Assembly (NCBI RefSeq): GCF_022179545.1
Contig: NZ_AP025518.1
Coordinates: forward strand, 868,001 to 932,000
Reading direction: 5' to 3'
DNA length: 64,000 nt
Source of the DNA: Mycolicibacterium fortuitum subsp. fortuitum
Lineage (GTDB): Bacteria > Actinomycetota > Actinomycetes > Mycobacteriales > Mycobacteriaceae
This document shows, in pieces, positions 1 to 64,000 of the stretch (the stretch's first letter is position 1; every line of letters starts with the position of its first letter). The position numbers and the translations under genes were made by a program. The notes beneath the pieces are model-generated. The model worked only from the letters and a program-made list of their open reading frames with translations. It did not search any database and was not told the DNA's origin.

Positions 1-1068
1 GGGCTCAACGCACCGACACTGCGCCCGGCGAAACCCTCCGGCTGTGCGGCCACGGACTACGGTTCGGTCAACATCAGCGGGGCCATTGCCGTCGTCGACG
101 ACTCCGGGTGTTCGGTTGTCACCAAACAGAACACCGCGCTCGACAAGGGGGCGGTCGGCTTGCTGGTCGTCAACCGGGGTCGGCAACCCGCTCCGGGTGG
201 ACTGTTCTCCACCGGCTATTACCGGCAGCTCACCGTGCCGGTAGGCGTCATCGACGAGAACGCGGATGCGGCGCTGCGAAGCACCAGCGCACCGGTTCGT
301 CTGGTTCTCGACGGCAAAGCCGAGATGGTGAAGTCCCGCAACGTGACCGCGCAGACCAAGACCGGCTCGGCGTCCGATGTGGTGCTCGTCGGTGCGCATC
401 TGGACAGCATCGGGGGCGGCCCCGGCATCAACGACAATGGTTCTGGGGTGGCGGCCGTCCTGGAAACCGCACTGCAGCTGGGCAGTTCGCCGAAGGTGAC
501 CAATGCGGTGCGGTTCGCGTTCTGGGGTGCCGAGGAGATGGGCCTGGAAGGATCGACGCAGTATGTGCGCAATCTGCCGCTGGACCAGCTCGACGACCTT
601 GCGCTGTATCTGAACTTCGACATGGTCGGTTCACCCAACGCCGGCTACTTCACGTATGACGGCGACCAGTCCGGCCAGGCCACCGATCCCAAGTCGATGC
701 CCGAAGGGTCGGCCGGCATCGAACGGACGATGGCGGGCTTCCTCAACCTCGCCGGAGCGCGGCCCGCGGACCTGCCGATCAGCGCCAACACCGACTACCA
801 CCCGTTCCTGCAGGCCGGGGTACCGGTCGGCGGCACGACCACCGGCGCGTCGCAGCGCAAGACCGAGGTTCAGGCCCGGTTGTGGGGCGGACGTGCCGGA
901 GCGGCCTTCGACCCGAACTACCACACCCGTCGCGACACGATCGACAACGTCGATGCGCATGCGCTCGGGGTCATGGGATCGGCGATCGCTTTCACCGTCG
1001 GCACGTATGCCGAATCGATCGAGGGGCCCAACGGTGTTCCGGCACGGGACAAGCGGCATCGAGGCTGA
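1..1068 (+). CDS. M28-family zinc aminopeptidase, 5' end missing
   Basis: The reading frame is open from base 1, so the N-terminus, including any lipoprotein signal, lies outside the window. The visible part starts inside a PA (protease-associated) domain and continues into an M28 peptidase domain. The co-catalytic zinc set is recognisable: GAHLDS (His codon at 397), INDNGSG (Asp at 433), the AEEMGLEGS Glu pair near 532, NFDMVGSP near 613, and the NTDYHPF His near 796. Proteins of this type in mycobacteria include the exported lipoprotein LpqL; family membership is clear, but the LpqL assignment is inference because the signal peptide is not visible. It is unrelated in function to the genes downstream, and a 41-bp gap separates it from the PKS. 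Confidence 0.9.
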
Positions 1069-1109
1069 ACCGGATTGAACCCGGGAGGGTAGGCCCCCGT
1101 AATACGGGT

Positions 1110-2198
1110 ATGGGAATTAACGTCGCCAGAATGCCCACCCACAGCACCATTGCCGGCGTCCACGCAGTGCTGCCTCCGCATCGATATACCCAGGCCGAGG
1201 TCACCAGCGCCCTGCTCGACCTGCCCGGATACGCCGAATCCGAGGATGTGGTGCGGGCGCTGCACAAGAGCGCGAAGGTCAACAGCAGGTATCTGGTCCT
1301 GCCCCTGGAGCAATACGCCCAGCTCGACGATTTCGGTGTGAGCAACAGCCTGTTCATCGACCACGCAACGGAACTGGGCTGTGCCGCACTGGCCGGGGCA
1401 CTCGATGACGCGGGTCTGCGCCCGCAGGACGTTGACCTGATCGTCACCACCACCGTCACGGGTGCCGTCGTCCCATCGCTGGACGCCCGGATCGCGGGGC
1501 GATTGGGCCTGCGACCCGACGTGCGCCGCATCCCGATCTTCGGACTGGGTTGTGTGGCCGGCGCCGCAGGTATCGCCCGGCTCAACGACTATCTGCGCGG
1601 AGCGCCCGACAAGGTGGCGGTCCTGGTTTCGGTGGAGTTGTGCTCGCTGACACGCAAACACAATCCCACGATGCCGACGCTGGTGGCCGGTGCGTTGTTC
1701 GGCGACGGCGCGGCCGCAGTGGTCGCCGTGGGTGAGCAACGTGCCAGGCAGCTCAATCCGACCGGACCCGATGTGCTGGACTCGCGTAGTCATCTCTACC
1801 CGGATTCGTTGCACGCCATGGGTTGGGACATCGGCTCTGACGGGTTCGAGATCGTGCTCAGTGCCGAGGTGCCGAGCTTCGTGGGGCGCTACCTGGGCGA
1901 TGACGTCACCGGGTTCCTCGGCGCACACGGCCTCTCCGTCGGCGACGTGTCGGCCTGGGTCAGCCATCCCGGCGGTCCGAAGGTGATCGAGGCGATCATC
2001 GAAACCCTCGGATTGCCTGAAGATGCACTGGATCTCACCTGGCAGTCACTCGCCGACGTCGGCAACCTGTCGTCGTCCTCGGTCCTGCACGTGCTGCGCG
2101 ACACGATCATCAAACGGCCGGAGTCGGGCACCCCCGGGATGATGATGGCGATGGGCCCAGGTTTCTGTTCCGAACTCGTCCTTTTGCGCTGGCGCTGA
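1110..2198 (+). CDS. Type III polyketide synthase (chalcone-synthase fold)
   Basis: This is a 362-aa ketosynthase that would extend a fatty acyl-CoA starter with malonyl/methylmalonyl units and cyclise it to a resorcinol or pyrone. The catalytic triad is complete: Cys148 in GLGCVAG, His286 in VSHPGG and Asn319 in GNLSSS. Length matches the family (350-390 aa). The start is uncertain: ATG 1110 and ATG 1131 are both in frame and neither has a convincing ribosome site. The stop overlaps the next ATG (TGATG), so it is translationally coupled to the methyltransferase. The order PKS, methyltransferase, flavoprotein equals srsA-srsB-srsC of Streptomyces and mycobacterial alkylquinone clusters. Confidence 0.93.
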
Positions 2199-2707
2199 TG
2201 ACAGCCAAGAGATTCACCGCGCTGATCGTTCTCGTCGCCGCTGAACGGGTGCTCGAGCTCGTGGTGTCGAAACGGAACCTGAAGTGGAGTATCGCCCAGG
2301 GCGGTAAGGAGTTCGGAGCCGGTCACTATCCGGTCATGGTGGCACTGCACAGCGGTCTGCTGCTCGGCGCGGTGCTGGAGGCCCGTCGGCGCCGGCCGCG
2401 GCCTGTGCTGGGCGCAATCATGCTTGCGGTCGTTCTCGCCGCCCAGGCCCTGCGCTGGTGGTGTATCACCACGCTGGGTCGACAGTGGAATACCAGGGTC
2501 GTTGTGGTGCCGGGTGCCGCACGTGTCGCCGACGGGCCGTACCGGATGCTGCCGCACCCGAACTACGTGGCTGTGGTCACCGAGGGAGCCGCTCTGCCGT
2601 TGGCCGGCGGCGCATGGCTCACGGCACTGGTCTTCACCGTGGCCAATGCCGTTCTGCTGCGGACCCGAATTCGCGTGGAAAACGAAGCGCTGCAAGGGTT
2701 GACGTGA
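2198..2707 (+). CDS. Isoprenylcysteine carboxyl methyltransferase-family protein (SrsB-like)
   Basis: A 169-aa membrane protein with several hydrophobic segments and the C-terminal ICMT signature region (GPYRMLPHPNY, residues about 112-122, then NAVLLRTRIRVENEAL). Bacterial members next to type III PKSs methylate phenolic lipids rather than prenylcysteine. The start codon overlaps the PKS stop by one base and the stop overlaps the next gene's GTG. The likely role is O- or C-methylation of the alkylresorcinol made by the upstream PKS; this is inferred from context and family, not from substrate-specific residues. Confidence 0.85.
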   Translation: MTAKRFTALIVLVAAERVLELVVSKRNLKWSIAQGGKEFGAGHYPVMVALHSGLLLGAVLEARRRRPRPVLGAIMLAVVLAAQALRWWCITTLGRQWNTRVVVVPGAARVADGPYRMLPHPNYVAVVTEGAALPLAGGAWLTALVFTVANAVLLRTRIRVENEALQGLT

Positions 2708-3720
2708 TCGATCTGCTCGTCGCAGGTGGTGGCCCGGCCGGGCTGGCCACCGCGGTGCACGCCGCCCGCGCCGGGCTGGAGGCCGTCGTCGTAGAGCGCC
2801 GCAGCGGCCCGATCGACAAGGCCTGTGGTGAGGGTCTGATGCCGCACTCCGTCCGGCAGTTGCAGCGCCTCGGCGCCCGACCCGAAGGACGGGAATTTCG
2901 GGGTATTCGCTACCTGGACGGGCGACACACCGCCGAGGCCAGGTTCCGTGACGGGGCGGGCTACGGTGTGCGACGCACGGTGCTGCACGCCGCGCTGTCT
3001 CAAGCGGCCTCCGATGCCGGGGTCCGGGTGGTGCACGGCGAGGTCGGACCGGTCACCCAGGACTCGACATCGGTGAGCGCAGCCGGTTTTCGTGCCAGAT
3101 ACCTGGCGGCCGCCGATGGTCTGCATTCACCGATCCGCCGGTCCCTGGGGCTCAGCGGCGGTGAGGGTAGACGACGTCGGTGGGGTATCCGTCGGCATTT
3201 CCAGGTCGCCCCGTGGTCGGACTGTGTCGAGGTGTACTGGGGGTCCGACGCAGAGGCGTACGTGACACCGGTCAGTGAGAACTGCGTCGGGGTGGCGATC
3301 CTGACCTCGGCGCGCGGCGGCTTCGATGAGCGCCTGGCCGCATTTCCGTTGCTGGCCGAGCGAATTCATGGTCTTGAACATGGCCATGACCGTGCCGCCG
3401 GGCCGTTGCGGCAGAAGGTCCGCCACCGCAGCGCCGGGCGGGTTTTGTTGGTCGGTGACGCGGCAGGCTATGTGGATGCGCTGACGGGCGAAGGGATGGG
3501 GCTGGCCTTCGGCGCGGCCGAACTGCTGGTGCGCTGTGTGCGGGCGGATCAGCCCGGTGACTATGACCGACAGTGGCGGGCGCTGACCCGGCGCTACCGC
3601 TTGCTGACCGCAGCGCTGTTGCACGGCAGCGGTTTCGGTCCGGTGCGGGCCTGCATCACCCCGGCGTCCGCGGCGCTGCCGTCGGTGTTCGCCCGGGTGG
3701 TCAACGCGCTCGGCTCCTAG
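2704..3720 (+). CDS. FAD-dependent oxidoreductase (geranylgeranyl-reductase/SrsC-type hydroxylase)
   Basis: A 338-aa flavoprotein starting at GTG 2704, which overlaps the methyltransferase stop (GTGA). The Rossmann dinucleotide motif AGGGPAGLATA lies at residues 7-17, followed by the VVERR ribose-binding strand. GDAAGYVDALTGEGM near residue 255 is the second FAD motif of aromatic hydroxylases and geranylgeranyl reductases. In the srs-type pathway the third enzyme hydroxylates or oxidises the methylated resorcinol towards a quinone. An upstream in-frame extension to 2458 exists but lies wholly inside the methyltransferase gene and was rejected. Its 3' end overlaps the convergent permease by 20 bp. 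Confidence 0.85.
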   Translation: MIDLLVAGGGPAGLATAVHAARAGLEAVVVERRSGPIDKACGEGLMPHSVRQLQRLGARPEGREFRGIRYLDGRHTAEARFRDGAGYGVRRTVLHAALSQAASDAGVRVVHGEVGPVTQDSTSVSAAGFRARYLAAADGLHSPIRRSLGLSGGEGRRRRWGIRRHFQVAPWSDCVEVYWGSDAEAYVTPVSENCVGVAILTSARGGFDERLAAFPLLAERIHGLEHGHDRAAGPLRQKVRHRSAGRVLLVGDAAGYVDALTGEGMGLAFGAAELLVRCVRADQPGDYDRQWRALTRRYRLLTAALLHGSGFGPVRACITPASAALPSVFARVVNALGS

Positions 3721-4975
3721 GCCGGGTCAGGTCGCCGAGGTACTCCAGCAACCGCATGCCGTGAAAGACCAGGAGAGCGGCGATGGAGCCCAGCGCGATG
3801 CCGGTGAAGGTCAACGAGCCGAGCTGCCAGGTGAAGTCGGCGATCCCGATGATCAACGGGATGGCCGCCGTCATCTGGTTGACCGGCTTGGAGAAGTCCA
3901 CGTGGTTGGTGAGCCAGATCCGCACACCCAGGATGCCGACGAGGCCGTACAGCACGATCGTCGCGCCACCGAGGACGCCCGGCGGGATCGCCGAGATCGC
4001 CGCTCCGACCTTGGGGCACAACGACAATGCGATCGCCACCGCCGCCGCTACCCAGTACGCGGCGGTCGAGTACACGCGGGTGGCCGCCATCACCCCGATG
4101 TTCTCGGCGTAGGTGGTGGTGGCCGAGCCGCCCCCCGCGCCCGCCAGCACGGTGGCCACGCCGTCAGCGGCCAGCGCCCGGCCGATCATCGGATCGAGGT
4201 CGGTACCAGTCATCTGGCCCACCGACTTGACGTGGCCGATGTTCTCGGCGACCAGGGCGATCACCGCGGGCAGAAACAGCGGTAACACCGCCAGACTGAG
4301 CGTAGGGGTGTGGAACTCGGGCAAGCCCAGCCACGGCGCTGCCGAGATCGCCGCGGTGTCCACGTCGCCGAGAAGCAGCGCCAGCAGATACCCGATCACG
4401 ACTGCGCCGAAGATCGCCAGCCTGCCGATCAACCCCTTGAAGAAAGCCAGCGTGGCGACCAGCAGCACCAGCGTCACCACCCCGACCAGCGGACCCTTCT
4501 CGAAATTGGCCTTCGCCGCCGGAGCCAGGTTGAAGCCGATCAGCGCGACGATCGCACCTGTCACCACCGGCGGGAGCGCCAGATCGATCCACCTGGTGCC
4601 GATGAGGTGTACCACGGCGCCGATGAGGATCAGCAGCGCCCCGACGGCGATCAAACCGCCCAGCGCGCTGCCGGTTCCGTGGGATGCGACCGCCGCGGTC
4701 ACGGGGGCGATCACCGAGAAGCTCGACCCCAGATAGCTCGGTAGCCGGTTGCCGGTGATGAGCAGGAACAAGATGGTGCCGACACCGGAGAACAGCAGCG
4801 TGGTGGCAGGCGGAAAGCCGGTAAGCACCGGGACCAGGAACGTGGCGCCGAACATGGCCACCACGTGCTGGGCGCCGATGCCGATGGTGCTGGCCCAATC
4901 GAGCCGTTCCCCGGGGTTGACGACGAAGTCGTCGTCGGTCCGGGTCTCGACGTACTTCCAACTCAGCGGAATCAC
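3701..4975 (-). CDS. Nucleobase:cation symporter-2 (uracil/xanthine permease)
   Basis: A multi-pass permease of 424 aa from GTG 4975. The N-terminal motif WASTIGIGAQHVVAMFGATFL and the central GLPEFHTP, FLPAVIALVAENIGHVKSVGQM and GGSATTTYAENIGVMAATRV segments are diagnostic of the NCS2 family, including the QH and the AENIG region that contact nucleobase and proton. It imports uracil or a xanthine-type base; the exact substrate is not readable. A longer frame reaches 5077 but would run into the divergent SulP gene, so GTG 4975 (protein starting VIPLSWKYVE) is preferred although no strong ribosome site precedes it. Confidence 0.88.
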   Translation of the reverse strand: MIPLSWKYVETRTDDDFVVNPGERLDWASTIGIGAQHVVAMFGATFLVPVLTGFPPATTLLFSGVGTILFLLITGNRLPSYLGSSFSVIAPVTAAVASHGTGSALGGLIAVGALLILIGAVVHLIGTRWIDLALPPVVTGAIVALIGFNLAPAAKANFEKGPLVGVVTLVLLVATLAFFKGLIGRLAIFGAVVIGYLLALLLGDVDTAAISAAPWLGLPEFHTPTLSLAVLPLFLPAVIALVAENIGHVKSVGQMTGTDLDPMIGRALAADGVATVLAGAGGGSATTTYAENIGVMAATRVYSTAAYWVAAAVAIALSLCPKVGAAISAIPPGVLGGATIVLYGLVGILGVRIWLTNHVDFSKPVNQMTAAIPLIIGIADFTWQLGSLTFTGIALGSIAALLVFHGMRLLEYLGDLTRPRSRAR

Positions 4976-5037
4976 GGTTGTGACTACACACCATGTTCGG
5001 CTGCCGTGCACGCGGACTGCGGCAAGAATCAACCGTG

Positions 5038-6720
5038 ATGAAACAGAACCTGGCACATTGGCTCCCGGGGACGGCACAGTTCACCGGCTATCAGCGGTCC
5101 TGGCTGCGCGGAGATGTGCTGGCCGGGGTGACCGTCGCGGCATACCTGGTGCCACAGGTGATGGCCTATGCGACGGTGGCGGGTCTGCCACCGGTCGCCG
5201 GGTTGTGGGCAGCGCTGGTGCCGATGGGCGTCTACGCGCTGCTGGGTTCCTCGCGGCAGCTGTCGGTCGGTCCGGAATCCACCACGGCGTTGATGACGGC
5301 GACGGCGTTGACCCCTCTGGTTGTCGGTGATCCGGCTCGGTATGCCGCGATGGCGGCGATGCTCGCCCTGCTGGTCGGGGCGATCTGTCTGGTTGCCGGG
5401 CTGTGTGGGCTGGGTTTCCTGGCCGATCTGCTGTCCCGCCCGGTCCTGGTCGGTTACATGACGGGTGTGGCCGTGATCATGATCAGCGGCCAACTCGACA
5501 AGGTCAGCGGCGTCGAGGTCACCGGGGACGAGTTCGTCGACCAGATCCGCTCTTTCGCCTCCGGGCTCGGATCGGTGCACGTGCCCACCGTGGTGTTGTC
5601 GGCTGCGGTCCTGGCATTGCTGCTGTTGCTGTACCGAATCGCGCCACGCTTTCCAGGTCCGCTGGTCGCGGTATTGGCGGCGACGGCGGTGGTCTGGCTG
5701 TTCTCCCTGGATGACAAAGGGATTCGTGTGGTCGGTGGCATCCCAGCCGGATTGCCGGTGCCCACGCTCCCACCGGTGGCGATGACCGAGCTGCTGGCTC
5801 TGGCGATCCCCGCGGCCGGCATAGCGGTTGTGGCGTTCTCCGACAATGCCCTGACCGCACGCACCTTCGCCGCGCGCAAGGGGGACACCATCGACGCCAG
5901 CGCAGAACTTCGGGCCCTGGGGATCTGCAATCTGACAACCGGTGTCACGCAGGGATTTCCGGTGAGCTCCAGCGGCAGTCGTACCGCTCTCGGTGACACC
6001 GTGGGCAGCCGCACCCAGCTCTACTCGCTGGTGATGCTCGCGACGGTACTGCTGGTCATGCTGGCCGGGCGTGATCTGCTGGAGCACTTCCCGATGGCCG
6101 CCCTCGGTGCGCTGGTGGTCTATGCCGCTCTGCGGTTGATCGACGCGGCCGAGTTCCGACGGCTGGCCCGGTTCCGGCGCAGCGAGCTGTTTCTCGCGGT
6201 GGCGACCACGGTCGCGGTGCTGGGTTTCGGCGTGCTCTACGGGGTTCTGGTGGCGATCGCGCTGTCCCTGATGGACACCTTGCGCCGGATCGCCCGGCCG
6301 CACGACAGCGTGTTGGGTTACGTCCCCGGGGTGGCCGGAATGCACGATGTCGACGACTATCCCGATGCCCGACCGGTTCCCGGGCTGGTGGTCTACCGCT
6401 ACGACGCACCGCTGTTCTTCGCCAACGCCGAGAATTTCAGGGAGCGTGCGTTGGCCGCGGTCGAGGCGGCCGACGGCCCGGTGGCATGGTTCGTGTTGAA
6501 CGCCGAAGCGCAGGTGGATCCCGACCTGACGGCCGTCGACGCACTCGAACAGTTACGCCGGGACCTGACGGCACGCGGCATCGTGTTCGCGATGGCCCGG
6601 GTCAAATCCGATCTGCGCGACGATCTGGTGGCGGCCGGCTTCATCGACCGGGTCGGTGCGGACCGGATCTTTCCGACCCTGCCGACCGCGGTGGAGGCGT
6701 TCCGGAACCGTTCTGACTAG
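5038..6720 (+). CDS. SulP-family anion permease with C-terminal STAS domain
   Basis: A 560-aa SLC26/SulP protein starting MKQNLAHWLPG at ATG 5038 (GTG 5035 immediately upstream is possible). The N-terminal half has the DVLAGVTVAAYLVPQVMAYATVAGLPPVAGLWAAL signature of the transport core (residues about 22-60), 10-12 hydrophobic segments follow, and the last about 120 residues form a cytoplasmic STAS domain. Members carry sulfate, bicarbonate or dicarboxylates; the substrate is not decidable here. It diverges from the nucleobase permease across 62 bp and overlaps the convergent APC permease by 4 bp. Confidence 0.92.
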   Translation: MKQNLAHWLPGTAQFTGYQRSWLRGDVLAGVTVAAYLVPQVMAYATVAGLPPVAGLWAALVPMGVYALLGSSRQLSVGPESTTALMTATALTPLVVGDPARYAAMAAMLALLVGAICLVAGLCGLGFLADLLSRPVLVGYMTGVAVIMISGQLDKVSGVEVTGDEFVDQIRSFASGLGSVHVPTVVLSAAVLALLLLLYRIAPRFPGPLVAVLAATAVVWLFSLDDKGIRVVGGIPAGLPVPTLPPVAMTELLALAIPAAGIAVVAFSDNALTARTFAARKGDTIDASAELRALGICNLTTGVTQGFPVSSSGSRTALGDTVGSRTQLYSLVMLATVLLVMLAGRDLLEHFPMAALGALVVYAALRLIDAAEFRRLARFRRSELFLAVATTVAVLGFGVLYGVLVAIALSLMDTLRRIARPHDSVLGYVPGVAGMHDVDDYPDARPVPGLVVYRYDAPLFFANAENFRERALAAVEAADGPVAWFVLNAEAQVDPDLTAVDALEQLRRDLTARGIVFAMARVKSDLRDDLVAAGFIDRVGADRIFPTLPTAVEAFRNRSD

Positions 6721-7964
6721 CGCTCGGTTCGTGAACTCGACGTCGACCAGCGTCGGCGCCCGCCGTAGATCGCAGCGCCCACCGCTACCACGGCGATTCC
6801 GGTGAGCACCGAGGCCATCGGTAGCGAGAAGGCCAGCAGCAGACACCCGGCAAGGCCGACCGCCGGGATGAGGCGGGCCCCGAGCGTCCAGGCGGACGCG
6901 TTGGCGATCGCGTAGTACAACAACACCGCGAACGACGAAAAGCCGATCGCCCCACGCAGATCCACGGTCGCAGCCAGAATCGCCACGACGATGCCCACCA
7001 CGATCTCCGCCCGATGCGGCACATTGAACCGGGGATGCACCGCCGACAGGACCGATGGCAGGTGCCGGTCTCGAGCCATTGCCAGCGTCGTACGCGAAAC
7101 CCCGAGGATCAAGGCCAGCAGGGAGCCCAGTGCTGCGACTGCGGCACCGGCACGCACGAGGGGTTGCCACTGTGGCGCACCGGCCACGGCCACCGCATCG
7201 GCCAACGGAGCGGGTGCGGCGGCCAGGCCCGAACTGCCCAGGACCGAGAGCACAGCGACAGCCACCACCGCGTAGATGACGAGCGCGATGCCGAGTGCAA
7301 TCGGAATCGCGCGCGGAATGGTGCGCGCGGGGTCTCGGACCTCTTCACCCAGCGTGGCGATCCGGGCATAACCGGCGAACGCGAAGAACAACAGACCGGC
7401 AGCCTGCAGAACACCGCCGGCCCCGACGTCGTCACCGATCTGCAGTCTGGCGAGGTCGGTGGCGCCGGAGCCGGCGATGATCACCACGACCGCTGCCAGC
7501 ACGGCCAGCACACCCGCGACGATGATGCGGGTCAGCAACGCCGACTTCTGGATTCCGGCGTAGTTCACCGCGGTCAGTCCCACCACCGCGGCCACCGCCA
7601 CGGCGTGCGCCCACTGCGGCCAGGCATACGTCCCGACCGTCAAGGCCATCGCCGCGCACGATGCGGTCTTGCCGACGATGAAACTCCATCCGGCCGTATA
7701 GCCCCAGAACTCGCCGAGCCGTTCCCGCCCGTACACATAGGTGCCGCCGGATTGCGGATAGAGCGCTGCCAGTCGCGCGGAAGACGTCGCGTTGCAGTAG
7801 GCGACGAGGGCGGCCACCGCGAGGCCGAGCAGCAGTCCGCTTCCGGCGGCCCGCGCCGCGGGAGCCAGGGCCGCGAAAATGCCCGCCCCCACCATGGAAC
7901 CCAGACCGATCACGACGGCATCAGTAGTCCCGAGCCTGCGCTGCAGCCCGCCGGGCGTGGTCAC
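6717..7964 (-). CDS. APC-superfamily amino acid permease
   Basis: A 415-aa integral membrane protein with about 12 predicted hydrophobic spans. The first span carries the APC substrate/cation signature VIGLGSMVGAGIFAALAPAA (residues 18-37), followed by ATSSARLAALYPQSGGTYVYGRE, typical of the amino-acid/polyamine/organocation family. Substrate is unknown. It lies 24 bp downstream of the thioesterase on the same strand, so it may be the last gene of the flavin reductase-thioesterase-permease transcript, an odd partner for steroid enzymes. Start ATG 7964; the stop overlaps the SulP stop. Confidence 0.9.
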   Translation of the reverse strand: MTTPGGLQRRLGTTDAVVIGLGSMVGAGIFAALAPAARAAGSGLLLGLAVAALVAYCNATSSARLAALYPQSGGTYVYGRERLGEFWGYTAGWSFIVGKTASCAAMALTVGTYAWPQWAHAVAVAAVVGLTAVNYAGIQKSALLTRIIVAGVLAVLAAVVVIIAGSGATDLARLQIGDDVGAGGVLQAAGLLFFAFAGYARIATLGEEVRDPARTIPRAIPIALGIALVIYAVVAVAVLSVLGSSGLAAAPAPLADAVAVAGAPQWQPLVRAGAAVAALGSLLALILGVSRTTLAMARDRHLPSVLSAVHPRFNVPHRAEIVVGIVVAILAATVDLRGAIGFSSFAVLLYYAIANASAWTLGARLIPAVGLAGCLLLAFSLPMASVLTGIAVVAVGAAIYGGRRRWSTSSSRTER

Positions 7965-7988
7965 CCCGCGATCCTAGTGCTGCGACAG

Positions 7989-8591
7989 CTATCGAGCAGA
8001 GGGGCGCGGATGAAAGAAGACGCCTTCGGCACGGACCGTGACGCCGTCCGAGGTCGCGAGGTGGCCGACGGCAAACGTCTTCACTCCCTCTACCCGGTCG
8101 ATGTGCGCCTCGGCGTGAACCGGACCGAGCCGGGTGCCGGCCTCGTAGCGGAGAGTCAGTGTTCCGGTCACCGCTGGCCGGCCCGGCTGGTGAGCGGTGG
8201 CGCCGAGCACGTGGTCGAGCAAAAGGGCGCAGATGCCACCGTGTACATGGCCGGCAGGTCCTTCGTATGCCGCGCCGAGGGTCACGTCGGCCCAAACGCG
8301 CCCGTCGGATTCGTGGTGAACCAGCAAGGGCGGCGCCAACGCATTGCGCAACCCGATGACTGCGTTTCCCCAGGCGCGGGACTGCCCGTCGACGGCTTGC
8401 TGAACGCCGAACGAACCAGGCATCAGCGACAGGCTCAGCTCATCGGCTGCCGCATCGATCTTGGCTTTGGCGGCCACGATGGTGTCCAGGTCGGCCCGGC
8501 TGCGGATGGTTGCGTCGACGAGTCGACGCACAGATTCGGTGAGAGACTCGTAAAGCGCTTGCGGGACATCGGTTTCACTGTTCAGGGACAA
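7989..8591 (-). CDS. Hotdog-fold thioesterase (PaaI/4HBT family)
   Basis: A 200-aa protein with the PaaI-type acyl-CoA thioesterase core: GPAGHVHGGICALLLDHVLG (HGG motif, middle of the protein), TLTLRYEAGTRLG and the VRAEGVFFH end strand. It would hydrolyse a CoA thioester, plausibly one formed during steroid or fatty-acid breakdown. The start chosen is TTG 8591 because GGAG sits 7 bases before it; no ATG or GTG gives a sensible N-terminus without running through the flavin reductase gene. It starts 4 bp after the flavin reductase stop, so the two are co-transcribed. Confidence 0.82.
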   Translation of the reverse strand: MSLNSETDVPQALYESLTESVRRLVDATIRSRADLDTIVAAKAKIDAAADELSLSLMPGSFGVQQAVDGQSRAWGNAVIGLRNALAPPLLVHHESDGRVWADVTLGAAYEGPAGHVHGGICALLLDHVLGATAHQPGRPAVTGTLTLRYEAGTRLGPVHAEAHIDRVEGVKTFAVGHLATSDGVTVRAEGVFFHPRPSAR

Positions 8592-8595
8592 GACT

Positions 8596-9120
8596 TCACT
8601 CCGCTCGCCGGTCACCCAGCGTCCCGTAGCCGCCGCGATAGAAAAGCAGTGGCCGGCCGGGGTGAGCTTGCAGTGCCGTGACGTGGGCGACGACGATGGT
8701 GTGGTCGCCTGCGCCGTGCTCGTACTCAAGGTCGGCTTCGATGGTGGCCAGGGTGCCGTGCAGGCGCGGAGCGCCGTTGGCCGCCGAGCTCCAGGCAATT
8801 CCGGCGAATTTGTCCTCGCTACCACGTGCGAATTGCGCGCATACCGATTGCTGGTCGTCGGCCAGGATGTTGATGCACATTCGGCCGGCGGCGCGAATCA
8901 GCGGCCACGTCGACGAGCCTCGTGACGGACAGAACGACACATACGGCGGGTCCAGCGAGACCGAGGTGATTGATTGGCAGGTGAAGCCCACGGGGCGCTG
9001 CCCGTCCTGACCAGTTACGACGGCGATCCCAGTGCAGAAGTGGCCGAGCACCGCGCGCATGTCCCGGGGGTCCGGTCGGCCGAATCTGGTACCCAGTGTC
9101 GCGGTGTTGTCGAGTGTCAT
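8596..9120 (-). CDS. hsaB: Flavin reductase of a two-component monooxygenase (HsaB-like)
   Basis: A 174-aa FMN-binding split-barrel reductase: DMRAVLGHFCTGIAVVTG at the N-terminus, then QSITSVSLDPPYVSFCPS and the late HTIVVAHVTALQ and PLLFYRGGYGTL strands. This fold supplies reduced flavin to oxygenases such as HsaA; in steroid catabolism HsaB pairs with the 3-HSA 4-hydroxylase. The window contains an HsaA-like oxygenase at 43234-44427 without an adjacent reductase, so this gene is the probable partner. Start ATG 9120 with GGGAG about 8 bases upstream. It is divergent from the PadR regulator. The HsaB role rather than a general flavin reductase is inference. Confidence 0.72.
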   Translation of the reverse strand: MTLDNTATLGTRFGRPDPRDMRAVLGHFCTGIAVVTGQDGQRPVGFTCQSITSVSLDPPYVSFCPSRGSSTWPLIRAAGRMCINILADDQQSVCAQFARGSEDKFAGIAWSSAANGAPRLHGTLATIEADLEYEHGAGDHTIVVAHVTALQAHPGRPLLFYRGGYGTLGDRRAE

Positions 9121-9135
9121 CGCGGTGTCTCCCTC

Positions 9136-9156
9136 ATCTGGTGTCGTCAACCAGAT
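9136..9156. promoter_or_regulatory. Inverted repeat between hsaB-like and padR genes
   Basis: Perfect 7-base arms ATCTGGT and ACCAGAT are separated by GTCGTCA. The site lies 16 bases upstream of the flavin reductase start and 90 bases upstream of the PadR start. The position suits an operator for the divergent PadR repressor, although it lacks the ATGT/ACAT arms of many PadR sites. Confidence 0.5.
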
Positions 9157-9246
9157 TCGTCCTGTCGGCCAGTACAGGGCAACGCAGTCTCCCGGCCAGC
9201 GGTTCACCGGCATCGGCCTTGTGACCTCGATTGTTACCCTTGGGCC

Positions 9247-9912
9247 ATGGATGACCCCGAGCAGACAGCCAGGCCGGCCTTGGCCGCGAACAGCTGGGCG
9301 CTGCTCGGGTTGCTGTCCTACGAGCAAGAACTCTCCGGTTACGACGTCCGGAAGTGGCTCGGCTGGAGTATGCGTTTCTACTACGGCAGCCCCGCCTTCA
9401 GTCAGATCTATTCGGATCTGAAAAAGCTGGAGAAGATCGGTTACGTGACCTCGCGGGTGGACGGAACCGGCACGCGAAACCGCCGCCTCTACAAGATCAC
9501 CCAGTCCGGTCTGGACGCCGTCACTCAGTGGGCGCGTGAGACGCCCCCTGATCCGCCTTCGTTGAAGCACCCAGCGCTCATGCGGGTGACGATGGGCCAC
9601 CTCAGCGACCCCGCCACGCTGAAGCAGATGCTCCAGGAGCACCTGGCGTATGTCGACGGGATGCAGCGCGACGCCGCCAAGGAGGCCCGTTGGTCCGAGG
9701 CTGATCCGGCGTGGGCATACGCCAAGATCGCGTTGGATTGGGCGGTTCGCTACTACGCGTCCGAGCGGGAGCTCACGTTGCAGCTCATCAAAGATCTCGA
9801 CGAAGCCGAGGCCAATTTCCCGAAAGTCGGTGAAGGCGCCAAGATCCCATGGCCGGATCCTGCGTATTGGTACGAGATCGAGAGGAAAGCCGACGCCGAA
9901 GACGCCGACTGA
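9247..9912 (+). CDS. PadR-family transcriptional regulator
   Basis: A 221-aa regulator starting MDDPEQTARPAL at ATG 9247. Residues about 12-90 form the PadR winged helix: SWALLGLLSYEQELSGYDVRKWL, then SQIYSDLKKLEKIGYVTSR and the wing NRRLYKITQSGLDAV. The C-terminal half is helical with the PadR VirR-like effector/dimer region (HLAYVDGM, WAVRYYASERE). It stands between the flavin reductase and kstD/kshA, so it probably represses this steroid block. A PadR repressor was reported to control the second steroid cluster of M. smegmatis, as I recall; that link is from memory. Confidence 0.93.
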   Translation: MDDPEQTARPALAANSWALLGLLSYEQELSGYDVRKWLGWSMRFYYGSPAFSQIYSDLKKLEKIGYVTSRVDGTGTRNRRLYKITQSGLDAVTQWARETPPDPPSLKHPALMRVTMGHLSDPATLKQMLQEHLAYVDGMQRDAAKEARWSEADPAWAYAKIALDWAVRYYASERELTLQLIKDLDEAEANFPKVGEGAKIPWPDPAYWYEIERKADAEDAD

Positions 9913-9943
9913 TCTCCCTTCCGTTGGTGTTTCGGGCCGTGAC

Positions 9944-11677
9944 CTACGCTTCGGCCGCGTCGCGAGCGGCGATGTAGCCGAAGACCAGCCCCTGCGCGAT
10001 GGTCGCGCCGGCACCGGGATAGGTTTTGCCGAACGCGTTGGCTGCCGTGTTACCGATCGCATACAGTCCGTCGATGACGGTGCCGTCTTCACGCAGGACT
10101 CGGGCATGGTCGTCGGCTCGGAGGCCGCCGCAGGTGCCGAGGTCGCTCAGTACCATCTTGACCGCGTAGAACGGTCCTTTGACCAGTGGCCGCAGGTTCG
10201 GGTTCGGCGTGATCGTGGGATCACCGTAGTAGCGGTCGTAGGCACTGCGGCCCCGCTCGAAGTCGGGGTCCTCTCCCGCGAAAGCGTTTTCGTTGAACCG
10301 GGTAACAGTTGCCTCGAAATTGTCGACCGGAACCTGCATTTTGGTTGCCAGCTCATCGAAGTTGTCTGCCTTGACTGCGATTCCGGCGTCGTACCAGGTC
10401 TGCGGTATCGGCATGCGCGGAAACAGTTCGGCGGCGAAGACATAGCTGTTGCGGTACTGCTGGTCGAAGACGATCCACATGCTGTCCACGGGTGTGCCGG
10501 CGTTCTCGAGATCAAGGATGCGTTGCCCAAAGCTCATGTAATCCGCTGATTCGTTGGCGAACCGGTGCCCGTTGTGGTCGACGATGAACGACCCGGGTAG
10601 TGACCGCTCGGCGAGCATCACCGCCGGAGCTGCGCCTGGCAGCGGTGCGACGGCGGGGAACCACCACGATTGATCCATCAACGCGATGTCGCCGCCGACA
10701 TCCTGTCCGAGCCGGATGGCGTCGCCGGTGTTGGATTCCGCGCCGAGGCTGAGATTGCTTCCGAGAGAATCGGATTGGAACTTGCGGCGCATTTCCATGT
10801 GGTGATCGAAACCGCCGGCGGCGAGAACTACTCCGCGCCGGGCAGTGACCGTGACGCGTTCCCCGCCGTGTTCTACGACCGCTCCGGTGACTCGGCTGCC
10901 TTCAGTGACCAGTTCCGTCAGTGCGGTGTCGAGCCAGATCGGGATCCCCGCACGAATCACGCCCGCGAACAGTCCTGCGGCCAGCGCCTGGCCGCCGGCC
11001 GCATATCGCCTGCCGAGGGCCAGACCGCCGATGCCCTGCGCGAGCCGCTTGATGATGGTGGGCAGGCCCTTTCGGGGTACTCGGCTCATCAGGTTCAGCC
11101 AGCGGTAGTCGGCGCCGGTGGTCGGCATCGGAATGCTGACCTCCATGACCCCCGGCCGCAGGTCAGGCAGATATTCGCCCAGAATCGAGGTGTTGAGCGG
11201 CCGGCATTCGCACGTGCGGCCCGCCGCTGATCCGCCGGGTGCCTCCGGGTGATAGTCGGAGTACTCCTTGGCCCAGAACAGCTTCATGGGGGTGGTTCGG
11301 CGCAACATTTCGACCGTGGCAGGCAGGTTTTCCAGGTAGGCCGCAGAGCGCTCCGGTGGCGCGGAATTCCCGACCACCGACTCCAGGTAGGTGTGTGCCC
11401 GCGAGACGGGGTCATTGCCGCCGCAGTCCTCGATCACCGGGCTTGCCGGCAGCCAGAGCGCGCCTCCGGATCGGGCCGTCGAACCTCCGACGTAGGACGA
11501 CTTCTCGACGACGAGAACGGACAACCCTTGTTCGTGGGCTGCCAGGGCGGCGGCCAGGCCCGTGCCGGAACCGACGACGAGAAGGTCGACCTCGGTGGCG
11601 GCAACGGTCAGTCCGGCGGGAATGCTCTTGTGGCTGGTGGCGGTCACGACCGCAGACGATAGGGCGACTACCGGCAA
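9944..11677 (-). CDS. kstD: 3-ketosteroid delta1-dehydrogenase-like flavoprotein
   Basis: KstD introduces the C1-C2 double bond in 3-ketosteroids using FAD. The N-terminal FAD motif VVGSGTGLAAALAAHEQGL and the KstD-typical VVEKSSYVGGSTARSGGALWLP are present. Further shared blocks are KEYSDYHPEAPGG, SAYDRYYGDP, GPFYAVKMVLSDLGTCGG with its conserved Tyr, and DGLYAIGNTAANAFGKTYPGAGATI at the C-terminus. Length suits KstD (about 563 aa in M. tuberculosis). Start is ambiguous: TTG 11677 has AGGAGG 12 bases upstream, while GTG 11647 gives 567 aa without a clear ribosome site. It is divergent from kshA across a motif-bearing promoter. Confidence 0.87.
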   Translation of the reverse strand: MPVVALSSAVVTATSHKSIPAGLTVAATEVDLLVVGSGTGLAAALAAHEQGLSVLVVEKSSYVGGSTARSGGALWLPASPVIEDCGGNDPVSRAHTYLESVVGNSAPPERSAAYLENLPATVEMLRRTTPMKLFWAKEYSDYHPEAPGGSAAGRTCECRPLNTSILGEYLPDLRPGVMEVSIPMPTTGADYRWLNLMSRVPRKGLPTIIKRLAQGIGGLALGRRYAAGGQALAAGLFAGVIRAGIPIWLDTALTELVTEGSRVTGAVVEHGGERVTVTARRGVVLAAGGFDHHMEMRRKFQSDSLGSNLSLGAESNTGDAIRLGQDVGGDIALMDQSWWFPAVAPLPGAAPAVMLAERSLPGSFIVDHNGHRFANESADYMSFGQRILDLENAGTPVDSMWIVFDQQYRNSYVFAAELFPRMPIPQTWYDAGIAVKADNFDELATKMQVPVDNFEATVTRFNENAFAGEDPDFERGRSAYDRYYGDPTITPNPNLRPLVKGPFYAVKMVLSDLGTCGGLRADDHARVLREDGTVIDGLYAIGNTAANAFGKTYPGAGATIAQGLVFGYIAARDAAEA

Positions 11678-11695
11678 AGTTGATTCCGACCTCCT

Positions 11696-11709
11696 GTTGA
11701 GCGGAACAC
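11696..11709 (+). promoter_or_regulatory. Shared steroid-regulon motif, copy 1 (kstD/kshA)
   Basis: The 14-mer GTTGAGCGGAACAC lies in the kstD/kshA intergenic region. Near-identical copies occur at 20506-20519 and, inverted, at 55307-55320. It carries short dyad arms TGTT/AACA around GAGCGG. It overlaps the kstD ribosome-site region if TTG 11677 is the start, and is about 80 bases upstream of kshA. Probably an operator; the binding regulator is unknown. Confidence 0.55.
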
Positions 11710-11789
11710 TGACCTTCCCGTTCACGCGTCATCGCAGTTCAATGTGGGCAACAGCCAAGGAATTCACTGACCTAAGGACGGCTCGCAAC

Positions 11790-12935
11790 ATGACGACGCA
11801 CTCAGATACCGACGCAGTTCGGTTGATCGAGGCCGGTTCGGTACCCACCAGGTTCGCCCGCGGCTGGCACTGCCTGGGACTGGTCCGCGATTTCGGAGAC
11901 GGAAAGCCGCATCAGATCAACGCCTTCGGGCAGAAGCTGGTGGTATTCCGATCAGAGGACGGCGCCATCAACGTGCTCGACGGTTACTGCAGGCACATGG
12001 GCGGAGACCTGTCGCAGGGGACGGTGAAAGGCAACGAGATCGCCTGCCCTTTCCACGACTGGAGGTGGGGTGGCGATGGTCGTTGCAAGATGGTGCCCTA
12101 CAGCAAGCGCACTCCGCGATTGGCGCGTACCGCTGCATGGCCCACACTGCAGCAGGACGGCATGCTGTTCGTCTGGAACGACCCCGAACGCAAGGCGCCG
12201 CCGGCCGACGTGACCATCCCGCGCATCGAGGGAGCCACCAGCGATGGCTGGACCGATTGGCACTGGTACTCAACAGTGGTCAACACCAACTGCCGCGAGA
12301 TCATTGACAACGTTGTGGACATGGCGCACTTCTTCTACATCCACGGTTCGCTCCCGACGCACTTCAAGAATATTTTCGAAGGCCATGTCGCCACCCAGTA
12401 CATGAAGAGTGGTGCCCGGCCTGACCTGGATGACCCAGAAGGCGCCAAACTGCTGGGCACCACCTCGTTGGCGTCTTATCACGGACCGTCGTTCATGATC
12501 GACGACCTGATCTACCACTACCAGGACTTCGACCAACGCACGGTTCTGATCAACTGTCACTATCCGATCGATGCCAACTCCTTTGTGCTGCAATACGGCA
12601 TCGTGGTGGAGAAGAACGCGGCCATGCCGGAGGAACTCGCCGAGCAGACGGCGATCGCGCTCGGCGACTTCGTCAAGATGGGCTTCGAACAGGACGTCGA
12701 GATCTGGCGTAACAAGACCAGGATCGACAATCCTCTTCTGGTGGAAGAGGACGGCCCGGTGTACCAGCTGCGACGCTGGTACGAGCAGTTCTATGTCGAC
12801 GTGGCTGATGTGACACCGGACATGGTCGACCGTTTCGAGTTCGAGCTCGACACCACCCGGCCGTGCGAGGTTTGGATGAAGGAGGCGGAGGCCAATCTGG
12901 CCGCCCGTATCGCTGCGTCCGGAGCCGTGGGGTGA
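11790..12935 (+). CDS. kshA: 3-ketosteroid 9-alpha-hydroxylase oxygenase (Rieske)
   Basis: A 381-aa terminal oxygenase that hydroxylates C9 of 3-ketosteroids and, after KstD action, opens ring B to give 3-HSA. The Rieske [2Fe-2S] ligands are Cys67 and His69 (CRH) and Cys86 and His89 (CPFH). The mononuclear iron site is in DNVVDMAHFFYIHG (His180, His185) with Asp302 in EQDVEIW, the spacing of known KshA. Start ATG 11790 has AAGGA upstream. Electrons would come from the KshB-like reductase at 44528-45592. Divergent from kstD; the stop overlaps the small Cys-rich gene downstream. Confidence 0.93.
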   Translation: MTTHSDTDAVRLIEAGSVPTRFARGWHCLGLVRDFGDGKPHQINAFGQKLVVFRSEDGAINVLDGYCRHMGGDLSQGTVKGNEIACPFHDWRWGGDGRCKMVPYSKRTPRLARTAAWPTLQQDGMLFVWNDPERKAPPADVTIPRIEGATSDGWTDWHWYSTVVNTNCREIIDNVVDMAHFFYIHGSLPTHFKNIFEGHVATQYMKSGARPDLDDPEGAKLLGTTSLASYHGPSFMIDDLIYHYQDFDQRTVLINCHYPIDANSFVLQYGIVVEKNAAMPEELAEQTAIALGDFVKMGFEQDVEIWRNKTRIDNPLLVEEDGPVYQLRRWYEQFYVDVADVTPDMVDRFEFELDTTRPCEVWMKEAEANLAARIAASGAVG

Positions 12936-13216
12936 CGATGGCTGTCCGCCCGGACAATCGCCTCGACGATGCGCCGATGGTGCCGGTGACCTGCGCACGG
13001 TGCGGGGCCGGCGTCGAGGTGCGCAAGAGCAGTTGGAACCAGACGAGCGTTCAATGGACCGGAGCCGCCCTTTCCCGCTGCGAAGAGCGGTGTACCGCTG
13101 CGCAGCTGGGTGACAACGGTGGACGTGGGCTGTTTCTGGCCTGCTCTGCCTTGGGCGGGTCCATCGTCGACGCGGTGCGGTCGGGAGCGCTGCAGGTGGT
13201 CGACGAGCGGCCGTGA
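12932..13216 (+). CDS. Small Cys-rich protein coupled to kshA, function unknown
   Basis: A 94-aa protein whose GTG start overlaps the kshA stop (GTGA); ATG 12938 is an alternative giving 92 aa. In the 92-aa numbering the cysteines are C19, C22 (TCARC), C48, C52 (CEERC) and C69. The arrangement CxxC-25-CxxxC-16-C could bind zinc or an Fe-S cluster. There is no signal peptide or membrane span. The coupling suggests a KshA accessory, small ferredoxin-like or assembly role, but it does not match a classical ferredoxin pattern I know. Function is unassigned. Confidence 0.7.
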   Translation: MTMAVRPDNRLDDAPMVPVTCARCGAGVEVRKSSWNQTSVQWTGAALSRCEERCTAAQLGDNGGRGLFLACSALGGSIVDAVRSGALQVVDERP

Positions 13217-13233
13217 AGTTCGGAAACCGTCGG

Positions 13234-13791
13234 CTATCTCTTGAAAAGGCCGACGGTTCGAACGAGTCGTTCTGACAGTTCCCGCGCATCGATGCGCCGC
13301 TGGGCGAATGCAGCGACGTTGGACATCCAGACGTCAGAGAGTATTTCGGCGGCACCGATTTCCATCGCGGCTGCATTTCCCTCATCGACGGAGCCGACGA
13401 AGATCCGGACTGTCTGCTGTCGGACCAGATCGGCTTGGATCGCTGCGGTACCGTCTGCGTACAGGTAGGGGCGGATCATCGCCTCGGCCAATCGCGGTGA
13501 TGCGCAAAGCCTGTCGGTCAGGGTCAGGGCCACCCGCAGCAGGCGCTGAAACGGATCCGCTTCGCCTGCGTCGCCGCGATACTCGGTTTCGAAGTCCCAG
13601 AGCCATTCGTAGAAGCAAGCGAGCAGCAGGTCGTCCTTCGACGGGAAGTACTGGTACACAGTGCTGGCCGATACGCCCGCAGCCTCGGCGACAGAACGGA
13701 TCTGACAGGTGTCATAACCCTCGAGGGCAAGTGCCGTTGCGGAGGCGATGATTCGATCACGTCGCTCGCTTCGCACGAGACTGTGCAACAC
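13234..13791 (-). CDS. TetR-family regulator, KstR-like
   Basis: A 185-aa TetR protein with the N-terminal HTH RSVAEAAGVSASTVYQYFPSKDDLL (about 32-56). The ligand domain keeps features of KstR, the cholesterol-regulon repressor: the SPRLAEAMIRPYLYAD segment and LSDVWMSNVAAFAQRR near the C-terminus correspond to regions I recall from KstR. It is shorter than KstR and could sense a steroid acyl-CoA, by analogy. Start GTG 13791 is supported by AAGGAG six bases upstream. It is convergent with the kshA operon. A weak copy of the regulon motif (GGTGTTCTCGCTGACC at 13871-13886) lies upstream. Confidence 0.85.
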   Translation of the reverse strand: MLHSLVRSERRDRIIASATALALEGYDTCQIRSVAEAAGVSASTVYQYFPSKDDLLLACFYEWLWDFETEYRGDAGEADPFQRLLRVALTLTDRLCASPRLAEAMIRPYLYADGTAAIQADLVRQQTVRIFVGSVDEGNAAAMEIGAAEILSDVWMSNVAAFAQRRIDARELSERLVRTVGLFKR

Positions 13792-13888
13792 TGCCCACTC
13801 CTTCAGCGCAAAGAGGCTCTACCAACGGAAGGTTAGGTCAGGAGGAGTTGATCGAGCACAGGTGTTCTCGCTGACCGGACGGTCGAAG

Positions 13889-13929
13889 GGTGTCCCAGCT
13901 GTTGAGCATCGCTCAGCAGCTGGGACACC
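13889..13929 (-). terminator. Strong hairpin after the 309-aa unknown gene
   Basis: Arms GGTGTCCCAGCTG and CAGCTGGGACACC (13 bases, perfect) continue inward as TGAGC/GCTCA around ATC after one mismatch. The structure starts 10 bases downstream of the stop of the minus-strand gene 13939-14868. There is no U-run, as is common for mycobacterial terminators. Confidence 0.7.
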
Positions 13930-13938
13930 TCGGGGTGC

Positions 13939-14868
13939 TCAGGAGGGCGTCACGGGCATGATCGGTATCTTCTTCATCGCACTGGCACGGGGATCAGGTG
14001 CTGCGGCTGCCGCCGCGTGGTTCTCTTCACCTCTGGTGTAGGTCCACACGCAGAACGGCTCGCCTTCGGCAAACTTGAAGTCCTTGGGCGGGAGGTTGAT
14101 GTCCAGTTTGCACCCCGGGAAGAACGGCGCTGAGATGCGTTGCTCGAAAGTGCAATTCATCCATGCCCGGGCCGGCGGGTAGAGGCCCTCGTCGGTGTAC
14201 TTTTGGAGCACCTCACAGCGGCGCATGTTCAGCACGACGTGATCGGGGTTGTACACGATGTACTCGCCGCCGTAGCCCAAGGTTCCGTCGATACTCAGCA
14301 CCGCCAGCTTCAAGAAATCCACGACGTGAACCGGCTCGATCTTGAAGACCTTCGCGAGTTTCGGGTATTGGTAGTCGATTATCAGTTGGTACATATCTGG
14401 CAGACCGAGCCACACCTCCTCTTCGGGGATGATCTTTGTCCACTGGTCGATGAAGTAGTTGTGGCCCTTGAGATATTGGTCCCAGTAGGTCTTGATCAAA
14501 CGAATCAGCGCCGGCTTCGTGAGGTCTTCGGTCTGAACATCGAAGGGGATCGCCTGGTACTGGGCGCTCTTCCAGTCCCAACCGGGGGGTGCGATGAACC
14601 GTCCCATCGGCATGACCTGGCGCATACCCGCTCGGGAAACGTGGGCAGCGACGTCCATGGCGGTGTTGATGCCGACCTTCTCCGAATAGATCTTGACGTG
14701 GGCATAGGGAACGAAGTTCAGGACGTCTTCGAACACCCGGGCCAGACCTAGTAGGAAATCGCGCGAGAAGTCTTGGATGTTGCCGACCTTGCCCATGAAG
14801 TCGTGGGTGTAGTCGTCGTAGTTGAGTTCCTCGCCGGCAGAGGTGAGTTCGTCGTTTTCGGTTGTCAC
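13939..14868 (-). CDS. Conserved protein of unknown function, 309 aa
   Basis: Start GTG 14868 is preceded closely by AGGAGG. The soluble protein has no signal peptide or transmembrane span. Aromatic- and acid-rich segments include NYDDYTHDFMGKVGN near the N-terminus, a central IKTYWDQYLKGHNYFIDQW and a C-terminal half with CEVLQKY, WMNCTFEQRI and PGCKLDINLPP, three scattered Cys that could bind a metal. The tail is Ala-rich and low-complexity. I do not recognise a characterised family with confidence. It is divergent from a TetR gene with a tandem operator between them, so it is probably that regulator's target. Confidence 0.75.
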   Translation of the reverse strand: MTTENDELTSAGEELNYDDYTHDFMGKVGNIQDFSRDFLLGLARVFEDVLNFVPYAHVKIYSEKVGINTAMDVAAHVSRAGMRQVMPMGRFIAPPGWDWKSAQYQAIPFDVQTEDLTKPALIRLIKTYWDQYLKGHNYFIDQWTKIIPEEEVWLGLPDMYQLIIDYQYPKLAKVFKIEPVHVVDFLKLAVLSIDGTLGYGGEYIVYNPDHVVLNMRRCEVLQKYTDEGLYPPARAWMNCTFEQRISAPFFPGCKLDINLPPKDFKFAEGEPFCVWTYTRGEENHAAAAAAPDPRASAMKKIPIMPVTPS

Positions 14869-14935
14869 AAGTCCTCCTTGGATGATGGCGATCACGGCGC
14901 GGCAGCCTGATCGGGTGACGGGGTGGCCGGCCGCT

Positions 14936-14966
14936 GGCAGAATCTGCATGTATGGCAGAATCTGCC
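14936..14966. promoter_or_regulatory. Tandem TetR operators
   Basis: Two copies of GGCAGAATCTGC stand at 14936-14947 and 14954-14966, centres 18 bp apart. The second is a perfect 13-base dyad (GGCAGA-A-TCTGCC); the first misses only the last pair. They lie between the divergent unknown gene (start 14868) and tetR (start 15104). Confidence 0.8.
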
Positions 14967-15103
14967 AGTGCTGATAGTAGGTTCGGGTATGCGTGTGTTA
15001 CTGGTGTATTCCCGGTGATCGGGAGGGTGCCCCCTCGGCGGGCATCTGCGAGGCCTGCCAGGGCTACTATCAAATTCGCTGGTAAGGGGAGGGAGTCGCG
15101 CAC

Positions 15104-15718
15104 ATGCAGGTGGCGAACAAGCCCGCGACGCTTAGTGAGCGGCGCGCTGAGGAGCTTCGATTCGAAATCGCGGTCGCTGCGCGGGATCTTTTCCTGGCCG
15201 AGGGGTCGACCTCGGTCACCGTGGAGCGAATCTGTGCCGCGGCCGGCGTCGCCCCACGCACGTTTCACCGGCATTTTCCGGTTAAAGAGGATGTCGTGCT
15301 GCCGTTGTTTCGCCGGTTCGGCGCCCTGAGCATCGAGTTGCTTGCGCACGCAGGACCGGAGCGCGATGTGGTTGACGCCTTGGTCGAGGCTTTCAGCACG
15401 GAAGTTCCCAGGCGGGCAACGGTCGAATTCGACCGCACGTTCATGGCATTGGTGGTCAACGACCCCCAGTACCGGCTGCGCTGGCTGGACTGGGGGCAGG
15501 ACCTGATCGGCCCGATTACTGAGTTCTTGGCCGACAGGTTCGACTTGGGCGAGAACCCGAACACGCGAGAATTACCGGCACAGTTGGTAATTCAGGTGTG
15601 CCGGCACGCATACTTGCGCTGGGTCGCCGACGGCGACTTCGCCGGCCTGCGATCCGCTCTGGGAGTCGGGATGCAGATGGTCGTGGAGGCCCTGCCGGTT
15701 TTGACGCGGCAGGGCTGA
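15104..15718 (+). CDS. TetR-family regulator
   Basis: A 204-aa protein with N-terminal HTH TVERICAAAGVAPRTFHRHFPVKEDV (residues about 38-63) and a helical ligand domain ending in an ALGVGMQMVVEALPVL dimer helix. It is clearly paralogous to the TetR at 53718-54362 (shared LSERRAEELR, PQYRLRWLDW, FDLGENPNTRELP). The likely operator pair at 14936-14966 lies 138 bases upstream, so it probably represses itself and the divergent unknown gene. Ligand unknown. Start ATG 15104 follows an AGGGGAGGG-like tract. Convergent with the SnoaL gene. Confidence 0.9.
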   Translation: MQVANKPATLSERRAEELRFEIAVAARDLFLAEGSTSVTVERICAAAGVAPRTFHRHFPVKEDVVLPLFRRFGALSIELLAHAGPERDVVDALVEAFSTEVPRRATVEFDRTFMALVVNDPQYRLRWLDWGQDLIGPITEFLADRFDLGENPNTRELPAQLVIQVCRHAYLRWVADGDFAGLRSALGVGMQMVVEALPVLTRQG

Positions 15719-15741
15719 CCTACGGTAGGAACCGGAATCGT

Positions 15742-16185
15742 CTAGCTACCAAAGATTTCCAGCGGTCCGACATACGCACGGTTGACCTTGACCCGTTCGG
15801 TGATACGCCACCGGCCGTCGCCGTCTCGCCGCCAGGTGTCGTGATAGTCACCCAGCGTGTAGAAGCGCGTCGACGGATCGCCGGCTGAATTGAGATGAAC
15901 GTCGCGGATATAGGCTCGGCTGGTCGCCGTGTCGTCGACGACATCGACAAGGATGTTGCCGATCAGATGCTGAGTCGGGCCGCAACTGTCGAGGTATCCG
16001 CGGATCATGTCGATGATTGCCGTGCTCCCCGTCAAGCGGCCCGTCCCGAAATCTCCTTCGGCATCGTCGGCGAGGGTTTCAGCCATCGTCGCCCAATCCC
16101 GATCGTCCATGGCCCGGGCGAAGAGATTCAGTGCCCGCTCGATGTCCCGCTCATCACGCAGCGTCCTCAGATCGACTGAATCCAT
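15742..16185 (-). CDS. SnoaL-like (NTF2-fold) protein
   Basis: A 147-aa single-domain protein with the SnoaL_4 pattern: DERDIERALNLFARAMDDRDWATMAETLADDAEGDFG at the N-terminus, a central HLIGNILVDVVDDTATSRAYIRDVH and the end strand GRWRITERVKVNRAYV. Members act as isomerases, cyclases, dehydratases or hydroxylase-like subunits on small hydrophobic molecules. It closes a minus-strand run (SDR just upstream), and steroid context suggests an intermediate-handling enzyme. No specific catalytic residues can be assigned. Confidence 0.85.
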   Translation of the reverse strand: MDSVDLRTLRDERDIERALNLFARAMDDRDWATMAETLADDAEGDFGTGRLTGSTAIIDMIRGYLDSCGPTQHLIGNILVDVVDDTATSRAYIRDVHLNSAGDPSTRFYTLGDYHDTWRRDGDGRWRITERVKVNRAYVGPLEIFGS

Positions 16186-16205
16186 GCCCGCGCTCCTCTC
16201 ATCGC

Positions 16206-16988
16206 TCAGGAGTGTGCGCCACCATCGACACGAATCTCGGTGCCGGTGATGAACGCACCGTCATCTGAGGCGACCATTGCGATCACCGACGCGACAGCGC
16301 TTGGGTCACCGAGGATTTCGCTCTCTGCTCCGTGCAGCAACGGCGTTTGCTTGGCCCAGAGGCCCAGATCATAGCCTTCGGGCATCTTGTCCAGGGTGCT
16401 GTTGGCCAGAGCTGTCGAGACGCCGCCAGGCTGGATGTTGACCGCGCGCAGGCCCTGCTTGGAGTACTCCAGCGCCAGCGAATGGGTGAAGCTGAGGACG
16501 CCGCCCTTGCTGGCTGCATACGCCGCCATGTAGGGGTGGGCGAACGTAGCAGCGGTAGAGGTGAAGTTGACCACGACACCGCGCCGTGATTCCAGCAGCG
16601 CCGGCAGCGCCTGGCGGGTCATCAGGAAGGTGCCGGTGAGGTTGACGGCCAGAGTGCGGTTCCAGTCTTCGAGGCTGGTCTCGTGCGTGTGCGAACACGT
16701 CTGCATGGCAGCCACATTGACCAGAACCTCAAGCCCGCCCAACTCGGCCACCGCAGCGGACACCGCGGCGATCACGTCGTCCTCGCGCGATATGTCGAGG
16801 ACGGACGTGGTGAGCCGCTTGGCGGTGCCGGCACCTTCGGCGGCCGCGGTAGTCGCGGCCAAGCCGTCGGCGGAGATGTCGTAGCCGACCACCGTTGCGC
16901 CTTCATCGAGCAGGCGAGCCACCGTGGCCGCACCGATCCCCGACCCGGCGCCGGTGATGATGACCCGCCGATCTGAGAAGCGATTCAC
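16206..16988 (-). CDS. Short-chain dehydrogenase/reductase
   Basis: A 260-aa classical SDR: TGAGSGIG nucleotide motif at residues 12-19, catalytic Ser in NFTSTAA, YAASK active-site Tyr/Lys, and the VDGG C-terminus. The usual NNAG structural motif reads NVAA, an uncommon change that is tolerated in some SDRs. Asp in VVGYDIS after the second strand suggests NAD(H) preference. It probably interconverts a hydroxy/keto group on a steroid intermediate. The gene sits between the Fe/2OG-like gene and the SnoaL gene with short gaps. Confidence 0.9.
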   Translation of the reverse strand: MNRFSDRRVIITGAGSGIGAATVARLLDEGATVVGYDISADGLAATTAAAEGAGTAKRLTTSVLDISREDDVIAAVSAAVAELGGLEVLVNVAAMQTCSHTHETSLEDWNRTLAVNLTGTFLMTRQALPALLESRRGVVVNFTSTAATFAHPYMAAYAASKGGVLSFTHSLALEYSKQGLRAVNIQPGGVSTALANSTLDKMPEGYDLGLWAKQTPLLHGAESEILGDPSAVASVIAMVASDDGAFITGTEIRVDGGAHS

Positions 16989-17004
16989 TGAATACCCCTC
17001 GGAG

Positions 17005-18081
17005 TCAGGCGAATTGGAATGCGGAGATCGGAGCTTCGTCCGGGTAGCTGCTGGGGCCGCCGAGATCGTAAGCGGCGTTCAGCGCCGCGATGAACGCCGC
17101 GTCGTGCAGCGGTTCGCCCGGCACTTCGAGTTTGATGCCCTTGCCCTTGAGGTCGTCGACCATCATTCCGATGGCCCGTTCGATCGTGATGTCGTCGGAG
17201 CCGTCCATGTTCTTCTTGAGTTCGTCGTAGTCGGAGAACACCTCGGCCGACCAGTGCACGAGGAACCGGAGTTCGTCGGTGTGGTGGCGGGCGATCACGT
17301 CTTCGCCGTTCTTCAGCAGCCATTGGTCGCGGTCCGCCGGGTCGCCGGTGAACACGGTGTCGAACGCCAGCCCTGCCGGAACCTGCTGCTCAAGTGGGCC
17401 GTTGGCTTCCCCGCGGTGCATCATCATCTCGTTCTGCACCACGACGCCGCGGTTGTTGATCGGCGGCAGCACCCTGGCGGGCGGCTTGAGCGGACCGTCT
17501 GGCCAGTAGGTGAAACCCGAACCCTCGTCGAGGGAGAACCAGGTGATCACCTGGGCCATCTTGATCAGGTAGTCGGTGAACAGGCCGGACTTGCCCATCA
17601 CGCTGCACAGCCAGGTGGGGGCGTTCTCGTGGCGGACGCCGCGGAAGCTCGGGGAGTCCAGGTGGCCGGGATCGCGGTTGGCGCACGGGCCGTTGATGTT
17701 GAACAGCATCATCTCCGGCTTGGCGTACTCGGCGTTCCAGTAACTCTTGGCCTGCTCGATGAAGCCGGCGTTGTAGAAGCAGTCATGCAGCTCGGGGTAG
17801 AGAACGGTGCCGTAGTTGGCCAGGTAACCGCGGAACGTGGGGGTGAGGAACAGATCCAGCGACGGGGTGAATCCTTCGGGGAAAGCGCCGCTCATGGTGG
17901 CCATCAGCTCGTCGGCGGAGGCGAAGTGCTGGGCGATGATCAGCTTCCACGGGCCCTGGGTGTGCACGACGTCGAGCAGTCTGCGCTTCTGGTCTTCGGT
18001 GTAGACGTCGGTGAGCTCTCGCGGCGGGGCCGCAGGACGCAGGATGTCGGACAGCGCGAGACGCTGCTCATCGGTCAGCAT
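17005..18081 (-). CDS. Putative Fe(II)/2-oxoglutarate-type oxygenase, unassigned
   Basis: A 358-aa soluble protein from ATG 18081 with GAAGGAG ribosome site. It has no signal peptide. A possible metal facial triad is His140-x-Asp142 (GHLDS) and His222 in MMMHRGEANG, with Arg223 next to it, the order seen in phytanoyl-CoA-dioxygenase-like enzymes. Several Trp/Tyr-rich stretches surround it (FTYWPDGP, TWLCSVMGKSG). Hydroxylase function is an inference from this triad; overall I cannot place it in a named family. Its neighbours (SDRs, esterase) fit a steroid hydroxylation/oxidation step. Confidence 0.6.
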   Translation of the reverse strand: MLTDEQRLALSDILRPAAPPRELTDVYTEDQKRRLLDVVHTQGPWKLIIAQHFASADELMATMSGAFPEGFTPSLDLFLTPTFRGYLANYGTVLYPELHDCFYNAGFIEQAKSYWNAEYAKPEMMLFNINGPCANRDPGHLDSPSFRGVRHENAPTWLCSVMGKSGLFTDYLIKMAQVITWFSLDEGSGFTYWPDGPLKPPARVLPPINNRGVVVQNEMMMHRGEANGPLEQQVPAGLAFDTVFTGDPADRDQWLLKNGEDVIARHHTDELRFLVHWSAEVFSDYDELKKNMDGSDDITIERAIGMMVDDLKGKGIKLEVPGEPLHDAAFIAALNAAYDLGGPSSYPDEAPISAFQFA

Positions 18082-18124
18082 GGTGATCTCCTTCGATGGT
18101 GTGGTTGTCGATTGTGGACAGCGC

Positions 18125-19105
18125 TCAAGCCTGCGAGGGTGCAGCCGTCCGTTGATCGGGAGATTCGTTGCTCCCGAGCGGGTGGGCGAACTTGGCCTTG
18201 AGCAGGGCACCGACTTCAGCCATCGCCAGGCGGCCACGCGCAGTCGTATCCGAGCGCATCAGAAACCCGTGGTACATACCGGGATAGCGGGTGAGGGTGG
18301 TCTGCACGCCGGCATCGCGCAATCTGGCCGCGTAGCGCTCGCCCCAATCTCGGATCGGGTCGCACTCCCCGGTGACGACGATTGCCGGCGGGAGGCCGCT
18401 GAGGTCTGATGCGTACGCCGGAACTTGATAGGGATCTCGTGGCACGCCACCGCGGTCGACCAGGTCGTGCATATAGACGATGTCTTCATGGCGCAGCAAC
18501 GGGGCGTTCGGCATGGAGGTGATGGACGCCGCTCCCATGTCGCGATCCAGACCTGGATACAGCAGCACCTGAGCACAAAGCTGCGGACCGCCGTGATCGC
18601 GAGCTGCCAAAGCCACTGCCGCAGCGAGGGATCCACCGGCGCTGTCGCCGACGACGGCCAGGCGGCCCGCATCTACTCCGACCTGGTCGGCATGACCGGC
18701 AATCCATTCGGTGGCCACATAGGCATCGTCGAACTGAGCAGGTGGAGGCGATTCCGGTGCCAATCGGTACTCGACGGCCACCACAGCGGCACCGCTGGCG
18801 TGCGCGAGTTCGCGGGCCAGCGGCTCGAATGAACGGTTGGAACCCATCACCAGACCACCGCCGTGCAGATACACCAGCACCGGCAACCGGGGTTCCGCGG
18901 TGGGCCGGTACAGGCGCAGCGGGATCGGACCGGCCGGGCCCCGTGCGGTCAGGTCTTCGATGCCCGCCATGGCCGGCATTTCGGGCAGAGGAGCGGATTC
19001 GAGGCCGGCCCGCACAGCCTGCAATCCGCGGGAACGCATGGGAGGCATCTCGCCGAATGAGGCGAAGCGGGCAGCTGCGTCGGGATCGAGTGGAGGATAG
19101 GTCAT
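18125..19105 (-). CDS. Alpha/beta hydrolase, hormone-sensitive-lipase (HSL) type esterase
   Basis: A 326-aa esterase with the HSL oxyanion motif YLHGGGLVMGS, nucleophile elbow GDSAGGS, acid in VTGECDPIRDWG and His in GMYHGFL. It would cleave a short-chain ester or lactone. In this cluster a substrate could be a steroid ester or a lactone made by the Baeyer-Villiger enzymes at 27753 or 45739 (inference). The gene begins 1 bp after the SDR stop, so the two are translationally linked. A second HSL-type esterase is at 33264-34187. Confidence 0.92.
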   Translation of the reverse strand: MTYPPLDPDAAARFASFGEMPPMRSRGLQAVRAGLESAPLPEMPAMAGIEDLTARGPAGPIPLRLYRPTAEPRLPVLVYLHGGGLVMGSNRSFEPLARELAHASGAAVVAVEYRLAPESPPPAQFDDAYVATEWIAGHADQVGVDAGRLAVVGDSAGGSLAAAVALAARDHGGPQLCAQVLLYPGLDRDMGAASITSMPNAPLLRHEDIVYMHDLVDRGGVPRDPYQVPAYASDLSGLPPAIVVTGECDPIRDWGERYAARLRDAGVQTTLTRYPGMYHGFLMRSDTTARGRLAMAEVGALLKAKFAHPLGSNESPDQRTAAPSQA

Positions 19106-19106
19106 T

Positions 19107-19970
19107 TCAGCTCTGCGCGGGGTCGAAGCGGCGTTCGGTCCGTAGCCGGGGAGGCTCTTGATTGCTCAAGACGCGAGCCCGTTCTGCCATCGCCGAGCCG
19201 ACGTAGTCGGGTTGGGTGAGCAGATAGAACCGCCCCTCGGCAGCTTGCTCGAAAACCACTTCGGCGGCGGCAAGCGGATCCATCGCCTCGGCTTTGATGT
19301 CGAGCATCGCGGCGCGTTGTCCCTCGGCGGCACCGGTGTCCCCGGAGTCCACTCCGCCGGCCGACTCGAAGATCTCGGAGACCACGGCCCCGGGCAGCAC
19401 CGCCTGCACGTGCACATGGTGGTCATGGCCGGCGGTCTGCACCTCCAGATGCAGACACTCGGTCAGCGCCAGGACCGCGTGCTTGCTCATGATGTAGGGC
19501 GCCTGCAGCGGAACGACGGCGACTCCACCGATCGAGGACAGGTTCCAGACCCACGCCGGGGCGTCGGTCGCCATCATCTTGGGCACGAATGCCCGGATCC
19601 CGTGGAAGACGCCGCTGATGTTGATGTCGACGACGCGCTGCCAGTTGGACACCGGGGTGTCCCAGAGATAACCGAACTGCTCGACACCGGCGTTGTTCAC
19701 CAGCAACCGAACCGGCCCGACGTCGCGGTAGACCTCCTCGGCCATCGCCTGCACCGCGTCGGCATCACGCACGTCACAGACCACGGCGACAGCAGACCCG
19801 CCGGCGGCGACGATCTCGTCGCGCAAGTCCGCGACGGCAGCCGCGTTGACGTCGGCCAGCACCACGGTCATGCCGAGCCGGCTGGCATGCCGCGCCAGGC
19901 CGGCGCCGATACCGGCGCCGGCGCCGGTGATGACCGCGATGCCGCCGCCGAAGACGTCGCGCGCGTTCAC
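19107..19970 (-). CDS. Short-chain dehydrogenase/reductase
   Basis: A 287-aa classical SDR with TGAGAGIG (15-22), NNAG in VNNAGVEQFG, catalytic Ser in NLSSIGG and active-site YIMSK. Asp after the second strand (VVLADVN) suggests NAD(H). The C-terminal extension (RARVLSNQEPPRLRTERRF) exceeds the classical length. The start ATG overlaps the stop of the upstream SnoaL gene (ATGA). Substrate is not readable; an alcohol or hydroxysteroid oxidation is likely from context. Confidence 0.9.
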   Translation of the reverse strand: MNARDVFGGGIAVITGAGAGIGAGLARHASRLGMTVVLADVNAAAVADLRDEIVAAGGSAVAVVCDVRDADAVQAMAEEVYRDVGPVRLLVNNAGVEQFGYLWDTPVSNWQRVVDINISGVFHGIRAFVPKMMATDAPAWVWNLSSIGGVAVVPLQAPYIMSKHAVLALTECLHLEVQTAGHDHHVHVQAVLPGAVVSEIFESAGGVDSGDTGAAEGQRAAMLDIKAEAMDPLAAAEVVFEQAAEGRFYLLTQPDYVGSAMAERARVLSNQEPPRLRTERRFDPAQS

Positions 19971-20458
19971 GCCGTCGGTGCGGCGGCGGCCGCAGCCTTG
20001 GCGGTGTGCTCGGCGAGCGGGATCGAGTCCTCAGCGTCGAGCACCACCGTCATCGAGGTGAAGACCAGTCCCTCGGGCGACCGCCGGATTCCGGCGTCCA
20101 CCACTCCACTGGAGACGGCGAACGGCACGTTGTTGGTGATCTGGTTGACGTACAGATAGAAGCGGACGTTGGTGACCTCACCCTCGACGCCGGTGCGGAA
20201 CATGTTGGTGGCGTGATGACGGCAGGGGTAGGGGTTCTCGTTGCGGTGCTCGCGGAGCCAGGCCCGGGTCTCCACACCGCCGTGCAACTCGGCGGCCAAC
20301 AGATGCTCGAACGGACAATTGCCGGAATCCGAGCGGCTCAGGTACTCCATCTCGTCGGCGATCCGGGCGTCGACTTCCGCGAAGTCACCCTGGTCGTAGT
20401 GGTACCAGAAGCCTGCGATGAACTCCTGAATTTCGGACAGCGCGATCTCGTTGCTCAT
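19967..20458 (-). CDS. SnoaL-like (NTF2-fold) protein
   Basis: A 163-aa protein of the NTF2 superfamily: FIAGFWYHYDQGDFAEVDARIADEMEYLSRSD at the N-terminus, central HHATNMFRTGVEGEVTNVRFYLYVNQITNN and strand FTSMTVVLDAE, with an Ala-rich tail. Such proteins catalyse isomerisation, dehydration or act as hydroxylase small subunits. It heads the second minus-strand transcript unit (SnoaL, SDR, esterase and probably onward), 40-odd bases downstream of the regulon motif copy 2. Confidence 0.82.
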   Translation of the reverse strand: MSNEIALSEIQEFIAGFWYHYDQGDFAEVDARIADEMEYLSRSDSGNCPFEHLLAAELHGGVETRAWLREHRNENPYPCRHHATNMFRTGVEGEVTNVRFYLYVNQITNNVPFAVSSGVVDAGIRRSPEGLVFTSMTVVLDAEDSIPLAEHTAKAAAAAAPTA

Positions 20459-20505
20459 GCCTGGCAGTCAACTCCGGATGTGAGGCCGCTGACAGCACCC
20501 TGACC

Positions 20506-20519
20506 GTTGAGTGGAACAC
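20506..20519 (+). promoter_or_regulatory. Shared steroid-regulon motif, copy 2 (SnoaL-SDR operon)
   Basis: GTTGAGTGGAACAC, one base different from copy 1 at 11696. It lies in the only sizeable gap (78 bp) of the long minus-strand run, 48 bases upstream of the SnoaL start, which suggests that a separate promoter begins here. Confidence 0.5.
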
Positions 20520-20536
20520 CACCACCGACCCGGCGG

Positions 20537-21601
20537 CTAGCTTCCGTCGCTGATCAACCCCCAGAGGCGTTGTCCTCCAGCGGCAACAGCCGCAGCGGCC
20601 ACCTGGCGATCCCAGAAGCGCACCGAACCGTACTCCGAACGCCAGGCCAGCGCGGCCCTGGTGTAGGTATGGAGCCGATGCTCGTGAGTGGTGCCGATCG
20701 CCCCATGCACCTGATGGGCGTTGCGCACCACCACCGACGCCGCATGGCCGACGCATGATCGGGCCGTCGCGATCTGGAAACCCAGATGTGTTGACTGCCA
20801 ATCGGTATCGGTGGCCGAGCGGAGCGCCGATTCAGTGGCGGCCCGGGCCAACGCAGCTTCGGCCGCGGCGTCCGAGATCAGATTCTGGATGGCCTGGAAC
20901 TTGGCCAGCGGTCGTCCGAACTGCACACGTGATGCCACGTGCTCTACCGACATAGTCACGGCGCCGTCGAGTGCGGCGCACACCTGGATCGCTCGGACCA
21001 TCGCCGATTTTCGGACGAGTCGCTCGACCAGCTCAGCATGAACCGGATGGCCGCTGATTCTTGATACGTCGACGCTGATGACGTCTCGTGGCTCACCGAT
21101 CAGATTGGTGCCGGTGGTGAACGACAGCTCGGCGGTGTCGAACTCGCAGAGCCGGTACTCGTCGCCTACCGGCCAGAGTACGACGACCCGTTGCGCCTCG
21201 CCGGCCCATGGCACCGCGGTGGTAGCACCGCCGTCCCGAGGCTGCACGCAAACCGTCCGTACCGCGTCGTCGACGGGCAGATCAAGGGCCTCCAGCAACC
21301 AGCACGCCAACAGGTCGTGTTCGGCAAGGGGAACGCGCACACCGTGGCGGACTGCGGCAGTGAGCAACTCGGCGGCCTCGTACCAGCCTGCGCCGCTGCC
21401 GCCGTTGTCCTCCGCACCGGTCAACCGGACGAGGCCCAGCGAGTCGAGGCGCTGCCACAGCGCGCGGTCGTACTCGACGCGTACGCCGGCCGCGGCGAGA
21501 ACGCCGCCCTGCCGGTAATCGGAGAAGACCCCGTCCATCATGGCGACCAGGTCCGGGTCTACCACGGCCGGTGTCTTCGAGGCCAGTTCGGTCGTGTTCA
21601 T
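20537..21601 (-). CDS. Acyl-CoA dehydrogenase, degenerate-subunit type (FadE)
   Basis: A 354-aa ACAD-fold protein. The C-terminal helical domain is conserved (ASRVQFGRPLAKFQAIQNLISDAAAEAALARAATESA and the IGTTHEHRLHTYTRAALAWR end region), whereas the N-terminal and beta-barrel domains are divergent and the flavin-binding signature is weak. It overlaps the next FadE gene by four bases (ATGA). In actinobacterial steroid catabolism such pairs form alpha2beta2 heterotetramers with FAD on one subunit type. This is likely the non-canonical subunit partnering 21598-22713. Confidence 0.88.
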   Translation of the reverse strand: MNTTELASKTPAVVDPDLVAMMDGVFSDYRQGGVLAAAGVRVEYDRALWQRLDSLGLVRLTGAEDNGGSGAGWYEAAELLTAAVRHGVRVPLAEHDLLACWLLEALDLPVDDAVRTVCVQPRDGGATTAVPWAGEAQRVVVLWPVGDEYRLCEFDTAELSFTTGTNLIGEPRDVISVDVSRISGHPVHAELVERLVRKSAMVRAIQVCAALDGAVTMSVEHVASRVQFGRPLAKFQAIQNLISDAAAEAALARAATESALRSATDTDWQSTHLGFQIATARSCVGHAASVVVRNAHQVHGAIGTTHEHRLHTYTRAALAWRSEYGSVRFWDRQVAAAAVAAGGQRLWGLISDGS

Positions 21602-22713
21602 CGCAAGCCCAATCCCCGCGCGATGACACCGCGCAGCACTTCGTTGGTTCCGCCGCGCAACGTGAAGCCGGGGCGTTGATCCACCGCGGCGCCCACTAGT
21701 TCGGTCCATTCCGGGTTCTTGTGGGTGTCGTGTCCGGTCCGCTGGTCGGCGAATTCCGCGATGTCACCCTCGAGGGTGGTTCCGAGGACCTTGACCACGG
21801 CGGCAGGCACATCGGGGTTTTCGCCGCGCTGTAGCGCGCCGGCCACTGCCGTGGACATGTGATGCAGACCGGCGACACGTGCAATCAACCGCCCGAGTTC
21901 GGGTTCGGACGATTCGTTTTGCCCGGCAAGGAGTTCAACGGATCCGGTGAGCAGCGGGAAGGTTGACAGGAATCGCTCTGGGCCACTGCGCTCGAAGCCC
22001 AGTTCGGAGGTCACCTGGGACCAGCCGTTGCCGATCTCGCCGAAGACCATGGAGTCGGGGACGAACACCTCGTCGAGTACGACCTCGTTGAAGTGGTGGC
22101 CCCCGTTCATCGAGACGATGGGCCGGACGTCGGCACCCGGTGCCTTCAGGTCAACGATGAACTGGCTCAGGCCCGCGTGCCGATGCGCCGGATCCACCGG
22201 CTCGGTACGGGCCAGCACAATGAACGCGTGCGCGCGGTGCGCCCCCGACGTCCACACCTTGGTGCCGGTGATCGACCAGCCGCCCTCGGCGCGCGACGCG
22301 CGGGTGCGAACGCTGGCGAGGTCCGAGCCTGAATCCGGCTCGCTCATTCCGATACCGAAAAAGCACTCGCCGCGCACGATGCGGGGAAGGTATGTCGACT
22401 TCTGGTCTTCTGTGCCGTATTTCAACAGCGATGGCACGATTTGCCGGTCGGCGATCCAGTGTGCGGCCACGGGTGCCCCTGCGGCCAGCAGTTCCTCGGT
22501 GACGACGAACCGTTCGTCGAAGGAACGTCCATGGCCGCCGTACTGCGCGGGGACAGTCATGCCCAGCCACCCGCGCCGGGCCAGTTCAGCGGTGAAGTTC
22601 TCGTCCCATCCGCACAGCCAGGAGTCCACCGATGGCGTGAAAGCGCCCGCGGCCAGCTGTTCCGCGAGGAACTCTCGTACTTGGCGGCGCAATTCGAAGT
22701 GTGAGTCGCTCAC
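21598..22713 (-). CDS. Acyl-CoA dehydrogenase (FadE)
   Basis: A 371-aa flavoenzyme with FFGIGMSEPDSGSDLASVRT (FAD/substrate loop), WSITGTKVWTSGAHRAHAFIVLART and the end region TLRGGTNEVLRGVIARGLGLR. It oxidises an acyl-CoA to the enoyl-CoA. The GTG start at 22713 overlaps the enoyl-CoA hydratase stop (GTGA). Together with the adjacent FadE and hydratase it gives two consecutive beta-oxidation steps on a steroid side chain or ring-derived acid (substrate inferred). Confidence 0.92.
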   Translation of the reverse strand: MSDSHFELRRQVREFLAEQLAAGAFTPSVDSWLCGWDENFTAELARRGWLGMTVPAQYGGHGRSFDERFVVTEELLAAGAPVAAHWIADRQIVPSLLKYGTEDQKSTYLPRIVRGECFFGIGMSEPDSGSDLASVRTRASRAEGGWSITGTKVWTSGAHRAHAFIVLARTEPVDPAHRHAGLSQFIVDLKAPGADVRPIVSMNGGHHFNEVVLDEVFVPDSMVFGEIGNGWSQVTSELGFERSGPERFLSTFPLLTGSVELLAGQNESSEPELGRLIARVAGLHHMSTAVAGALQRGENPDVPAAVVKVLGTTLEGDIAEFADQRTGHDTHKNPEWTELVGAAVDQRPGFTLRGGTNEVLRGVIARGLGLR

Positions 22714-23486
22714 GTCGTTCTCCACTTCGCGATCCGCTGCTGATGTTCGGGGTCGTGGTGGGCCAGCGGCTGCATCGCCGCGGCCATGGCCAGCGTCGAC
22801 TCGAGTGACCCGGAAATTGATTCCTGCAGCAGCCGTTTGGCCATTCGCAGGGCATGTGGCGGGTTGACGGTGATCCGGTCGGCGAGGGTACGTGCCTCGG
22901 ACAGCAGTTCGTCGTGCGCCACCACCCGGCTCACCAACCCCCATTCCAGGGCAGTGGCCGCATCGATGCGCTCCCCGGTGAAGGTCATCTCGGCGGCACG
23001 GGCGTAGCCGACGGCGCGGGGTAGGAACCATGCCCCTCCGTCGCCCGGGATCAATCCGAGCTGCACGAAGCTCTCGGCGAATGAGGCCCGCTCCGAGGCG
23101 ATCCGGATGTCGCACATCATGGCCAGGTCGCAGCCGGCCCCGATGGCCGCACCGTTGACCGCGGCAATCAGCGGCACCTCGAGGCGCCCGAGCGCACGGG
23201 GAATCCGTTGGATCCCGTCGATGTAGGCCCGTCGCTGGTCGATGGCGTCGAGCCCGAACATGCCCTGCCGGTCGGCCATCTCCTTGACGTTGCCGCCTGC
23301 CGAGAAGATCTTGCCGGCACCGGTGAGGATGACGGCGGATATCGAGTTGTCCCGGTTCGCCGCGTCGACTCCGGCCTCGAATGCCGCGATGACGTCCTTG
23401 TCGGTGATGGCGTTACCGACCTCGGGCAGATTGATCGTCCAGATCTGCACCGGTCCATCGGTGTGGACGTTCAGCGGTGAACTCAC
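22710..23486 (-). CDS. Enoyl-CoA hydratase/isomerase (EchA)
   Basis: A 258-aa crotonase-fold protein with oxyanion-hole segments FSAGGNVKEM and AAVNGAAIGAGCDLAMMCDIRIASE and the downstream FVQLGLIPGDGGAWFLPR. The second catalytic acid position holds Asp in PGDGG, whereas the first Glu region reads NGAAIGAGCD, so it may be a hydratase or an isomerase. It overlaps both neighbours by 4 bp, showing tight coupling to ALDH and FadE. Confidence 0.92.
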   Translation of the reverse strand: MSSPLNVHTDGPVQIWTINLPEVGNAITDKDVIAAFEAGVDAANRDNSISAVILTGAGKIFSAGGNVKEMADRQGMFGLDAIDQRRAYIDGIQRIPRALGRLEVPLIAAVNGAAIGAGCDLAMMCDIRIASERASFAESFVQLGLIPGDGGAWFLPRAVGYARAAEMTFTGERIDAATALEWGLVSRVVAHDELLSEARTLADRITVNPPHALRMAKRLLQESISGSLESTLAMAAAMQPLAHHDPEHQQRIAKWRTT

Positions 23487-24907
23487 GCGCGCTCCTTGAG
23501 CTGAAGAGATTTGGTCTGCAGGTATTCCTCGAAGCCGAACCGCCCCAGTTCGCGGCCGATCCCGGACTTTTTGTAGCCACCGAACGGAGCAGACGGGTTG
23601 TAGGCGCCGCCGTTGATGTCGAGCTGTCCGGTGTGCACCCGGCGGGCGAAATCGATCGCTTCGTCGTCGCTGCCGGCCCAGACCGCACCCGAGAGTCCGT
23701 AGGGGGTGCCGTTGGCGATGCGCAAGGCGTCATCGGCGTCGGTGTAGGGGGTGATGGCCAGTACCGGGCCGAACACCTCTTCCTGACCCAGTTCGGAGTC
23801 CGGATCGACGTCCGCGAAAACCGTGGGCGCCAGGAAGAACCCGACGTCCCGGATGGGCTCGGCCCCACCCACCAGGAGTCGGGCACCGTCACGCTGGGCG
23901 CGTTCGATAAACCCACGCACTGTGTCGAACTGCGACCGTGACGCCGACGGTCCGATACGAGTCGCCGGGTCACGCGGGTCGCCCACGGTGTAGCGCGACA
24001 CCGCGGATTCGACCAGGTCCAATGCCTCGTCGTAACGGCTCTGCGGCACCAGCATCCGGGTCCACGCCATACAGGTCTGGCCTCCGTTGAGGAATGCGTT
24101 GCCGACCCCGACCTTCACGGCGGTAGCCAGGTCGGCGCCCTCGAGGATTACGTTGGCCGACTTGCCCCCGAGTTCCAGAGCCACCTTCTTGATCGTCTGT
24201 CCGGCCAGTTCGCCCACCCGTGCGCCGACCCCTGTCGACCCGGTGAACGAGACGAAATCGACGTCCGGGTGTGCGGCGATGTGCTCGCCGATCACCCGGC
24301 CGGGGCCCGACACCAGGTTGATCGTCCCGGGCGGCAGGCCCGCGTCCTCACAGGCTTCGACGAATGCGAAGACCGACAGCGGGGCTTCGTTGCTGGGCTT
24401 CAGCACGACGGTGCAGCCGGCGGCGATGGCCGGTACCACCTTCGCGACCACCTGGTAGAGCGGGTAATTCCATGGGGTGATGGCACCGACCACACCGTAG
24501 GGTTCGCGCAGCACCAGCGAGTTGCCGATGCGCTCTTCGAACTCGAAGGTGTCCAGCACTTCGGCAAACCCCTTGGCCACCGCGAGCGGCACCTGGGTTT
24601 GCACCGACTGTGAGATACGCACGGGCGCACCCATTTCCGCGGTGATCAGTTCGGCGATCTCGGGCAATCGCTTTTCCATCGCGGCGATGACGCGATCCAG
24701 CCGCTCACGGCGCTCGGCCACCGAGATCAGCGGATCGAACGCGCGCCGCGCCGCTGTCACGGCAGCGTCGACATCGGCGGCGCTGCCGTTGGGCACGTGG
24801 CCGATCACGTTTTCGGTGGCCGGGTCGACGACGTCGATAACCCCGCTTTCCGAAGGGGTGGTCCATCGGCCGTCGATGAACAGTTTGTCGTGTTCGAATG
24901 TGGGCAC
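23483..24907 (-). CDS. NAD(P)-dependent aldehyde dehydrogenase
   Basis: A 474-aa ALDH. The catalytic Cys is in NGGQTCMAWTR and the general base Glu in VALELGGKSANV; FTGSTGVGARV is the nucleotide-binding turn, and PWNYPL and EVFGPVLAI are typical blocks. It would oxidise an aldehyde to an acid, which the downstream-encoded acyl-CoA synthetase in the same run could activate. Start ATG 24907. Adjacent to the zinc ADH (27-bp gap), so an alcohol-aldehyde-acid-CoA sequence is encoded in order. Confidence 0.95.
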   Translation of the reverse strand: MPTFEHDKLFIDGRWTTPSESGVIDVVDPATENVIGHVPNGSAADVDAAVTAARRAFDPLISVAERRERLDRVIAAMEKRLPEIAELITAEMGAPVRISQSVQTQVPLAVAKGFAEVLDTFEFEERIGNSLVLREPYGVVGAITPWNYPLYQVVAKVVPAIAAGCTVVLKPSNEAPLSVFAFVEACEDAGLPPGTINLVSGPGRVIGEHIAAHPDVDFVSFTGSTGVGARVGELAGQTIKKVALELGGKSANVILEGADLATAVKVGVGNAFLNGGQTCMAWTRMLVPQSRYDEALDLVESAVSRYTVGDPRDPATRIGPSASRSQFDTVRGFIERAQRDGARLLVGGAEPIRDVGFFLAPTVFADVDPDSELGQEEVFGPVLAITPYTDADDALRIANGTPYGLSGAVWAGSDDEAIDFARRVHTGQLDINGGAYNPSAPFGGYKKSGIGRELGRFGFEEYLQTKSLQLKERA

Positions 24908-24934
24908 GGGTCGTCCTTACATCTGGAGGAGGGC

Positions 24935-26053
24935 TCAGGGGATCAGGCTGGCGCGGATATCGCGCTTGCCGTCGGCTGCGGTGAACGCGGCATTGATGTC
25001 GTCGAGTGAGTAGGACGCTGCGGCAAGCCGATCGAACGGCAGCTGGTGCTGGTAGCGGTCCAGGAAGGTCAGCGCACGGGACAGCACGGCCGGGTCGTAG
25101 AGCGAGACGCCCACCATGGTCTTGTTCGTGAAGACGAAACGTGATGGGTCGAACTCGAACGTTTTGCCGATGTTGATATTGCCGATCTCGACGTACCGGC
25201 CGAACTGGGCGAGCATCTGCAGCCCCTCGTCGATTGCCGACGGATGACCGACAACCTCGACCACCACGTCGGCCCCTTGGCCTTCAGTCAGTGCTCGCAC
25301 CGCCTTCGCCCTCTCCTTCGGAGTGGACACCTCGTTGAGATCGATTACCGAGTCGGCGCCGAATGCTGTTGCCAGCTCCAACCGCTCGGGGACGCCGTCG
25401 ATGGCGATCACGTTGGCTGCCCCGCGCGCCTTGGCGACCGCCACTGCGTAAAGGCCCAGGGCGCCTGCCCCCTGCACCACGACGTGTTCGCCGAGCTGCA
25501 GGTCGACCCGTTCCAGGCCGTACATCACCTGTGACAGGGCACAGTTGGCGCCCGCGGCGATGTCGTCGCTGACCGAGTCGGGCACGGTGTAGACCACCGC
25601 CCCGGCCGGGAGCAGGTAGTAGTCGCCGTAGCCTCCGACGAAATACGGGGGTTCGTCAGCGCGGCCCAGCATCGCCATCTTGAGGTTCAGGCAGGCGTTG
25701 CGCCGTCCGGCCAGGCAGTTACGGCATTGGTGGCAGCAGTAGAAATACGGGAACACCACCCGGGTGCCCTCGCTCAGAGGTTTGCCGTTGGAATCGGCGG
25801 TCACGCCTTCACCTAAAAGCTCAACAGCGCCGACCATTTCGTGCCCCAGCACGGTGGGTAGCTGCCCGCCCAGGCCGCGAGTCGCGAAGGTGCCGTGCCA
25901 GGCGTGTACGTCCGACCCGCAGATGTTCGCTCGTAGGACGCGGATCAGAATTTCCCCGGGCCCGACGTCGGGCAGGGGCACGGACTCGATCAGAAATGGT
26001 CTGCCTGGCTCGTCGAAGCGCGCGATGCGTCCGGTCCGAGAGGTGCTGGCCAA
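24935..26053 (-). CDS. Zinc-dependent alcohol dehydrogenase (MDR)
   Basis: A 372-aa medium-chain dehydrogenase. The catalytic zinc ligands are Cys in ANICGSDVHAWH and His in LGHEMVG; the structural zinc lobe is CCHQCRNCLAGRRNAC. The Rossmann motif VVQGAGALGLYAVAVAKA is followed by VIAIDG, whose Asp indicates NAD+. It would oxidise a primary or secondary alcohol whose product the next gene's ALDH could use. Twelve bases downstream of the acyl-CoA synthetase. Confidence 0.93.
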   Translation of the reverse strand: MASTSRTGRIARFDEPGRPFLIESVPLPDVGPGEILIRVLRANICGSDVHAWHGTFATRGLGGQLPTVLGHEMVGAVELLGEGVTADSNGKPLSEGTRVVFPYFYCCHQCRNCLAGRRNACLNLKMAMLGRADEPPYFVGGYGDYYLLPAGAVVYTVPDSVSDDIAAGANCALSQVMYGLERVDLQLGEHVVVQGAGALGLYAVAVAKARGAANVIAIDGVPERLELATAFGADSVIDLNEVSTPKERAKAVRALTEGQGADVVVEVVGHPSAIDEGLQMLAQFGRYVEIGNINIGKTFEFDPSRFVFTNKTMVGVSLYDPAVLSRALTFLDRYQHQLPFDRLAAASYSLDDINAAFTAADGKRDIRASLIP

Positions 26054-26065
26054 CGGAGTGTCCCT

Positions 26066-27649
26066 TCAGTTGCTGGTGAATTCGAGGCTGAACCGCTGCC
26101 GCAGATCGCGTTTGAGCAGTTTGCCGCTGGGGTTCTTCGGCAGCGAGTCGACGAAGAACACCTGTTTGGGAGTCTTGAAGCCGGCGAGGTGGCCGCGGCA
26201 GTGACGCAATACGTCTTCTTCGGTCAGGCTGGAGCCCGCCCGGGGCACCACCGCGGCGACCACGGCCTCCACCCACACCGGGTGGGCCACACCGAACACC
26301 GCTACTTCCTCGATGCCCTTGTGCCGGTACAGAACTTCTTCGACCTCACGGCTGGCGACGTTTTCTCCGCCGGTTTTGATCATGTCCTTCTTGCGATCGA
26401 CGACGTGCAACAGCCCGTGCTCGTCGTAGAAGCCCAGATCGCCGGAGTGGAACCATCCGCCGGCGAAGGCCTGGGCGGTCTTGTCCTCGTCGTCGAGATA
26501 GCCCAGCATCAGATGGGGACTACGGTGGGCGATTTCACCGACGGTGCCGGGCGCGACCGGCACGTCGTTGTCGTCGAGAATCACGGTCTCGACGTTGACG
26601 ACGGGCCGCCCCGCAGCCCCGGCGTGAGCGTCCTGCTCAGCAGGTCCAAGGGCAGATGCCAGCGGTGCCATCTCTGTCTGGCCGTAGAAGTTCCACAGGC
26701 GAAGGTTGGGCAGCCGCCGGCGCATCTCGTGCAGGATCTCGGTCGGCATCGGCGAGGCACCGTAATAACCCTTGCGCAGGCTCGAGAGGTCCACCTCGTC
26801 GAACACCGGGCTGCGCAGCAGGCTTATCCATACCGTCGGTGGGGCAAAGTAATTGGTCACACCGTGCCGTTCGATCGTGCGAAGCACCAGTTCCGGATCT
26901 GGGCGCGGCAGGATGATGCTGGTAGCACCCAGGTAGACGTCGGTGGCCAGGAAGTTGTCCAGCTGGGCGCAGTGATACAGCGGCAGGGAATGGATTTCGA
27001 CATCATCGCCGGACATCGAGCCCGCCACGATGGTGCTGATGTACTGCCACATCAAGCTGCGGCTGCTGTGCATCACACCCTTGGGGCGCGACTCGGTGCC
27101 GCTGGTGTACATCACCCGCAGCAGCTGGTCGTCGTCGATCCGGCAATCGGGAACATCCGCGGTGGTGGTGAGCCATTCGTCGAAACTCGCCCAACCCGAG
27201 GGGCTGGATCCGCCGGTGGACGTCAGCGCGACCTTCCTGGTCACGGCCGAGGAGACCATGGCCTGTTCGGCCACGGGCACCAGGTCATCCTCGACGATGA
27301 ATCCGGTGGCGTGACTGTGCCCGAGGATGTAGGAGATCTCTTCCGGCGTCAGCATGAAGTTGATCGGCACCAGGACCACACCGGCGCGGGCGGTGGCGAA
27401 TGCCAGCACCGCGTACTGCCAGCAGTTGCGTGACAACAGCGCGACCCGGGCACCGGGAAGCAGGCCGTTCTCGTGCAATGCGGCCGCCGCGCGGTCCACC
27501 AGATGATCGAACTCGGCGAAACTCAGTACCACGTCGCCGTCGATGATCGCCGTTTTGTCCGGCTGCTTTCGCGCCGATCTGCGGGGGATGTCGGCGAGAC
27601 TGTGACTGCGGGCCCGGGCGATGACGGCGGCCAGGTCGTCAGAATGCAT
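26066..27649 (-). CDS. Acyl-CoA synthetase, AMP-forming (FadD-like)
   Basis: A 527-aa ANL-superfamily ligase from ATG 27649 (GTG 27667 is possible). Motifs are the P-loop VMYTSGTESRPKGVMHSSRS, WNFYGQTEMAP (A5), the A7/A8 region GWFHSGDLGFYDEHGLLHVVDRKKDMIKTGGENV and the catalytic Lys region NPSGKLLKRDL near the C-terminus. It activates a carboxylic acid to its CoA ester, here probably a steroid-derived acid. It is the first gene of the long minus-strand run, divergent from the BVMO at 27753 across 103 bp. Confidence 0.94.
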   Translation of the reverse strand: MHSDDLAAVIARARSHSLADIPRRSARKQPDKTAIIDGDVVLSFAEFDHLVDRAAAALHENGLLPGARVALLSRNCWQYAVLAFATARAGVVLVPINFMLTPEEISYILGHSHATGFIVEDDLVPVAEQAMVSSAVTRKVALTSTGGSSPSGWASFDEWLTTTADVPDCRIDDDQLLRVMYTSGTESRPKGVMHSSRSLMWQYISTIVAGSMSGDDVEIHSLPLYHCAQLDNFLATDVYLGATSIILPRPDPELVLRTIERHGVTNYFAPPTVWISLLRSPVFDEVDLSSLRKGYYGASPMPTEILHEMRRRLPNLRLWNFYGQTEMAPLASALGPAEQDAHAGAAGRPVVNVETVILDDNDVPVAPGTVGEIAHRSPHLMLGYLDDEDKTAQAFAGGWFHSGDLGFYDEHGLLHVVDRKKDMIKTGGENVASREVEEVLYRHKGIEEVAVFGVAHPVWVEAVVAAVVPRAGSSLTEEDVLRHCRGHLAGFKTPKQVFFVDSLPKNPSGKLLKRDLRQRFSLEFTSN

Positions 27650-27752
27650 GATCGGCAGAGTAGGCACGCGAGAGGCGGCCGCGGTGGTTTGTCTCCCGCT
27701 CAGTAGACAGGATGGGCGCGGGCGAGGGGCTGATCCTTCGATACTCGATCAC

Positions 27753-29678
27753 ATGACCGCTACCACTGAATCCTCGTCACTCGCGGATCGTTCCCCAGAC
27801 CCCGATGTTCTGCGCACCCATCTTCTGGAGGCGGACGCCGGTGTCCTGGTTGCAGTGTTGGCGCAGATGACAGGCGACGCATCCGTCATCGATCGATATG
27901 AAGCCAAGATCGACCATGTTCCCGATCCGCCCGAGCGGGCCGGATCGACCGATCGCAAGACCGCCGAGAACCTGGCCGACGAAATCATTGCGGCGCTGGG
28001 CGACCGACGTCCTGCCAATGCGTTACCCGTCGATGACCGCGACTTCTTCGCACGCTTACTGCCGATCGCTTTGGGCGGCCCTGTCGACGACGAGCATGTC
28101 GACCTGCTGTTGGAACAAGGGGGTTTTCGCCCGTCGCAGCCCACGTTGCCCCGTACTACGCCGATTCCTGAGACCACGACTGTGGCGATCATCGGTGCGG
28201 GCATCGCAGGTCTGGCGGTGGCACTGGCCGCGGCCGAGGAAGGCGTGCAATTCCAGATTTTCGACCGCAACGACGAGGTCGGCGGAACCTGGTTGACCAC
28301 AAGGTATCCGGGGATCGGTGTGGACACCCCTTCGGCGTACTACTCGTTGTCGCGTGAGGTGAACCCGGATTGGTCGAACTACTACCCCCAGGGTGCGGAG
28401 TACCAGGCATACCTGGTCTCACTGGCCGACAAGCACGACCTGCGGAGCCACATCCGGTTCGGAACCGAGGTCGAGGCGTTGTGGTGGGACGAGGAACGAC
28501 AGCAGTGGGAGATCCGCTCCCGTTCGGCGGACGGTACCCAGAACATCGACTACGCCGCTGTCGTCGTCACCGCTGCTGGTTATCTGAACCGCCCCCGCTT
28601 CCCGGACCTGAAGGGACGGGACAGCTTTGCGGGCACGAGCATTCACTCCGCACAATGGGACCCGGAGATCGACCTGGCTGGTAAGAAAGTCGCAGTGATC
28701 GGTGCCGGTTGCACTGCGGTGCAGATCGTCGACGCGAGCGTCGACGAGGTCGAACATCTGACGGTATTCCAGCGTCAGCCGCACTGGGTGGCCCCCCGTA
28801 AGCGTCTTTCCGACGAGGTCCCCGAACACCGGCGTTACCTGGGCCGAGTGCTGCCGTATTACGCGATGTGGCATCGGCTCAAGTCCTACTGGGCCACCGC
28901 AGACAACAACTACCCGATCATCTTGCAGGACCCGGAGTGGTCGAAGACCCACTTGTCGATCTCGCCTGCCAACGACGTGCTGCTGCAGATGTGCCTGGAG
29001 TACATCGACCGGATGTTCGGCGCCGGAAGTGAATTGGCGCAGAAGGTCACCCCTGATTTCGCGCCGTACGGCAAGCGGATCATCCGCGATCCTGGTGGTT
29101 ATTACGCTGCACTGACCCGCGACCATGTTGACGTGGAGGCCAGTGAACCCGCGGAGGTCAACGAAGCAGGGATCGTCACCGTCGACGGGCGGCAGATCGA
29201 TCTCGACGTCATCATCTACGCGACGGGCTACCACCTGGATTTCCTGTCCACCGTCGACATTCGGGGCCGTGACGGCAAGGCTCTGGTCGAGGTGTGGGGT
29301 GACAGTCCCCGGGCGTACCGGGGCGGCACCGTACCGGGCTTCCCGAATTTGTTCATCACTTCCGCGCCGAACTACAGCCCGGGCCATGGTGCAGGAGCGA
29401 ACTTCTCGATGGAGATTCTCGCGCATTACATCGTGGAGTGCCTGCAACTGATGGCATTACGCGGTGCGTCGACGATGGAGGTCACTCAGAAGGCCTTCGA
29501 GGACTATGTCGACGGGATCGACCAGGCCATGCAGGGTACGGTGTGGTGCCATACGCCCAACGCCCACACCTATTACCGCTCGGGGTCCGGTCGCGTCGTG
29601 GTGGCCACGCCGTATCGTCTGGTGGATCTGTGGCACCAACACCGGGCGCCCATCGAGCAGGATTTCAACCTCCGATGA
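27753..29678 (+). CDS. Baeyer-Villiger monooxygenase, long (HAPMO-like) type
   Basis: A 641-aa class B flavoprotein monooxygenase that would insert oxygen next to a ketone to give an ester or lactone, using NADPH. FAD motif IIGAGIAGLAV is at about residues 146-156, the BVMO fingerprint FAGTSIHSAQW at 292-302, and the NADPH motif VAVIGAGCTAVQIV follows. The roughly 140-residue N-terminal extension before the FAD motif matches the 4-hydroxyacetophenone-monooxygenase subgroup (about 640 aa). A steroid ketone (C-17 or side chain) is a plausible substrate. The SDR start overlaps its stop. Confidence 0.92.
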   Translation: MTATTESSSLADRSPDPDVLRTHLLEADAGVLVAVLAQMTGDASVIDRYEAKIDHVPDPPERAGSTDRKTAENLADEIIAALGDRRPANALPVDDRDFFARLLPIALGGPVDDEHVDLLLEQGGFRPSQPTLPRTTPIPETTTVAIIGAGIAGLAVALAAAEEGVQFQIFDRNDEVGGTWLTTRYPGIGVDTPSAYYSLSREVNPDWSNYYPQGAEYQAYLVSLADKHDLRSHIRFGTEVEALWWDEERQQWEIRSRSADGTQNIDYAAVVVTAAGYLNRPRFPDLKGRDSFAGTSIHSAQWDPEIDLAGKKVAVIGAGCTAVQIVDASVDEVEHLTVFQRQPHWVAPRKRLSDEVPEHRRYLGRVLPYYAMWHRLKSYWATADNNYPIILQDPEWSKTHLSISPANDVLLQMCLEYIDRMFGAGSELAQKVTPDFAPYGKRIIRDPGGYYAALTRDHVDVEASEPAEVNEAGIVTVDGRQIDLDVIIYATGYHLDFLSTVDIRGRDGKALVEVWGDSPRAYRGGTVPGFPNLFITSAPNYSPGHGAGANFSMEILAHYIVECLQLMALRGASTMEVTQKAFEDYVDGIDQAMQGTVWCHTPNAHTYYRSGSGRVVVATPYRLVDLWHQHRAPIEQDFNLR

Positions 29679-30562
29679 GCCAGATGCTGGCTGGAAGAAC
29701 AGCATTGGTCACCGGCAGCAGCCGGGGTATCGGACGCGCCATCGCGCAGCGGCTGGCGGCCGAAGGTGCGACCGTGGCGGTGACCGCGCGGTCCTACGCT
29801 CCCATGCCGTCCACGCGGGCCGGAGTCACCGAGGCGATCCCGGGCACGATCGAGGAAACGATCGCCCTCATCGAAGGAGCCGGGGGCTCGGCCTTCGGCC
29901 TCGCGGCCGACCTCGAGGATGCCACCGCGCGCGACGGATTGATCGAGGCCGTCGTGGAACGAACGGGCCGGCTCGACATTCTGGTCAACAACGCGGGGTT
30001 CGCCGATTACGCGGTGGTCGAGGACATGCCGGTGGAGACCTTCGACCGCACGGTGGAGCATTATCTGAAGACGCCGTTCGCGCTGACCAAAGCCGCTGTG
30101 CCACACATGCGTTCACAGGGAGCCGGCTGGATCGTCAACATCGGATCGGTGACCGGTGTTGCGCCGGTGCGGCCCTACCGGGACTACAACAAGACCGCCG
30201 GCGACGTCATCTACGCATCGTGCAAGGCTGCGCTGCACCGGTTCACCCAGGGGGTGGCCGCCGAACTGTTGGACGCCAACATCGCGGTGAACTGCGTCGG
30301 GCCGTCGACCGCAGTGCGCACGCCGGGCGCGGCGTCGCTGATTCCGGAGAGCTTTCCGACCGAACCTGTTGAGTATCTGGCCGAAACGGTACTGGCGATG
30401 TGTCACCTTCCCGCCGCGGATCGGACTGGCCTGGTGGCATTCAGCCTGCACTATCCGTGGTCGCAGCAACTTCCGGTGCACTCGCTCGACGGCGGCACGG
30501 TATTGCCGCCGCTGGAGCCGCCGGCCGCGGCGAACCCGAACATCCTGCCTGCGGGGGTATAG
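29675..30562 (+). CDS. Short-chain dehydrogenase/reductase
   Basis: A 295-aa SDR: TGSSRGIG (14-21), NNAG in VNNAGFADYAV, Ser in NIGSVTG. The usual YxxxK is YASCK. An insert around APMPSTRAGVTEAIPGTIEET after the second strand is longer than in classical members and recalls the extra loop of mycofactocin-type SDRs, though the match is weaker than for 48137-48970. ATGA overlap with the BVMO indicates coupled translation, so it probably supplies the ketone to the BVMO or reduces its product. Confidence 0.88.
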   Translation: MSQMLAGRTALVTGSSRGIGRAIAQRLAAEGATVAVTARSYAPMPSTRAGVTEAIPGTIEETIALIEGAGGSAFGLAADLEDATARDGLIEAVVERTGRLDILVNNAGFADYAVVEDMPVETFDRTVEHYLKTPFALTKAAVPHMRSQGAGWIVNIGSVTGVAPVRPYRDYNKTAGDVIYASCKAALHRFTQGVAAELLDANIAVNCVGPSTAVRTPGAASLIPESFPTEPVEYLAETVLAMCHLPAADRTGLVAFSLHYPWSQQLPVHSLDGGTVLPPLEPPAAANPNILPAGV

Positions 30563-30991
30563 GCCGGCTGTCCGGTGCCCTCTCCGGGGTGAAATGCGTT
30601 GTGGTCACACGGGTCACAGAATTCGGCTGCACACCCGATGTGCCCGCCTGCTAGCGACTTTTCAGCGACAATCGCCACATGGGCAACTGGGGACTCACTG
30701 AACCCAGGGCGGCTGCTCTGGTTTGACTCATATGCCCCTGTGGTCACATCAGCATCATCCGTCCAGTGCCCAGCTGTCAGCGACTTTGTCGCTGATAGCT
30801 GGGCAACCCAAAATCCGTGGTGGATGCGCACTTTGGGGCTGCAGTGACGCGAGTACCGAATTACTCAGTGGCCAACGGTGTGCATGGTGCTGAGGTGGCG
30901 ATTGTCGCTGAAAAGTCGCTGACAGGCGGGCAAGTCGGCACCCGCTCTCTCAGCGCGACACGCCGAAGCGGCGCGACGAGGCAAGATCGCG
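30563..30991. repeat. Gene-free interval with long inverted repeats
   Basis: The region lies between convergent genes and has no credible coding frame. A 37-base segment at 30642-30678 recurs inverted at 30895-30931 with two mismatches (shared core AGCGACTTTTCAGCGACA). A related self-complementary hairpin sits between them at 30768-30804, and TGTGGTCACA occurs twice (30600, 30739). The layout suggests a degenerate palindromic repeat element, or a bidirectional terminator built from one; no transposase or target duplication was found. Confidence 0.65.
30768..30804. repeat. 17-bp-stem hairpin with TTT loop
   Basis: Arms GCCCAGCTGTCAGCGAC and GTCGCTGATAGCTGGGC pair at 16 of 17 positions around TTT. 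The inner sequence shares the CAGCGACTTT core with the two flanking 37-mers. It could terminate transcription from either convergent gene or be part of a repeat family. Confidence 0.7.
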
Positions 30992-31981
30992 TCAGAGGGC
31001 TGCCGGCAGTACCGGGTGGTTCACTTCGCAGAAACTGTGGCAGACGCGATCGCGGACGATGATGTCGGTGGTCTCGGGGTCGAACCAGCGGTCGACCACC
31101 GCCCAGTGGATCGGGTGCATGAGGTATGGGCCCATCAAACCGTCCACGTCGGTGAATTCCTGTTCGAAGACGTGGGTCCAGTTGCTGCTTCCGATGGCCT
31201 GCTCGACGCGGCTGAGTTGCCACGCGGCGATGGTCGGCACAAATCGCGGCATCATCAGCAGTTCACTCTCAAATGCCGCGACGGTCTCGGCCTCTACCTC
31301 GGCGGGGACCCGCAGCAGCAGTGCGCGGTACACGGTGCCGCTGCCGCGGCGGATCGGAGCGCCCCGGTACAGTGCGCCATTCACGCGCGAGATCGCCGGG
31401 TCAGCCAGCACATCGTCGAAACCGCTCTTCTCCCAGGTATCGCGGCACGAATATCGCAGATGGACCAGGATGTCGCCGCCGTTGCGGGAACCCGGCAAGG
31501 TCGGCTCTACCACGGCGCTCAAAGCCCCGCTGTGTTCGGCCGCATCGCGTAGCGCGCTCAGGACGCGGCCCCGCTCGGACTCGACGACATCGATCAAGCG
31601 GGTGACTCCGACCGTGGCTGCACTGGCCGATATCCCGGCCAATGCGGGTGCATCGGTGGTGATCTCGTCGGCGGCGGCCGCGACATTGCGTGTGCGTTCA
31701 ACCACCAGATCGGTGATGTTGTCCCACCAGCGCGCAATGCTCGGGTCGGGCCTGCCCTGCCAGGTCATCTGCCACCACGCTTCTGGACTGGGAAGCGTCC
31801 AGGTGATCGTGACGACGTTGGATCTGTCGTCGAACCAGACGGGTGGGCTGACCAGTACGTCGCGCAGCGTCATGCCACGTTCACGTGCCCCCGGGGCATA
31901 TCCCGTCAGGTACGCGTCGATGAATTTCTGGGCGCAGCCCGGCGTGGTGACCACCCGGTCGATGACGAAAACCTCGGCCAT
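30992..31981 (-). CDS. Two-domain dimeric alpha/beta-barrel protein (Dabb/ABM-like)
   Basis: A 329-aa soluble protein apparently built of two ferredoxin-like barrels. The N-terminal part (VFVIDRVVTTPGCAQKFIDAYLTGYAPGARERGM) looks like an antibiotic-biosynthesis-monooxygenase fold. The C-terminal part (NWTHVFEQEFTDVDGLMGPYLMHPIHWAVVDRWFDPE) has the stress-responsive Dabb pattern with the HPxH segment. Such folds serve as small oxygenases, cyclases or lyases on polycyclic compounds. Divergent from the OYE-type flavoprotein across a strong inverted repeat, so the two are probably co-regulated. Activity unknown. Confidence 0.72.
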   Translation of the reverse strand: MAEVFVIDRVVTTPGCAQKFIDAYLTGYAPGARERGMTLRDVLVSPPVWFDDRSNVVTITWTLPSPEAWWQMTWQGRPDPSIARWWDNITDLVVERTRNVAAAADEITTDAPALAGISASAATVGVTRLIDVVESERGRVLSALRDAAEHSGALSAVVEPTLPGSRNGGDILVHLRYSCRDTWEKSGFDDVLADPAISRVNGALYRGAPIRRGSGTVYRALLLRVPAEVEAETVAAFESELLMMPRFVPTIAAWQLSRVEQAIGSSNWTHVFEQEFTDVDGLMGPYLMHPIHWAVVDRWFDPETTDIIVRDRVCHSFCEVNHPVLPAAL

Positions 31982-32019
31982 GACGCGAGATTACGTTGCA
32001 GGGTCACCATCAATGCCGG

Positions 32020-32042
32020 GCTTTCCCGACCATCGGGAAAGC
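32020..32042. promoter_or_regulatory. Perfect inverted repeat in a divergent promoter
   Basis: GCTTTCCCGA-CCA-TCGGGAAAGC, 10-base perfect arms. It lies 38 bases upstream of the minus-strand A/B-barrel gene and 40 bases upstream of the plus-strand flavoprotein start, an ideal position for an operator controlling both. The regulator is not identified; the nearby IclR at 34184-35023 has a different palindrome. Confidence 0.65.
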
Positions 32043-32081
32043 ACCGTTGACCACAGTGGGGATCGGGGCGATGGTGTGGCG

Positions 32082-33287
32082 ATGACCGATCCGTTCAGCC
32101 CAGCTCAGCTCGGACCAGTAACACTGCGTAACCGCGTGATCAAAGCCGCCACGTCGGAAGGCCGCTCGCCCAATGGGTTGGTCACCGACGACCTCATCGA
32201 CTTTCATCGAAGCTTCGCCGAGGGCGGTGTGGGGATGACGACGGTGGCCTACTGCTGTGTATCTCCCCAGGGCGCGAGTGCGCCCGGTCAGATCGTCATG
32301 AACGGCAAGGCACTGCCGGGACTGCGCCGGCTCACCGACGTCGTGCACGGTGCGGGAGCGGCAATTTCGGCGCAGCTCGGGCATGCCGGTGTCGTGGCAC
32401 AGAAGAAGCTGACCGGTGTCACCGCGGTGGCGCCGAGCAAGTTCATCAACCCCACCTCGTTCGCCTATTGTCGTGAGATCACCCGCAGCGAAATCGCCCA
32501 GGTGATCGACCAGTTCGGCGACGCGGCGCAGGTTGCGGTCGACGCCGGATTCGACGCCGTCGAGTTGCATTTCGGACATCTCTACCTGCCGAGTTCGTTC
32601 CTGAGTCCGCTGATCAATCGCCGTAAAGACGAGTACGGTGGCGACATCGACAACCGATCGCGGTTCGTGCGGGAGATCGCGGCAAGAGTGCGTGAGGTGG
32701 TCGGTGATCGGGTCGCGGTGATCGCCAAGCTGGACATGGACGACGGGCTTCCGGGCAGCATCTGGATCGACGAGGCGTTGCGCACCGCTCAACTCCTCGA
32801 CGCCGATGGCACGTTGGATGCCATAGAACTGACTCAGGGTTCGTCGGTGTACAAGCCCATGTACCTGTTCCGTGGCGACGTTCCTGTCAAGGAATTCGCA
32901 AAGGTGATGCCGCCGGCGTTGCGGCCGGCCGTCAGGCTGGTCGGCAAGCAGACGATGGGTGTCTATCCCTACCGAGACCTATACATGCTGGAGGCCGCTC
33001 GGCAATTCGTGCCCGTCATGCGCAACACGAAACTGATTCTGTTGGGCGGCATCAATGATCGGGACCATCTCGAGACGGGAATGCGGGAGGGATTCGACTT
33101 CTTCGCGATGGGCCGGGCGTTGCTGCGCGAACCGGACCGGGTCAACACGATGATTGCCGAACCCGCCTCACGCAGCCGCTGCACGCACAACAACAAGTGC
33201 ATGGTGACAGTGTTCAGCCGCACCCATTGCGTGCTCGATCCCGATCAACGCTACGGGGTCGCGTCAGAGGCGGAGCAGGTCAGCTAG
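32082..33287 (+). CDS. Old-yellow-enzyme family FMN oxidoreductase
   Basis: A 401-aa TIM-barrel flavoprotein. The N-terminus FSPAQLGPVTLRNRVIKAATSEG, the central AGFDAVELHFGHLYLPSSFLSPLINRRKDEYGG and LLGGINDRDHLE with FFAMGRALLREPD near the C-terminus are diagnostic of the OYE/2,4-dienoyl-CoA reductase family. The active-site HxxH/N position reads HFGH. The C-terminal CTHNNKC motif resembles the Cys cluster region of dienoyl-CoA-reductase-type members, but only two Cys are present. It would reduce an activated C=C such as an enone. Start ATG 32082. Confidence 0.9.
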   Translation: MTDPFSPAQLGPVTLRNRVIKAATSEGRSPNGLVTDDLIDFHRSFAEGGVGMTTVAYCCVSPQGASAPGQIVMNGKALPGLRRLTDVVHGAGAAISAQLGHAGVVAQKKLTGVTAVAPSKFINPTSFAYCREITRSEIAQVIDQFGDAAQVAVDAGFDAVELHFGHLYLPSSFLSPLINRRKDEYGGDIDNRSRFVREIAARVREVVGDRVAVIAKLDMDDGLPGSIWIDEALRTAQLLDADGTLDAIELTQGSSVYKPMYLFRGDVPVKEFAKVMPPALRPAVRLVGKQTMGVYPYRDLYMLEAARQFVPVMRNTKLILLGGINDRDHLETGMREGFDFFAMGRALLREPDRVNTMIAEPASRSRCTHNNKCMVTVFSRTHCVLDPDQRYGVASEAEQVS

Positions 33288-34187
33288 CGCGCTGCTGGCC
33301 TGCCGCCTGGCCCGATGGGCGATGTCGAGCATCGGCATCGTCATGAAGCCGTGGATGCCACCGTCGAAGGTGCACCGGGTAGTCGGCACACCCGCCGACT
33401 CGAGAGCGCTCGCATAGGCGATGCCCTCGTCGCGTAGGGGATCATGACCGGCGAGAACCACGACGGCTGGTGGCAATCCACTGAGGTCGCCGTGTAGCGG
33501 TGAAGCGTAAGGGTTTTGCCGGTCTCCAACCTGGGGCACGTACTGATCCCAGTACCACTGCAGTGCTGGGCGCGGGTTGTAGAAGCCTCTGCCGAACAGC
33601 CGGTAGGACTCGGTGTCGAAGTCCGCGGCGATCACCGGGTACAGCAGGAGTTGCCCGGCCAGTTGCGGCTCGCCGCGGTCGCGAGCCATCAGCGTCGTCA
33701 CCGCGGCGAGGTTGCCGCCCGCACTGTCGCCGCCGACCGCCACCCGTGACGGGTCGGCGCCGAACTCGGTGGCACGCTCGGACGCCCACCGGGTGGCGGC
33801 ATAGAGGTCCTCGGCGGCCGTAGGCCAGCGGTGCTCGGGGGCCAGCCGGTAGGCCACTGAAACCACCACGGCCGGAATGAGATTGGCCAGGTTTCGGCAC
33901 AGCGCGTCGTGGCTGTCGAGGTCGCAGAACACAAACCCTCCGCCGTGGGCATACACCAGCATGGGCAGCGGTTCCGACGCGTCGGGACGGTAGATCCGGA
34001 CATCGATGCGCCCGTTGTCGACCGGCACCTGATGGTCGGTGACGGAGGCCACCGGTTCAGGCTCGGGGTTGGCGACAAACCGGCTGCGGATGGTCGTGCG
34101 GGCCTGTGCACCGGTCATCGTGTGGACCGGTGGGAACCCTGAATCGAGGGTTTCGATCAGGCCCGCGATCTGTGGATCAAGCGTCAT
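33264..34187 (-). CDS. Alpha/beta hydrolase, HSL-type esterase
   Basis: A 307-aa esterase with the oxyanion motif YAHGGGFVFCD, nucleophile GGDSAGGN, acid in LAGHDPLRDEG and His in GGIHGFM. It starts at ATG 34187, overlapping the IclR stop (ATGA), so it is co-expressed with that regulator. The 3' end overlaps the OYE gene by 24 bp in the convergent direction. Probably cleaves a steroid-related ester or lactone; substrate unknown. Confidence 0.92.
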   Translation of the reverse strand: MTLDPQIAGLIETLDSGFPPVHTMTGAQARTTIRSRFVANPEPEPVASVTDHQVPVDNGRIDVRIYRPDASEPLPMLVYAHGGGFVFCDLDSHDALCRNLANLIPAVVVSVAYRLAPEHRWPTAAEDLYAATRWASERATEFGADPSRVAVGGDSAGGNLAAVTTLMARDRGEPQLAGQLLLYPVIAADFDTESYRLFGRGFYNPRPALQWYWDQYVPQVGDRQNPYASPLHGDLSGLPPAVVVLAGHDPLRDEGIAYASALESAGVPTTRCTFDGGIHGFMTMPMLDIAHRARRQASSALADLLRL

Positions 34188-35023
34188 GCCGGGAGCAGGG
34201 TGGCCGAGGTGCGAGACCCGACAATGCTGCCGCCGCGCAAAGGCCGGAGGGGCTGCAGGGTGGGGACCACTCGCTGAGGTCCGTCTTCGGCATTTCGCCA
34301 GATGCCCATAGCCGTCATACGTACCGGTGCCGCCAGCCGCTGGTCGAAGGTGATCCGGTTCATGGGACCGCACACCGAAACCGCGGCTACCGCGGCTCCG
34401 GCGGGCCCGATCGGAGCGGCCACGCAGCCGAACCCGACCAACGATTCTTCGCGTTCGAATGCGACGCCATGGGCGCGGACCTTCGCCAGTTCGGCGGCGA
34501 GTTGCCGCTCATTGGAGATCGAGAAACGCGTCCGGCCTGAGGTCAGGTCAATGTCGGCCGGAGGGTTGTCGGCCAAGATCGCCTTGCCGACCGCCGTACA
34601 GTGCGCCGGCTGCCGTCCTCCGATCCGCGTGGGGATGGCTGCCACCATCTGGCCGCCGATCTTCTCCAGGTACACCACATCGGAGCCATCGAGGACAGCC
34701 AGGTGGACCACCAGCCCGGTGGCGCGGTGCAGGTCGCGCAGCAAAGGAATCGCCGCGCGGTGGATGCGATCCTGGTGCAGCGCCAAAGATCCGAGCTCGA
34801 CCAGCCTCATGCCCAATTCGTAGTCGCGCCCGTCGCGACGCAGCCACCGCAATTGGACCAGACGCTCCAGGATGCGGTGGGCCGAGGAGCGTGGCAGACC
34901 AGTCCGGCGCACGATCTCGGCCAACGTCAGCCGGCCGGGTCCGTCGAAGACATCGAGGACCAGGGACACCCGGTCAATGACGGCGCTGGGCGTCTCGCCC
35001 GCCTTTTCGACAGCCATTGTCAT
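34184..35023 (-). CDS. IclR-family transcriptional regulator
   Basis: A 279-aa regulator: wHTH VIDRVSLVLDVFDGPGRLTLAEIVRRTGLPRSSAHRILERLVQLRWLRR (about 15-63) and IclR effector domain (ELGSLALHQDRIHRAAIPLL, AIPTRIGGRQPAHCTAVGKAILA). Start ATG 35023 with GGAGG six bases upstream. A perfect 25-bp palindrome lies 36 bases upstream, and the esterase is translationally coupled downstream, so it likely controls itself and the esterase. Its sequence is closest in this window to the IclR at 52751. Confidence 0.95.
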   Translation of the reverse strand: MTMAVEKAGETPSAVIDRVSLVLDVFDGPGRLTLAEIVRRTGLPRSSAHRILERLVQLRWLRRDGRDYELGMRLVELGSLALHQDRIHRAAIPLLRDLHRATGLVVHLAVLDGSDVVYLEKIGGQMVAAIPTRIGGRQPAHCTAVGKAILADNPPADIDLTSGRTRFSISNERQLAAELAKVRAHGVAFEREESLVGFGCVAAPIGPAGAAVAAVSVCGPMNRITFDQRLAAPVRMTAMGIWRNAEDGPQRVVPTLQPLRPLRGGSIVGSRTSATLLPA

Positions 35024-35058
35024 GAGGCACCTCCAGTGAAAGAGTCACATGCCGGTCT

Positions 35059-35083
35059 GGCATATGACTAATAGTCATATGCC
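35059..35083. promoter_or_regulatory. Perfect 25-bp palindrome, IclR operator
   Basis: Arms GGCATATGACTA and TAGTCATATGCC (12 bases, no mismatch) around a single A. The site is 36 bases upstream of the iclR start at 35023, in the promoter, and only 23 bases from the end of the next IclR gene. The degree of symmetry strongly suggests a protein-binding site, most simply autoregulation. Confidence 0.85.
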
Positions 35084-35105
35084 TACCATAACTATGTGGT
35101 GGCTG

Positions 35106-36053
35106 TCACGTTCTTGCCTCGTTGTGCGCTCGGTGGTGCGCTTGGATGGCCGGTGCGTGTCGCGCGACGAGCGAACTGGCATATTCGGCAAACCCGACAA
35201 CGCTGGCGCCGATGTTCCGCACCTCTTCGACGGTGAGCTGCTTGTACGGCTGTGCGGACACCGACATCACAACGTCGCCGTCCGCATCGAAAATCGGCGC
35301 AGAGATCGTGGCGAGTGGGTGCTGCGCGATCTTGTTCAGCTCACCGGGTAAGAAGTCGATGATCGTCAAGTCGGCGACGGCGCCTGCCAGCCGTGCTGCC
35401 ACAGGATCTTCCGCGGTGGTGTCTTCGAGTGCGAGCAGGGCTGCGAACACTTTGAGTAGCGGATCGCTGAGTCGTTCGATGCCGTATCCGCGCCGCTGAA
35501 CCTCCTTGAGGACCTTGGGCATTCGCGCCCGATAGACGTCATTGACCGGACCGGCTGCGGCCAACCACTCTTCGCGCACGGTCGTCGGCGCCCACGCCAC
35601 GAACTCTCGACCGAACGGCGCCACGAACGGCAGCCGCACCCCGGCTTGCACCGGCGGGCGGCTTGCACCGGGGGCGGCCGATTCGATCACGGCCAGCCGG
35701 CCGTCGCTGAGTTCCGAAATGCATGCGGCCATACCGATGGCCGAGCACAGCTGCCGCAATGGCTCGCGCAGCATTCGCGACAGCGGTGCCGCCCGTGGGG
35801 TGGTCGTGGGAAGGCCCGCGCCCAGGCTGTACTTCCCGCTCAGCGGGTCACGCAAGACCCAGTCGCACGAGCACAGCGTGGTCAAGATCGCATGACCGGT
35901 GGATCGGCTGATATCCAGCTCGCGGCATATTTCTGCCAGGGTCAGGTGACTGTCCGCTCGGTCGGCGAGCAACTCGACGACGGCGACGACGCGGCGAGTC
36001 GGTGGTGACGGGTCTTGACCCCGTTCGTCAGGCTGGCCTAGCTTGGCGTTCAT
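35106..36053 (-). CDS. IclR-family transcriptional regulator
   Basis: A regulator of about 315 aa: wHTH RRVVAVVELLADRADSHLTLAEICRELDISRSTGHAILTTL near the N-terminus, and an effector domain that is diverged (GRLAVIESAAPGASRPPVQAGVRLPFVAPFGREFVAW). It matches the IclR family less closely than the other two in this window. Start is ATG 36053 or GTG 36065; neither has a ribosome site, and the mRNA may be leaderless. It is divergent from the sulfotransferase operon across an AT-rich inverted repeat and probably regulates that operon. Confidence 0.88.
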   Translation of the reverse strand: MNAKLGQPDERGQDPSPPTRRVVAVVELLADRADSHLTLAEICRELDISRSTGHAILTTLCSCDWVLRDPLSGKYSLGAGLPTTTPRAAPLSRMLREPLRQLCSAIGMAACISELSDGRLAVIESAAPGASRPPVQAGVRLPFVAPFGREFVAWAPTTVREEWLAAAGPVNDVYRARMPKVLKEVQRRGYGIERLSDPLLKVFAALLALEDTTAEDPVAARLAGAVADLTIIDFLPGELNKIAQHPLATISAPIFDADGDVVMSVSAQPYKQLTVEEVRNIGASVVGFAEYASSLVARHAPAIQAHHRAHNEART

Positions 36054-36080
36054 ATATTCGGACACTACAACGAATATTCG
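36054..36080. promoter_or_regulatory. AT-rich operator between iclR and the sulfotransferase operon
   Basis: ATATTCG at 36054-36060 is repeated inverted inside the perfect palindrome CGAATATTCG at 36071-36080, with 10 bases between. The site abuts the iclR start codon and lies about 35 bases upstream of the sulfotransferase start. Probably bound by the divergent IclR protein. Confidence 0.65.
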
Positions 36081-36111
36081 TCATCTCAAATTGTCGCAGC
36101 GAAGGAGCAGC

Positions 36112-37365
36112 GTGCCTAACAGTGCACTGAGCATCGAGGATCTGACGGTTCCCGAGCTCACCCCGATGCAGCGAGAGGTTCTCGTAGGGCTGGAGAACCT
36201 CTCGGTGGACCTCGATCCGGCCGCCATGATCGCCGAAGCGATGGAGAAGACGGGGCTGGACGACTTCGGGTCTGACGATTTCCACCCGCGACTCGGCGCC
36301 TACGCCGGGGCAGTGGATGTAGACAGCGGCAACACGAATCTCAACCGCTTCATTCTGCGAAACCGAATTGTTCGGTTGCTCTCGCAACGGTTGTTGTTGA
36401 CAGATCTGCTGCGTCGCTACCCCGAGATCCACGACGTCGAAATCGAACGTCCGATCATCGTCGTCGGGCTACCACGCTCGGGGACAACGCATCTCGTCAA
36501 CCTCATCGCGTCCGATCCCAGGCGGCGCGCGTTGCCGTATTGGGAGAGCCAGGAACCTTTCCCGATGCACGGTGAAGGTCCTGACGTCAACGGCGTGGAC
36601 CCGAGATTCGCGCGCAGTGTCGCCGAGCACGAGTCGGCAATGGTCATGACGCCACTGGTGCAGTACATGCACGACCGATTTCCGCAGGCGATCGAGGAGG
36701 AAGTCGAGATCCTCGATCTGGACTTCGCGAGCTATGTGCTGGAGTGGCATTGCCGAGTGCCGCAATGGCGCGATGTCTATCTGGGATTGGATCAGGACCA
36801 GCATTACGGTTATCTACGTACGGTTCTCAAGGCCCTGACGTTCTTACGCGGTCCGCGTCAGTGGGTGCTGAAGTCGCCGCAACACTGTGAGCAACTCGGA
36901 CCGCTGACACGCACGTTCCCGGATGCCACCGTCGCGTTCACCCACCGGGACCCCGTCGCCGTCATCCAATCCGCGGTCACGATGCTGGCGTACGGAGATC
37001 GGATGCGGCGTACGGAGATCGATCCGGAAGGGCTGGTGGACTACTGGATCGACCGGATCGAGCGGCTGCTGCGGGCTTGTGTGCGCGACCGGGATCTGAT
37101 CGGCCCGGACCGCAGCGTCGACATCGGGTTCCATCAGCTCAACGGCAACGAGATTCCGATTCTCGAAACGTTGTACGGCTACAACGGGACTGCGTTGACC
37201 GAAGATACCCGGGCGGCGTTTGCCCGCTACCTGCATGACAACCCGCGGGGCAAACACGGCCAAATACGGTATGACCTCCGACGCCACTTCGGCCGGACAC
37301 CGGGCCAGGTCCGGTCACGCTTCGGGTTCTACTTCGACCGATTCGACGTACGGGAGGAAGCGTGA
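36112..37365 (+). CDS. Sulfotransferase-family protein
   Basis: A 417-aa protein with the PAPS 5'-phosphosulfate loop PIIVVGLPRSGTTHLVNLIASDP (about residues 113-135), the 3'-phosphate region VLKSPQHCEQLGPLTRTFPDATVAFTHRDPVAVIQS and a C-terminal RSRFGFYFDRF. It resembles the Sulfotransfer_3 family abundant in mycobacteria, which may sulfate sterols or lipids. Start GTG 36112 follows GAAGGAG. First gene of an operon with overlapping starts through to the isomerase. Its association with an alkylsulfatase-like gene suggests sulfated steroid handling, which is an inference. Confidence 0.9.
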   Translation: MPNSALSIEDLTVPELTPMQREVLVGLENLSVDLDPAAMIAEAMEKTGLDDFGSDDFHPRLGAYAGAVDVDSGNTNLNRFILRNRIVRLLSQRLLLTDLLRRYPEIHDVEIERPIIVVGLPRSGTTHLVNLIASDPRRRALPYWESQEPFPMHGEGPDVNGVDPRFARSVAEHESAMVMTPLVQYMHDRFPQAIEEEVEILDLDFASYVLEWHCRVPQWRDVYLGLDQDQHYGYLRTVLKALTFLRGPRQWVLKSPQHCEQLGPLTRTFPDATVAFTHRDPVAVIQSAVTMLAYGDRMRRTEIDPEGLVDYWIDRIERLLRACVRDRDLIGPDRSVDIGFHQLNGNEIPILETLYGYNGTALTEDTRAAFARYLHDNPRGKHGQIRYDLRRHFGRTPGQVRSRFGFYFDRFDVREEA

Positions 37366-38606
37366 CCAGTTACCAACCCGCATATCTGAGCCGCCCGGGG
37401 GCCGACGACATCGTCGGGGCGGGTGCGCCGGCAACGGAAGTAGCGCCGGGTATTTGGCTCTCGCCAGGCCTGTCGAACTCTTATCTGCTGACGACCGATG
37501 CCGGCCGGATCGTGCTGAACACCGGGATGGGTTTCGAGGGGCCCGTGCACCGGGCCAACTATGACGCCATCGACACCGCGCCGATCCGCTACGTCATCCT
37601 GACCCAAGGGCATGTCGACCACGTCGGTGGCCTCGACACCGTCGCCGACTCCGAGAGCGAGATCGTCGCCCAGGCCAACTGGGAAACGTGGCGGCGCGAT
37701 AACGACCTGTTGGCCGACTTCCGGGCCAGGAACTCGGCGTTCGCGTGGGTCGACAAGGTGATGGACACGATCGAGCGCACGGCGGCACGATTCGGGCCTC
37801 CGCCACCGCAGAGCGTTCCTGCCCCGACGATCGTCGTCGACGACGAACTCGTCATCGAACTCGGCGGGCGCCGTTTGGAGCTTTATGCCACCCCCGGTGG
37901 TGAGACCACCGACAGCATGGTGGTGTGGCTTCCACAAGAAGGGGTCTGCCTGTGCGGCAACGTCTTCGGCGCGTTGTTCGGGCACATTCCGAACCTGGTG
38001 ACGATGCGCGGGGACCGCTATCGGGATGCGCTGACGGTGGTCGAGTCCATCGAGCGGGTCCGCGCGCTGGGTGCCGAGACGTTGCTCACCGGACATTTCG
38101 GGCCGATCGTAGGCAAAGACCGGATCGAGTGGGAGTTGACGCGACTGCGTGACGCGGTGATGTACCTGCACGATCAAACTGTCGCGGGGATGAACGCAGG
38201 CAAGGACGTGCACACCTTGATGCGGGAAGTGGTACTGCCGCCCGAACTTGATGTGGGCCAAGGCTACGGCATGGTCCGGTGGAACGTGCGGGCCATCTGG
38301 GAGAACTACGCCGGCTGGTTCCATCATCGCTCCACGGCCGAACTCTATGCCGAGGCTCCGAGCGTCACCGAGGCCGATCTGCTCGAACTCGTCGGCACAG
38401 CCGCAGTTCTCGGCCGCGCCCGCGCACTGCGCGACGCCGGTGAACCGGTGCGTGCCATCCGTCTGGCCGAGATGGTGCATCGGGCCGAGCCCGATGACGG
38501 GGAGGCCAAGCAGGTGTTGATCGCTGCTCATCAGGATCTCCTGCAGGGCAGCACGAATTTCTGGGAAGCGGCCTGGCTGCGCGAAAAGATCAAGGAACTC
38601 TCATGA
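37362..38606 (+). CDS. Metallo-beta-lactamase-fold protein, alkylsulfatase-like, first metal His replaced
   Basis: A 414-aa protein with an MBL domain followed by the alkylsulfatase dimerisation-type helical region (VTEADLLELVGTAAVLGRARALRDAGEPVRAIRLAEMV, then HQDLLQGSTNFWEAAWLR). The canonical HxHxDH motif reads Gln82-Gly-His84-Val-Asp86-His87, so one zinc-1 ligand is missing. The later GNVFGALFGHIPNL and LTGHFGPIVG segments match SdsA-like alkylsulfatases. Its activity may be altered or lost, or a different ester may be hydrolysed. Start ATG overlaps the sulfotransferase stop. Confidence 0.85.
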   Translation: MTSYQPAYLSRPGADDIVGAGAPATEVAPGIWLSPGLSNSYLLTTDAGRIVLNTGMGFEGPVHRANYDAIDTAPIRYVILTQGHVDHVGGLDTVADSESEIVAQANWETWRRDNDLLADFRARNSAFAWVDKVMDTIERTAARFGPPPPQSVPAPTIVVDDELVIELGGRRLELYATPGGETTDSMVVWLPQEGVCLCGNVFGALFGHIPNLVTMRGDRYRDALTVVESIERVRALGAETLLTGHFGPIVGKDRIEWELTRLRDAVMYLHDQTVAGMNAGKDVHTLMREVVLPPELDVGQGYGMVRWNVRAIWENYAGWFHHRSTAELYAEAPSVTEADLLELVGTAAVLGRARALRDAGEPVRAIRLAEMVHRAEPDDGEAKQVLIAAHQDLLQGSTNFWEAAWLREKIKELS

Positions 38607-39352
38607 CAAACCGTGTGCTGTTCGACTTCTCCGGTACGACTGCCCTCGTGACCGGAGGCACCAGCGGGATCGGCCATGCCACCGCATCGCTTCTCAGAGA
38701 CAGTGGCGCGGAGGTGACGATCACCGGCACGAGAGGCGGGCCAGAAGAGTACGACGTCGACCTGTCGGGACTGAAGTATCGACAGCTGGCGCTGACCGAT
38801 GCGAACGGAATCGATGCGTTGGCAGCAGAATTCACCGAACTGGATGTCCTGATCAACAACGCCGGGGCCAACTTCCCTGGTGGGCTCGACGAATCGACGC
38901 CGGAGGGTTTCACCGAGTCGGTGGCCGTCAATCTGCTGGCGCCATTCCGGCTGACCGAACGGCTGTACGGCGCACTGAAATCGTCGAACGCGCCGGGCGG
39001 GGCCAGCGTGATCATGTTCGCTTCCATGGCGGCCATCCGGTCGGTACCGGTGGTGCCCGGGTACGGATCGGCGAAGGCGGGAGTGCTCGCGCTCACCCGC
39101 AACCTGGCCGTGAAATGGGCGGGTGACGGCATCCGCGTCAACGCCGTCGTGCCAGGACTCGTGGCCACCCGCATGACGGCGCCGATGGACTACGTGCCGG
39201 AGATCAAACAGGAACAGGTGGACCACATTCCGCTCGGACGGTTCGCCACGCCGGAGGAGATCGCCAGTCCCATCCTCTACCTGTGCAGTGGAAACGCCTC
39301 GTACAACACCGGATCGGCGCTCGTCGTCGACGGTGGCTACAGCGTGCTCTGA
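38603..39352 (+). CDS. Short-chain dehydrogenase/reductase
   Basis: A 249-aa classical SDR: TGGTSGIG (17-24), NNAG in INNAGANFPGG, Ser in MFASMAA, active-site YGSAK and VDGGYSVL end. The second strand ends ITGTRG, suggesting NADP(H) rather than NAD(H) because Arg replaces Asp. ATGA overlap with the alkylsulfatase-like gene. In this operon it likely oxidises or reduces a hydroxysteroid before the isomerase step. Confidence 0.92.
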   Translation: MTNRVLFDFSGTTALVTGGTSGIGHATASLLRDSGAEVTITGTRGGPEEYDVDLSGLKYRQLALTDANGIDALAAEFTELDVLINNAGANFPGGLDESTPEGFTESVAVNLLAPFRLTERLYGALKSSNAPGGASVIMFASMAAIRSVPVVPGYGSAKAGVLALTRNLAVKWAGDGIRVNAVVPGLVATRMTAPMDYVPEIKQEQVDHIPLGRFATPEEIASPILYLCSGNASYNTGSALVVDGGYSVL

Positions 39353-39386
39353 GTGATTCAACGACATCGATGGGAAGGAACTTTTC

Positions 39387-40403
39387 GTGAGAGCAGCCAT
39401 CATTACCGCCCCCGACAAAACGGAGATCGTCGACGTACCGACGCCCGAGATAGGGCCCAATGACGTTCTGGTGAGGATCCGAGCCTGCGGAATCTGTGGT
39501 TCCGACACGCTCTACATCTCCATCGGTGGATTACCACCACGGCACGGCTGTATGCCGATCGGCCACGAGCCGGCCGGTGAGGTGCTGCAGGTCGGCCGCG
39601 AGGTGCGCGACATCGCGGTCGGTGACCGGGTGGTGGTCAATCCCATGGCAATCGCCGATGACATCATCGGCAACGGCGGTTCGACCGGTGCGCTGGCCGA
39701 TTACCTGCTGATCAAGGATGCCGTTCGGGGTCAGAGCCTCGAGGTGGTGCCCGACCACATCCCGTACGAGGTCGCGGCCCTCAACGAGCCCATGGCGGTT
39801 GCCCTTCACGCGGTGAACCAGGTGGCTCCTCAGCCGAGTGACCAGGTGCTCGTGCTCGGAGCCGGGCCCATCGGCCTGGGCATCACGATCGCCTTGAAAT
39901 CGAGGGGAGTCAAACACGTTGTGGTGGCGGATATTCTGCCGTCGCGCCTGGAGAAAGCACTGAAAGTCGGCGCGGATGCGGTGATCAACTCCAGGGACGA
40001 GGACGTCGTCGCGCGATTGATCGAACTGCACGGTCCAGGGGATTCGATGTGGCCGAACAAGGCCGGCACGGACGTGTTCCTGGACGCCGCTGGCGTTCCG
40101 GCGGCAGTCGAAACCGCCCTCGCCGCTGCCAAGCGAGGAGCCAAGCTCGGCATCGTGGCGGTTCACAAAGAGCCGATCGGCATCGACTTCATGAACCTGA
40201 TGAGCAACGAACTCACGATCATCGGTTCGATGGGCTATCCCACCGAGATCTTCGAGGTGACCAAGGACATCATCGACAACTGGGAGAAATATCAGCTGAT
40301 CATCAGCCACACCTTCGATTTCGTCGATCTGGACCAGGCATTGCAGTGTGTGGCCACCCCGGGCGCGGCCGACAAGGTCGTCATCACGATGCGCGGTGAA
40401 TGA
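39387..40403 (+). CDS. Zinc-type alcohol dehydrogenase (MDR)
   Basis: A 338-aa medium-chain dehydrogenase starting at GTG 39387 after GGAAGGAA. Catalytic zinc ligands are Cys in ACGICGSD and His in IGHEPAGE. The four-Cys structural zinc lobe is absent: the segment reads VVVNPMAIADDIIGNGG. The nucleotide motif is LVLGAGPIGLGITIALKS followed by VVADIL, suggesting NAD. It overlaps the isomerase start (ATGA) and probably oxidises a hydroxyl group whose ketone is then isomerised. Confidence 0.9.
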   Translation: MRAAIITAPDKTEIVDVPTPEIGPNDVLVRIRACGICGSDTLYISIGGLPPRHGCMPIGHEPAGEVLQVGREVRDIAVGDRVVVNPMAIADDIIGNGGSTGALADYLLIKDAVRGQSLEVVPDHIPYEVAALNEPMAVALHAVNQVAPQPSDQVLVLGAGPIGLGITIALKSRGVKHVVVADILPSRLEKALKVGADAVINSRDEDVVARLIELHGPGDSMWPNKAGTDVFLDAAGVPAAVETALAAAKRGAKLGIVAVHKEPIGIDFMNLMSNELTIIGSMGYPTEIFEVTKDIIDNWEKYQLIISHTFDFVDLDQALQCVATPGAADKVVITMRGE

Positions 40404-40780
40404 TGCCGTCAACCAAAGATGACCAGATTGCCCATACGATTCGTCGCTACGTCTCGCTGCTCGCGACCGGAAGCACCGATGATCTCCTGGAGCTGTTCGC
40501 CGAAGACGCGACCGTGGAGGATCCGGTAGGCAGTGATGTCCGCGCCGGCCGGAATGAGATCCGCGAATTCTTCTCCACCTTGCAGCAATTGGAGCGTCAG
40601 ACCGAGCTGGTCCTGCTCCGTGTGGTCGGGAACGAGGCAGCGTTCTCGTTCACCATCACCTTCAAGGTCGGCGACACCCCGATGCGCCTGCAGCCGATCG
40701 ACACGATGACATTCGACGGGCACGGCAAGATCACCTCGGTGCGAAGCTATTTCGCGCCCGCGGACCTCGCCGAGGTATAA
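40400..40780 (+). CDS. Delta5-3-ketosteroid isomerase (KSI)
   Basis: A 126-aa NTF2-fold protein that closely follows bacterial steroid isomerases: RRYVSLLATGSTDDLLELFAEDATVEDPVGSD, NEAAFSFTITFKV and LQPIDTMTFDGHGKI. The catalytic residues map as Tyr17 (Tyr14 of the Comamonas enzyme), Asp41 (Asp38, proton shuttle) and Asp101 (Asp99, oxyanion acid). It would move the C5-C6 double bond of 5-ene-3-ketosteroids to C4-C5. Start ATG 40400 (ATG 40403 also possible) overlaps the ADH stop; last gene before the terminator. Confidence 0.9.
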   Translation: MMPSTKDDQIAHTIRRYVSLLATGSTDDLLELFAEDATVEDPVGSDVRAGRNEIREFFSTLQQLERQTELVLLRVVGNEAAFSFTITFKVGDTPMRLQPIDTMTFDGHGKITSVRSYFAPADLAEV

Positions 40781-40792
40781 CAGCCCGAACCT

Positions 40793-40835
40793 GAAGAAGG
40801 TCGCGAGATTTCTCCAGAATCTCGCGACCTTCTTC
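40793..40835. terminator. Bidirectional hairpin terminator
   Basis: Perfect 18-base arms, beginning GAAGAAGGTCG and ending CGACCTTCTTC, around the loop TCTCCAG. It stands between the convergent isomerase (stop 40780) and the minus-strand flavoprotein (stop 40850). The outer GAAGAA/TTCTTC pair gives a T-rich tract on both strands. Confidence 0.92.
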
Positions 40836-40849
40836 ACGTTGGGCAGCGG

Positions 40850-42316
40850 CTACGCCTTGGCCGCGGCCCGTCCTGCCCGGCGACCGTAGAAACTTCCGTC
40901 GCCCAGTGACACCCCGCTGGCATAGCCGTAGGCCGCCAGGCCCGCAGTACAGCGCCCGGCCGCGAACAAACCCGGGATAGGCTTGCCGCTGACATGGAGC
41001 ACCTCGGCATCGAGGGTCGTGTGCAGCCCGCCGAGGGTGAAACCGCCGGTGCTCTCGCGGAGATCGATGGCGCCCACAGGAGATTTGATCGGCTTGAGCC
41101 ACTGCGATTTCTTGTGCAGCAGCGGGTCCTCGCCGCGGGCAGCCCCCTCGTTGTAGGCATCGACGGTGGCTTGCAGTGAGTTCGGTGGCAGCCCGATCTC
41201 AGCCTCCAGGTCGGCGACGGTGTCGGCCACCCAGGTCGGCGGCCGCATCATCAGCTGGGGAGAGAGCGAGGCCATCGCCTCCTCCTGGGCGTCGCCGTCG
41301 ATGATCAGATACGCCGTGTTGTTCTGGTGGTACAGCGTCAACTGGCCGGCGCGACCGGGATAGGTGTCCTCGGCGACATAACGCTGCCCACGTTCGTTCA
41401 CCAAAATGCCGCGCACCAACTGCTGGGGATCGATGAACAACGCCACCTCGGTGGCGTCCATGTGTGCCAGGTCCGCGCCGAGCGCCTGCGCCATCCGGAT
41501 GGCCTGCCCATCGTGCTGCTCGATCGAGGCGGCCGGGCGCCCCGCGATGCGCGGCGCGTACTGGGAGACCATGGCGTCGTTATAGGCGAAACTGCCGGTG
41601 GCCAGGACAACTCCGCGGCGCGCCCGGATGTCCATCGTCGTGCCGTAACGGCGGGTCCGGATGCCGACGACCCGGCCGTCGGATTCGACGATCAGGGCCA
41701 CCACCCGCACGTCATAGAGCGAACGTGCTCCGGCCGCGGTTGCGGTGTCGACAAGGCCTTTCATCAGCATGTAACCCGCGCTGGACTCGCCCTGCTTCTT
41801 GTTCTGCATCTGCGGGACGTGCCCGCGCGGAGCCGGTGTGGCAATGGTGTTGAACGGATACGAGTTCTCGCCACCGCTGTACATGAGGCCCTGGTCGCCC
41901 ATCGGCTCCCAGCCTGGCTCGCCGAAGAACTCCGCTTTGAACGGTACGCCGCAGCCGACGAGCCAATCGAAGTGCGCGACGCTGCCCTCGCAGTAGTCGG
42001 CGATGCGCGCGGCGTCCGCGCCGGGTCCCATGGCCGCGTTGAGAAACGCGGTCATGTTGTCGACGGAATCATCGAAGCCGCAAGCTTTTTGGATCTCTGT
42101 CCCACCGCCGAGGTAGATGAAGCCACCTGCCATGGAGGCGGCTCCGCCCCATGAGCCGGTGCGTTCCAGAACCAGTACGTCGGCTCCCGCACGTGTTGCC
42201 TCTACCGCAGCGGCCGCGCCGGCAACGCCGTAACCGGCGATCACCACGTCAGCCTCGTCGGCCCACTCGGTGACCGTGCCGGCCGGGATGGGTCGGATGT
42301 CGTCGGTGACTGTCAT
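40850..42316 (-). CDS. FAD-dependent 3-ketosteroid dehydrogenase/fumarate-reductase-like flavoprotein
   Basis: A 488-aa flavoprotein of the KstD/fumarate-reductase superfamily: VVIAGYGVAGAAAAVEATRAGADVLVLERTGSWGGAASMAGGFIYLGGG at the N-terminus, RARRGVVLATGSFAYND, and the C-terminal PIPGLFAAGRCTAGLAAYGYASGVSLGDGSFYGRRAG. It is more distant from KstD than 9944-11677, so a delta4- or other ring dehydrogenase is possible; substrate is not decidable. Start ATG 42316 overlaps the HsaC-like stop (ATGA), so it belongs to the hsaA-hsaC run. Confidence 0.85.
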   Translation of the reverse strand: MTVTDDIRPIPAGTVTEWADEADVVIAGYGVAGAAAAVEATRAGADVLVLERTGSWGGAASMAGGFIYLGGGTEIQKACGFDDSVDNMTAFLNAAMGPGADAARIADYCEGSVAHFDWLVGCGVPFKAEFFGEPGWEPMGDQGLMYSGGENSYPFNTIATPAPRGHVPQMQNKKQGESSAGYMLMKGLVDTATAAGARSLYDVRVVALIVESDGRVVGIRTRRYGTTMDIRARRGVVLATGSFAYNDAMVSQYAPRIAGRPAASIEQHDGQAIRMAQALGADLAHMDATEVALFIDPQQLVRGILVNERGQRYVAEDTYPGRAGQLTLYHQNNTAYLIIDGDAQEEAMASLSPQLMMRPPTWVADTVADLEAEIGLPPNSLQATVDAYNEGAARGEDPLLHKKSQWLKPIKSPVGAIDLRESTGGFTLGGLHTTLDAEVLHVSGKPIPGLFAAGRCTAGLAAYGYASGVSLGDGSFYGRRAGRAAAKA

Positions 42317-43221
42317 GGTTGCATGGCCTTCGGTAGATCGGTGACCCACTGGTGTCCCCAGTAGCTGTCGGCAGTGATTTCCTCTGCTGTGTAATAGGTT
42401 TCGTCGACCCGCATGCCTTCGGTGCCGAACTCGATGTCCCAGTCACCCGGAGCACGCACATAGAAGGACACCATCTTGTCGTTGGTGTGCCGGCCCAGCG
42501 TGGAGGACAACTGGAAGCCCTCGGCGTTCACCCGGTCCAGGGCCTGACCGACCGCGTCGAGCGTATCCACTTCGACCATGAGGTGGATCAAACCGGGATC
42601 ACGCAGCGTTTGCGCGGGGCAGATGGCCAGGCTGTGATGGCGCTCGTTGACGCCCATGAACCGGACCCGCACCGGGCCGAACTCCGGCGGCACCGGGACG
42701 CGGAATGCTCCGCGGGACTTGAAACCCAGTACCTCGGTGTAGAACTCGAACAACCCCGGAACGTCGAGGGCGGGCAGTACTACGTGGCCGAGGCCTTGCG
42801 CCCCGGTGACGAACTTCGCACCGAACGGCGTGATGACGGGGGAGTGGTCGAGTACGGGTCCGTGGAACACCTCCAGCGCGGTACCGGCGGGATCCTCGAA
42901 AGCGATGACTTCTTCCACCCGGCGCGCGTCGGCCTCTTGCAATGACAGCTGTTTGAACGGAACGCCAGCGGCATCCAGTGCGCTCTTCACCAACTCCAGG
43001 TCGGCGTGGTCGCGCACTTCCCAGCCGACGGTCACGATCTTGTCTACCTCTCCGGGCACGACGATGATGCGCGCGGCACGCTCGTCCATCCGCAGGTACA
43101 GCGCGGACTCGTCCGGTCCCGTGCCGGTCGCGAAGCCGAGCACGTTGAAGGCGAAGTGCCGCCAGCGTTCGATATCAGAGGCGGCGACGGTGACGTAGCC
43201 GAGGCTCTTGATCAATCCCAT
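42313..43221 (-). CDS. hsaC: Extradiol dioxygenase, HsaC/BphC-like
   Basis: A 302-aa two-domain VOC-fold type I extradiol dioxygenase that meta-cleaves the catechol 3,4-DHSA to 4,9-DSHA in steroid breakdown. Iron ligands are His146 (GLGHVVL), His213 (LIHLMVEV) and Glu264 (WDIEFGTEG). The second-sphere HHSLA (His195, His196), His245 and Tyr254 are conserved. Length equals M. tuberculosis HsaC (300 aa), which it resembles through GYVTV, ALYLRMD, VVPGE and EVFHGP blocks. It sits 12 bp after hsaA. Confidence 0.92.
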   Translation of the reverse strand: MGLIKSLGYVTVAASDIERWRHFAFNVLGFATGTGPDESALYLRMDERAARIIVVPGEVDKIVTVGWEVRDHADLELVKSALDAAGVPFKQLSLQEADARRVEEVIAFEDPAGTALEVFHGPVLDHSPVITPFGAKFVTGAQGLGHVVLPALDVPGLFEFYTEVLGFKSRGAFRVPVPPEFGPVRVRFMGVNERHHSLAICPAQTLRDPGLIHLMVEVDTLDAVGQALDRVNAEGFQLSSTLGRHTNDKMVSFYVRAPGDWDIEFGTEGMRVDETYYTAEEITADSYWGHQWVTDLPKAMQP

Positions 43222-43233
43222 GTGGCTGTCCTC

Positions 43234-44427
43234 TCAGATCATCGCCCGCAGTGGGCCCTGCGGGTCCACACCCAGTGAGCTGAGGGCCGAAGCGTGATAA
43301 ACCGTGCCGGGCACGTGAATGGCATGAGCTTGGCCGACGTGCACGTCGCGCCAATAGCGTTGCAGCGGTTTGTCCATCCGCGCAGCGTTGCCGCCGCAGC
43401 GGGCGAAGATCTCGTCGACCGCTGACACCGCGCGCCACACCGCCCGAACCTGGGTGCGGCGGCCCGCGGCGCGGTCTTCGAAGGAGACCTCTTTACCTGA
43501 GTCGACGATGTCGTAGATGCGGTCGGCGTTGGCCAGCAGTTCCTGCCGAGCCGCGTTGATGTCCGCGGCCGCCTCGCCGATCGCGTACATGACGTAGGGA
43601 TCGTCCTTGATCGCCACACCGCTGGAGTTGACCCGCTCGCGCTGGTAATCGAGTGCAGCGGCCAGCGCGCCCTCGGCGATGCCGATGGTCGCCGAGCTGA
43701 TGCCGAGAGGGAACATCGTCGACCACGGCATCAGGTACAGCGTTTCGGTCATCCCGGCCTCGCGCTGGGCAGTGCCATCCATGACCTTCATCGCGTCCAT
43801 CGTCCGGTACGTCGGTACGAACGCATCCTTGACGATGACGTCCTTGGAGCCGGTTCCGCGCAGCCCCACGACATTCCACGAGTCCTCCACGATCTCGTAG
43901 TCCTGGCGCGGCAGGATCATGTGCAGCATCTGCGGTGGCATGATGGGTACGGACTCGGCGCCGGGTTCATTGCTGGCGAGCATCGCGCCCAGGAAGATCC
44001 AGTCGCAGTGATCGGTGCCCGAGCTGAACTGCCAGCGGCCGTTGAAGATGTAGCCGCCGTCGACAGGCTTGGCTACCCCCTGAGGTGCGTAGGGAGAGGC
44101 GACCCACGTGTCGACGTCCTCGGCCCAGATCTCGGCGGCGACCTTCGGGTCGGCGTACGCGAGTTGGTACGGGTGCACGCCGACAACGCCGTTGATCCAG
44201 CCGGCCGAGGGATCCAGCGCCGCGGTGGCCATGACGGTCTCGGCGAACTCACGCGGATGCACCTCCAAGCCACCATGAGACTTCGGCTGCAACAGGCGGA
44301 TATTGCCTGCCGCCTTCATCATCTTGACGGTCTCGTCGGTGAGCTTGCCGATCTTCTCGGCTTCGGCGCCCTGGTGGCGCAACTGGTCGGCGAGGTCGCG
44401 CACCCGGTCGATTACGCGCTCAGTCAT
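43234..44427 (-). CDS. hsaA: 3-HSA hydroxylase oxygenase, HsaA-like
   Basis: A 397-aa flavin-dependent group D monooxygenase with ACAD fold: RLLQPKSHGGLEVHPREFAETVMATAALDPSAGWINGVVGVHPYQLA near the N-terminus, FNGRWQFSSGTDHCDWIFLGAM in the barrel, and the C-terminal RYWRDVHVGQAHAIHVPGTVYHASALSSLGVDPQGP. It 4-hydroxylates 3-HSA with reduced flavin from an HsaB reductase, probably 8596-9120 (34 kb away; no reductase is adjacent). Length matches HsaA (394 aa). A 100-bp gap separates it from kshB upstream. Confidence 0.9.
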   Translation of the reverse strand: MTERVIDRVRDLADQLRHQGAEAEKIGKLTDETVKMMKAAGNIRLLQPKSHGGLEVHPREFAETVMATAALDPSAGWINGVVGVHPYQLAYADPKVAAEIWAEDVDTWVASPYAPQGVAKPVDGGYIFNGRWQFSSGTDHCDWIFLGAMLASNEPGAESVPIMPPQMLHMILPRQDYEIVEDSWNVVGLRGTGSKDVIVKDAFVPTYRTMDAMKVMDGTAQREAGMTETLYLMPWSTMFPLGISSATIGIAEGALAAALDYQRERVNSSGVAIKDDPYVMYAIGEAAADINAARQELLANADRIYDIVDSGKEVSFEDRAAGRRTQVRAVWRAVSAVDEIFARCGGNAARMDKPLQRYWRDVHVGQAHAIHVPGTVYHASALSSLGVDPQGPLRAMI

Positions 44428-44527
44428 GGTTCGGTCCTATCGTCGAGGGCTGTAGTGATGGTGTACCGCTTTGATGCCGATGGCGGGAGCCAATCCCGGT
44501 CAGTGGAAACGTGCCGACCACACCGGC

Positions 44528-45592
44528 TCAGAATTCGATGTGGATGTCGTCGGAGACCGGCCGCGCCTGGCAGCCGAGGATGACGCCGTCGGCGAGATCG
44601 TCGGGTTCCAGGATGTCGCAGGCGGCCATGTCCACATCGCCGCGTACCACCCTGGCCGCGCACGATCCGCACTGTCCTTCCTTGCACGAGTACGGCACAT
44701 CGACACCCGAGCGGATCAGTACGTCGACCAGCGTCGCCTGACGTGGCCACCGCAGCCGGTGATTGACGCCGTCGAGATCGACCTGGAGCGTGGCGGCGTC
44801 GTGATCGTCGGAATCTGTTGTGACCGCTGCGGTCTCGTCGTCGAACGGGTCACCGGTGAGCGATTGGAACACCTCGAGGTGGACTCGGTCCCGCGCGACA
44901 CCGGCTTCGGCGAGCGTTTCTTTGATGACCGCCATGAACGGGGCCGGACCGCACACGAACGACTCGAATCCCGCGGACCCGGCGAATACGGTCCGGACGA
45001 ACCCGCCCAGCTGAGCGCGGGTCGGTAGGCCCTGAATCGATTCCAGCCAGTGCAGCACTGTCAGCCGGCCCGCGTAGCGGGCGGCTAGTTCACGAAGTTC
45101 GCCGGCGAAGATCACCGAGCGCTCGTCGCGGTTGGCGTAGCACAAGACCACCCGACCGGTCCCCGCCGCCAACACCGATTTGAGTATGGACATCACCGGG
45201 GTGATGCCACTGCCGGCTGCCCACAACAGAAAGTCGGCGTCCAGGCTTGCCGGGGTGAACAGCCCCGACGGTGGCAGCACCTCGACGGTGTCACCGACCT
45301 TGACGTTGTCACACAACCAATTCGAACCGTATCCGTCGACGGTGCGCTTGACCGTTACCTTGGGCGCGGGATCGGTGTGCGGTGAGCTGGCCAATGAGTA
45401 GCATCGGGCCACCGATCCGGTCAGCTCACTGGGCACCCGCAACGTCAGAAATTGTCCGGGGCGATAGGAAAACCGCTCCTGCTGGTCCTCGGGCACGGTG
45501 AAGACGAGAGAACGAGCGTCGGGGCTTTCATCGATGACATCGGCCACCGTGACAAGGACGCTCCGTCTGGTCTGGAGGCTCGCGTCGGTCAT
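44528..45592 (-). CDS. kshB: 3-ketosteroid 9-alpha-hydroxylase reductase, KshB-like
   Basis: A 354-aa three-module electron-transfer protein. The N-terminal FAD domain has the RCYSLASSP motif, the NADH domain has GSGITPVMSILKSVLAA and FVCGPAPFM, and the C-terminal plant-type [2Fe-2S] ferredoxin has ligands Cys303, Cys308, Cys311 and Cys341. It passes electrons from NADH to the KshA oxygenase, whose gene is at 11790-12935. Length equals mycobacterial KshB (358 aa). Start ATG 45592; divergent from the second BVMO across 146 bp. Confidence 0.9.
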   Translation of the reverse strand: MTDASLQTRRSVLVTVADVIDESPDARSLVFTVPEDQQERFSYRPGQFLTLRVPSELTGSVARCYSLASSPHTDPAPKVTVKRTVDGYGSNWLCDNVKVGDTVEVLPPSGLFTPASLDADFLLWAAGSGITPVMSILKSVLAAGTGRVVLCYANRDERSVIFAGELRELAARYAGRLTVLHWLESIQGLPTRAQLGGFVRTVFAGSAGFESFVCGPAPFMAVIKETLAEAGVARDRVHLEVFQSLTGDPFDDETAAVTTDSDDHDAATLQVDLDGVNHRLRWPRQATLVDVLIRSGVDVPYSCKEGQCGSCAARVVRGDVDMAACDILEPDDLADGVILGCQARPVSDDIHIEF

Positions 45593-45738
45593 GGGCGGAG
45601 ATTCTGATGCAGGAGACGACGACGCCAACCCGGATCTTCCGGTGGCCGGGACACCGAGTCTCGCCGTCCGGTGACCGGGAATCGCGGCGGTCGAGTGCCC
45701 GACGAGCGCCTACCGTACGCCGGGTGAGCAGTGGATCG

Positions 45739-47337
45739 ATGAGCGTCGTAGATGTTGTAGTAGTGGGCGCCGGCTTCGGTGGCCTGTACGCGTTGCACAA
45801 GTTTCGGTCGCAGGGCCTGTCGGTACGAGTCTTCGAGGCCGCGCCGGAAGTGGGCGGCACGTGGTACTTCAACCGCTATCCAGGTGCGCGTTGCGACGTC
45901 GAGAGCGTCGACTACTGCTACTCGTTCTCCGATGAGCTCCAACAAGAATGGACCTGGACGGAGAAGTATGCGACGCAGGGCGAAATCCTGAAGTACATCA
46001 ACTGGGTCGCCGACAAGCTCGATCTGCGTCGCGACATCACGTTCGAGACGAGGGTGAGTTCAGCGGTGCTCGACGAGCAGACGCTGCGCTGGACCGTCAC
46101 CACCGATACCGGTGAATCGGTGGACGCGCGGTTTGTGGTCATGGCCACCGGGCCCTTGTCTGCGGCGATGACTCCTGACTTCCGCGGCCTGGATACCTTC
46201 GCAGGCGACGTCTACCACACCGCGCACTGGCCACACCAGGGCGTGGATTTCACCGGTAAGCGAGTCGCCGTGATCGGAACCGGATCGTCTGGTATCCAGT
46301 CCATTCCGATCATTGCAGAACAGGCGGAGCACCTGTATGTGTTTCAGCGAACCCCGAACTACAGTGTGCCGGCCGGCAACCGGCCGTTGACCGCCGAGGA
46401 GATCGCGGAGATCAAGGCCACCTATGCCGAGCGTCGCCGGATGTCCTGGCACAGCGGTGGCGGCTCGCCCCACGTCGCCCATCCCAAGCTGACCATGGAA
46501 GCCACGCCTGAAGAACGTCAGGAAGCCTTCGAAAAGCGTTGGGAATTAGGCGGCGTGCTGTTCTCGAAGACATTCACCGACCAGATGGTCTCACTGGAAG
46601 CCAACGAAGAAGCCCGCAAGTTCTACGAGAACAAGATCCGTGCCGTGATCGACGATCCGGACCTGGCCGAGTTGCTGATTCCCGACGATCACCCGATCGG
46701 CACAAAACGGATCTGCACCGACACCAACTACTTCCAGACGTTCAACCGGCGCAATGTCACGCTGGTGAGCGTCCGGAAAACGCCGATCGATTCGATCGAC
46801 GAATCCGGCATCAACACGTCTGACGCGCACTACGACATCGATGCGCTGGTACTGGCCACCGGGTTCGACGCGATGACCGGCACGCTGGCCAAGATCGACA
46901 TCGTTGGCCGCGGCGGAGAGAAGCTGGTGGACGACTGGGCCGACGGTCCACGTACCTACCTCGGCTTGGGCACCGACGGTTTCCCCAATTTGTTCCTGGT
47001 GTCCGGCCCCGGCGCACCCGCCGTACTGGCCAACATGGTTCTGCATGCCGAAGCGCATGTGAACTGGATCGCCGACGCCATCGCCTATCTCGATCAGAAC
47101 AGCTACGCGGCAATCGAACCGACGGCCGATGCCGTGGACAGCTGGATCGCCGAGTGCGCCCAGCGCGCCGAAGCCACCTTGTTCACCAAGGCCAACTCCT
47201 GGTACATGGGCGCCAACGTGCCCGGCAAGCCCCGGATGTTCATGCTGTTCATCGGCGGCTTCGGGACATACCTGGACATCTGCGACGCGGCCGCGGCGGC
47301 TGGATACAAGGGGTTCGATCTACTGAAGGCACCATAG
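45739..47337 (+). CDS. Baeyer-Villiger monooxygenase, CHMO-like
   Basis: A 532-aa class B flavin monooxygenase without N-terminal extension. FAD motif VVVGAGFGGLYALHKF is at 7-22, the EVGGTWYFNRYPGARCDVES block follows at 37-56, the fingerprint FAGDVYHTAHW is at 154-164, and the NADPH motif VAVIGTGSSGIQSI comes next. It converts a ketone to an ester or lactone. It leads a plus-strand operon of dehydrogenases and stands opposite kshB, so a steroid ketone is the likely substrate. GTG 45724 is an alternative start. A further extension to 45607 has no support. Confidence 0.93.
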   Translation: MSVVDVVVVGAGFGGLYALHKFRSQGLSVRVFEAAPEVGGTWYFNRYPGARCDVESVDYCYSFSDELQQEWTWTEKYATQGEILKYINWVADKLDLRRDITFETRVSSAVLDEQTLRWTVTTDTGESVDARFVVMATGPLSAAMTPDFRGLDTFAGDVYHTAHWPHQGVDFTGKRVAVIGTGSSGIQSIPIIAEQAEHLYVFQRTPNYSVPAGNRPLTAEEIAEIKATYAERRRMSWHSGGGSPHVAHPKLTMEATPEERQEAFEKRWELGGVLFSKTFTDQMVSLEANEEARKFYENKIRAVIDDPDLAELLIPDDHPIGTKRICTDTNYFQTFNRRNVTLVSVRKTPIDSIDESGINTSDAHYDIDALVLATGFDAMTGTLAKIDIVGRGGEKLVDDWADGPRTYLGLGTDGFPNLFLVSGPGAPAVLANMVLHAEAHVNWIADAIAYLDQNSYAAIEPTADAVDSWIAECAQRAEATLFTKANSWYMGANVPGKPRMFMLFIGGFGTYLDICDAAAAAGYKGFDLLKAP

Positions 47338-48140
47338 TGCCGGATCTGACAGACCAGGTCGTCCTGGTAACCGGCGCGGCGAGCGGCACCGGGCGGGTGC
47401 ACTGTCAACGTTTCGCAGACGCCGGGGCGGACGTGATCGCGCTCGACCGTCCCGAGGCTGTCGATGACCTTGGTGAGACGGCTGACGGGGTGCGACGGCG
47501 TGGCCGGCGCTGTGCCACGGGGACAGCAGATATCAGCAGTCTCGCCGAGGTCGCATCCGCGGTCGATTCGGGCGTGAATGAGTTGGGCCGCCTCGACGTC
47601 ATCGTCGCAAATGCGGGCATCCACACGCCGAACAGATCAGCGTGGGAGATCAGTCCCGAGGAATGGCAACGAAATCTGGATGTCAATCTGACCGGCGTCT
47701 GGCACACGGTCAAGGCAGGCGTGCCCCATCTTGGGCCCGACGGAGGGGCGGTGGTAATCATCAGCTCCACCAATGGCTTACGCGGTACTTCCGGTACTGC
47801 GCCTTATACCGCTACCAAACATGCGGTGGTGGGATTGGCCCGCACCCTCGCCAATGAACTCGGACCACGACGTGTCCGGGTGAACACCGTGCATCCCGGC
47901 GCGGTGGCGACCCCCATGGTGCGCAATCCCGCCACCTACAAAAGACTGCGGCCGGATCTCGACAATCCCACCGAGGCTGATGCGATCGAAGTGCTCACCG
48001 CCCGAAACCTCATCCCGGTGCCGTGGGTCGAACCCGTCGACGTGGCCAACGCCGCCGTGTTCCTGGCCTCCGATCAAGCCCGCTACATCACCGGTACCCA
48101 ACTTGTGGTCGACGCAGGCCTGACCCAGAAGACGACATGA
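47337..48140 (+). CDS. Short-chain dehydrogenase/reductase, possible mycofactocin-coupled type
   Basis: A 267-aa SDR from GTG 47337, one base overlapping the BVMO stop (TAGTG). Motifs: TGAASGTG, VANAG (instead of NNAG), ISSTNGL with catalytic Ser, YTATK. The C-terminal VPWVEPVDVANAAVFLASDQARYITGTQLVVDAG is very like the next gene and mycofactocin-coupled SDRs, but the extra loop after the Asp-containing strand (ALDRPEAVDDLGETADGV) is shorter. Probably an NAD(H) or mycofactocin-dependent hydroxysteroid dehydrogenase. Confidence 0.85.
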   Translation: MPDLTDQVVLVTGAASGTGRVHCQRFADAGADVIALDRPEAVDDLGETADGVRRRGRRCATGTADISSLAEVASAVDSGVNELGRLDVIVANAGIHTPNRSAWEISPEEWQRNLDVNLTGVWHTVKAGVPHLGPDGGAVVIISSTNGLRGTSGTAPYTATKHAVVGLARTLANELGPRRVRVNTVHPGAVATPMVRNPATYKRLRPDLDNPTEADAIEVLTARNLIPVPWVEPVDVANAAVFLASDQARYITGTQLVVDAGLTQKTT

Positions 48141-48970
48141 CCGGCCGACTGACGAACAAGATCGCGCTGATCACCGGTGCCGCGCGGGGCATCGGCCGGG
48201 CGCAGGCAGTGCGCTTCGCAGAGGAAGGCGCGGACATCGTCGCAGTCGACGTGTGTGGGCCGATCGACACCGTGCACGTGCCGTCCAGCACACCGGACGA
48301 CCTGGCCGAAACCGCGAGTCTCGTCGAGCGCGCCGGCGGGCGGGTTGTCACCGAGATCGTCGATGTCCGCGACTCCGAAGAACTGCGAGCGGCTGCCGAC
48401 CGCGGGGCCGCCGAGCTCGGTGGAATCGACATCGTCTGCGCCACAGCGGGAGTTACGTCGCGGGGCAATGCCGTCGAGCTCTCCGAGGCCGCGTGGCGGA
48501 CGATGCTCGACGTCAATCTGACCGGAGTGTGGAACACCTGCACGGCCTCGGCGCCACATCTGATCAGCCGTGGCGCAGGGTCGATGGTGCTGGTCAGCTC
48601 GATCGCGGGACTTCGAGGGCTGATCGGGGTCGCCCACTACACGGCTGCCAAGCACGGTGTCGTCGGGCTGATGCGCAGCCTGGCCCACGACCTGGCTCCA
48701 CACGGCGTCCGGGTCAACTGTGTCCACCCGACCAATGTCGACACACCGTTGATCCAGAACGACCTGGTGCGCAGCGGGTTCCGGCCAGACCTGGACCGTC
48801 CACCCACCCGTGACGAATTCGCCGCGGCTGCCAGTCGTATGAACCTGCTCGCCGTCCCGTGGGTGCAACCCGTCGACGTAGCGAACGCAAGTCTGTTCCT
48901 GGCTTCAGACGAAGCCCGCTATATCACCGCCGTCAGCCTGCCGGTTGACGCCGGAAGCACACAACGTTAG
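48137..48970 (+). CDS. Mycofactocin-coupled SDR
   Basis: A 277-aa SDR with the extended loop typical of the mycofactocin-coupled subfamily: after ADIVAVDVCG comes PIDTVHVPSSTPDDLAETASLVERAGG. This loop buries the nicotinamide so that the enzyme keeps its NAD and passes electrons to mycofactocin. Other motifs: TGAARGIG, CATAG in place of NNAG, VSSIAGL and YTAAK. It overlaps the upstream SDR by 4 bp. It suggests that an alcohol or hydroxysteroid oxidation here depends on mycofactocin; the mft genes are outside the window. Confidence 0.88.
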   Translation: MTGRLTNKIALITGAARGIGRAQAVRFAEEGADIVAVDVCGPIDTVHVPSSTPDDLAETASLVERAGGRVVTEIVDVRDSEELRAAADRGAAELGGIDIVCATAGVTSRGNAVELSEAAWRTMLDVNLTGVWNTCTASAPHLISRGAGSMVLVSSIAGLRGLIGVAHYTAAKHGVVGLMRSLAHDLAPHGVRVNCVHPTNVDTPLIQNDLVRSGFRPDLDRPPTRDEFAAAASRMNLLAVPWVQPVDVANASLFLASDEARYITAVSLPVDAGSTQR

Positions 48971-48978
48971 GAGCCACA

Positions 48979-49773
48979 ATGACTGATTTGGCCAAGTACG
49001 GGCCGTGGGCCGTCATCGCCGGAGGTTCAGAAGGAGTGGGTGCGGAGTTCGCCCGCCAGCTCGCGGAAGCCGGGTTCAATCTCGTCCTGATCGCCCGCAA
49101 GCCCGGACCGCTGTCCGATACCGCTGAGCAATGCCGTGACCTGGGTGTCGAGGTGCGTGCAATCTCGGTGGATCTGCTGGACCCGCAGTCAGTTTCGCGG
49201 ATCGCTCAAGACACCGCTGATCTCGAGGTAGGGCTGCTGATCTACAACGCCGGTGCGAGCACGTGCAACGAGTTGTTCCTCGATACCGATCTTGCCGAGT
49301 TTCAGAAGGTCACCGACCTCAACGTGACCCGGATGCTTGAGCTGGTGCAGCACTATGGGCGCCTGATGGCCGACCGTGGTCGGGGCGGCATCATGATCGT
49401 CGGTTCACTCTCGGGCTACATGGGTTCCTGGCGGCACTCCATTTATGCCGGGGCCAAGGCATTCTCCCGGATGTTCGCCGAAAGCCTGTGGCTGGAACTG
49501 CGGGAACGCAACGTCGACGTGCTCGAGCTGGTGCTGGGCGTGACCCGCACCCCGGCGATGGAGCGGGTAGGGCTGAACTTCGATGCGCCCGGAATCCTGG
49601 TCAACGAGCCGGCGGAGGTAGCCGCCGAGGGGCTGGCCCACCTGGCGGACGGTCCGGTGTGGGTGGCCGGCGGTAATGCGGACCGCGCCGAGGCCAACAG
49701 TGCTCCCGACAGGGCGCGTGTGGTGCTGGAAACTCATCGGGCGATCTCGGCGCTCATCGAGGGAGCACGCTGA
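48979..49773 (+). CDS. SDR-family oxidoreductase
   Basis: A 264-aa SDR: AGGSEGVGAEFARQLA replaces the usual TGxxxGIG, with YNAG in LIYNAGAST, Ser in VGSLSGY and YAGAK active site. The Arg in LIARKPG after the second strand suggests NADP(H). The subfamily resembles the DltE-type, long-chain-acyl SDRs rather than the neighbours above. AGGAG ribosome site is upstream of ATG 48979. Substrate unknown; probably acts on the same steroid as the adjacent dehydrogenases. Confidence 0.88.
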   Translation: MTDLAKYGPWAVIAGGSEGVGAEFARQLAEAGFNLVLIARKPGPLSDTAEQCRDLGVEVRAISVDLLDPQSVSRIAQDTADLEVGLLIYNAGASTCNELFLDTDLAEFQKVTDLNVTRMLELVQHYGRLMADRGRGGIMIVGSLSGYMGSWRHSIYAGAKAFSRMFAESLWLELRERNVDVLELVLGVTRTPAMERVGLNFDAPGILVNEPAEVAAEGLAHLADGPVWVAGGNADRAEANSAPDRARVVLETHRAISALIEGAR

Positions 49774-49775
49774 CC

Positions 49776-50624
49776 GTGCGGTTGGGTCTGTCGACGCCAG
49801 TGGTAGTCCAGGTCCCAGGCATGGCATCACATTGGGAAGGTGAGGCTGGGATCGAGGATCTGTCCAGGATCGCCTCCGCGGCAGACGAACTCGGTTTCGA
49901 ATACCTGGCTTGTTCGGAACATGTGGCGATCCCGTCGGTAGATGCGGCCGACCGTGGCGCGGTGTATTGGGACCCGCTGGCCACGCTGGGATTCCTGGCT
50001 GCGCGCACCCGACGGATCCGCCTGGCCACCTCGGTGCTGGTGTTGGGTTATCACCACCCGCTCGAGATCGCCAAACGCTACGGAACACTGGACCGGGTCA
50101 GCGGCGGTCGGCTGGTTCTGGGCGTCGGAATTGGCTCTCTGAAAAGGGAATTCGACCTGATCGGTGCGCCGTGGCAGCAGCGTGCCGCGCGGGCCGACGA
50201 TGCACTGCGCGCACTGCGCACCTCGTTGTCCAACCCCACACCGCGCTACCACGGCACGTTCTTCGATTACGGGGACATGACCGTCCTGCCCCACGCGCAG
50301 CAAGCGAGGGTGCCGATCTGGGTCGGTGGTCGCAGCGCAGGATCGTTGCGCCGAGCGGTCGAACTGGCCGACGGCTGGATGCCGTTCGGCCTGACGTCCG
50401 GCGAAGTACGTAGTCTGCTGTCCGGAGTCGCTCTGCCTGCCGGTTTCGAAGTGGTGCTGTCGGCCGGCGTGGACCCAGAGGTCGATCCGGTGGGTGTTCG
50501 AACATCCATCTCCGCGCTGCGAGATGCGGGTGCTACCGCGATCACCTGCGCGGTGCGTGCCGACAGTTCCCACCACTACTGCGATCAGCTGGCCAGGCTG
50601 CGTGACATTCAGGAGGAGCTATGA
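49776..50624 (+). CDS. LLM-class F420-dependent oxidoreductase
   Basis: A 282-aa luciferase-like TIM barrel: EYLACSEHVAIP, LAARTRRIRLATSVLVLGYHHPLEIAKRYGTLDRVSGGRLVLGVGIG, then VPIWVGGRSAGSLRRAVELADGWMPFG. Motifs fit the F420-type subfamily (TIGR03619-like), which uses reduced F420 rather than FMN. It could reduce a double bond or ketone. Starts at GTG 49776 and overlaps the SnoaL gene by 4 bp. F420 rather than FMN use is inferred from the family. Confidence 0.9.
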   Translation: MRLGLSTPVVVQVPGMASHWEGEAGIEDLSRIASAADELGFEYLACSEHVAIPSVDAADRGAVYWDPLATLGFLAARTRRIRLATSVLVLGYHHPLEIAKRYGTLDRVSGGRLVLGVGIGSLKREFDLIGAPWQQRAARADDALRALRTSLSNPTPRYHGTFFDYGDMTVLPHAQQARVPIWVGGRSAGSLRRAVELADGWMPFGLTSGEVRSLLSGVALPAGFEVVLSAGVDPEVDPVGVRTSISALRDAGATAITCAVRADSSHHYCDQLARLRDIQEEL

Positions 50625-51115
50625 GCACCGATAAACAGATTCTCACTCGGCTGCAACGCCTCGAAGATGAACTGGCAATCGCGAAACTGCTTGCCTCGTA
50701 TGGTCCGTCGGTGGATGCCGGCAACGCCGACAATGCCGCGGCAATGTGGGCGACCGACGGAACCTACGACGTCGAGGATTGGCTGATGGCCGGCCGTAAA
50801 GGCGTGCACGACATGGTCAGCTCGGCGAGCCACCAGGACCTCGTCGCCTCAGGCTGTTGCCATTTCCTCGGGCCTGCGGTGGTCACGGTTGACGGCGACA
50901 CCGCTGTCGCGGTCTGTGAATCGCTGGTCCTCTTGCGCGACGGCGAATCCGGTTATCGAGTGTGGCGGGCGACGGCCAACCACTTCGCATTGGAGCGCCG
51001 TGGCGGGCAGTGGCAGATCACGATGCGTACCAGCCGGTTGCTCAACGGGAACCCATACGCGCACACTCTACTCAACCTTGGATTGGCGGGAGCGCCTGTC
51101 CCCGAGCAGATCTGA
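50621..51115 (+). CDS. SnoaL-like (NTF2-fold) protein
   Basis: A 164-aa protein: LQRLEDELAIAKLLASYGPSVDAGNADNAAAMWATDGTYDVEDW, then HFLGPAVVTVDGDTAVAVCESLVLLR and the ending WQITMRTSRLLNG, the SnoaL_4 pattern. It shares the fold with the proteins at 15742 and 19967 but is not closely related to the isomerase at 40400. Such enzymes cyclise, isomerise or hydrate. ATGA overlap with the LLM gene supports a shared pathway. Confidence 0.85.
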   Translation: MSTDKQILTRLQRLEDELAIAKLLASYGPSVDAGNADNAAAMWATDGTYDVEDWLMAGRKGVHDMVSSASHQDLVASGCCHFLGPAVVTVDGDTAVAVCESLVLLRDGESGYRVWRATANHFALERRGGQWQITMRTSRLLNGNPYAHTLLNLGLAGAPVPEQI

Positions 51116-51124
51116 GAACGCGCC

Positions 51125-51898
51125 ATGTCCGCTACCGAATGCCCGCTGGTGTTCTTCTCGTTCGTCTCACTCGGCGATGGGGGAGTCGAAGAACATCGAC
51201 GGTACAACGAATGGCATCAACTGGACCATCGGCCGGAGAATCTCGCCCTACCCGGAATCGCCTGGGGCGACAGGTGGAGCCGTCCTGCCGCGTGTCGTGA
51301 GGTCTCCACGGCCGAACCCGGCCAGGCCGACACCGACTATGTCGCGATGTACTGGTTTCGGTCGCCGGTGGAAGAATCGGTACGCGAGTGGGAGCAACTC
51401 GGTGCCGATTCTTTTCAGTGGGGTCGCGGGCCGATGATCCCCGGAGTGCGTCGCACGGTGCTGGCGTTCTTCCGGCCGGTCAAGGGCTATGCCGCGGCGT
51501 CGGCGCTGGTGTCGCCGGGGGTGATCCCGTACCGGCCCAACCGCGGGCTGCACCTTACCATGACCCGGTTCGCCGAACCCTACGGCGCGGACGCCCACGA
51601 GCACCATCAGTGGGAGGACCGAGTGGCGATTCCGGGCTTGCTGGAGTTGGACGGTGTGGCAGGGGCGTGGACTTTCGCGCTGGACCACCACCAGAACAAC
51701 GGGCTGGGGCTGCGTTCCTCGGAGGCGGCAGATCCGTCCGGCGCTCTGCGGATCCGCCTGCTGTACCTCGATGACGATCCGGTCCGCACTACCGGTCGGA
51801 TAAGGGAGCGCCTTGCTGACAACGCGCTTCACAACGCGCCAGGCGAGTGTGTTGTCGATACACCGCTGAACACGATCATTCCCTGGCAGGACTGGTGA
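51125..51898 (+). CDS. Putative dimeric alpha/beta-barrel (EthD-like) protein
   Basis: A 257-aa soluble protein of no family I recognise with certainty. The N-terminal part EEHRRYNEWHQLDHRPENLALPGIAWGDRW resembles the EthD pattern with its WHxxDHxPE-type segment. A second, similar module seems to begin near residue 130 (LHLTMTRFAEPYGADAHEHHQWEDRVAIPGLLELDGVAGAWTF). EthD and related small barrels often work with cytochromes or handle aromatic and polycyclic intermediates. Nine bases after the SnoaL stop. Catalytic residues are not assigned. Confidence 0.7.
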   Translation: MSATECPLVFFSFVSLGDGGVEEHRRYNEWHQLDHRPENLALPGIAWGDRWSRPAACREVSTAEPGQADTDYVAMYWFRSPVEESVREWEQLGADSFQWGRGPMIPGVRRTVLAFFRPVKGYAAASALVSPGVIPYRPNRGLHLTMTRFAEPYGADAHEHHQWEDRVAIPGLLELDGVAGAWTFALDHHQNNGLGLRSSEAADPSGALRIRLLYLDDDPVRTTGRIRERLADNALHNAPGECVVDTPLNTIIPWQDW

Positions 51899-52743
51899 AA
51901 ATGGGTACCTATGCAGTGACCGGATCGGCATCCGGGATGGGCCGCGCGGCGGCCGAGCGGTTGCGGACCGACGGGCACCGCGTGATCGGTGTCGATCTGC
52001 GCGATGCCGAGGTGATCGCTGACCTGTCGACACCACAGGGCCGTTCGGACGCCGCTGCTGAGGTGCTTGCGTTGGCTGAAGGGCGGCTCGACGGCGCAGT
52101 GATGGCGGCAGGTGTCGGTCCGCTGCCGGACCGCAACGCCGTACGGCTGATCCTGTCGGTCAACTATCTCGGGGTGGTCGACCTGCTACAGAAGTGGCGG
52201 CCGGCGTTCGTTGCCGCAGGCAACGCAAAAGTGGTCGTCGTCGGCAGCAATTCGAGTACCACGATGCCGATGGTGCCCGTGCGTGCGGTGCGGGCTCTGC
52301 TGCGCGACGATCTAGATCGCGCGGTCAAGACCCTGCATCGTTACCGTGCGGTTGCACCGTCGCTCAGCTACGGTGCATCGAAGATCGCGGTATCGCGATG
52401 GGTGCGGCGCACTGCGGTGCAGCGGACTTGGGCAGGCGCGGGGATTCGACTGAACGTGATTGCCCCTGGCGCGGTACGGACTCCTCTTCTGGAGAAGCAG
52501 CTCGCCTCCCCACGAGAAGCCAAGGCTGTGCAGTTCTTCCCGGTCCCGGTCGGGGGCTTCGGCGATCCGGACCATCTTGCGGAATGGATGATCTTCATGC
52601 TGTCCGACGCGGCTGAGTTTCTCTGCGGCAGCGTCATCTTCGTCGATGGTGGATCAGATGCCCACTTCCGGCCGGATGATTGGCCTCGGCGGGTACCCAC
52701 ATCCCGGATTCTCAACTATGCCGTGAAGTACATGCGCCGCTAG
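51895..52743 (+). CDS. 3-alpha-hydroxysteroid dehydrogenase/carbonyl reductase-like SDR
   Basis: An SDR of about 280-282 aa. GTG 51895 overlaps the previous stop (GTGA); ATG 51901 is equally possible. The N-terminal TGSASGMGRAAAERLRTDGHRVIGVDLRDAEVIADLSTPQGR closely resembles Comamonas 3-alpha-HSD/CR, including the DLRDAEVIADLS segment as I recall it. Numbered from ATG 51901, catalytic residues are Ser116/118, Tyr157 and Lys161 in YGASK. Asp in GVDLRD indicates NAD(H). The C-terminus carries about 25 extra residues (DDWPRRVPTSRILNYAVKYMRR). Likely oxidises a 3-alpha-hydroxysteroid. Confidence 0.88.
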   Translation: MKMGTYAVTGSASGMGRAAAERLRTDGHRVIGVDLRDAEVIADLSTPQGRSDAAAEVLALAEGRLDGAVMAAGVGPLPDRNAVRLILSVNYLGVVDLLQKWRPAFVAAGNAKVVVVGSNSSTTMPMVPVRAVRALLRDDLDRAVKTLHRYRAVAPSLSYGASKIAVSRWVRRTAVQRTWAGAGIRLNVIAPGAVRTPLLEKQLASPREAKAVQFFPVPVGGFGDPDHLAEWMIFMLSDAAEFLCGSVIFVDGGSDAHFRPDDWPRRVPTSRILNYAVKYMRR

Positions 52744-52750
52744 GTTCTCG

Positions 52751-53620
52751 TCACCTACCGCCTGCGGCTGCCACGGTGACCTCATTCCGACGGATCATGG
52801 CCGGCGTGACCACTCGATGCGCCGCTCGTGACTGGCGCGCGCCGTTGCGGGGCACATCCGAAAGGCTGTGGCAGATAGCCCATGACGCACTGTGAACGGC
52901 CGCCGCGACGGGCTCGATCCGAGTCGACCTGGCGGGTCCGCACAGCGACAGCGCAAATTGATTGCCTCCCTCGCTCGCACTGATCGGCGCGGCCACGACG
53001 GTGACTCCCCGCTCACAACCTTCGGCATCGACGGCAACCCCGCCGCGAGCGCGTACGGCGGCCAGACTTCGATCCAACTCCGCCCGGTTGCGAACTCCGT
53101 ACGGCGATGTCACCGCGTACCGCAACTCTGGCCAGGCGGACTCGTCCATCTGCGCCAGGAGCGCGCGGCCGGGGGCACTCTGTTCCACGGGCTGCTTGAA
53201 ACCGACCTGCCAACAACTGCCGGAGCTGGGCCACATGCCGAAGCGTTCGATGTGCAGCACGTGCGTACCCGTCAGGACGCTGAGATGCGCCGTCAGGCCG
53301 GTGCGACGGTGTAGGTCCGCCATCACGGGCAGCGCCGCTTCGGGAACTCGACGCTGCCGCACTGCCTGGCGGCCGAGTTCGAACATCTTCAGCCCCAGTG
53401 TGTATTCGGCGCCATGGCGTTCGATCCAGCCGAGCTGGACCAGTCCCTGCAGGATGCGATGAGTCGACGAGCGGGGAACGTTCGAATACCGGGTGATTTC
53501 CGCCAGGGTGAGTGTTTGGCGTGCGCCGAAAACCTCCAGAAGCGCAGCCGCCCGATTGAGCAGCGCTATGGGAGCAGCGTCGTCATCCGACGTTGGCACA
53601 AATCCCTCCATACCTGTCAT
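52751..53620 (-). CDS. IclR-family transcriptional regulator
   Basis: A 289-aa regulator with wHTH LLNRAAALLEVFGARQTLTLAEITRYSNVPRSSTHRILQGLVQLGWIERHG and an effector domain with VGFKQPVEQSAPGRALLAQMDES, VTVVAAPISASEGG. It is paralogous to the IclR at 34184. Start ATG 53620 has AGGTG eight bases upstream; ATG 53611 is an alternative. It is divergent from a TetR gene, with two inverted repeats in between, and convergent with the 3-alpha-HSD gene (7 bp between stops). Confidence 0.93.
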   Translation of the reverse strand: MTGMEGFVPTSDDDAAPIALLNRAAALLEVFGARQTLTLAEITRYSNVPRSSTHRILQGLVQLGWIERHGAEYTLGLKMFELGRQAVRQRRVPEAALPVMADLHRRTGLTAHLSVLTGTHVLHIERFGMWPSSGSCWQVGFKQPVEQSAPGRALLAQMDESAWPELRYAVTSPYGVRNRAELDRSLAAVRARGGVAVDAEGCERGVTVVAAPISASEGGNQFALSLCGPARSTRIEPVAAAVHSASWAICHSLSDVPRNGARQSRAAHRVVTPAMIRRNEVTVAAAGGR

Positions 53621-53627
53621 ACTCTGT

Positions 53628-53652
53628 ACACCTGTCACAACGTGACAGGTGT
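53628..53652. promoter_or_regulatory. 25-bp palindrome between iclR and tetR
   Basis: Arms ACACCTGTCAC and GTGACAGGTGT (11 bases, perfect) around AAC. A third half-site, TACCTGTCAT, occurs at 53611-53620. The palindrome sits 8 bases upstream of the iclR start and 65 bases upstream of tetR. It differs from the palindrome before the IclR at 34184, so the TetR protein is as likely a binder as the IclR. Confidence 0.8.
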
Positions 53653-53658
53653 GAGTCT

Positions 53659-53673
53659 AGACACAGCGTGTCT
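53659..53673. promoter_or_regulatory. Second inverted repeat upstream of tetR
   Basis: AGACAC-AGC-GTGTCT, perfect 6-base arms, centred 26 bp from the large palindrome and 45 bases upstream of tetR. A candidate second operator for the TetR or IclR protein. Confidence 0.5.
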
Positions 53674-53717
53674 GCGAAGTAAAGGAGACCGCGAACCGGT
53701 GCGACGACAATCAGCGA

Positions 53718-54362
53718 ATGCCCAAAGGTAAGGGACCGACGCTCACCGAGCGTCGCGCCGAAGAATTGCGGCTCAACATCGCCAGGACCGCATGCGACAT
53801 CTTCATCGCCGACGGCGACACCACGGCAACCGTGGAGCGCATCTGCGCCGAAGTCGGCATCGCGACGCGTACGTTCTACCGCCACTTCCCGGTGAAGGAA
53901 GACGTACTGGGGCCGTTGTTCGGGCGAAGCGAGACCAACATGCGGGAACTGTTGTCCTGTGCTGCAGCGGATTCAGACCCCGTAGATGTTCTTGTCGACA
54001 TGTTCACGGTCGAGGTCCGGCATCGCCGGTCAGCTGGGGCCCAGCATCGGCAGTCGGTGGACAAGGCGCGCAAGCTGATGTCCCTCGTTGCCGAGACTCC
54101 GCAGTACCGACTGCGATGGATGGAATGGAGCGAGAACCTGGCCGACGCCATCACCGAGTTCCTGGCGGGGCACTTCGACCTGGGTGACGACGTGTTCACC
54201 CGCTCACTGCCGAGTCGGCTCATCGTCCACGTCAGCAGCAACGCCTACATCTGGTGGACCGACGCCAAGGAGCCGCACGAGCTCGACGAATTGGTCGCTG
54301 CGCACCGGTCCGGGATCGGCATGGTGCTGGCAGGACTACAACGGATGAACGGTGGTCGCTAA
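53718..54362 (+). CDS. TetR-family regulator
   Basis: A 214-aa TetR with HTH TVERICAEVGIATRTFYRHFPVKEDVLGPLF (about residues 33-63). It is paralogous to the TetR at 15104 (LTERRAEELR, PQYRLRWMEW, FDLGDDVFTRSLPSRL). Ligand and target are unknown, but the neighbouring hsaD-like gene, convergent with a 4-bp overlap, and the iclR gene suggest steroid control. The start codon follows AAAGGAGACC by about 28 bases without another site, so the true start may differ slightly. Confidence 0.92.
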   Translation: MPKGKGPTLTERRAEELRLNIARTACDIFIADGDTTATVERICAEVGIATRTFYRHFPVKEDVLGPLFGRSETNMRELLSCAAADSDPVDVLVDMFTVEVRHRRSAGAQHRQSVDKARKLMSLVAETPQYRLRWMEWSENLADAITEFLAGHFDLGDDVFTRSLPSRLIVHVSSNAYIWWTDAKEPHELDELVAAHRSGIGMVLAGLQRMNGGR

Positions 54363-55237
54363 CTTCTGGTCAGGAAGGTCGTGACGACGGATTCGAAAGC
54401 GGACTTCGCCTCGATCATCGCCCAGTGCCCACAGTTGGGGAACACGTGAAGCTCGGCGTTGGGGATGGTCCGCATCGGAATCAGCGCCATATCAAGCGGA
54501 CTCACGCGATCATCGCGTCCCCAGGTCAGCAGTGTCGGTGCCGACACCTTGTGCATCCGTGCCCAGGGCATGGGCAGGTCGGATGAGGCCATTGATGCCA
54601 GCATCGCCGCGAACGCGGCCTTCCCGTACATGCGGCGTGCAGCGGCCAACGTCTCTGGGTCGGTTGCCAGTGTCCAGCGCTCCTCGATCAGCTCCTCGGT
54701 GACCAGCGACCTGTCGTAGACCATGGAATGCAGCCAGTCGATGAGGCGCTGGCGCGTGGGGTCCTCGGTGAATTCCTGCAGCAGGCGGATTCCCTCGCTT
54801 GGGCCGGGGGAGAAGATCGTGGTGCCGATCCCACCGATCGTCACGAGACGTCCTACGCGGTCGGGTGCGTTGATCGCGGTGTTTATGCCGACACCACCGC
54901 CCATGGAGTTGCCGACGATGTCCACCCGTTCGACACCCAGGGCATCGAGGAAGGGGGTTACCGCGCCCTGCGCCGTGATCATGGGGTGCCCACCCCAGTC
55001 ATCTGACACCCCGAAGCCGGGAAATTCCAGGACCAGGCACCGGAAAGACTCTGCGAACGTCGGCAGTACCCCACGGAAGTTGCGCCAGCCGGTGACTCCC
55101 GGGCCCGATCCGTGCAGGAACAGCACCGTCGGCCCCTGGCCGACGTCGTAGTACCGCAAAGCGCCTGCGCTGGTGTTGATCTCACGCACCGCATCCGTCG
55201 TACCGGCGCCGTCGATGATCGCAGCAGAATCTGACAT
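54359..55237 (-). CDS. hsaD: Meta-cleavage product hydrolase, HsaD-like
   Basis: A 292-aa alpha/beta hydrolase of the C-C bond hydrolase (MCP) family. The catalytic triad is Ser111 (VGNSMGGG), Asp242 (WGRDDRVSP) and His271 (NCGHWAMIE), with the oxyanion HGSGPG at 42-47. In steroid degradation HsaD splits 4,9-DSHA into DOHNAA and HHD. The best candidate to follow the HsaC-like enzyme at 42313. It is divergent from the mce operon; the regulon motif copy 3 lies in the promoter between them. Start ATG 55237. Confidence 0.88.
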   Translation of the reverse strand: MSDSAAIIDGAGTTDAVREINTSAGALRYYDVGQGPTVLFLHGSGPGVTGWRNFRGVLPTFAESFRCLVLEFPGFGVSDDWGGHPMITAQGAVTPFLDALGVERVDIVGNSMGGGVGINTAINAPDRVGRLVTIGGIGTTIFSPGPSEGIRLLQEFTEDPTRQRLIDWLHSMVYDRSLVTEELIEERWTLATDPETLAAARRMYGKAAFAAMLASMASSDLPMPWARMHKVSAPTLLTWGRDDRVSPLDMALIPMRTIPNAELHVFPNCGHWAMIEAKSAFESVVTTFLTRS

Positions 55238-55306
55238 GCGTCTTCTTTCCTATCGCTGGGCTCGTTGAATCCAGCCTCACACCCACTCGCGGCGGTCGGC
55301 AATGAG

Positions 55307-55320
55307 GTGTTCCGCTCACC
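55307..55320 (-). promoter_or_regulatory. Shared steroid-regulon motif, copy 3 (hsaD/mce)
   Basis: On the minus strand this reads GGTGAGCGGAACAC, identical to copy 1 except for one base. It is 70 bases upstream of hsaD and about 156 bases upstream of yrbEA. A 10-base palindrome TCACCGGTGA (55316-55325) overlaps it. It may control both divergent transcripts. Confidence 0.55.
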
Positions 55321-55475
55321 GGTGACTAGCGATCGCCGTGGACAGCGGGGCGGTATTCCCGGTGGGTGGGACACGCAATGGTGCGCCCGGGTGTGAACTG
55401 CGATTGTTCCCGGTCGAGACGTGTTCCAGGTCATACCGATGCCCGGATGACTCACACGCAGAAATGGAGAACTCG

Positions 55476-56246
55476 ATGCTGCAGCGGCAACTCGCCGGCC
55501 CACTCGAGGGGGTGGGTGGGTTGTTCGCCATGTCGGTGGATGCCGCCAGATTCACGGTGCGCGGACCCTTCCAATGGCGCGAATTCCTTGACCAGTCCTG
55601 GTTTGTGGCACGGGTGTCCATGGCGCCGACCCTGCTGGTGGCGATCCCGTTCACGGTGCTGGTGTCGTTCACCCTGAACATCCTGCTTCGCGAACTCGGT
55701 GCCGCAGACCTGTCCGGGGCCGGTGCGGCATTCGGCGCGGTGACCCAGGTGGGTCCCATGGTGACGGTGCTGATCGTGGCCGGCGCGGGGGCAACGGCGA
55801 TGTGTGCCGACCTGGGGTCGCGCACCGTCCGTGAAGAGATCGACGCGATGGAGGTGCTGGGCATCAACCCGATCCAGCGGCTGGTCACCCCGCGCATGCT
55901 GGCCTCGGGGCTGGTGGCGCTGCTGCTCAACAGCGTGGTGGTCATCATCGGAATCCTTGGCGGATACCTATTTTCGGTGTTCGTCCAAGACGTCAACCCC
56001 GGCGCGTTCGCGGCCGGAATCACCCTGCTCACCGGCATTCCGGAGGTCGTCATCTCCTGTGTCAAGGCGGCATTGTTCGGCCTGATCGCCGGACTGGTCG
56101 CGTGCTACCGCGGCCTCACCGTCTCAGGCGGTGGTGCCAAGGCCGTGGGCAATGCCGTCAACGAAACCGTGGTCTACGCATTCATGGCGTTGTTCGTGGT
56201 CAACGTGGTGGTCACCGCCATCGGTATCCAGATGACGACACGATGA
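55476..56246 (+). CDS. yrbEA: YrbE (MlaE-type) Mce permease subunit A
   Basis: A 256-aa integral membrane subunit of a Mce lipid importer. It has about five hydrophobic spans and the conserved cytosolic loop REEIDAMEVLGINPIQRLVTPRMLA (coupling to the MceG ATPase). Start ATG 55476 is supported by GGAGA seven bases upstream; ATG 55464, four codons earlier, is possible. It begins the mce operon and overlaps yrbEB by 4 bp (ATGA). ATPase and assembly genes (mceG) are not in the window. Confidence 0.95.
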   Translation: MLQRQLAGPLEGVGGLFAMSVDAARFTVRGPFQWREFLDQSWFVARVSMAPTLLVAIPFTVLVSFTLNILLRELGAADLSGAGAAFGAVTQVGPMVTVLIVAGAGATAMCADLGSRTVREEIDAMEVLGINPIQRLVTPRMLASGLVALLLNSVVVIIGILGGYLFSVFVQDVNPGAFAAGITLLTGIPEVVISCVKAALFGLIAGLVACYRGLTVSGGGAKAVGNAVNETVVYAFMALFVVNVVVTAIGIQMTTR

Positions 56247-57094
56247 CGGCGGCACTCCAGTCCGTCTACCCGCGTCTGTCCCGGGCGGTGCGACGGCCCG
56301 GCGCAACGCTGAGTGGCATCGGTGACCATGTGCTGTTCTACGGGCGTGCACTGGCCGGCATGCCCCATGCGGCCGTGCACTACCGCAAGGAAGTCGTGCG
56401 GCTGATCGCCGAAATCAGCATGGGTGCGGGAACATTGGCGATGATCGGCGGAACCGTCGTCATCGTCGGATTTCTGACCCTGGCCACGGGCGGAGTCCTG
56501 GCGATTCAGGGCTACAGCTCGCTGGGCAACATCGGCATCGAGGCCCTGACCGGGTTCCTGGCGGCCTTCATCAACGTCCGGATCTCGGCGCCCATCGTCG
56601 CCGGAATCGGTCTGGCCGCCACCTTCGGTGCCGGCGTCACCGCACAGTTGGGCGCGATGCGGATCAACGAAGAGGTCGACGCGCTCGAAGCGATGGCGAT
56701 CCGGCCGGTCGAGTACCTGGTGTCCAGTCGCATCGTGGCCGGGATGATCGCCATCACGCCCCTGTACTCGATTGCGGTGATTTTGTCCTTCTTGGCTTCC
56801 CAGTTCACCACTGTGGTGCTGTTGGGGCAGTCCGGTGGTCTGTACGGGCATTACTTCAGTACGTTCCTCAATCCGATCGACCTGCTCTGGTCGTTCCTTC
56901 AGGCACTGCTGATGGCCTTGGCCATCTTGCTGGTGCACACCTACTACGGCTTCTTCGCCACCGGTGGTCCCGCCGGTGTCGGCGTGGCAGTCGGCAACGC
57001 GGTCCGGACGTCACTGATCGTCGTCGTCTCGATCACCCTGCTGATCTCGCTCGCTGTCTACGGCTCCAACGGCAACTTCAACCTCTCCGGCTAG
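56243..57094 (+). CDS. yrbEB: YrbE (MlaE-type) Mce permease subunit B
   Basis: A 283-aa multi-span membrane protein, second permease of the Mce complex. It has the loop RINEEVDALEAMAIRPVEYLVSSRIVAGM matching its partner and hydrophobic spans throughout. A 40-residue N-terminal amphipathic region precedes the first span, usual for this subunit. Followed by mceA after 12 bp with GAAGG ribosome site. Confidence 0.95.
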   Translation: MTAALQSVYPRLSRAVRRPGATLSGIGDHVLFYGRALAGMPHAAVHYRKEVVRLIAEISMGAGTLAMIGGTVVIVGFLTLATGGVLAIQGYSSLGNIGIEALTGFLAAFINVRISAPIVAGIGLAATFGAGVTAQLGAMRINEEVDALEAMAIRPVEYLVSSRIVAGMIAITPLYSIAVILSFLASQFTTVVLLGQSGGLYGHYFSTFLNPIDLLWSFLQALLMALAILLVHTYYGFFATGGPAGVGVAVGNAVRTSLIVVVSITLLISLAVYGSNGNFNLSG

Positions 57095-57106
57095 AGAAGG
57101 CATCTG

Positions 57107-58294
57107 ATGTCGCGTGACGCAATACGTCTTCTGACCGGGCTGACCACGGTCGCGGTGATCGCCGCGATCGTGACCGGCTCGATCGTGCTGTTCCGCGGCG
57201 GGGTCGCACCCACTGCCTCGGTCACCGTGATCTCGCCGCGGGCCGGTCTGGTGATGAACCCCGACGCCAAGGTGAAACTGCACGGCGCCCAGGTGGGCAA
57301 GGTCGTCGAAATCCAGGCGTTGCCGGACGGCCAGGCTGCTCTGAAGCTGGCGATGAATCCCGATGACCTGCAACTCATTCCCGCCAACACCGGTGTGGAG
57401 ATTGCTTCCAGCACCGTGTTCGGTGCCAAGTTCGTACAGCTCGTCCCACCGGCGCAGCCGTCGCCGGAATCGATGTACCCAGGCCAGGTGCTCGATGCCA
57501 CCCATACCACCGTCGAGATCAACACGGTCTTCGAGCAACTGGTTTCGGTGCTGGCGCAGATCCAACCTGAGAAGCTGAACGAAACACTCGGTGCGATGGC
57601 CCAGGCCATCGACGGCCGCGGCGACAAGCTGGGGCAGACACTGGTCGATCTCGACGCCATGCTGGCCAAGATCTCGCCGAGCCTGCCGACGCTGAGTCAT
57701 GAGATGGCAGTGGCCCCCCAGGTTCTCAACGCCTACGCCGACGTGGCTCCGCAGCTGATGGAAACCGTTCGCAGTGCGACGCAACTGAGCGACACCGTTG
57801 TCGATCGGCGCAATGACCTGGATGCGTTGTTGATCAGTACGATCGGGTTGGCCGACGTGGGCAATGACGTGGTCGCGACCAACAGCGCCGGGGTGATCGA
57901 CGCCATGCGCCTGCTGGTGCCGACAACGAACCTGCTCAACCAATACAACCCGGCCCTGAACTGTGTTCTCAAGGGGATGGAGCCGCTGGCCATGGGGCCG
58001 CCACAGCCGCTCCCGGGCGTCATGCTGCTGGACTCGTTCCTCTTGGGCACCGAACGTTACCGCTACCCGGGCAACCTGCCGAAGGTCGCCGCCACGGGCG
58101 GACCGCAATGCCAGGGCCTGCCCGAGGTCGGCTTTGAACAACGCCCACCGTTTGTGGTCACCGACATCGACGCCAACCCGGCGCAATACGGGAATCAGGG
58201 GATCCTGTTGAACTCCGATGCCCTCAAACAGGCGCTGTACGGCCCGCTCGACGGCCCGCCACGTAACACACCGCAGATAGGACAACCGGGATGA
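57107..58294 (+). CDS. mceA: MceA-type substrate-binding protein
   Basis: A 395-aa Mce protein: one N-terminal hydrophobic anchor (LLTGLTTVAVIAAIVTGSIVLF, 8-29), the MCE/MlaD domain near residues 37-115 (VTVISPRAGLVMNPDAKVKLHGAQVGKVVEI), then a long helical region and a Pro/Gly-rich tail. Six such proteins form the periplasmic tunnel carrying lipid or sterol to the permease. Overlaps mceB by 4 bp. Which of the mycobacterial Mce systems this is cannot be told from the sequence alone; steroid neighbours suggest steroid uptake. Confidence 0.94.
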   Translation: MSRDAIRLLTGLTTVAVIAAIVTGSIVLFRGGVAPTASVTVISPRAGLVMNPDAKVKLHGAQVGKVVEIQALPDGQAALKLAMNPDDLQLIPANTGVEIASSTVFGAKFVQLVPPAQPSPESMYPGQVLDATHTTVEINTVFEQLVSVLAQIQPEKLNETLGAMAQAIDGRGDKLGQTLVDLDAMLAKISPSLPTLSHEMAVAPQVLNAYADVAPQLMETVRSATQLSDTVVDRRNDLDALLISTIGLADVGNDVVATNSAGVIDAMRLLVPTTNLLNQYNPALNCVLKGMEPLAMGPPQPLPGVMLLDSFLLGTERYRYPGNLPKVAATGGPQCQGLPEVGFEQRPPFVVTDIDANPAQYGNQGILLNSDALKQALYGPLDGPPRNTPQIGQPG

Positions 58295-59322
58295 CGCGCA
58301 GCCGCGGGACCGCCTTGAAGTTCGGCGTGTTCGGAGTGACGATGCTGCTCTTGACCGGAGCGCTGTTCGCAATCATGGGGCAGTACCGGACCGGGTCGAC
58401 CAACGGCTACTCGGCAGTGTTCACCGACGCGTCCAGCCTCAAGGCCGGCGACTCCGTCCGGGTGGCGGGCATCCGCGTGGGCACGGTCAATGACGTTGCG
58501 CTGCAACCCGACAACACCGTGCTGGTGCACTTCGACTCCGACCGCGAAGTCGTACTGACCACCGCCACCAAGATCGCGGTGCGCTATCTGGACCTGGTCG
58601 GCAATCGTTACCTCGAGCTGCTGGAAGGTCCCGGATCGACCAAGATCCAGCCACCCGGTTCGCAGATCCCGGTTGACCGGACCGAACCGGCGCTGGATCT
58701 CGATCTGCTGCTCGGCGGGCTCAAGCCCGTCATTCAGGGACTCAACGCCCAGAATGTCAACGCGCTGACGAACTCGCTGATCCAGATCCTGCAGGGCCAG
58801 GGTGGCACTGTGGAATCGCTGATGTCGCATACCACTTCGTTCACCCAGGCTCTCGCCGACAACGGGCAGACGGTGCAACAGCTGATCGACAACCTGAAAA
58901 CCACCGTGGCCACAGTTGCCAAAGACGGTGACAAGTTCTCAGGCGCTGTCGAGCAGCTTCAACAGCTCATCACCGGACTGTCGCAGGAGCGCGACCCGAT
59001 CGGGGAGGCCATCACCGCCCTGGACAACGGAACGGCATCTCTGACGGATCTGATGACCCAGGCTCGGCCACCCCTGTCGGGTACCGTCGATCAACTCACC
59101 CGGCTGGCGCCCCTGCTGTCCAACACCGACGACATGGCACGGCTGGACCTGTCGTTGCAGAACGCGCCCAAGAACTACCGCAAGCTGGTCCGGTTGGGGG
59201 CTTACGGCAGCTTCATCAACCAGTACCTGTGCGGCATGAATGTCAGGGTCACAGACCTGCAGGGGCGCACCGCGTACTTCCCGTGGATCATGCAGAACAC
59301 CGGACGCTGTGGGGAGCCCTGA
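58291..59322 (+). CDS. mceB: MceB-type protein
   Basis: A 343-aa Mce protein with N-terminal anchor (FGVFGVTMLLLTGALFAIMG, 11-30) and MCE domain YSAVFTDASSLKAGDSVRVAGIRVGTVNDVALQPDNTVLVHF. A helical coiled region follows (about 145-270). It ends QNTGRCGEP, with Cys that may pair with the C-terminal GMNV region Cys of other subunits. Overlaps the next gene by one base (TGATG). Confidence 0.94.
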   Translation: MTRSRGTALKFGVFGVTMLLLTGALFAIMGQYRTGSTNGYSAVFTDASSLKAGDSVRVAGIRVGTVNDVALQPDNTVLVHFDSDREVVLTTATKIAVRYLDLVGNRYLELLEGPGSTKIQPPGSQIPVDRTEPALDLDLLLGGLKPVIQGLNAQNVNALTNSLIQILQGQGGTVESLMSHTTSFTQALADNGQTVQQLIDNLKTTVATVAKDGDKFSGAVEQLQQLITGLSQERDPIGEAITALDNGTASLTDLMTQARPPLSGTVDQLTRLAPLLSNTDDMARLDLSLQNAPKNYRKLVRLGAYGSFINQYLCGMNVRVTDLQGRTAYFPWIMQNTGRCGEP

Positions 59323-60404
59323 TGCTGAAATACCGTGGATCGCACCTCATCCGGAGCGGACTCATCGGCATTGTGCTGATCGCGATGATCATCGCTGTGG
59401 GCCTCCAGCCACAAGCGCTGTGGTCTTGGGCCACATCGGTCAAGTACAACGCACTGTTCGCCGAGGCCGGTGGACTCACCACCGGCAACGACGTCAAGAT
59501 CTCGGGCGTCACCAAAGGCCTCGTCACCGGTGTCAGCCTGAGTCACGGCAAGGCACTGGTGACCTTCACCCTCGACAGCAAGGTACGGCTGGGCTCCGAT
59601 ACCACCGCGCACATCCGTACCGGAACGATGCTCGGCGCCCGCATGCTGACGCTCGAGCCGGCCGGCGCGGGCACCATGCGCGCGTCGGAAACGATCCCCA
59701 TCACCCGGACGGCGTCGCCGTATTCGCTGACCAACGCCGTCGGCGACTTCACCCACAACACGGAGGGCACCGACACCGCTGCACTCACGCAATCTCTGGA
59801 TACGTTGTCGGACACCATCGACCGGATGGCACCGCAGTTGGGACCCACGTTCGAGGGCCTGTCCCGGTTGTCGGAGACGCTGAACAGCCGCAACGAATCT
59901 CTTTCGAATCTGCTCAAGAGTGCCGCCGACGTGACCGGCATCCTGTCGAAACGCAGCGAGCAGGTCAACACTCTGCTGCTGGACGCGAACGCGTTGACCG
60001 GCGTGCTCGACCAACGCCGATACGCGATCGTGAACCTGCTGGCCAATACGTCAGCGCTGTCCCAGCAGCTCTCGGGACTCGTTCAAGACAACGAGGAAGA
60101 GCTTGCACCCACCCTGAAGCAGCTCAACTCGGTGACGGCGATGCTGGAGAAGAACCGCGACAACATCGCCGGTGCCTTGGCAGGGCTCGCCAAATATCAA
60201 GTCACCCAGGGTGAATCGGTGAACAATGGCTGGTACTACAACGCGTTCGTCGGTAACCTCCTGCCGGCGCAGACACTGCAGCCCTTCCTTGACTACGCGT
60301 TCGGATTCCGACGCGGAACCAACGCGGGACAACCACCGGACAATGCCGGTCCGCGCGCCGAATTCCCCTGGCCCCACAACGGCATTCCTGGAGGAAGTCG
60401 ATGA
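59322..60404 (+). CDS. mceC: MceC-type protein
   Basis: A 360-aa Mce protein: N-terminal hydrophobic span (SGLIGIVLIAMIIAVGLQP, 12-30), MCE domain YNALFAEAGGLTTGNDVKISGVTKGLVTGVSLSHGKALVTFTL, then long helices with heptad-like Leu/Asn patterns (ESLSNLLKSAADVTGILSKRSEQVNTLLLDAN). The tail is Pro/Gly-rich. Start ATG 59322 overlaps the mceB stop. Length matches MceC proteins (about 340-520 aa). Confidence 0.94.
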   Translation: MLKYRGSHLIRSGLIGIVLIAMIIAVGLQPQALWSWATSVKYNALFAEAGGLTTGNDVKISGVTKGLVTGVSLSHGKALVTFTLDSKVRLGSDTTAHIRTGTMLGARMLTLEPAGAGTMRASETIPITRTASPYSLTNAVGDFTHNTEGTDTAALTQSLDTLSDTIDRMAPQLGPTFEGLSRLSETLNSRNESLSNLLKSAADVTGILSKRSEQVNTLLLDANALTGVLDQRRYAIVNLLANTSALSQQLSGLVQDNEEELAPTLKQLNSVTAMLEKNRDNIAGALAGLAKYQVTQGESVNNGWYYNAFVGNLLPAQTLQPFLDYAFGFRRGTNAGQPPDNAGPRAEFPWPHNGIPGGSR

Positions 60405-61861
60405 TCGCCCGTAATCGGAAGCGGATCAGCCGCACCGCACTGGTGCTGCTCGCCGTGCTGGCACTGGCCGGCACTGTGGTGATCGTGCGCCAGACCATCT
60501 TCAAGCCGACCACCATCACCGCGTACTTCACCTCGGCTACCGCGATCTATCCAGGCGACGAGGTTCGTGTTGCCGGAGTCAAAGTGGGCTCGATCAAGAG
60601 CATCGAACCCGTGGGCGGACAGGCGCGGATCACCCTCGCCGTCGATCACGATGTGAAGATCCCGGCCGATGCCAAGGCGATCCTGATGGCGCAAAACCTG
60701 GTTGCCGCCAGGTACGTTCAGTTGGCCCCGGCCTATGAGGACTCCGGTCCGACGATGACCGACGGTGCGCAGATCGGTGTCGAGCGCACCGCCGTGCCTG
60801 TCGAGTGGGACCAGGTCAAGGACCAGTTGATGCGCTTGGCCAGTGACCTGGGGCCGATCAACGGGGCCTCGGCCACCTCGTTGAGCCGCTTTGTCGACAG
60901 CGCCGCCGCTGCGATGAACGGCAACGGCGAGAAACTGCACGAAGCGATCAGCCAACTCTCCGGAGTCGCAAAGATACTGGGCCAAGGCAGCGGGGATGTC
61001 GTCAGCATCATCAAGAACCTGCAGGTCTTCGTGACGGCGCTGCGGGACAGCAATGCCCAGATCGTCGAATTCCAGGGGCAGCTCGCCAACGTCACCAGTG
61101 TCGTCGACGGCAGCCGCTCGGATCTGGACGGCGCCCTCACCAACCTCGCTGATGCAGTCGGCAAGGTTCGGCGATTCATCGAAGGCAGTCGCGATCAGAC
61201 CGCTGAGCAACTGCAGCGGTTGAACAACGTCACCCAGAATCTGGTGGACAACAAGGCGAAGCTGGAGAACGTTCTGCACGTCGCACCCAACGCGATCGCC
61301 AACGGGTACAACATCTACAACCCCGACAGCGGGACCGCAGTTGGTGCCTTCGCTCTGTCGAACTTCGCTGACCCGGTTTCGGTGGTGTGCTCGGCGATCT
61401 CAGCGGTGAAGAATGCCACCGCCGCCGAGTCCTCCAAACTGTGCGCCCAGTACCTCGGACCGGCACTCTCGTTGATCAACTTCAACTATCTGCCGATGCC
61501 GTTCAATGCCTATCTACGCAAGGCGCCCAGCCCCGAGAACCTGGTGTACACCGATCCCAACCTTGCCCCGGGTGGAGCCGGAGGACGTCCACAGCCCTAC
61601 GCGGATCAGCCGCCGGCTGTGTCGGCCTACACCGGTGCCAACGACGTGGCGCCGCCGGCCGGGTGGGGCGCGCCTCCGGCAGGACCCCCTGGTGCGTATG
61701 CACCTAACGGACTGCCGGCGAACACGTCGCCCGCGGCGTATCCCGGATCGCCCGTCGTCTCTGACGCACCTGTGGAGGCTCCAAAGACATTGCGGGACAT
61801 GTTGCTTCCAGCTGAAGCTGCGCCCGCCCCCGCTCCGCCGGCCCCAGGAGGCACCCCATGA
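60401..61861 (+). CDS. mceD: MceD-type protein
   Basis: A 486-aa Mce protein with anchor (LVLLAVLALAGTVVIVRQ, 14-31), MCE domain ITAYFTSATAIYPGDEVRVAGVKVGSIKSIEPVGGQARITLAV and helical core to about residue 290. A Pro/Ala/Gly-rich C-terminal tail of some 120 residues follows (GGAGGRPQPY, GWGAPPAGPPGAYAP), as in other MceD proteins, possibly spanning the cell wall. Overlaps mceC and mceE by 4 bp each. Confidence 0.94.
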   Translation: MIARNRKRISRTALVLLAVLALAGTVVIVRQTIFKPTTITAYFTSATAIYPGDEVRVAGVKVGSIKSIEPVGGQARITLAVDHDVKIPADAKAILMAQNLVAARYVQLAPAYEDSGPTMTDGAQIGVERTAVPVEWDQVKDQLMRLASDLGPINGASATSLSRFVDSAAAAMNGNGEKLHEAISQLSGVAKILGQGSGDVVSIIKNLQVFVTALRDSNAQIVEFQGQLANVTSVVDGSRSDLDGALTNLADAVGKVRRFIEGSRDQTAEQLQRLNNVTQNLVDNKAKLENVLHVAPNAIANGYNIYNPDSGTAVGAFALSNFADPVSVVCSAISAVKNATAAESSKLCAQYLGPALSLINFNYLPMPFNAYLRKAPSPENLVYTDPNLAPGGAGGRPQPYADQPPAVSAYTGANDVAPPAGWGAPPAGPPGAYAPNGLPANTSPAAYPGSPVVSDAPVEAPKTLRDMLLPAEAAPAPAPPAPGGTP

Positions 61862-63111
61862 TCACTCGGCCGTCCCTGACGCGCCTGACCGCGGTAGCCG
61901 CCTGCTCGGTGGCGACGCTGACGGGCTGTGCGTTCCACGGGCTGAACTCGCTGCCGCTGCCCGGCACGGTGGGCCGCGGGGAGGACGCGACGGTGTATCA
62001 CGTCGAACTCGCCAACATCGGTAGTTTGGAGGCGAACTCACCGGTGATGATCGGCGATGTCATCGTGGGCAGTGTCTCGCGCATGGTGGTCAAGGGCTGG
62101 CACGCGGACGTCGAGGTCTCGGTCAAGCCCGACGTCGTCGTCCCGGCCAACGCGATCGCCACCGTCGGTCAGACCAGCCTGCTCGGCTCGATGCACATCG
62201 CGCTCGATCCACCGCTGGGGCAATCCGCGTCGGGGCGGCTGGCCCCGGGTGCGACCCTCGAGCTCAACCAGAGTTCGACGTATCCGTCGACCGAACAGAC
62301 GCTCTCGTCACTGTCGGTACTCGTCAACGGCGGCGGCTTGGGCAAGATCGGTGACCTGGTCACCGAATTCAACGCCGCGCTCAACGGCCGCGAAGACCAG
62401 ATCCGCGATCTACTCACGCGACTCGACGACATCGTCGGGATGTTCGCCAACCAGCGTGACGACATCAACGCTTCGATCACGGCGCTGAACCGGTTGGCCG
62501 GGACGCTTTCGGGTCAACAGGAGGTGATCACCACGGCTCTGCAACGGATTCCCCCCGCCCTGGACGTCTTGGTGAAGGAGCGGCCCCGCATCACCACCGC
62601 GCTGGAGAAATTCGGTCAGTTCAGCGACACCGCGACCAACCTTGTCCGAGCAACGCGAGACGATCTGCTCACCAATCTGCGAAACCTCGAACCCACAGTG
62701 CGGGCGCTGGCCGATGTCGGGCCGAACCTCGGCACGGTGCTGGCGTATGCGCCGACCTTCCCCTATCCGCAGAACTTCATCGACCGGGCGATCCGCGGCG
62801 ACTACCTCAACCAGTTCATCACCTTCGACTTCACGGTCCCGCGGTTGAAGCGTGGATTGTTCCTGGGGACACGTTGGGGTCAGGAGGGCTTGCCGTTGAC
62901 ACCTGCGCCCGGTGATCCCTGGTTCTCGAACTACACCAAGGATCCCCTGAACATGCCGCTGACACCGACACCACCTGCGGTGGCGACGATGCCACCGCTG
63001 ATCGATCCGGAACCGGGTGATGAACAGGCGCCCCAAGCGCCGGCCGGGGAGCCGCCCGCCACGGTATCGCCCAGCGATCCCACCGCAGCGCCGAACGAAG
63101 GTGGCAACTGA
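61858..63111 (+). CDS. mceE: MceE-type lipoprotein
   Basis: A 417-aa Mce protein with a lipoprotein signal: lipobox LTGC with acylated Cys24 (AACSVATLTGCAFHG). MCE domain ATVYHVELANIGSLEANSPVMIGDVIVGSVSRMVVKGWHADVEV starts near residue 44. A helical region with NQRDDINASITALNRLAGTLSGQQ follows, then a Pro-rich tail. Lipidated MceE (LprK/LprN type) is a constant feature of mce operons. Overlaps mceF by one base (TGATG). Confidence 0.95.
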   Translation: MITRPSLTRLTAVAACSVATLTGCAFHGLNSLPLPGTVGRGEDATVYHVELANIGSLEANSPVMIGDVIVGSVSRMVVKGWHADVEVSVKPDVVVPANAIATVGQTSLLGSMHIALDPPLGQSASGRLAPGATLELNQSSTYPSTEQTLSSLSVLVNGGGLGKIGDLVTEFNAALNGREDQIRDLLTRLDDIVGMFANQRDDINASITALNRLAGTLSGQQEVITTALQRIPPALDVLVKERPRITTALEKFGQFSDTATNLVRATRDDLLTNLRNLEPTVRALADVGPNLGTVLAYAPTFPYPQNFIDRAIRGDYLNQFITFDFTVPRLKRGLFLGTRWGQEGLPLTPAPGDPWFSNYTKDPLNMPLTPTPPAVATMPPLIDPEPGDEQAPQAPAGEPPATVSPSDPTAAPNEGGN

Positions 63112-64000
63112 TGCTTACCCGCTTCGTCCGAATTCAGCTGGCCATCTTCGCGGTGGCTTCGGTGATCGGCATGGCCCTGATGGGCATCGTCTACCTTCAG
63201 GCCCCGACGTTGTTGGGCATCGGACGCATGACGGTCACCCTGCAACTACCCGGAACCGGTGGGCTCTACCAGTTCTCGAACGTCACCTACCGGGGTGTAC
63301 AGATGGGGAAGGTGACGGAAGTGCGGCCCACCCGTGAGGGCGCCGAGGCAACACTGTCGCTGAACACCTCACCCAAGGTGCCCGCGGATCTGCACGCCGC
63401 GGTGCTGAGCGTGTCCGCCGTCGGTGAGCAATACGTCGACCTCCAACCTCGCACCGATTCCGGGCCGTATCTCCATGACGGATCGGTGATCCCGGCATCC
63501 CAAACATCGATTCCGCAGGCCGTCGGGCCGATGCTCGATCAGGTCTCCTCCCTCATCGGCAGTATCCCCAAGGACAAGATCAGCCCGCTGCTCGACGAAA
63601 CGTTCAAGGGCTTCAACGGTTCCGGTAGCGACATGGGAGCACTGCTCGACTCCTCGTCGAGGCTGATCGCAGAGGCGAACGCGGCGTCTGATCAGTCCCG
63701 TGCGCTCATCGACGACGGCGCGCCGCTCCTCGATGGCCAGGCCGAATCGGTCGACGCGATCCGTACCTGGGCCCGCAGCATGGCCGGAATAACAAAGCAG
63801 ATCGCCGACGACGACCAACATGTGCGCACACTGTTGAAGGAGGGGCCGGGAACCGCCGACGAAGCTTCTCGCTTGTTCAATCAAGTCAAGCCCACGCTGC
63901 CGCTGTTGCTGGCGAACCTCAGCAGCCTCGGTCAGGTCGGGGTCACCTATCACCCCTCGCTGGAACAGCTTCTGGTGTTGCTTCCCCCAGTCGTGGCTTC
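63111..64000 (+). CDS. mceF: MceF-type protein, 3' end missing
   Basis: The frame from ATG 63111 is open to the window edge (296 complete codons). The N-terminus has a hydrophobic anchor (IQLAIFAVASVIGMALMGIVYL, 8-29) and the MCE domain MTVTLQLPGTGGLYQFSNVTYRGVQMGKVTEVRPTREGAEATLSL near residues 41-90. Helical segments follow (EANAASDQSRALIDDGAPLLDGQAESVDAIRTWARSMAGI). MceF closes the six-gene set; associated mas genes may follow outside the window. Confidence 0.93.
   Translation, partial: MLTRFVRIQLAIFAVASVIGMALMGIVYLQAPTLLGIGRMTVTLQLPGTGGLYQFSNVTYRGVQMGKVTEVRPTREGAEATLSLNTSPKVPADLHAAVLSVSAVGEQYVDLQPRTDSGPYLHDGSVIPASQTSIPQAVGPMLDQVSSLIGSIPKDKISPLLDETFKGFNGSGSDMGALLDSSSRLIAEANAASDQSRALIDDGAPLLDGQAESVDAIRTWARSMAGITKQIADDDQHVRTLLKEGPGTADEASRLFNQVKPTLPLLLANLSSLGQVGVTYHPSLEQLLVLLPPVVA

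Follow-up and report, generated by a model that had tools for sequence, protein, structure and literature searches.

A gene for a predicted PAPS-type sulfotransferase (ST) lies next to a gene for an MBL-fold alkylsulfatase-like protein (MBL) in the 64,000-nucleotide stretch of mycobacterial DNA analysed here (the window) and, as judged from gene neighborhoods, the two belong to a module that is common to Actinobacteria and sphingomonads as a unit. We assign a probability of roughly one-half to the reading that ST, MBL, an SDR-family dehydrogenase and a Zn-dependent ADH form the core of a cytosolic sulfo-activation module, in which MBL would cleave the C-O bond of a sulfate ester. As originally predicted, the window contains the tightly packed ORFs of a five-gene operon on the + strand (36112-40780). 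These ORFs encode ST (36112-37365; PF13469, Pfam Sulfotransfer_3, 6e-32), MBL of a QxHxDH subfamily (37362-38606; Lactamase_B, 7e-16; Alkyl_sulf_dimr, 7e-15), SDR (38603-39352; adh_short_C2, 2e-48), a threonine/sorbitol/butanediol dehydrogenase-like ADH (39387-40403; ADH_zinc_N, 2e-23), and a ketosteroid isomerase-like protein (KSI) of the SnoaL/NTF2 fold (40400-40780; SnoaL_2, 3e-15). The ST/MBL, MBL/SDR, and ADH/KSI junctions have 4 nt overlaps, while SDR and ADH are separated by 34 nt. The ST start at 36112 is the counterpart of the first start in L062 and L063, which are close relatives. Translation could also begin further upstream, at a TTG (36043).

For the synteny comparison that had been suggested with the original prediction, we kept 80 named loci out of 421 relatives from one scan of genome contigs, i.e., 13 close loci (group A) and 67 other loci (group B). 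ST adjoins MBL in 77 of the 80 loci, and the other 3 are truncated by contig ends. In a distant actinobacterial class, we examined 34 QxHxDH loci, and ST lies beside MBL in 31 of them (L267, L270, and L271 are without ST); one locus of the genus (L090) has MBL without ST, with MBL 1.1 kb from the contig end. The pair is usually accompanied by SDR (at least 45% identity in 66/80 named loci) and often by ADH, which is found in 26/80 named loci and, therefore, is not a constant member of the set. The orders ST-MBL-SDR-ADH, MBL-SDR-ST-ADH, ADH-SDR-ST-MBL, and ST-ADH-MBL-SDR were all observed, as was SDR-ADH-MBL-ST on two Sphingobium plasmids; the module is present on three sphingomonad plasmids. 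The ADH relatives are 37-40% identical to the window protein in L184-L186 and 40-41% identical on the two Sphingobium plasmids. By contrast, no ST was found near any of the 21 HxHxDH MBL relatives examined, among which the 19 controls from the genus were flanked by about 5 kb of sequence on both sides (L217 by about 0.9 kb on one side). Because module flanks reached up to 8 kb and control flanks about 5 kb, comparisons of the wider neighborhood, e.g., for P450 genes, are not like for like. Based on the several gene orders, the occurrence in two phyla, and the 21 of 21 HxHxDH relatives lacking ST, we rejected chance or one inherited arrangement as the source of the ST-MBL adjacency. A literature search limited to open PMC returned no paper on the ST-MBL pair, which may be in print elsewhere.

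From the Pfam match and the motif positions, we predict that the window ST is a PAPS-dependent sulfotransferase. It scores 112 bits against a PF13469 cut-off of 27, and the GxPRxGTT, WxLKxPxH, and HRDPxxxxxS positions, which we take to be the PAPS-binding motifs, are invariant among 14 aligned STs, of which the 13 others are 25-81% identical to the window protein. Among solved structures, the window ST matches 2z6v (1.6e-31) and 2zq5 (1.3e-30), which are titled as uncharacterized proteins in the PDB and presumably represent STF9 of M. avium and STF1 of M. tuberculosis, respectively. The window ST has the fold family and motif positions in common with these two proteins but is only a distant relative (E about 1e-31). 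For the ST of L084, a related module of group C, the match to 2z6v is at 1.7e-220, and 2z6v is, therefore, probably the ST of a comparable module.

CysD and CysNC, which make PAPS, are encoded directly after the module in Nocardia carnea (L116) and after the module and an intervening P450 gene in L186; PAPS genes are linked in only these two loci and lineages of those examined, and a P450 match was not found in the window. The original prediction had included the scavenging of sulfated steroids. Because PAPS-synthesis genes are part of the gene runs in two lineages and MBL has no apparent signal peptide in its sequence as read by eye, we judged this idea, and generally a scavenging system as for SdsA1, to be less likely.

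The window MBL has 414 aa and consists of an MBL domain followed by a PF14863 dimerisation domain, both above the cut-off; an SdsA1-type C-terminal domain was not detected using Pfam. The phmmer match to SdsA1 (1.7e-24) spans residues 26-405. In the AlphaFold model (mean pLDDT 85; <50 for the sulfate loop), the top Foldseek match is Pisa1 (6e-24), and the 13 best rows are all alkylsulfatases or their YjcS relatives. SdsA1, Pisa1, and SdsAP (SulfAtlas S3, type III) are the nearest solved folds (TM 0.76-0.79 on the query; rmsd about 5 Å), with 24-26% identity to Pisa1 and SdsA1 and 21% to SdsAP in the structural alignment. The window MBL has in common with these enzymes the MBL fold and the dimerisation domain, the Asp-His of the metal motif, a Glu in place of His196, and that half of the sulfate loop which contains Asn/Thr/Arg/Gly. 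However, the three enzymes comprise about 630-670 residues including the C-terminal domain and have HxHxDH and a bridging Glu, whereas the window MBL has QxHxDH, has lost the Glu, and has a loop insertion; moreover, and unlike the three enzymes, the QxHxDH MBL nearly always adjoins an ST. According to a review, SulfAtlas S3 membership is defined by at least 30% identity to SdsA1 over about 600 residues (PMC5066984). With 414 aa, 26% identity in the structural alignment, and QxHxDH in place of the S3 motif HxHxDH, the window MBL falls outside S3, while it fits the MBL-type alkylsulfatases in the wide sense based on its MBL domain and PF14863.

Among 127 module MBL hits, with some loci counted twice, all have QxHxDH and none has HxHxDH, and from these sequences we conclude that the module MBLs form a distinct subfamily. 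In the window protein and its aligned relatives, two metal-ligand positions of SdsAP are altered, i.e., the first His is Gln and the bridging Glu is Gly or Ser; consequently, it is possible that MBL has no sulfate-ester hydrolase activity. One explanation would be that MBL is no longer a sulfatase and instead acts on another intermediate, e.g., by a lyase step or by hydrolysing an ester or lactone, while the ST product stays sulfated. This possibility agrees with the Gln in 127/127 hits, with the aligned relatives having lost the bridging Glu, and with the missing SdsA1-type C-terminal domain. Nevertheless, we consider it unlikely, because 125/127 hits (and 22 of 23 rows of alignment A3) retain the 3' half of the published sulfate-loop pattern, alkylsulfatases or YjcS relatives make up the 13 best Foldseek rows, and Gln at the position of the first His is tolerated in some MBL enzymes of the GOB type, which bind zinc and are active. 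GOB-18 itself gave only a weak local match to the window MBL. The full published sulfate-loop pattern (Ala298-Arg317 of SdsA1) was found in none of the module MBL hits due to the lost bridging Glu and the loop insertion. His208, a candidate general acid, is absent from the Sphingobium MBL. Among 8000 candidates scored, 4341 proteins match MBL at E 1e-40 or better, although subfamily membership is not certain for all of them; most are annotated as "MBL fold hydrolase" or "alkyl sulfatase".

Based on the gene set, the motifs, the repeated linkage, and the PAPS-gene linkage in two lineages, we infer activities, location, substrate type, and order of steps in the sulfo-activation module as follows. 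ST would transfer sulfate from PAPS onto the hydroxyl of a hydrophobic alcohol. MBL would bind the resulting sulfate ester through the conserved Asn-Leu-x-Thr-x-Arg-Gly loop and break the C-O bond, with sulfate leaving and an inverted alcohol or an alkene being formed, while SDR and ADH would oxidise hydroxyl groups on either the substrate or the product. In the lineage of the window, this module would be joined to a steroid-like ring-degradation cluster, with KSI shifting the double bond of a 3-keto intermediate. If ST and MBL are made together in the cytosol, a plain cycle of adding and removing sulfate would make sense only with cleavage at the C-O bond and would otherwise be futile. Deracemisation by the inverting sulfatase Pisa1, as described in PMC3725421, similarly has a sulfate ester as leaving group with inversion at carbon, which was proven using enantiopure substrates and 18O labelling; however, the sulfate ester is supplied in that system, whereas here a PAPS-type ST is encoded beside MBL. 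The mechanism of SdsA1 itself is termed ambiguous in the review mentioned above (PMC5066984).

Alternatively, an alcohol could be sulfated in order to store it reversibly or to detoxify it, and MBL would later free it by S-O cleavage. Sulfation is a known modification of metabolites in bacteria, and ST and MBL could in principle act at separate times. We find this alternative quite improbable. The 4 nt overlap of ST and MBL suggests that both should be made together, in which case a storage cycle would burn PAPS, and Pisa1, an MBL-type alkylsulfatase with a worked-out mechanism, cuts the C-O bond (PMC3725421).

On a more tentative level, the sulfo-activation module may represent an undescribed catabolic strategy, in which an alcohol, perhaps produced by a linked P450 in some lineages, is activated using PAPS and the QxHxDH MBL expels sulfate by C-O cleavage, giving inversion or dehydroxylation; this unit would be shared by Actinobacteria and sphingomonads, be linked to PAPS-making genes in two lineages, and be part of a steroid-like pathway here. 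Bacterial sulfation is mostly viewed as decoration or signalling, and sulfatases are mostly viewed as scavengers. If our interpretation is correct, then sulfation would be a catabolic step akin to CoA or phosphate activation and would allow hydroxyls to be inverted or removed, which is beyond the reach of dehydrogenases on their own. It would also provide a testable function for this large group of MBL proteins and for 2z6v, an ST structure that is solved but has no function assigned, and the enzyme pairs could possibly be used for hydroxyl inversion or removal.

The original prediction had linked the operon, as a testable idea, to steroid metabolism and had noted a clear KSI. This assignment of KSI held up: the window protein matches the solved ketosteroid isomerase 1buq at 9e-25 and has Tyr17, Asp41, and Asp101 aligned to the 1buq active site, in which Tyr and two Asp are presumably the catalytic residues. 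Structure 6p3l, with Ser at the third position, outscores 1buq, and the window KSI scores 33 bits against 97 for NCBIfam TIGR02096. The top solved relative of SDR is the DHPS dehydrogenase 8wwf (2e-38), with many others close behind, and those of ADH are polyol or threonine dehydrogenases; these matches were too unspecific, and we dropped them as hints to the substrate. Three lineage-specific neighbors lie beyond the operon on the - strand: a gene for an FAD-binding dehydrogenase (40850-42349; NCBIfam NF005512 above cut-off) that adjoins the operon, and genes for a BphC/HsaC-like extradiol dioxygenase (42313-43221; TIGR03213, 378.6 bits; cut-off 366) and an HsaA-like hydroxylase (43234-44427; 362 bits in the HsaA model, below the cut-off of 450). 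A relative of the FAD-binding dehydrogenase (65%) is also encoded after the ST-MBL-SDR-CysD-CysNC genes in N. carnea L116. The BphC/HsaC-like protein is below the HsaC model cut-off (358 vs 450 bits), and the HsaC of this genome that is above the cut-off (541 bits) is encoded elsewhere, at 5.64 Mb vs 0.91 Mb for the gene in the window. An mce operon with CUP1 domains is also present in the window. Thus, as in steroid-degradation clusters (KSI, HsaA, HsaC, KshA), the window has a KSI relative and HsaA- and HsaC-like neighbors, but the latter two score under the model cut-offs, and most relatives of the module lack such genes in their flanks.

A steroid-sulfate cycle for protection or scavenging, in which SDR or ADH together with KSI would form a 4-en-3-one, is consistent with part of these data. 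A 3-hydroxysteroid dehydrogenase and KSI are the classical pair for 3-hydroxy-5-ene steroids, the mce operon lies in the window, and 8 of the 13 group A loci have ring-degradation genes (HsaA, BphC, or KshA type; at least 50% identity) in the flanks retrieved, which extended up to 8 kb on either side and were shorter for some loci. Among the 67 group B loci, however, one has a ring gene, and none has a KSI at at least 50% identity in the fetched flanks, compared with 8/13 in group A; neither a PAPS-dependent ST nor PAPS genes are needed for scavenging, and a signal peptide is not apparent on MBL. We regard such a cycle as clearly unlikely, and we rejected a steroid-specific module based on the group B counts. 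Of the proposed steroid link, the recurrent ST-MBL pair, KSI, and the ring-gene neighbors in this lineage stand, whereas the pair is not peculiar to steroid clusters. The neighborhoods support that a steroid-only reading is too narrow and that KSI and ring-degradation genes join the module mainly in the lineage of the window. L098, the nearest named relative, has ring genes and no KSI match.

The operon had also been described as closed by a strong terminator and controlled by a divergent IclR. A very stable, terminator-like 20-pair hairpin (40792-40836; -45.4 kcal/mol, z -10.0 for 40775-40845) between convergent genes begins 12 nt past KSI; a clear T-run is missing, and the hairpin was not picked up in the terminator scan. 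The divergent gene (35106-36065, - strand) encodes an IclR-type regulator with an HTH above the cut-off (HTH_IclR, 5e-8), while the IclR_C domain gave no Pfam match at E 1e-3. IclR-type matches are present in 10/13 group A and 28/67 group B loci. The palindrome ATATTCG-N10-CGAATAT (36054-36077), a candidate IclR operator, overlaps the 5' end of the IclR ORF upstream of ST and is the only such site in the genome at one mismatch or fewer. Regulation of the operon by the IclR-type protein is probably exerted at this palindrome, the arms and spacing of which are identical in 7 of the 11 group A loci having IclR, while the spacer bases vary.

The original prediction of a five-gene operon at 36112..40780 was borne out: five forward-strand genes lie there, and their Pfam-type families agree with the predicted names. 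They encode a sulfotransferase (ST; Sulfotransfer_3; 36112..37365), an MBL-fold protein with an alkylsulfatase dimerisation domain (MBL; 37362..38606), an SDR (38603..39352), a Zn-ADH (39387..40403), and a SnoaL-fold, ketosteroid isomerase-like protein (KSI; 40400..40780). Because three junctions are 4-nt overlaps and one is a 34-nt gap, the gene arrangement makes co-transcription of all five very likely. The KSI assignment is sound at the family level: the solved ketosteroid isomerase 1buq was matched at 9e-25, and the alignment to it retains Tyr17, Asp41, and Asp101, which we take to be the active-site residues. The structure 6p3l scores above 1buq, yet with Ser at the third active-site place, and the NCBIfam model TIGR02096 scored below its cut-off. 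As for the predicted strong terminator, a very stable hairpin is present (20-pair stem beginning 12 nt 3' of KSI and common to the convergent genes; −45.4 kcal/mol, z −10), but it has no clear T-run and the terminator scan gave no call; we consider it only terminator-like.

The proposed comparison of synteny revealed that the ST-MBL pair is conserved far beyond the cluster in the window. At 1e-20, an MBL match was found in 79 of 148 genus genomes, some of which hold only a long SdsA1-type relative. A named scan of species genomes gave 421 relatives, of which the best 80 were analysed as loci: 13 close loci with at least 67.5% identity (group A) and the other 67 (group B). Among these best 80, an ST match lies directly upstream of MBL or one gene upstream in 77; such linkage counts come from related, non-independent genomes, and independence rests on differing gene orders and two phyla. 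In the other three, 117-174 nt separate the start of MBL from the end of the contig. By script count, ST lies within 200 nt of MBL in 13/13 group A and 62/67 group B loci; of the five remaining loci, three are those at contig ends, and the others are L110, where ADH separates ST and MBL, and L113, where the script measured a second module and the ST and MBL of the first are adjacent. An SDR match of at least 45% occurs somewhere in 66 of the best 80 loci, and an ADH match of at least 35% in 26. The genus locus L090 has MBL without ST, with a contig end 1.1 kb from MBL. There is also another mycobacterial module, group C, whose MBL, SDR, and ADH show ~47%, ~51%, and 60-66% identity, respectively, to those of the window; its ST is only 25-29% like the window ST, and one group C ST matches the solved 2z6v at 1.7e-220. 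The genome under study carries four PF13469 genes, the window ST included. One genome has a third module copy in which the ST frame is shortened (284 aa; L080:9694-10548) and similarity fades part-way. Two contigs titled Bifidobacterium breve MAG (L118 and L141) bear a mycobacteria-like module with 61-62% identity and are probably misbinned. In group B (e.g., L131, L134, and L150), a glyoxalase-fold protein (31/67) and a luciferase-like monooxygenase (39/67) often follow ST-MBL-SDR, which suggests a different pathway continuation.

As a control, we used 19 long alkylsulfatase-like genes of the same genus (L199-L217), among the matches listed. All 19 have the metal motif HxHxDH, and an ST match is absent from all of their fetched flanks. 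ST linkage therefore tracks the QxHxDH subfamily rather than MBL alkylsulfatases generally. A phylum scan at 1e-50 matched 6 of 296 genomes, including three of 2.1-2.5 Mb outside the genus, all with the gene order ADH-SDR-ST-MBL. At one of these loci, a bacteriorhodopsin-family gene precedes the four-gene set by ~1.5 kb (L184:3603-4343). In the class of one of the three, 37 of 296 genomes gave 38 matches, of which 36 were examined and 2 contig-edge fragments omitted. QxHxDH is present in 34/36 and HxHxDH in 2/36. ST lies within 100 nt of MBL in 29 of the 34 QxHxDH loci; it is behind ADH in L250, is cut by the contig end in L255, and was not seen in three (L267, L270, and L271), nor at either HxHxDH locus. 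A plasmid search matched four records. The Sphingobium RAC03 plasmid is annotated with an SDR, a zinc-binding dehydrogenase, an alkylsulfatase-dimerisation protein, and a sulfotransferase, and the Sphingobium V4 plasmid has the same set; both SDRs are just 26-27% like the nearest SDR in the window. MBL adjoins ST on the Novosphingobium RL4 plasmid, and the fourth match is from Mesorhizobium (29%).

Based on a motif match to SdsA1 and the SdsAP ligands given in PMC5426288, the window MBL differs from SdsA1/SdsAP in having Gln82 for the first His of the metal motif and Gly199 (Ser in some relatives) for the bridging Glu. In a 23-row alignment, every sequence has His84, Asp86, His87, and Glu181, and all but L184-L186 have His245. 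The S3 definition (PMC5066984) calls for the HxHxDH motif together with an identity of 30% across about 600 residues; the window MBL has neither. Among 127 module hits, with some loci counted twice, 125 retain the published sulfate-loop pattern in its 3' half and none has it in full. The predicted MBL model (mean pLDDT 85; <50 in loop 207-220) is nearest to Pisa1 and SdsA1. Pisa1 is an inverting enzyme, as shown by 18O labelling (PMC3725421), and the SdsA1 mechanism is described as ambiguous (PMC5066984).

If two co-made cytosolic enzymes put sulfate on and take it off again, PAPS would be spent for nothing should the molecule come out unchanged. C-O cleavage by MBL would leave an inverted carbon or an alkene. 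Because such cleavage alters the molecule and avoids the waste, we favor sulfo-activation over sulfation as storage of an alcohol and over scavenging of sulfated compounds. The component families are all known already; in the literature searched, we found no description of the coupled module or of the ST-linked QxHxDH subfamily.

CysD and CysNC make PAPS. In Nocardia carnea (L116), ST-MBL-SDR is directly followed by CysD and CysNC (L116:10014-12865) and, one ORF further, by a gene 65% like the window FAD gene (40850..42349). A small actinobacterial genome has a seven-gene, single-strand run, ADH-SDR-ST-MBL-P450-CysD-CysNC (L186:5091-13649). This linkage is a strong hint but no general rule, because it occurs only at these two loci among those searched for these genes. 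P450 genes lie near 8 of the best 80 of 421 loci versus 0/19 controls, whose flanks are shorter; P450 directly follows MBL in L186, L256, and L264, and the window has no P450 match.

KSI is present in 8/13 group A versus 0/67 group B loci, and ring genes in 8/13 versus 1/67. This concentration makes a steroid-like substrate plausible for the lineage of the window, although the statistics are weak because group A loci share ancestry. Adjoining the five-gene operon on the reverse strand are the FAD-dehydrogenase gene, an HsaC/BphC-like gene (42313..43221; HsaC model 358 versus cut-off 450), and an HsaA-like gene (43234..44427; 362 bits versus cut-off 450). Since the over-cut-off HsaC (541 bits) lies elsewhere in the genome, at 5.64 Mb, these form a second, divergent set. 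The window also carries mycofactocin-type SDRs and an OYE weakly like BaiCD.

For the predicted divergent IclR regulator (35106..36065, reverse strand), an HTH was detected but an effector domain was not. The palindrome ATATTCG-N10-CGAATAT sits around the 5' end of this gene and is the sole such site in the genome, allowing up to one mismatch. Both genes are present in 11 group A loci, and 7 of these share the arms and the 10-nt spacing, with differing spacer bases; in an eighth the spacer is 12 nt long, and the remaining three have as their best palindrome a shorter, a shifted, or a different one. The window palindrome was not the best in any of 27 group B loci scanned by the same script.

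Elsewhere in the window, Baeyer-Villiger-type monooxygenase genes flank the region (27621-29678 and 45607-47337); the Sphingobium RAC03 module also has such a gene nearby (L188:31732-33561). An mce-type operon at window:55338-63111 encodes two MlaE permeases and five MlaD/CUP1 proteins.
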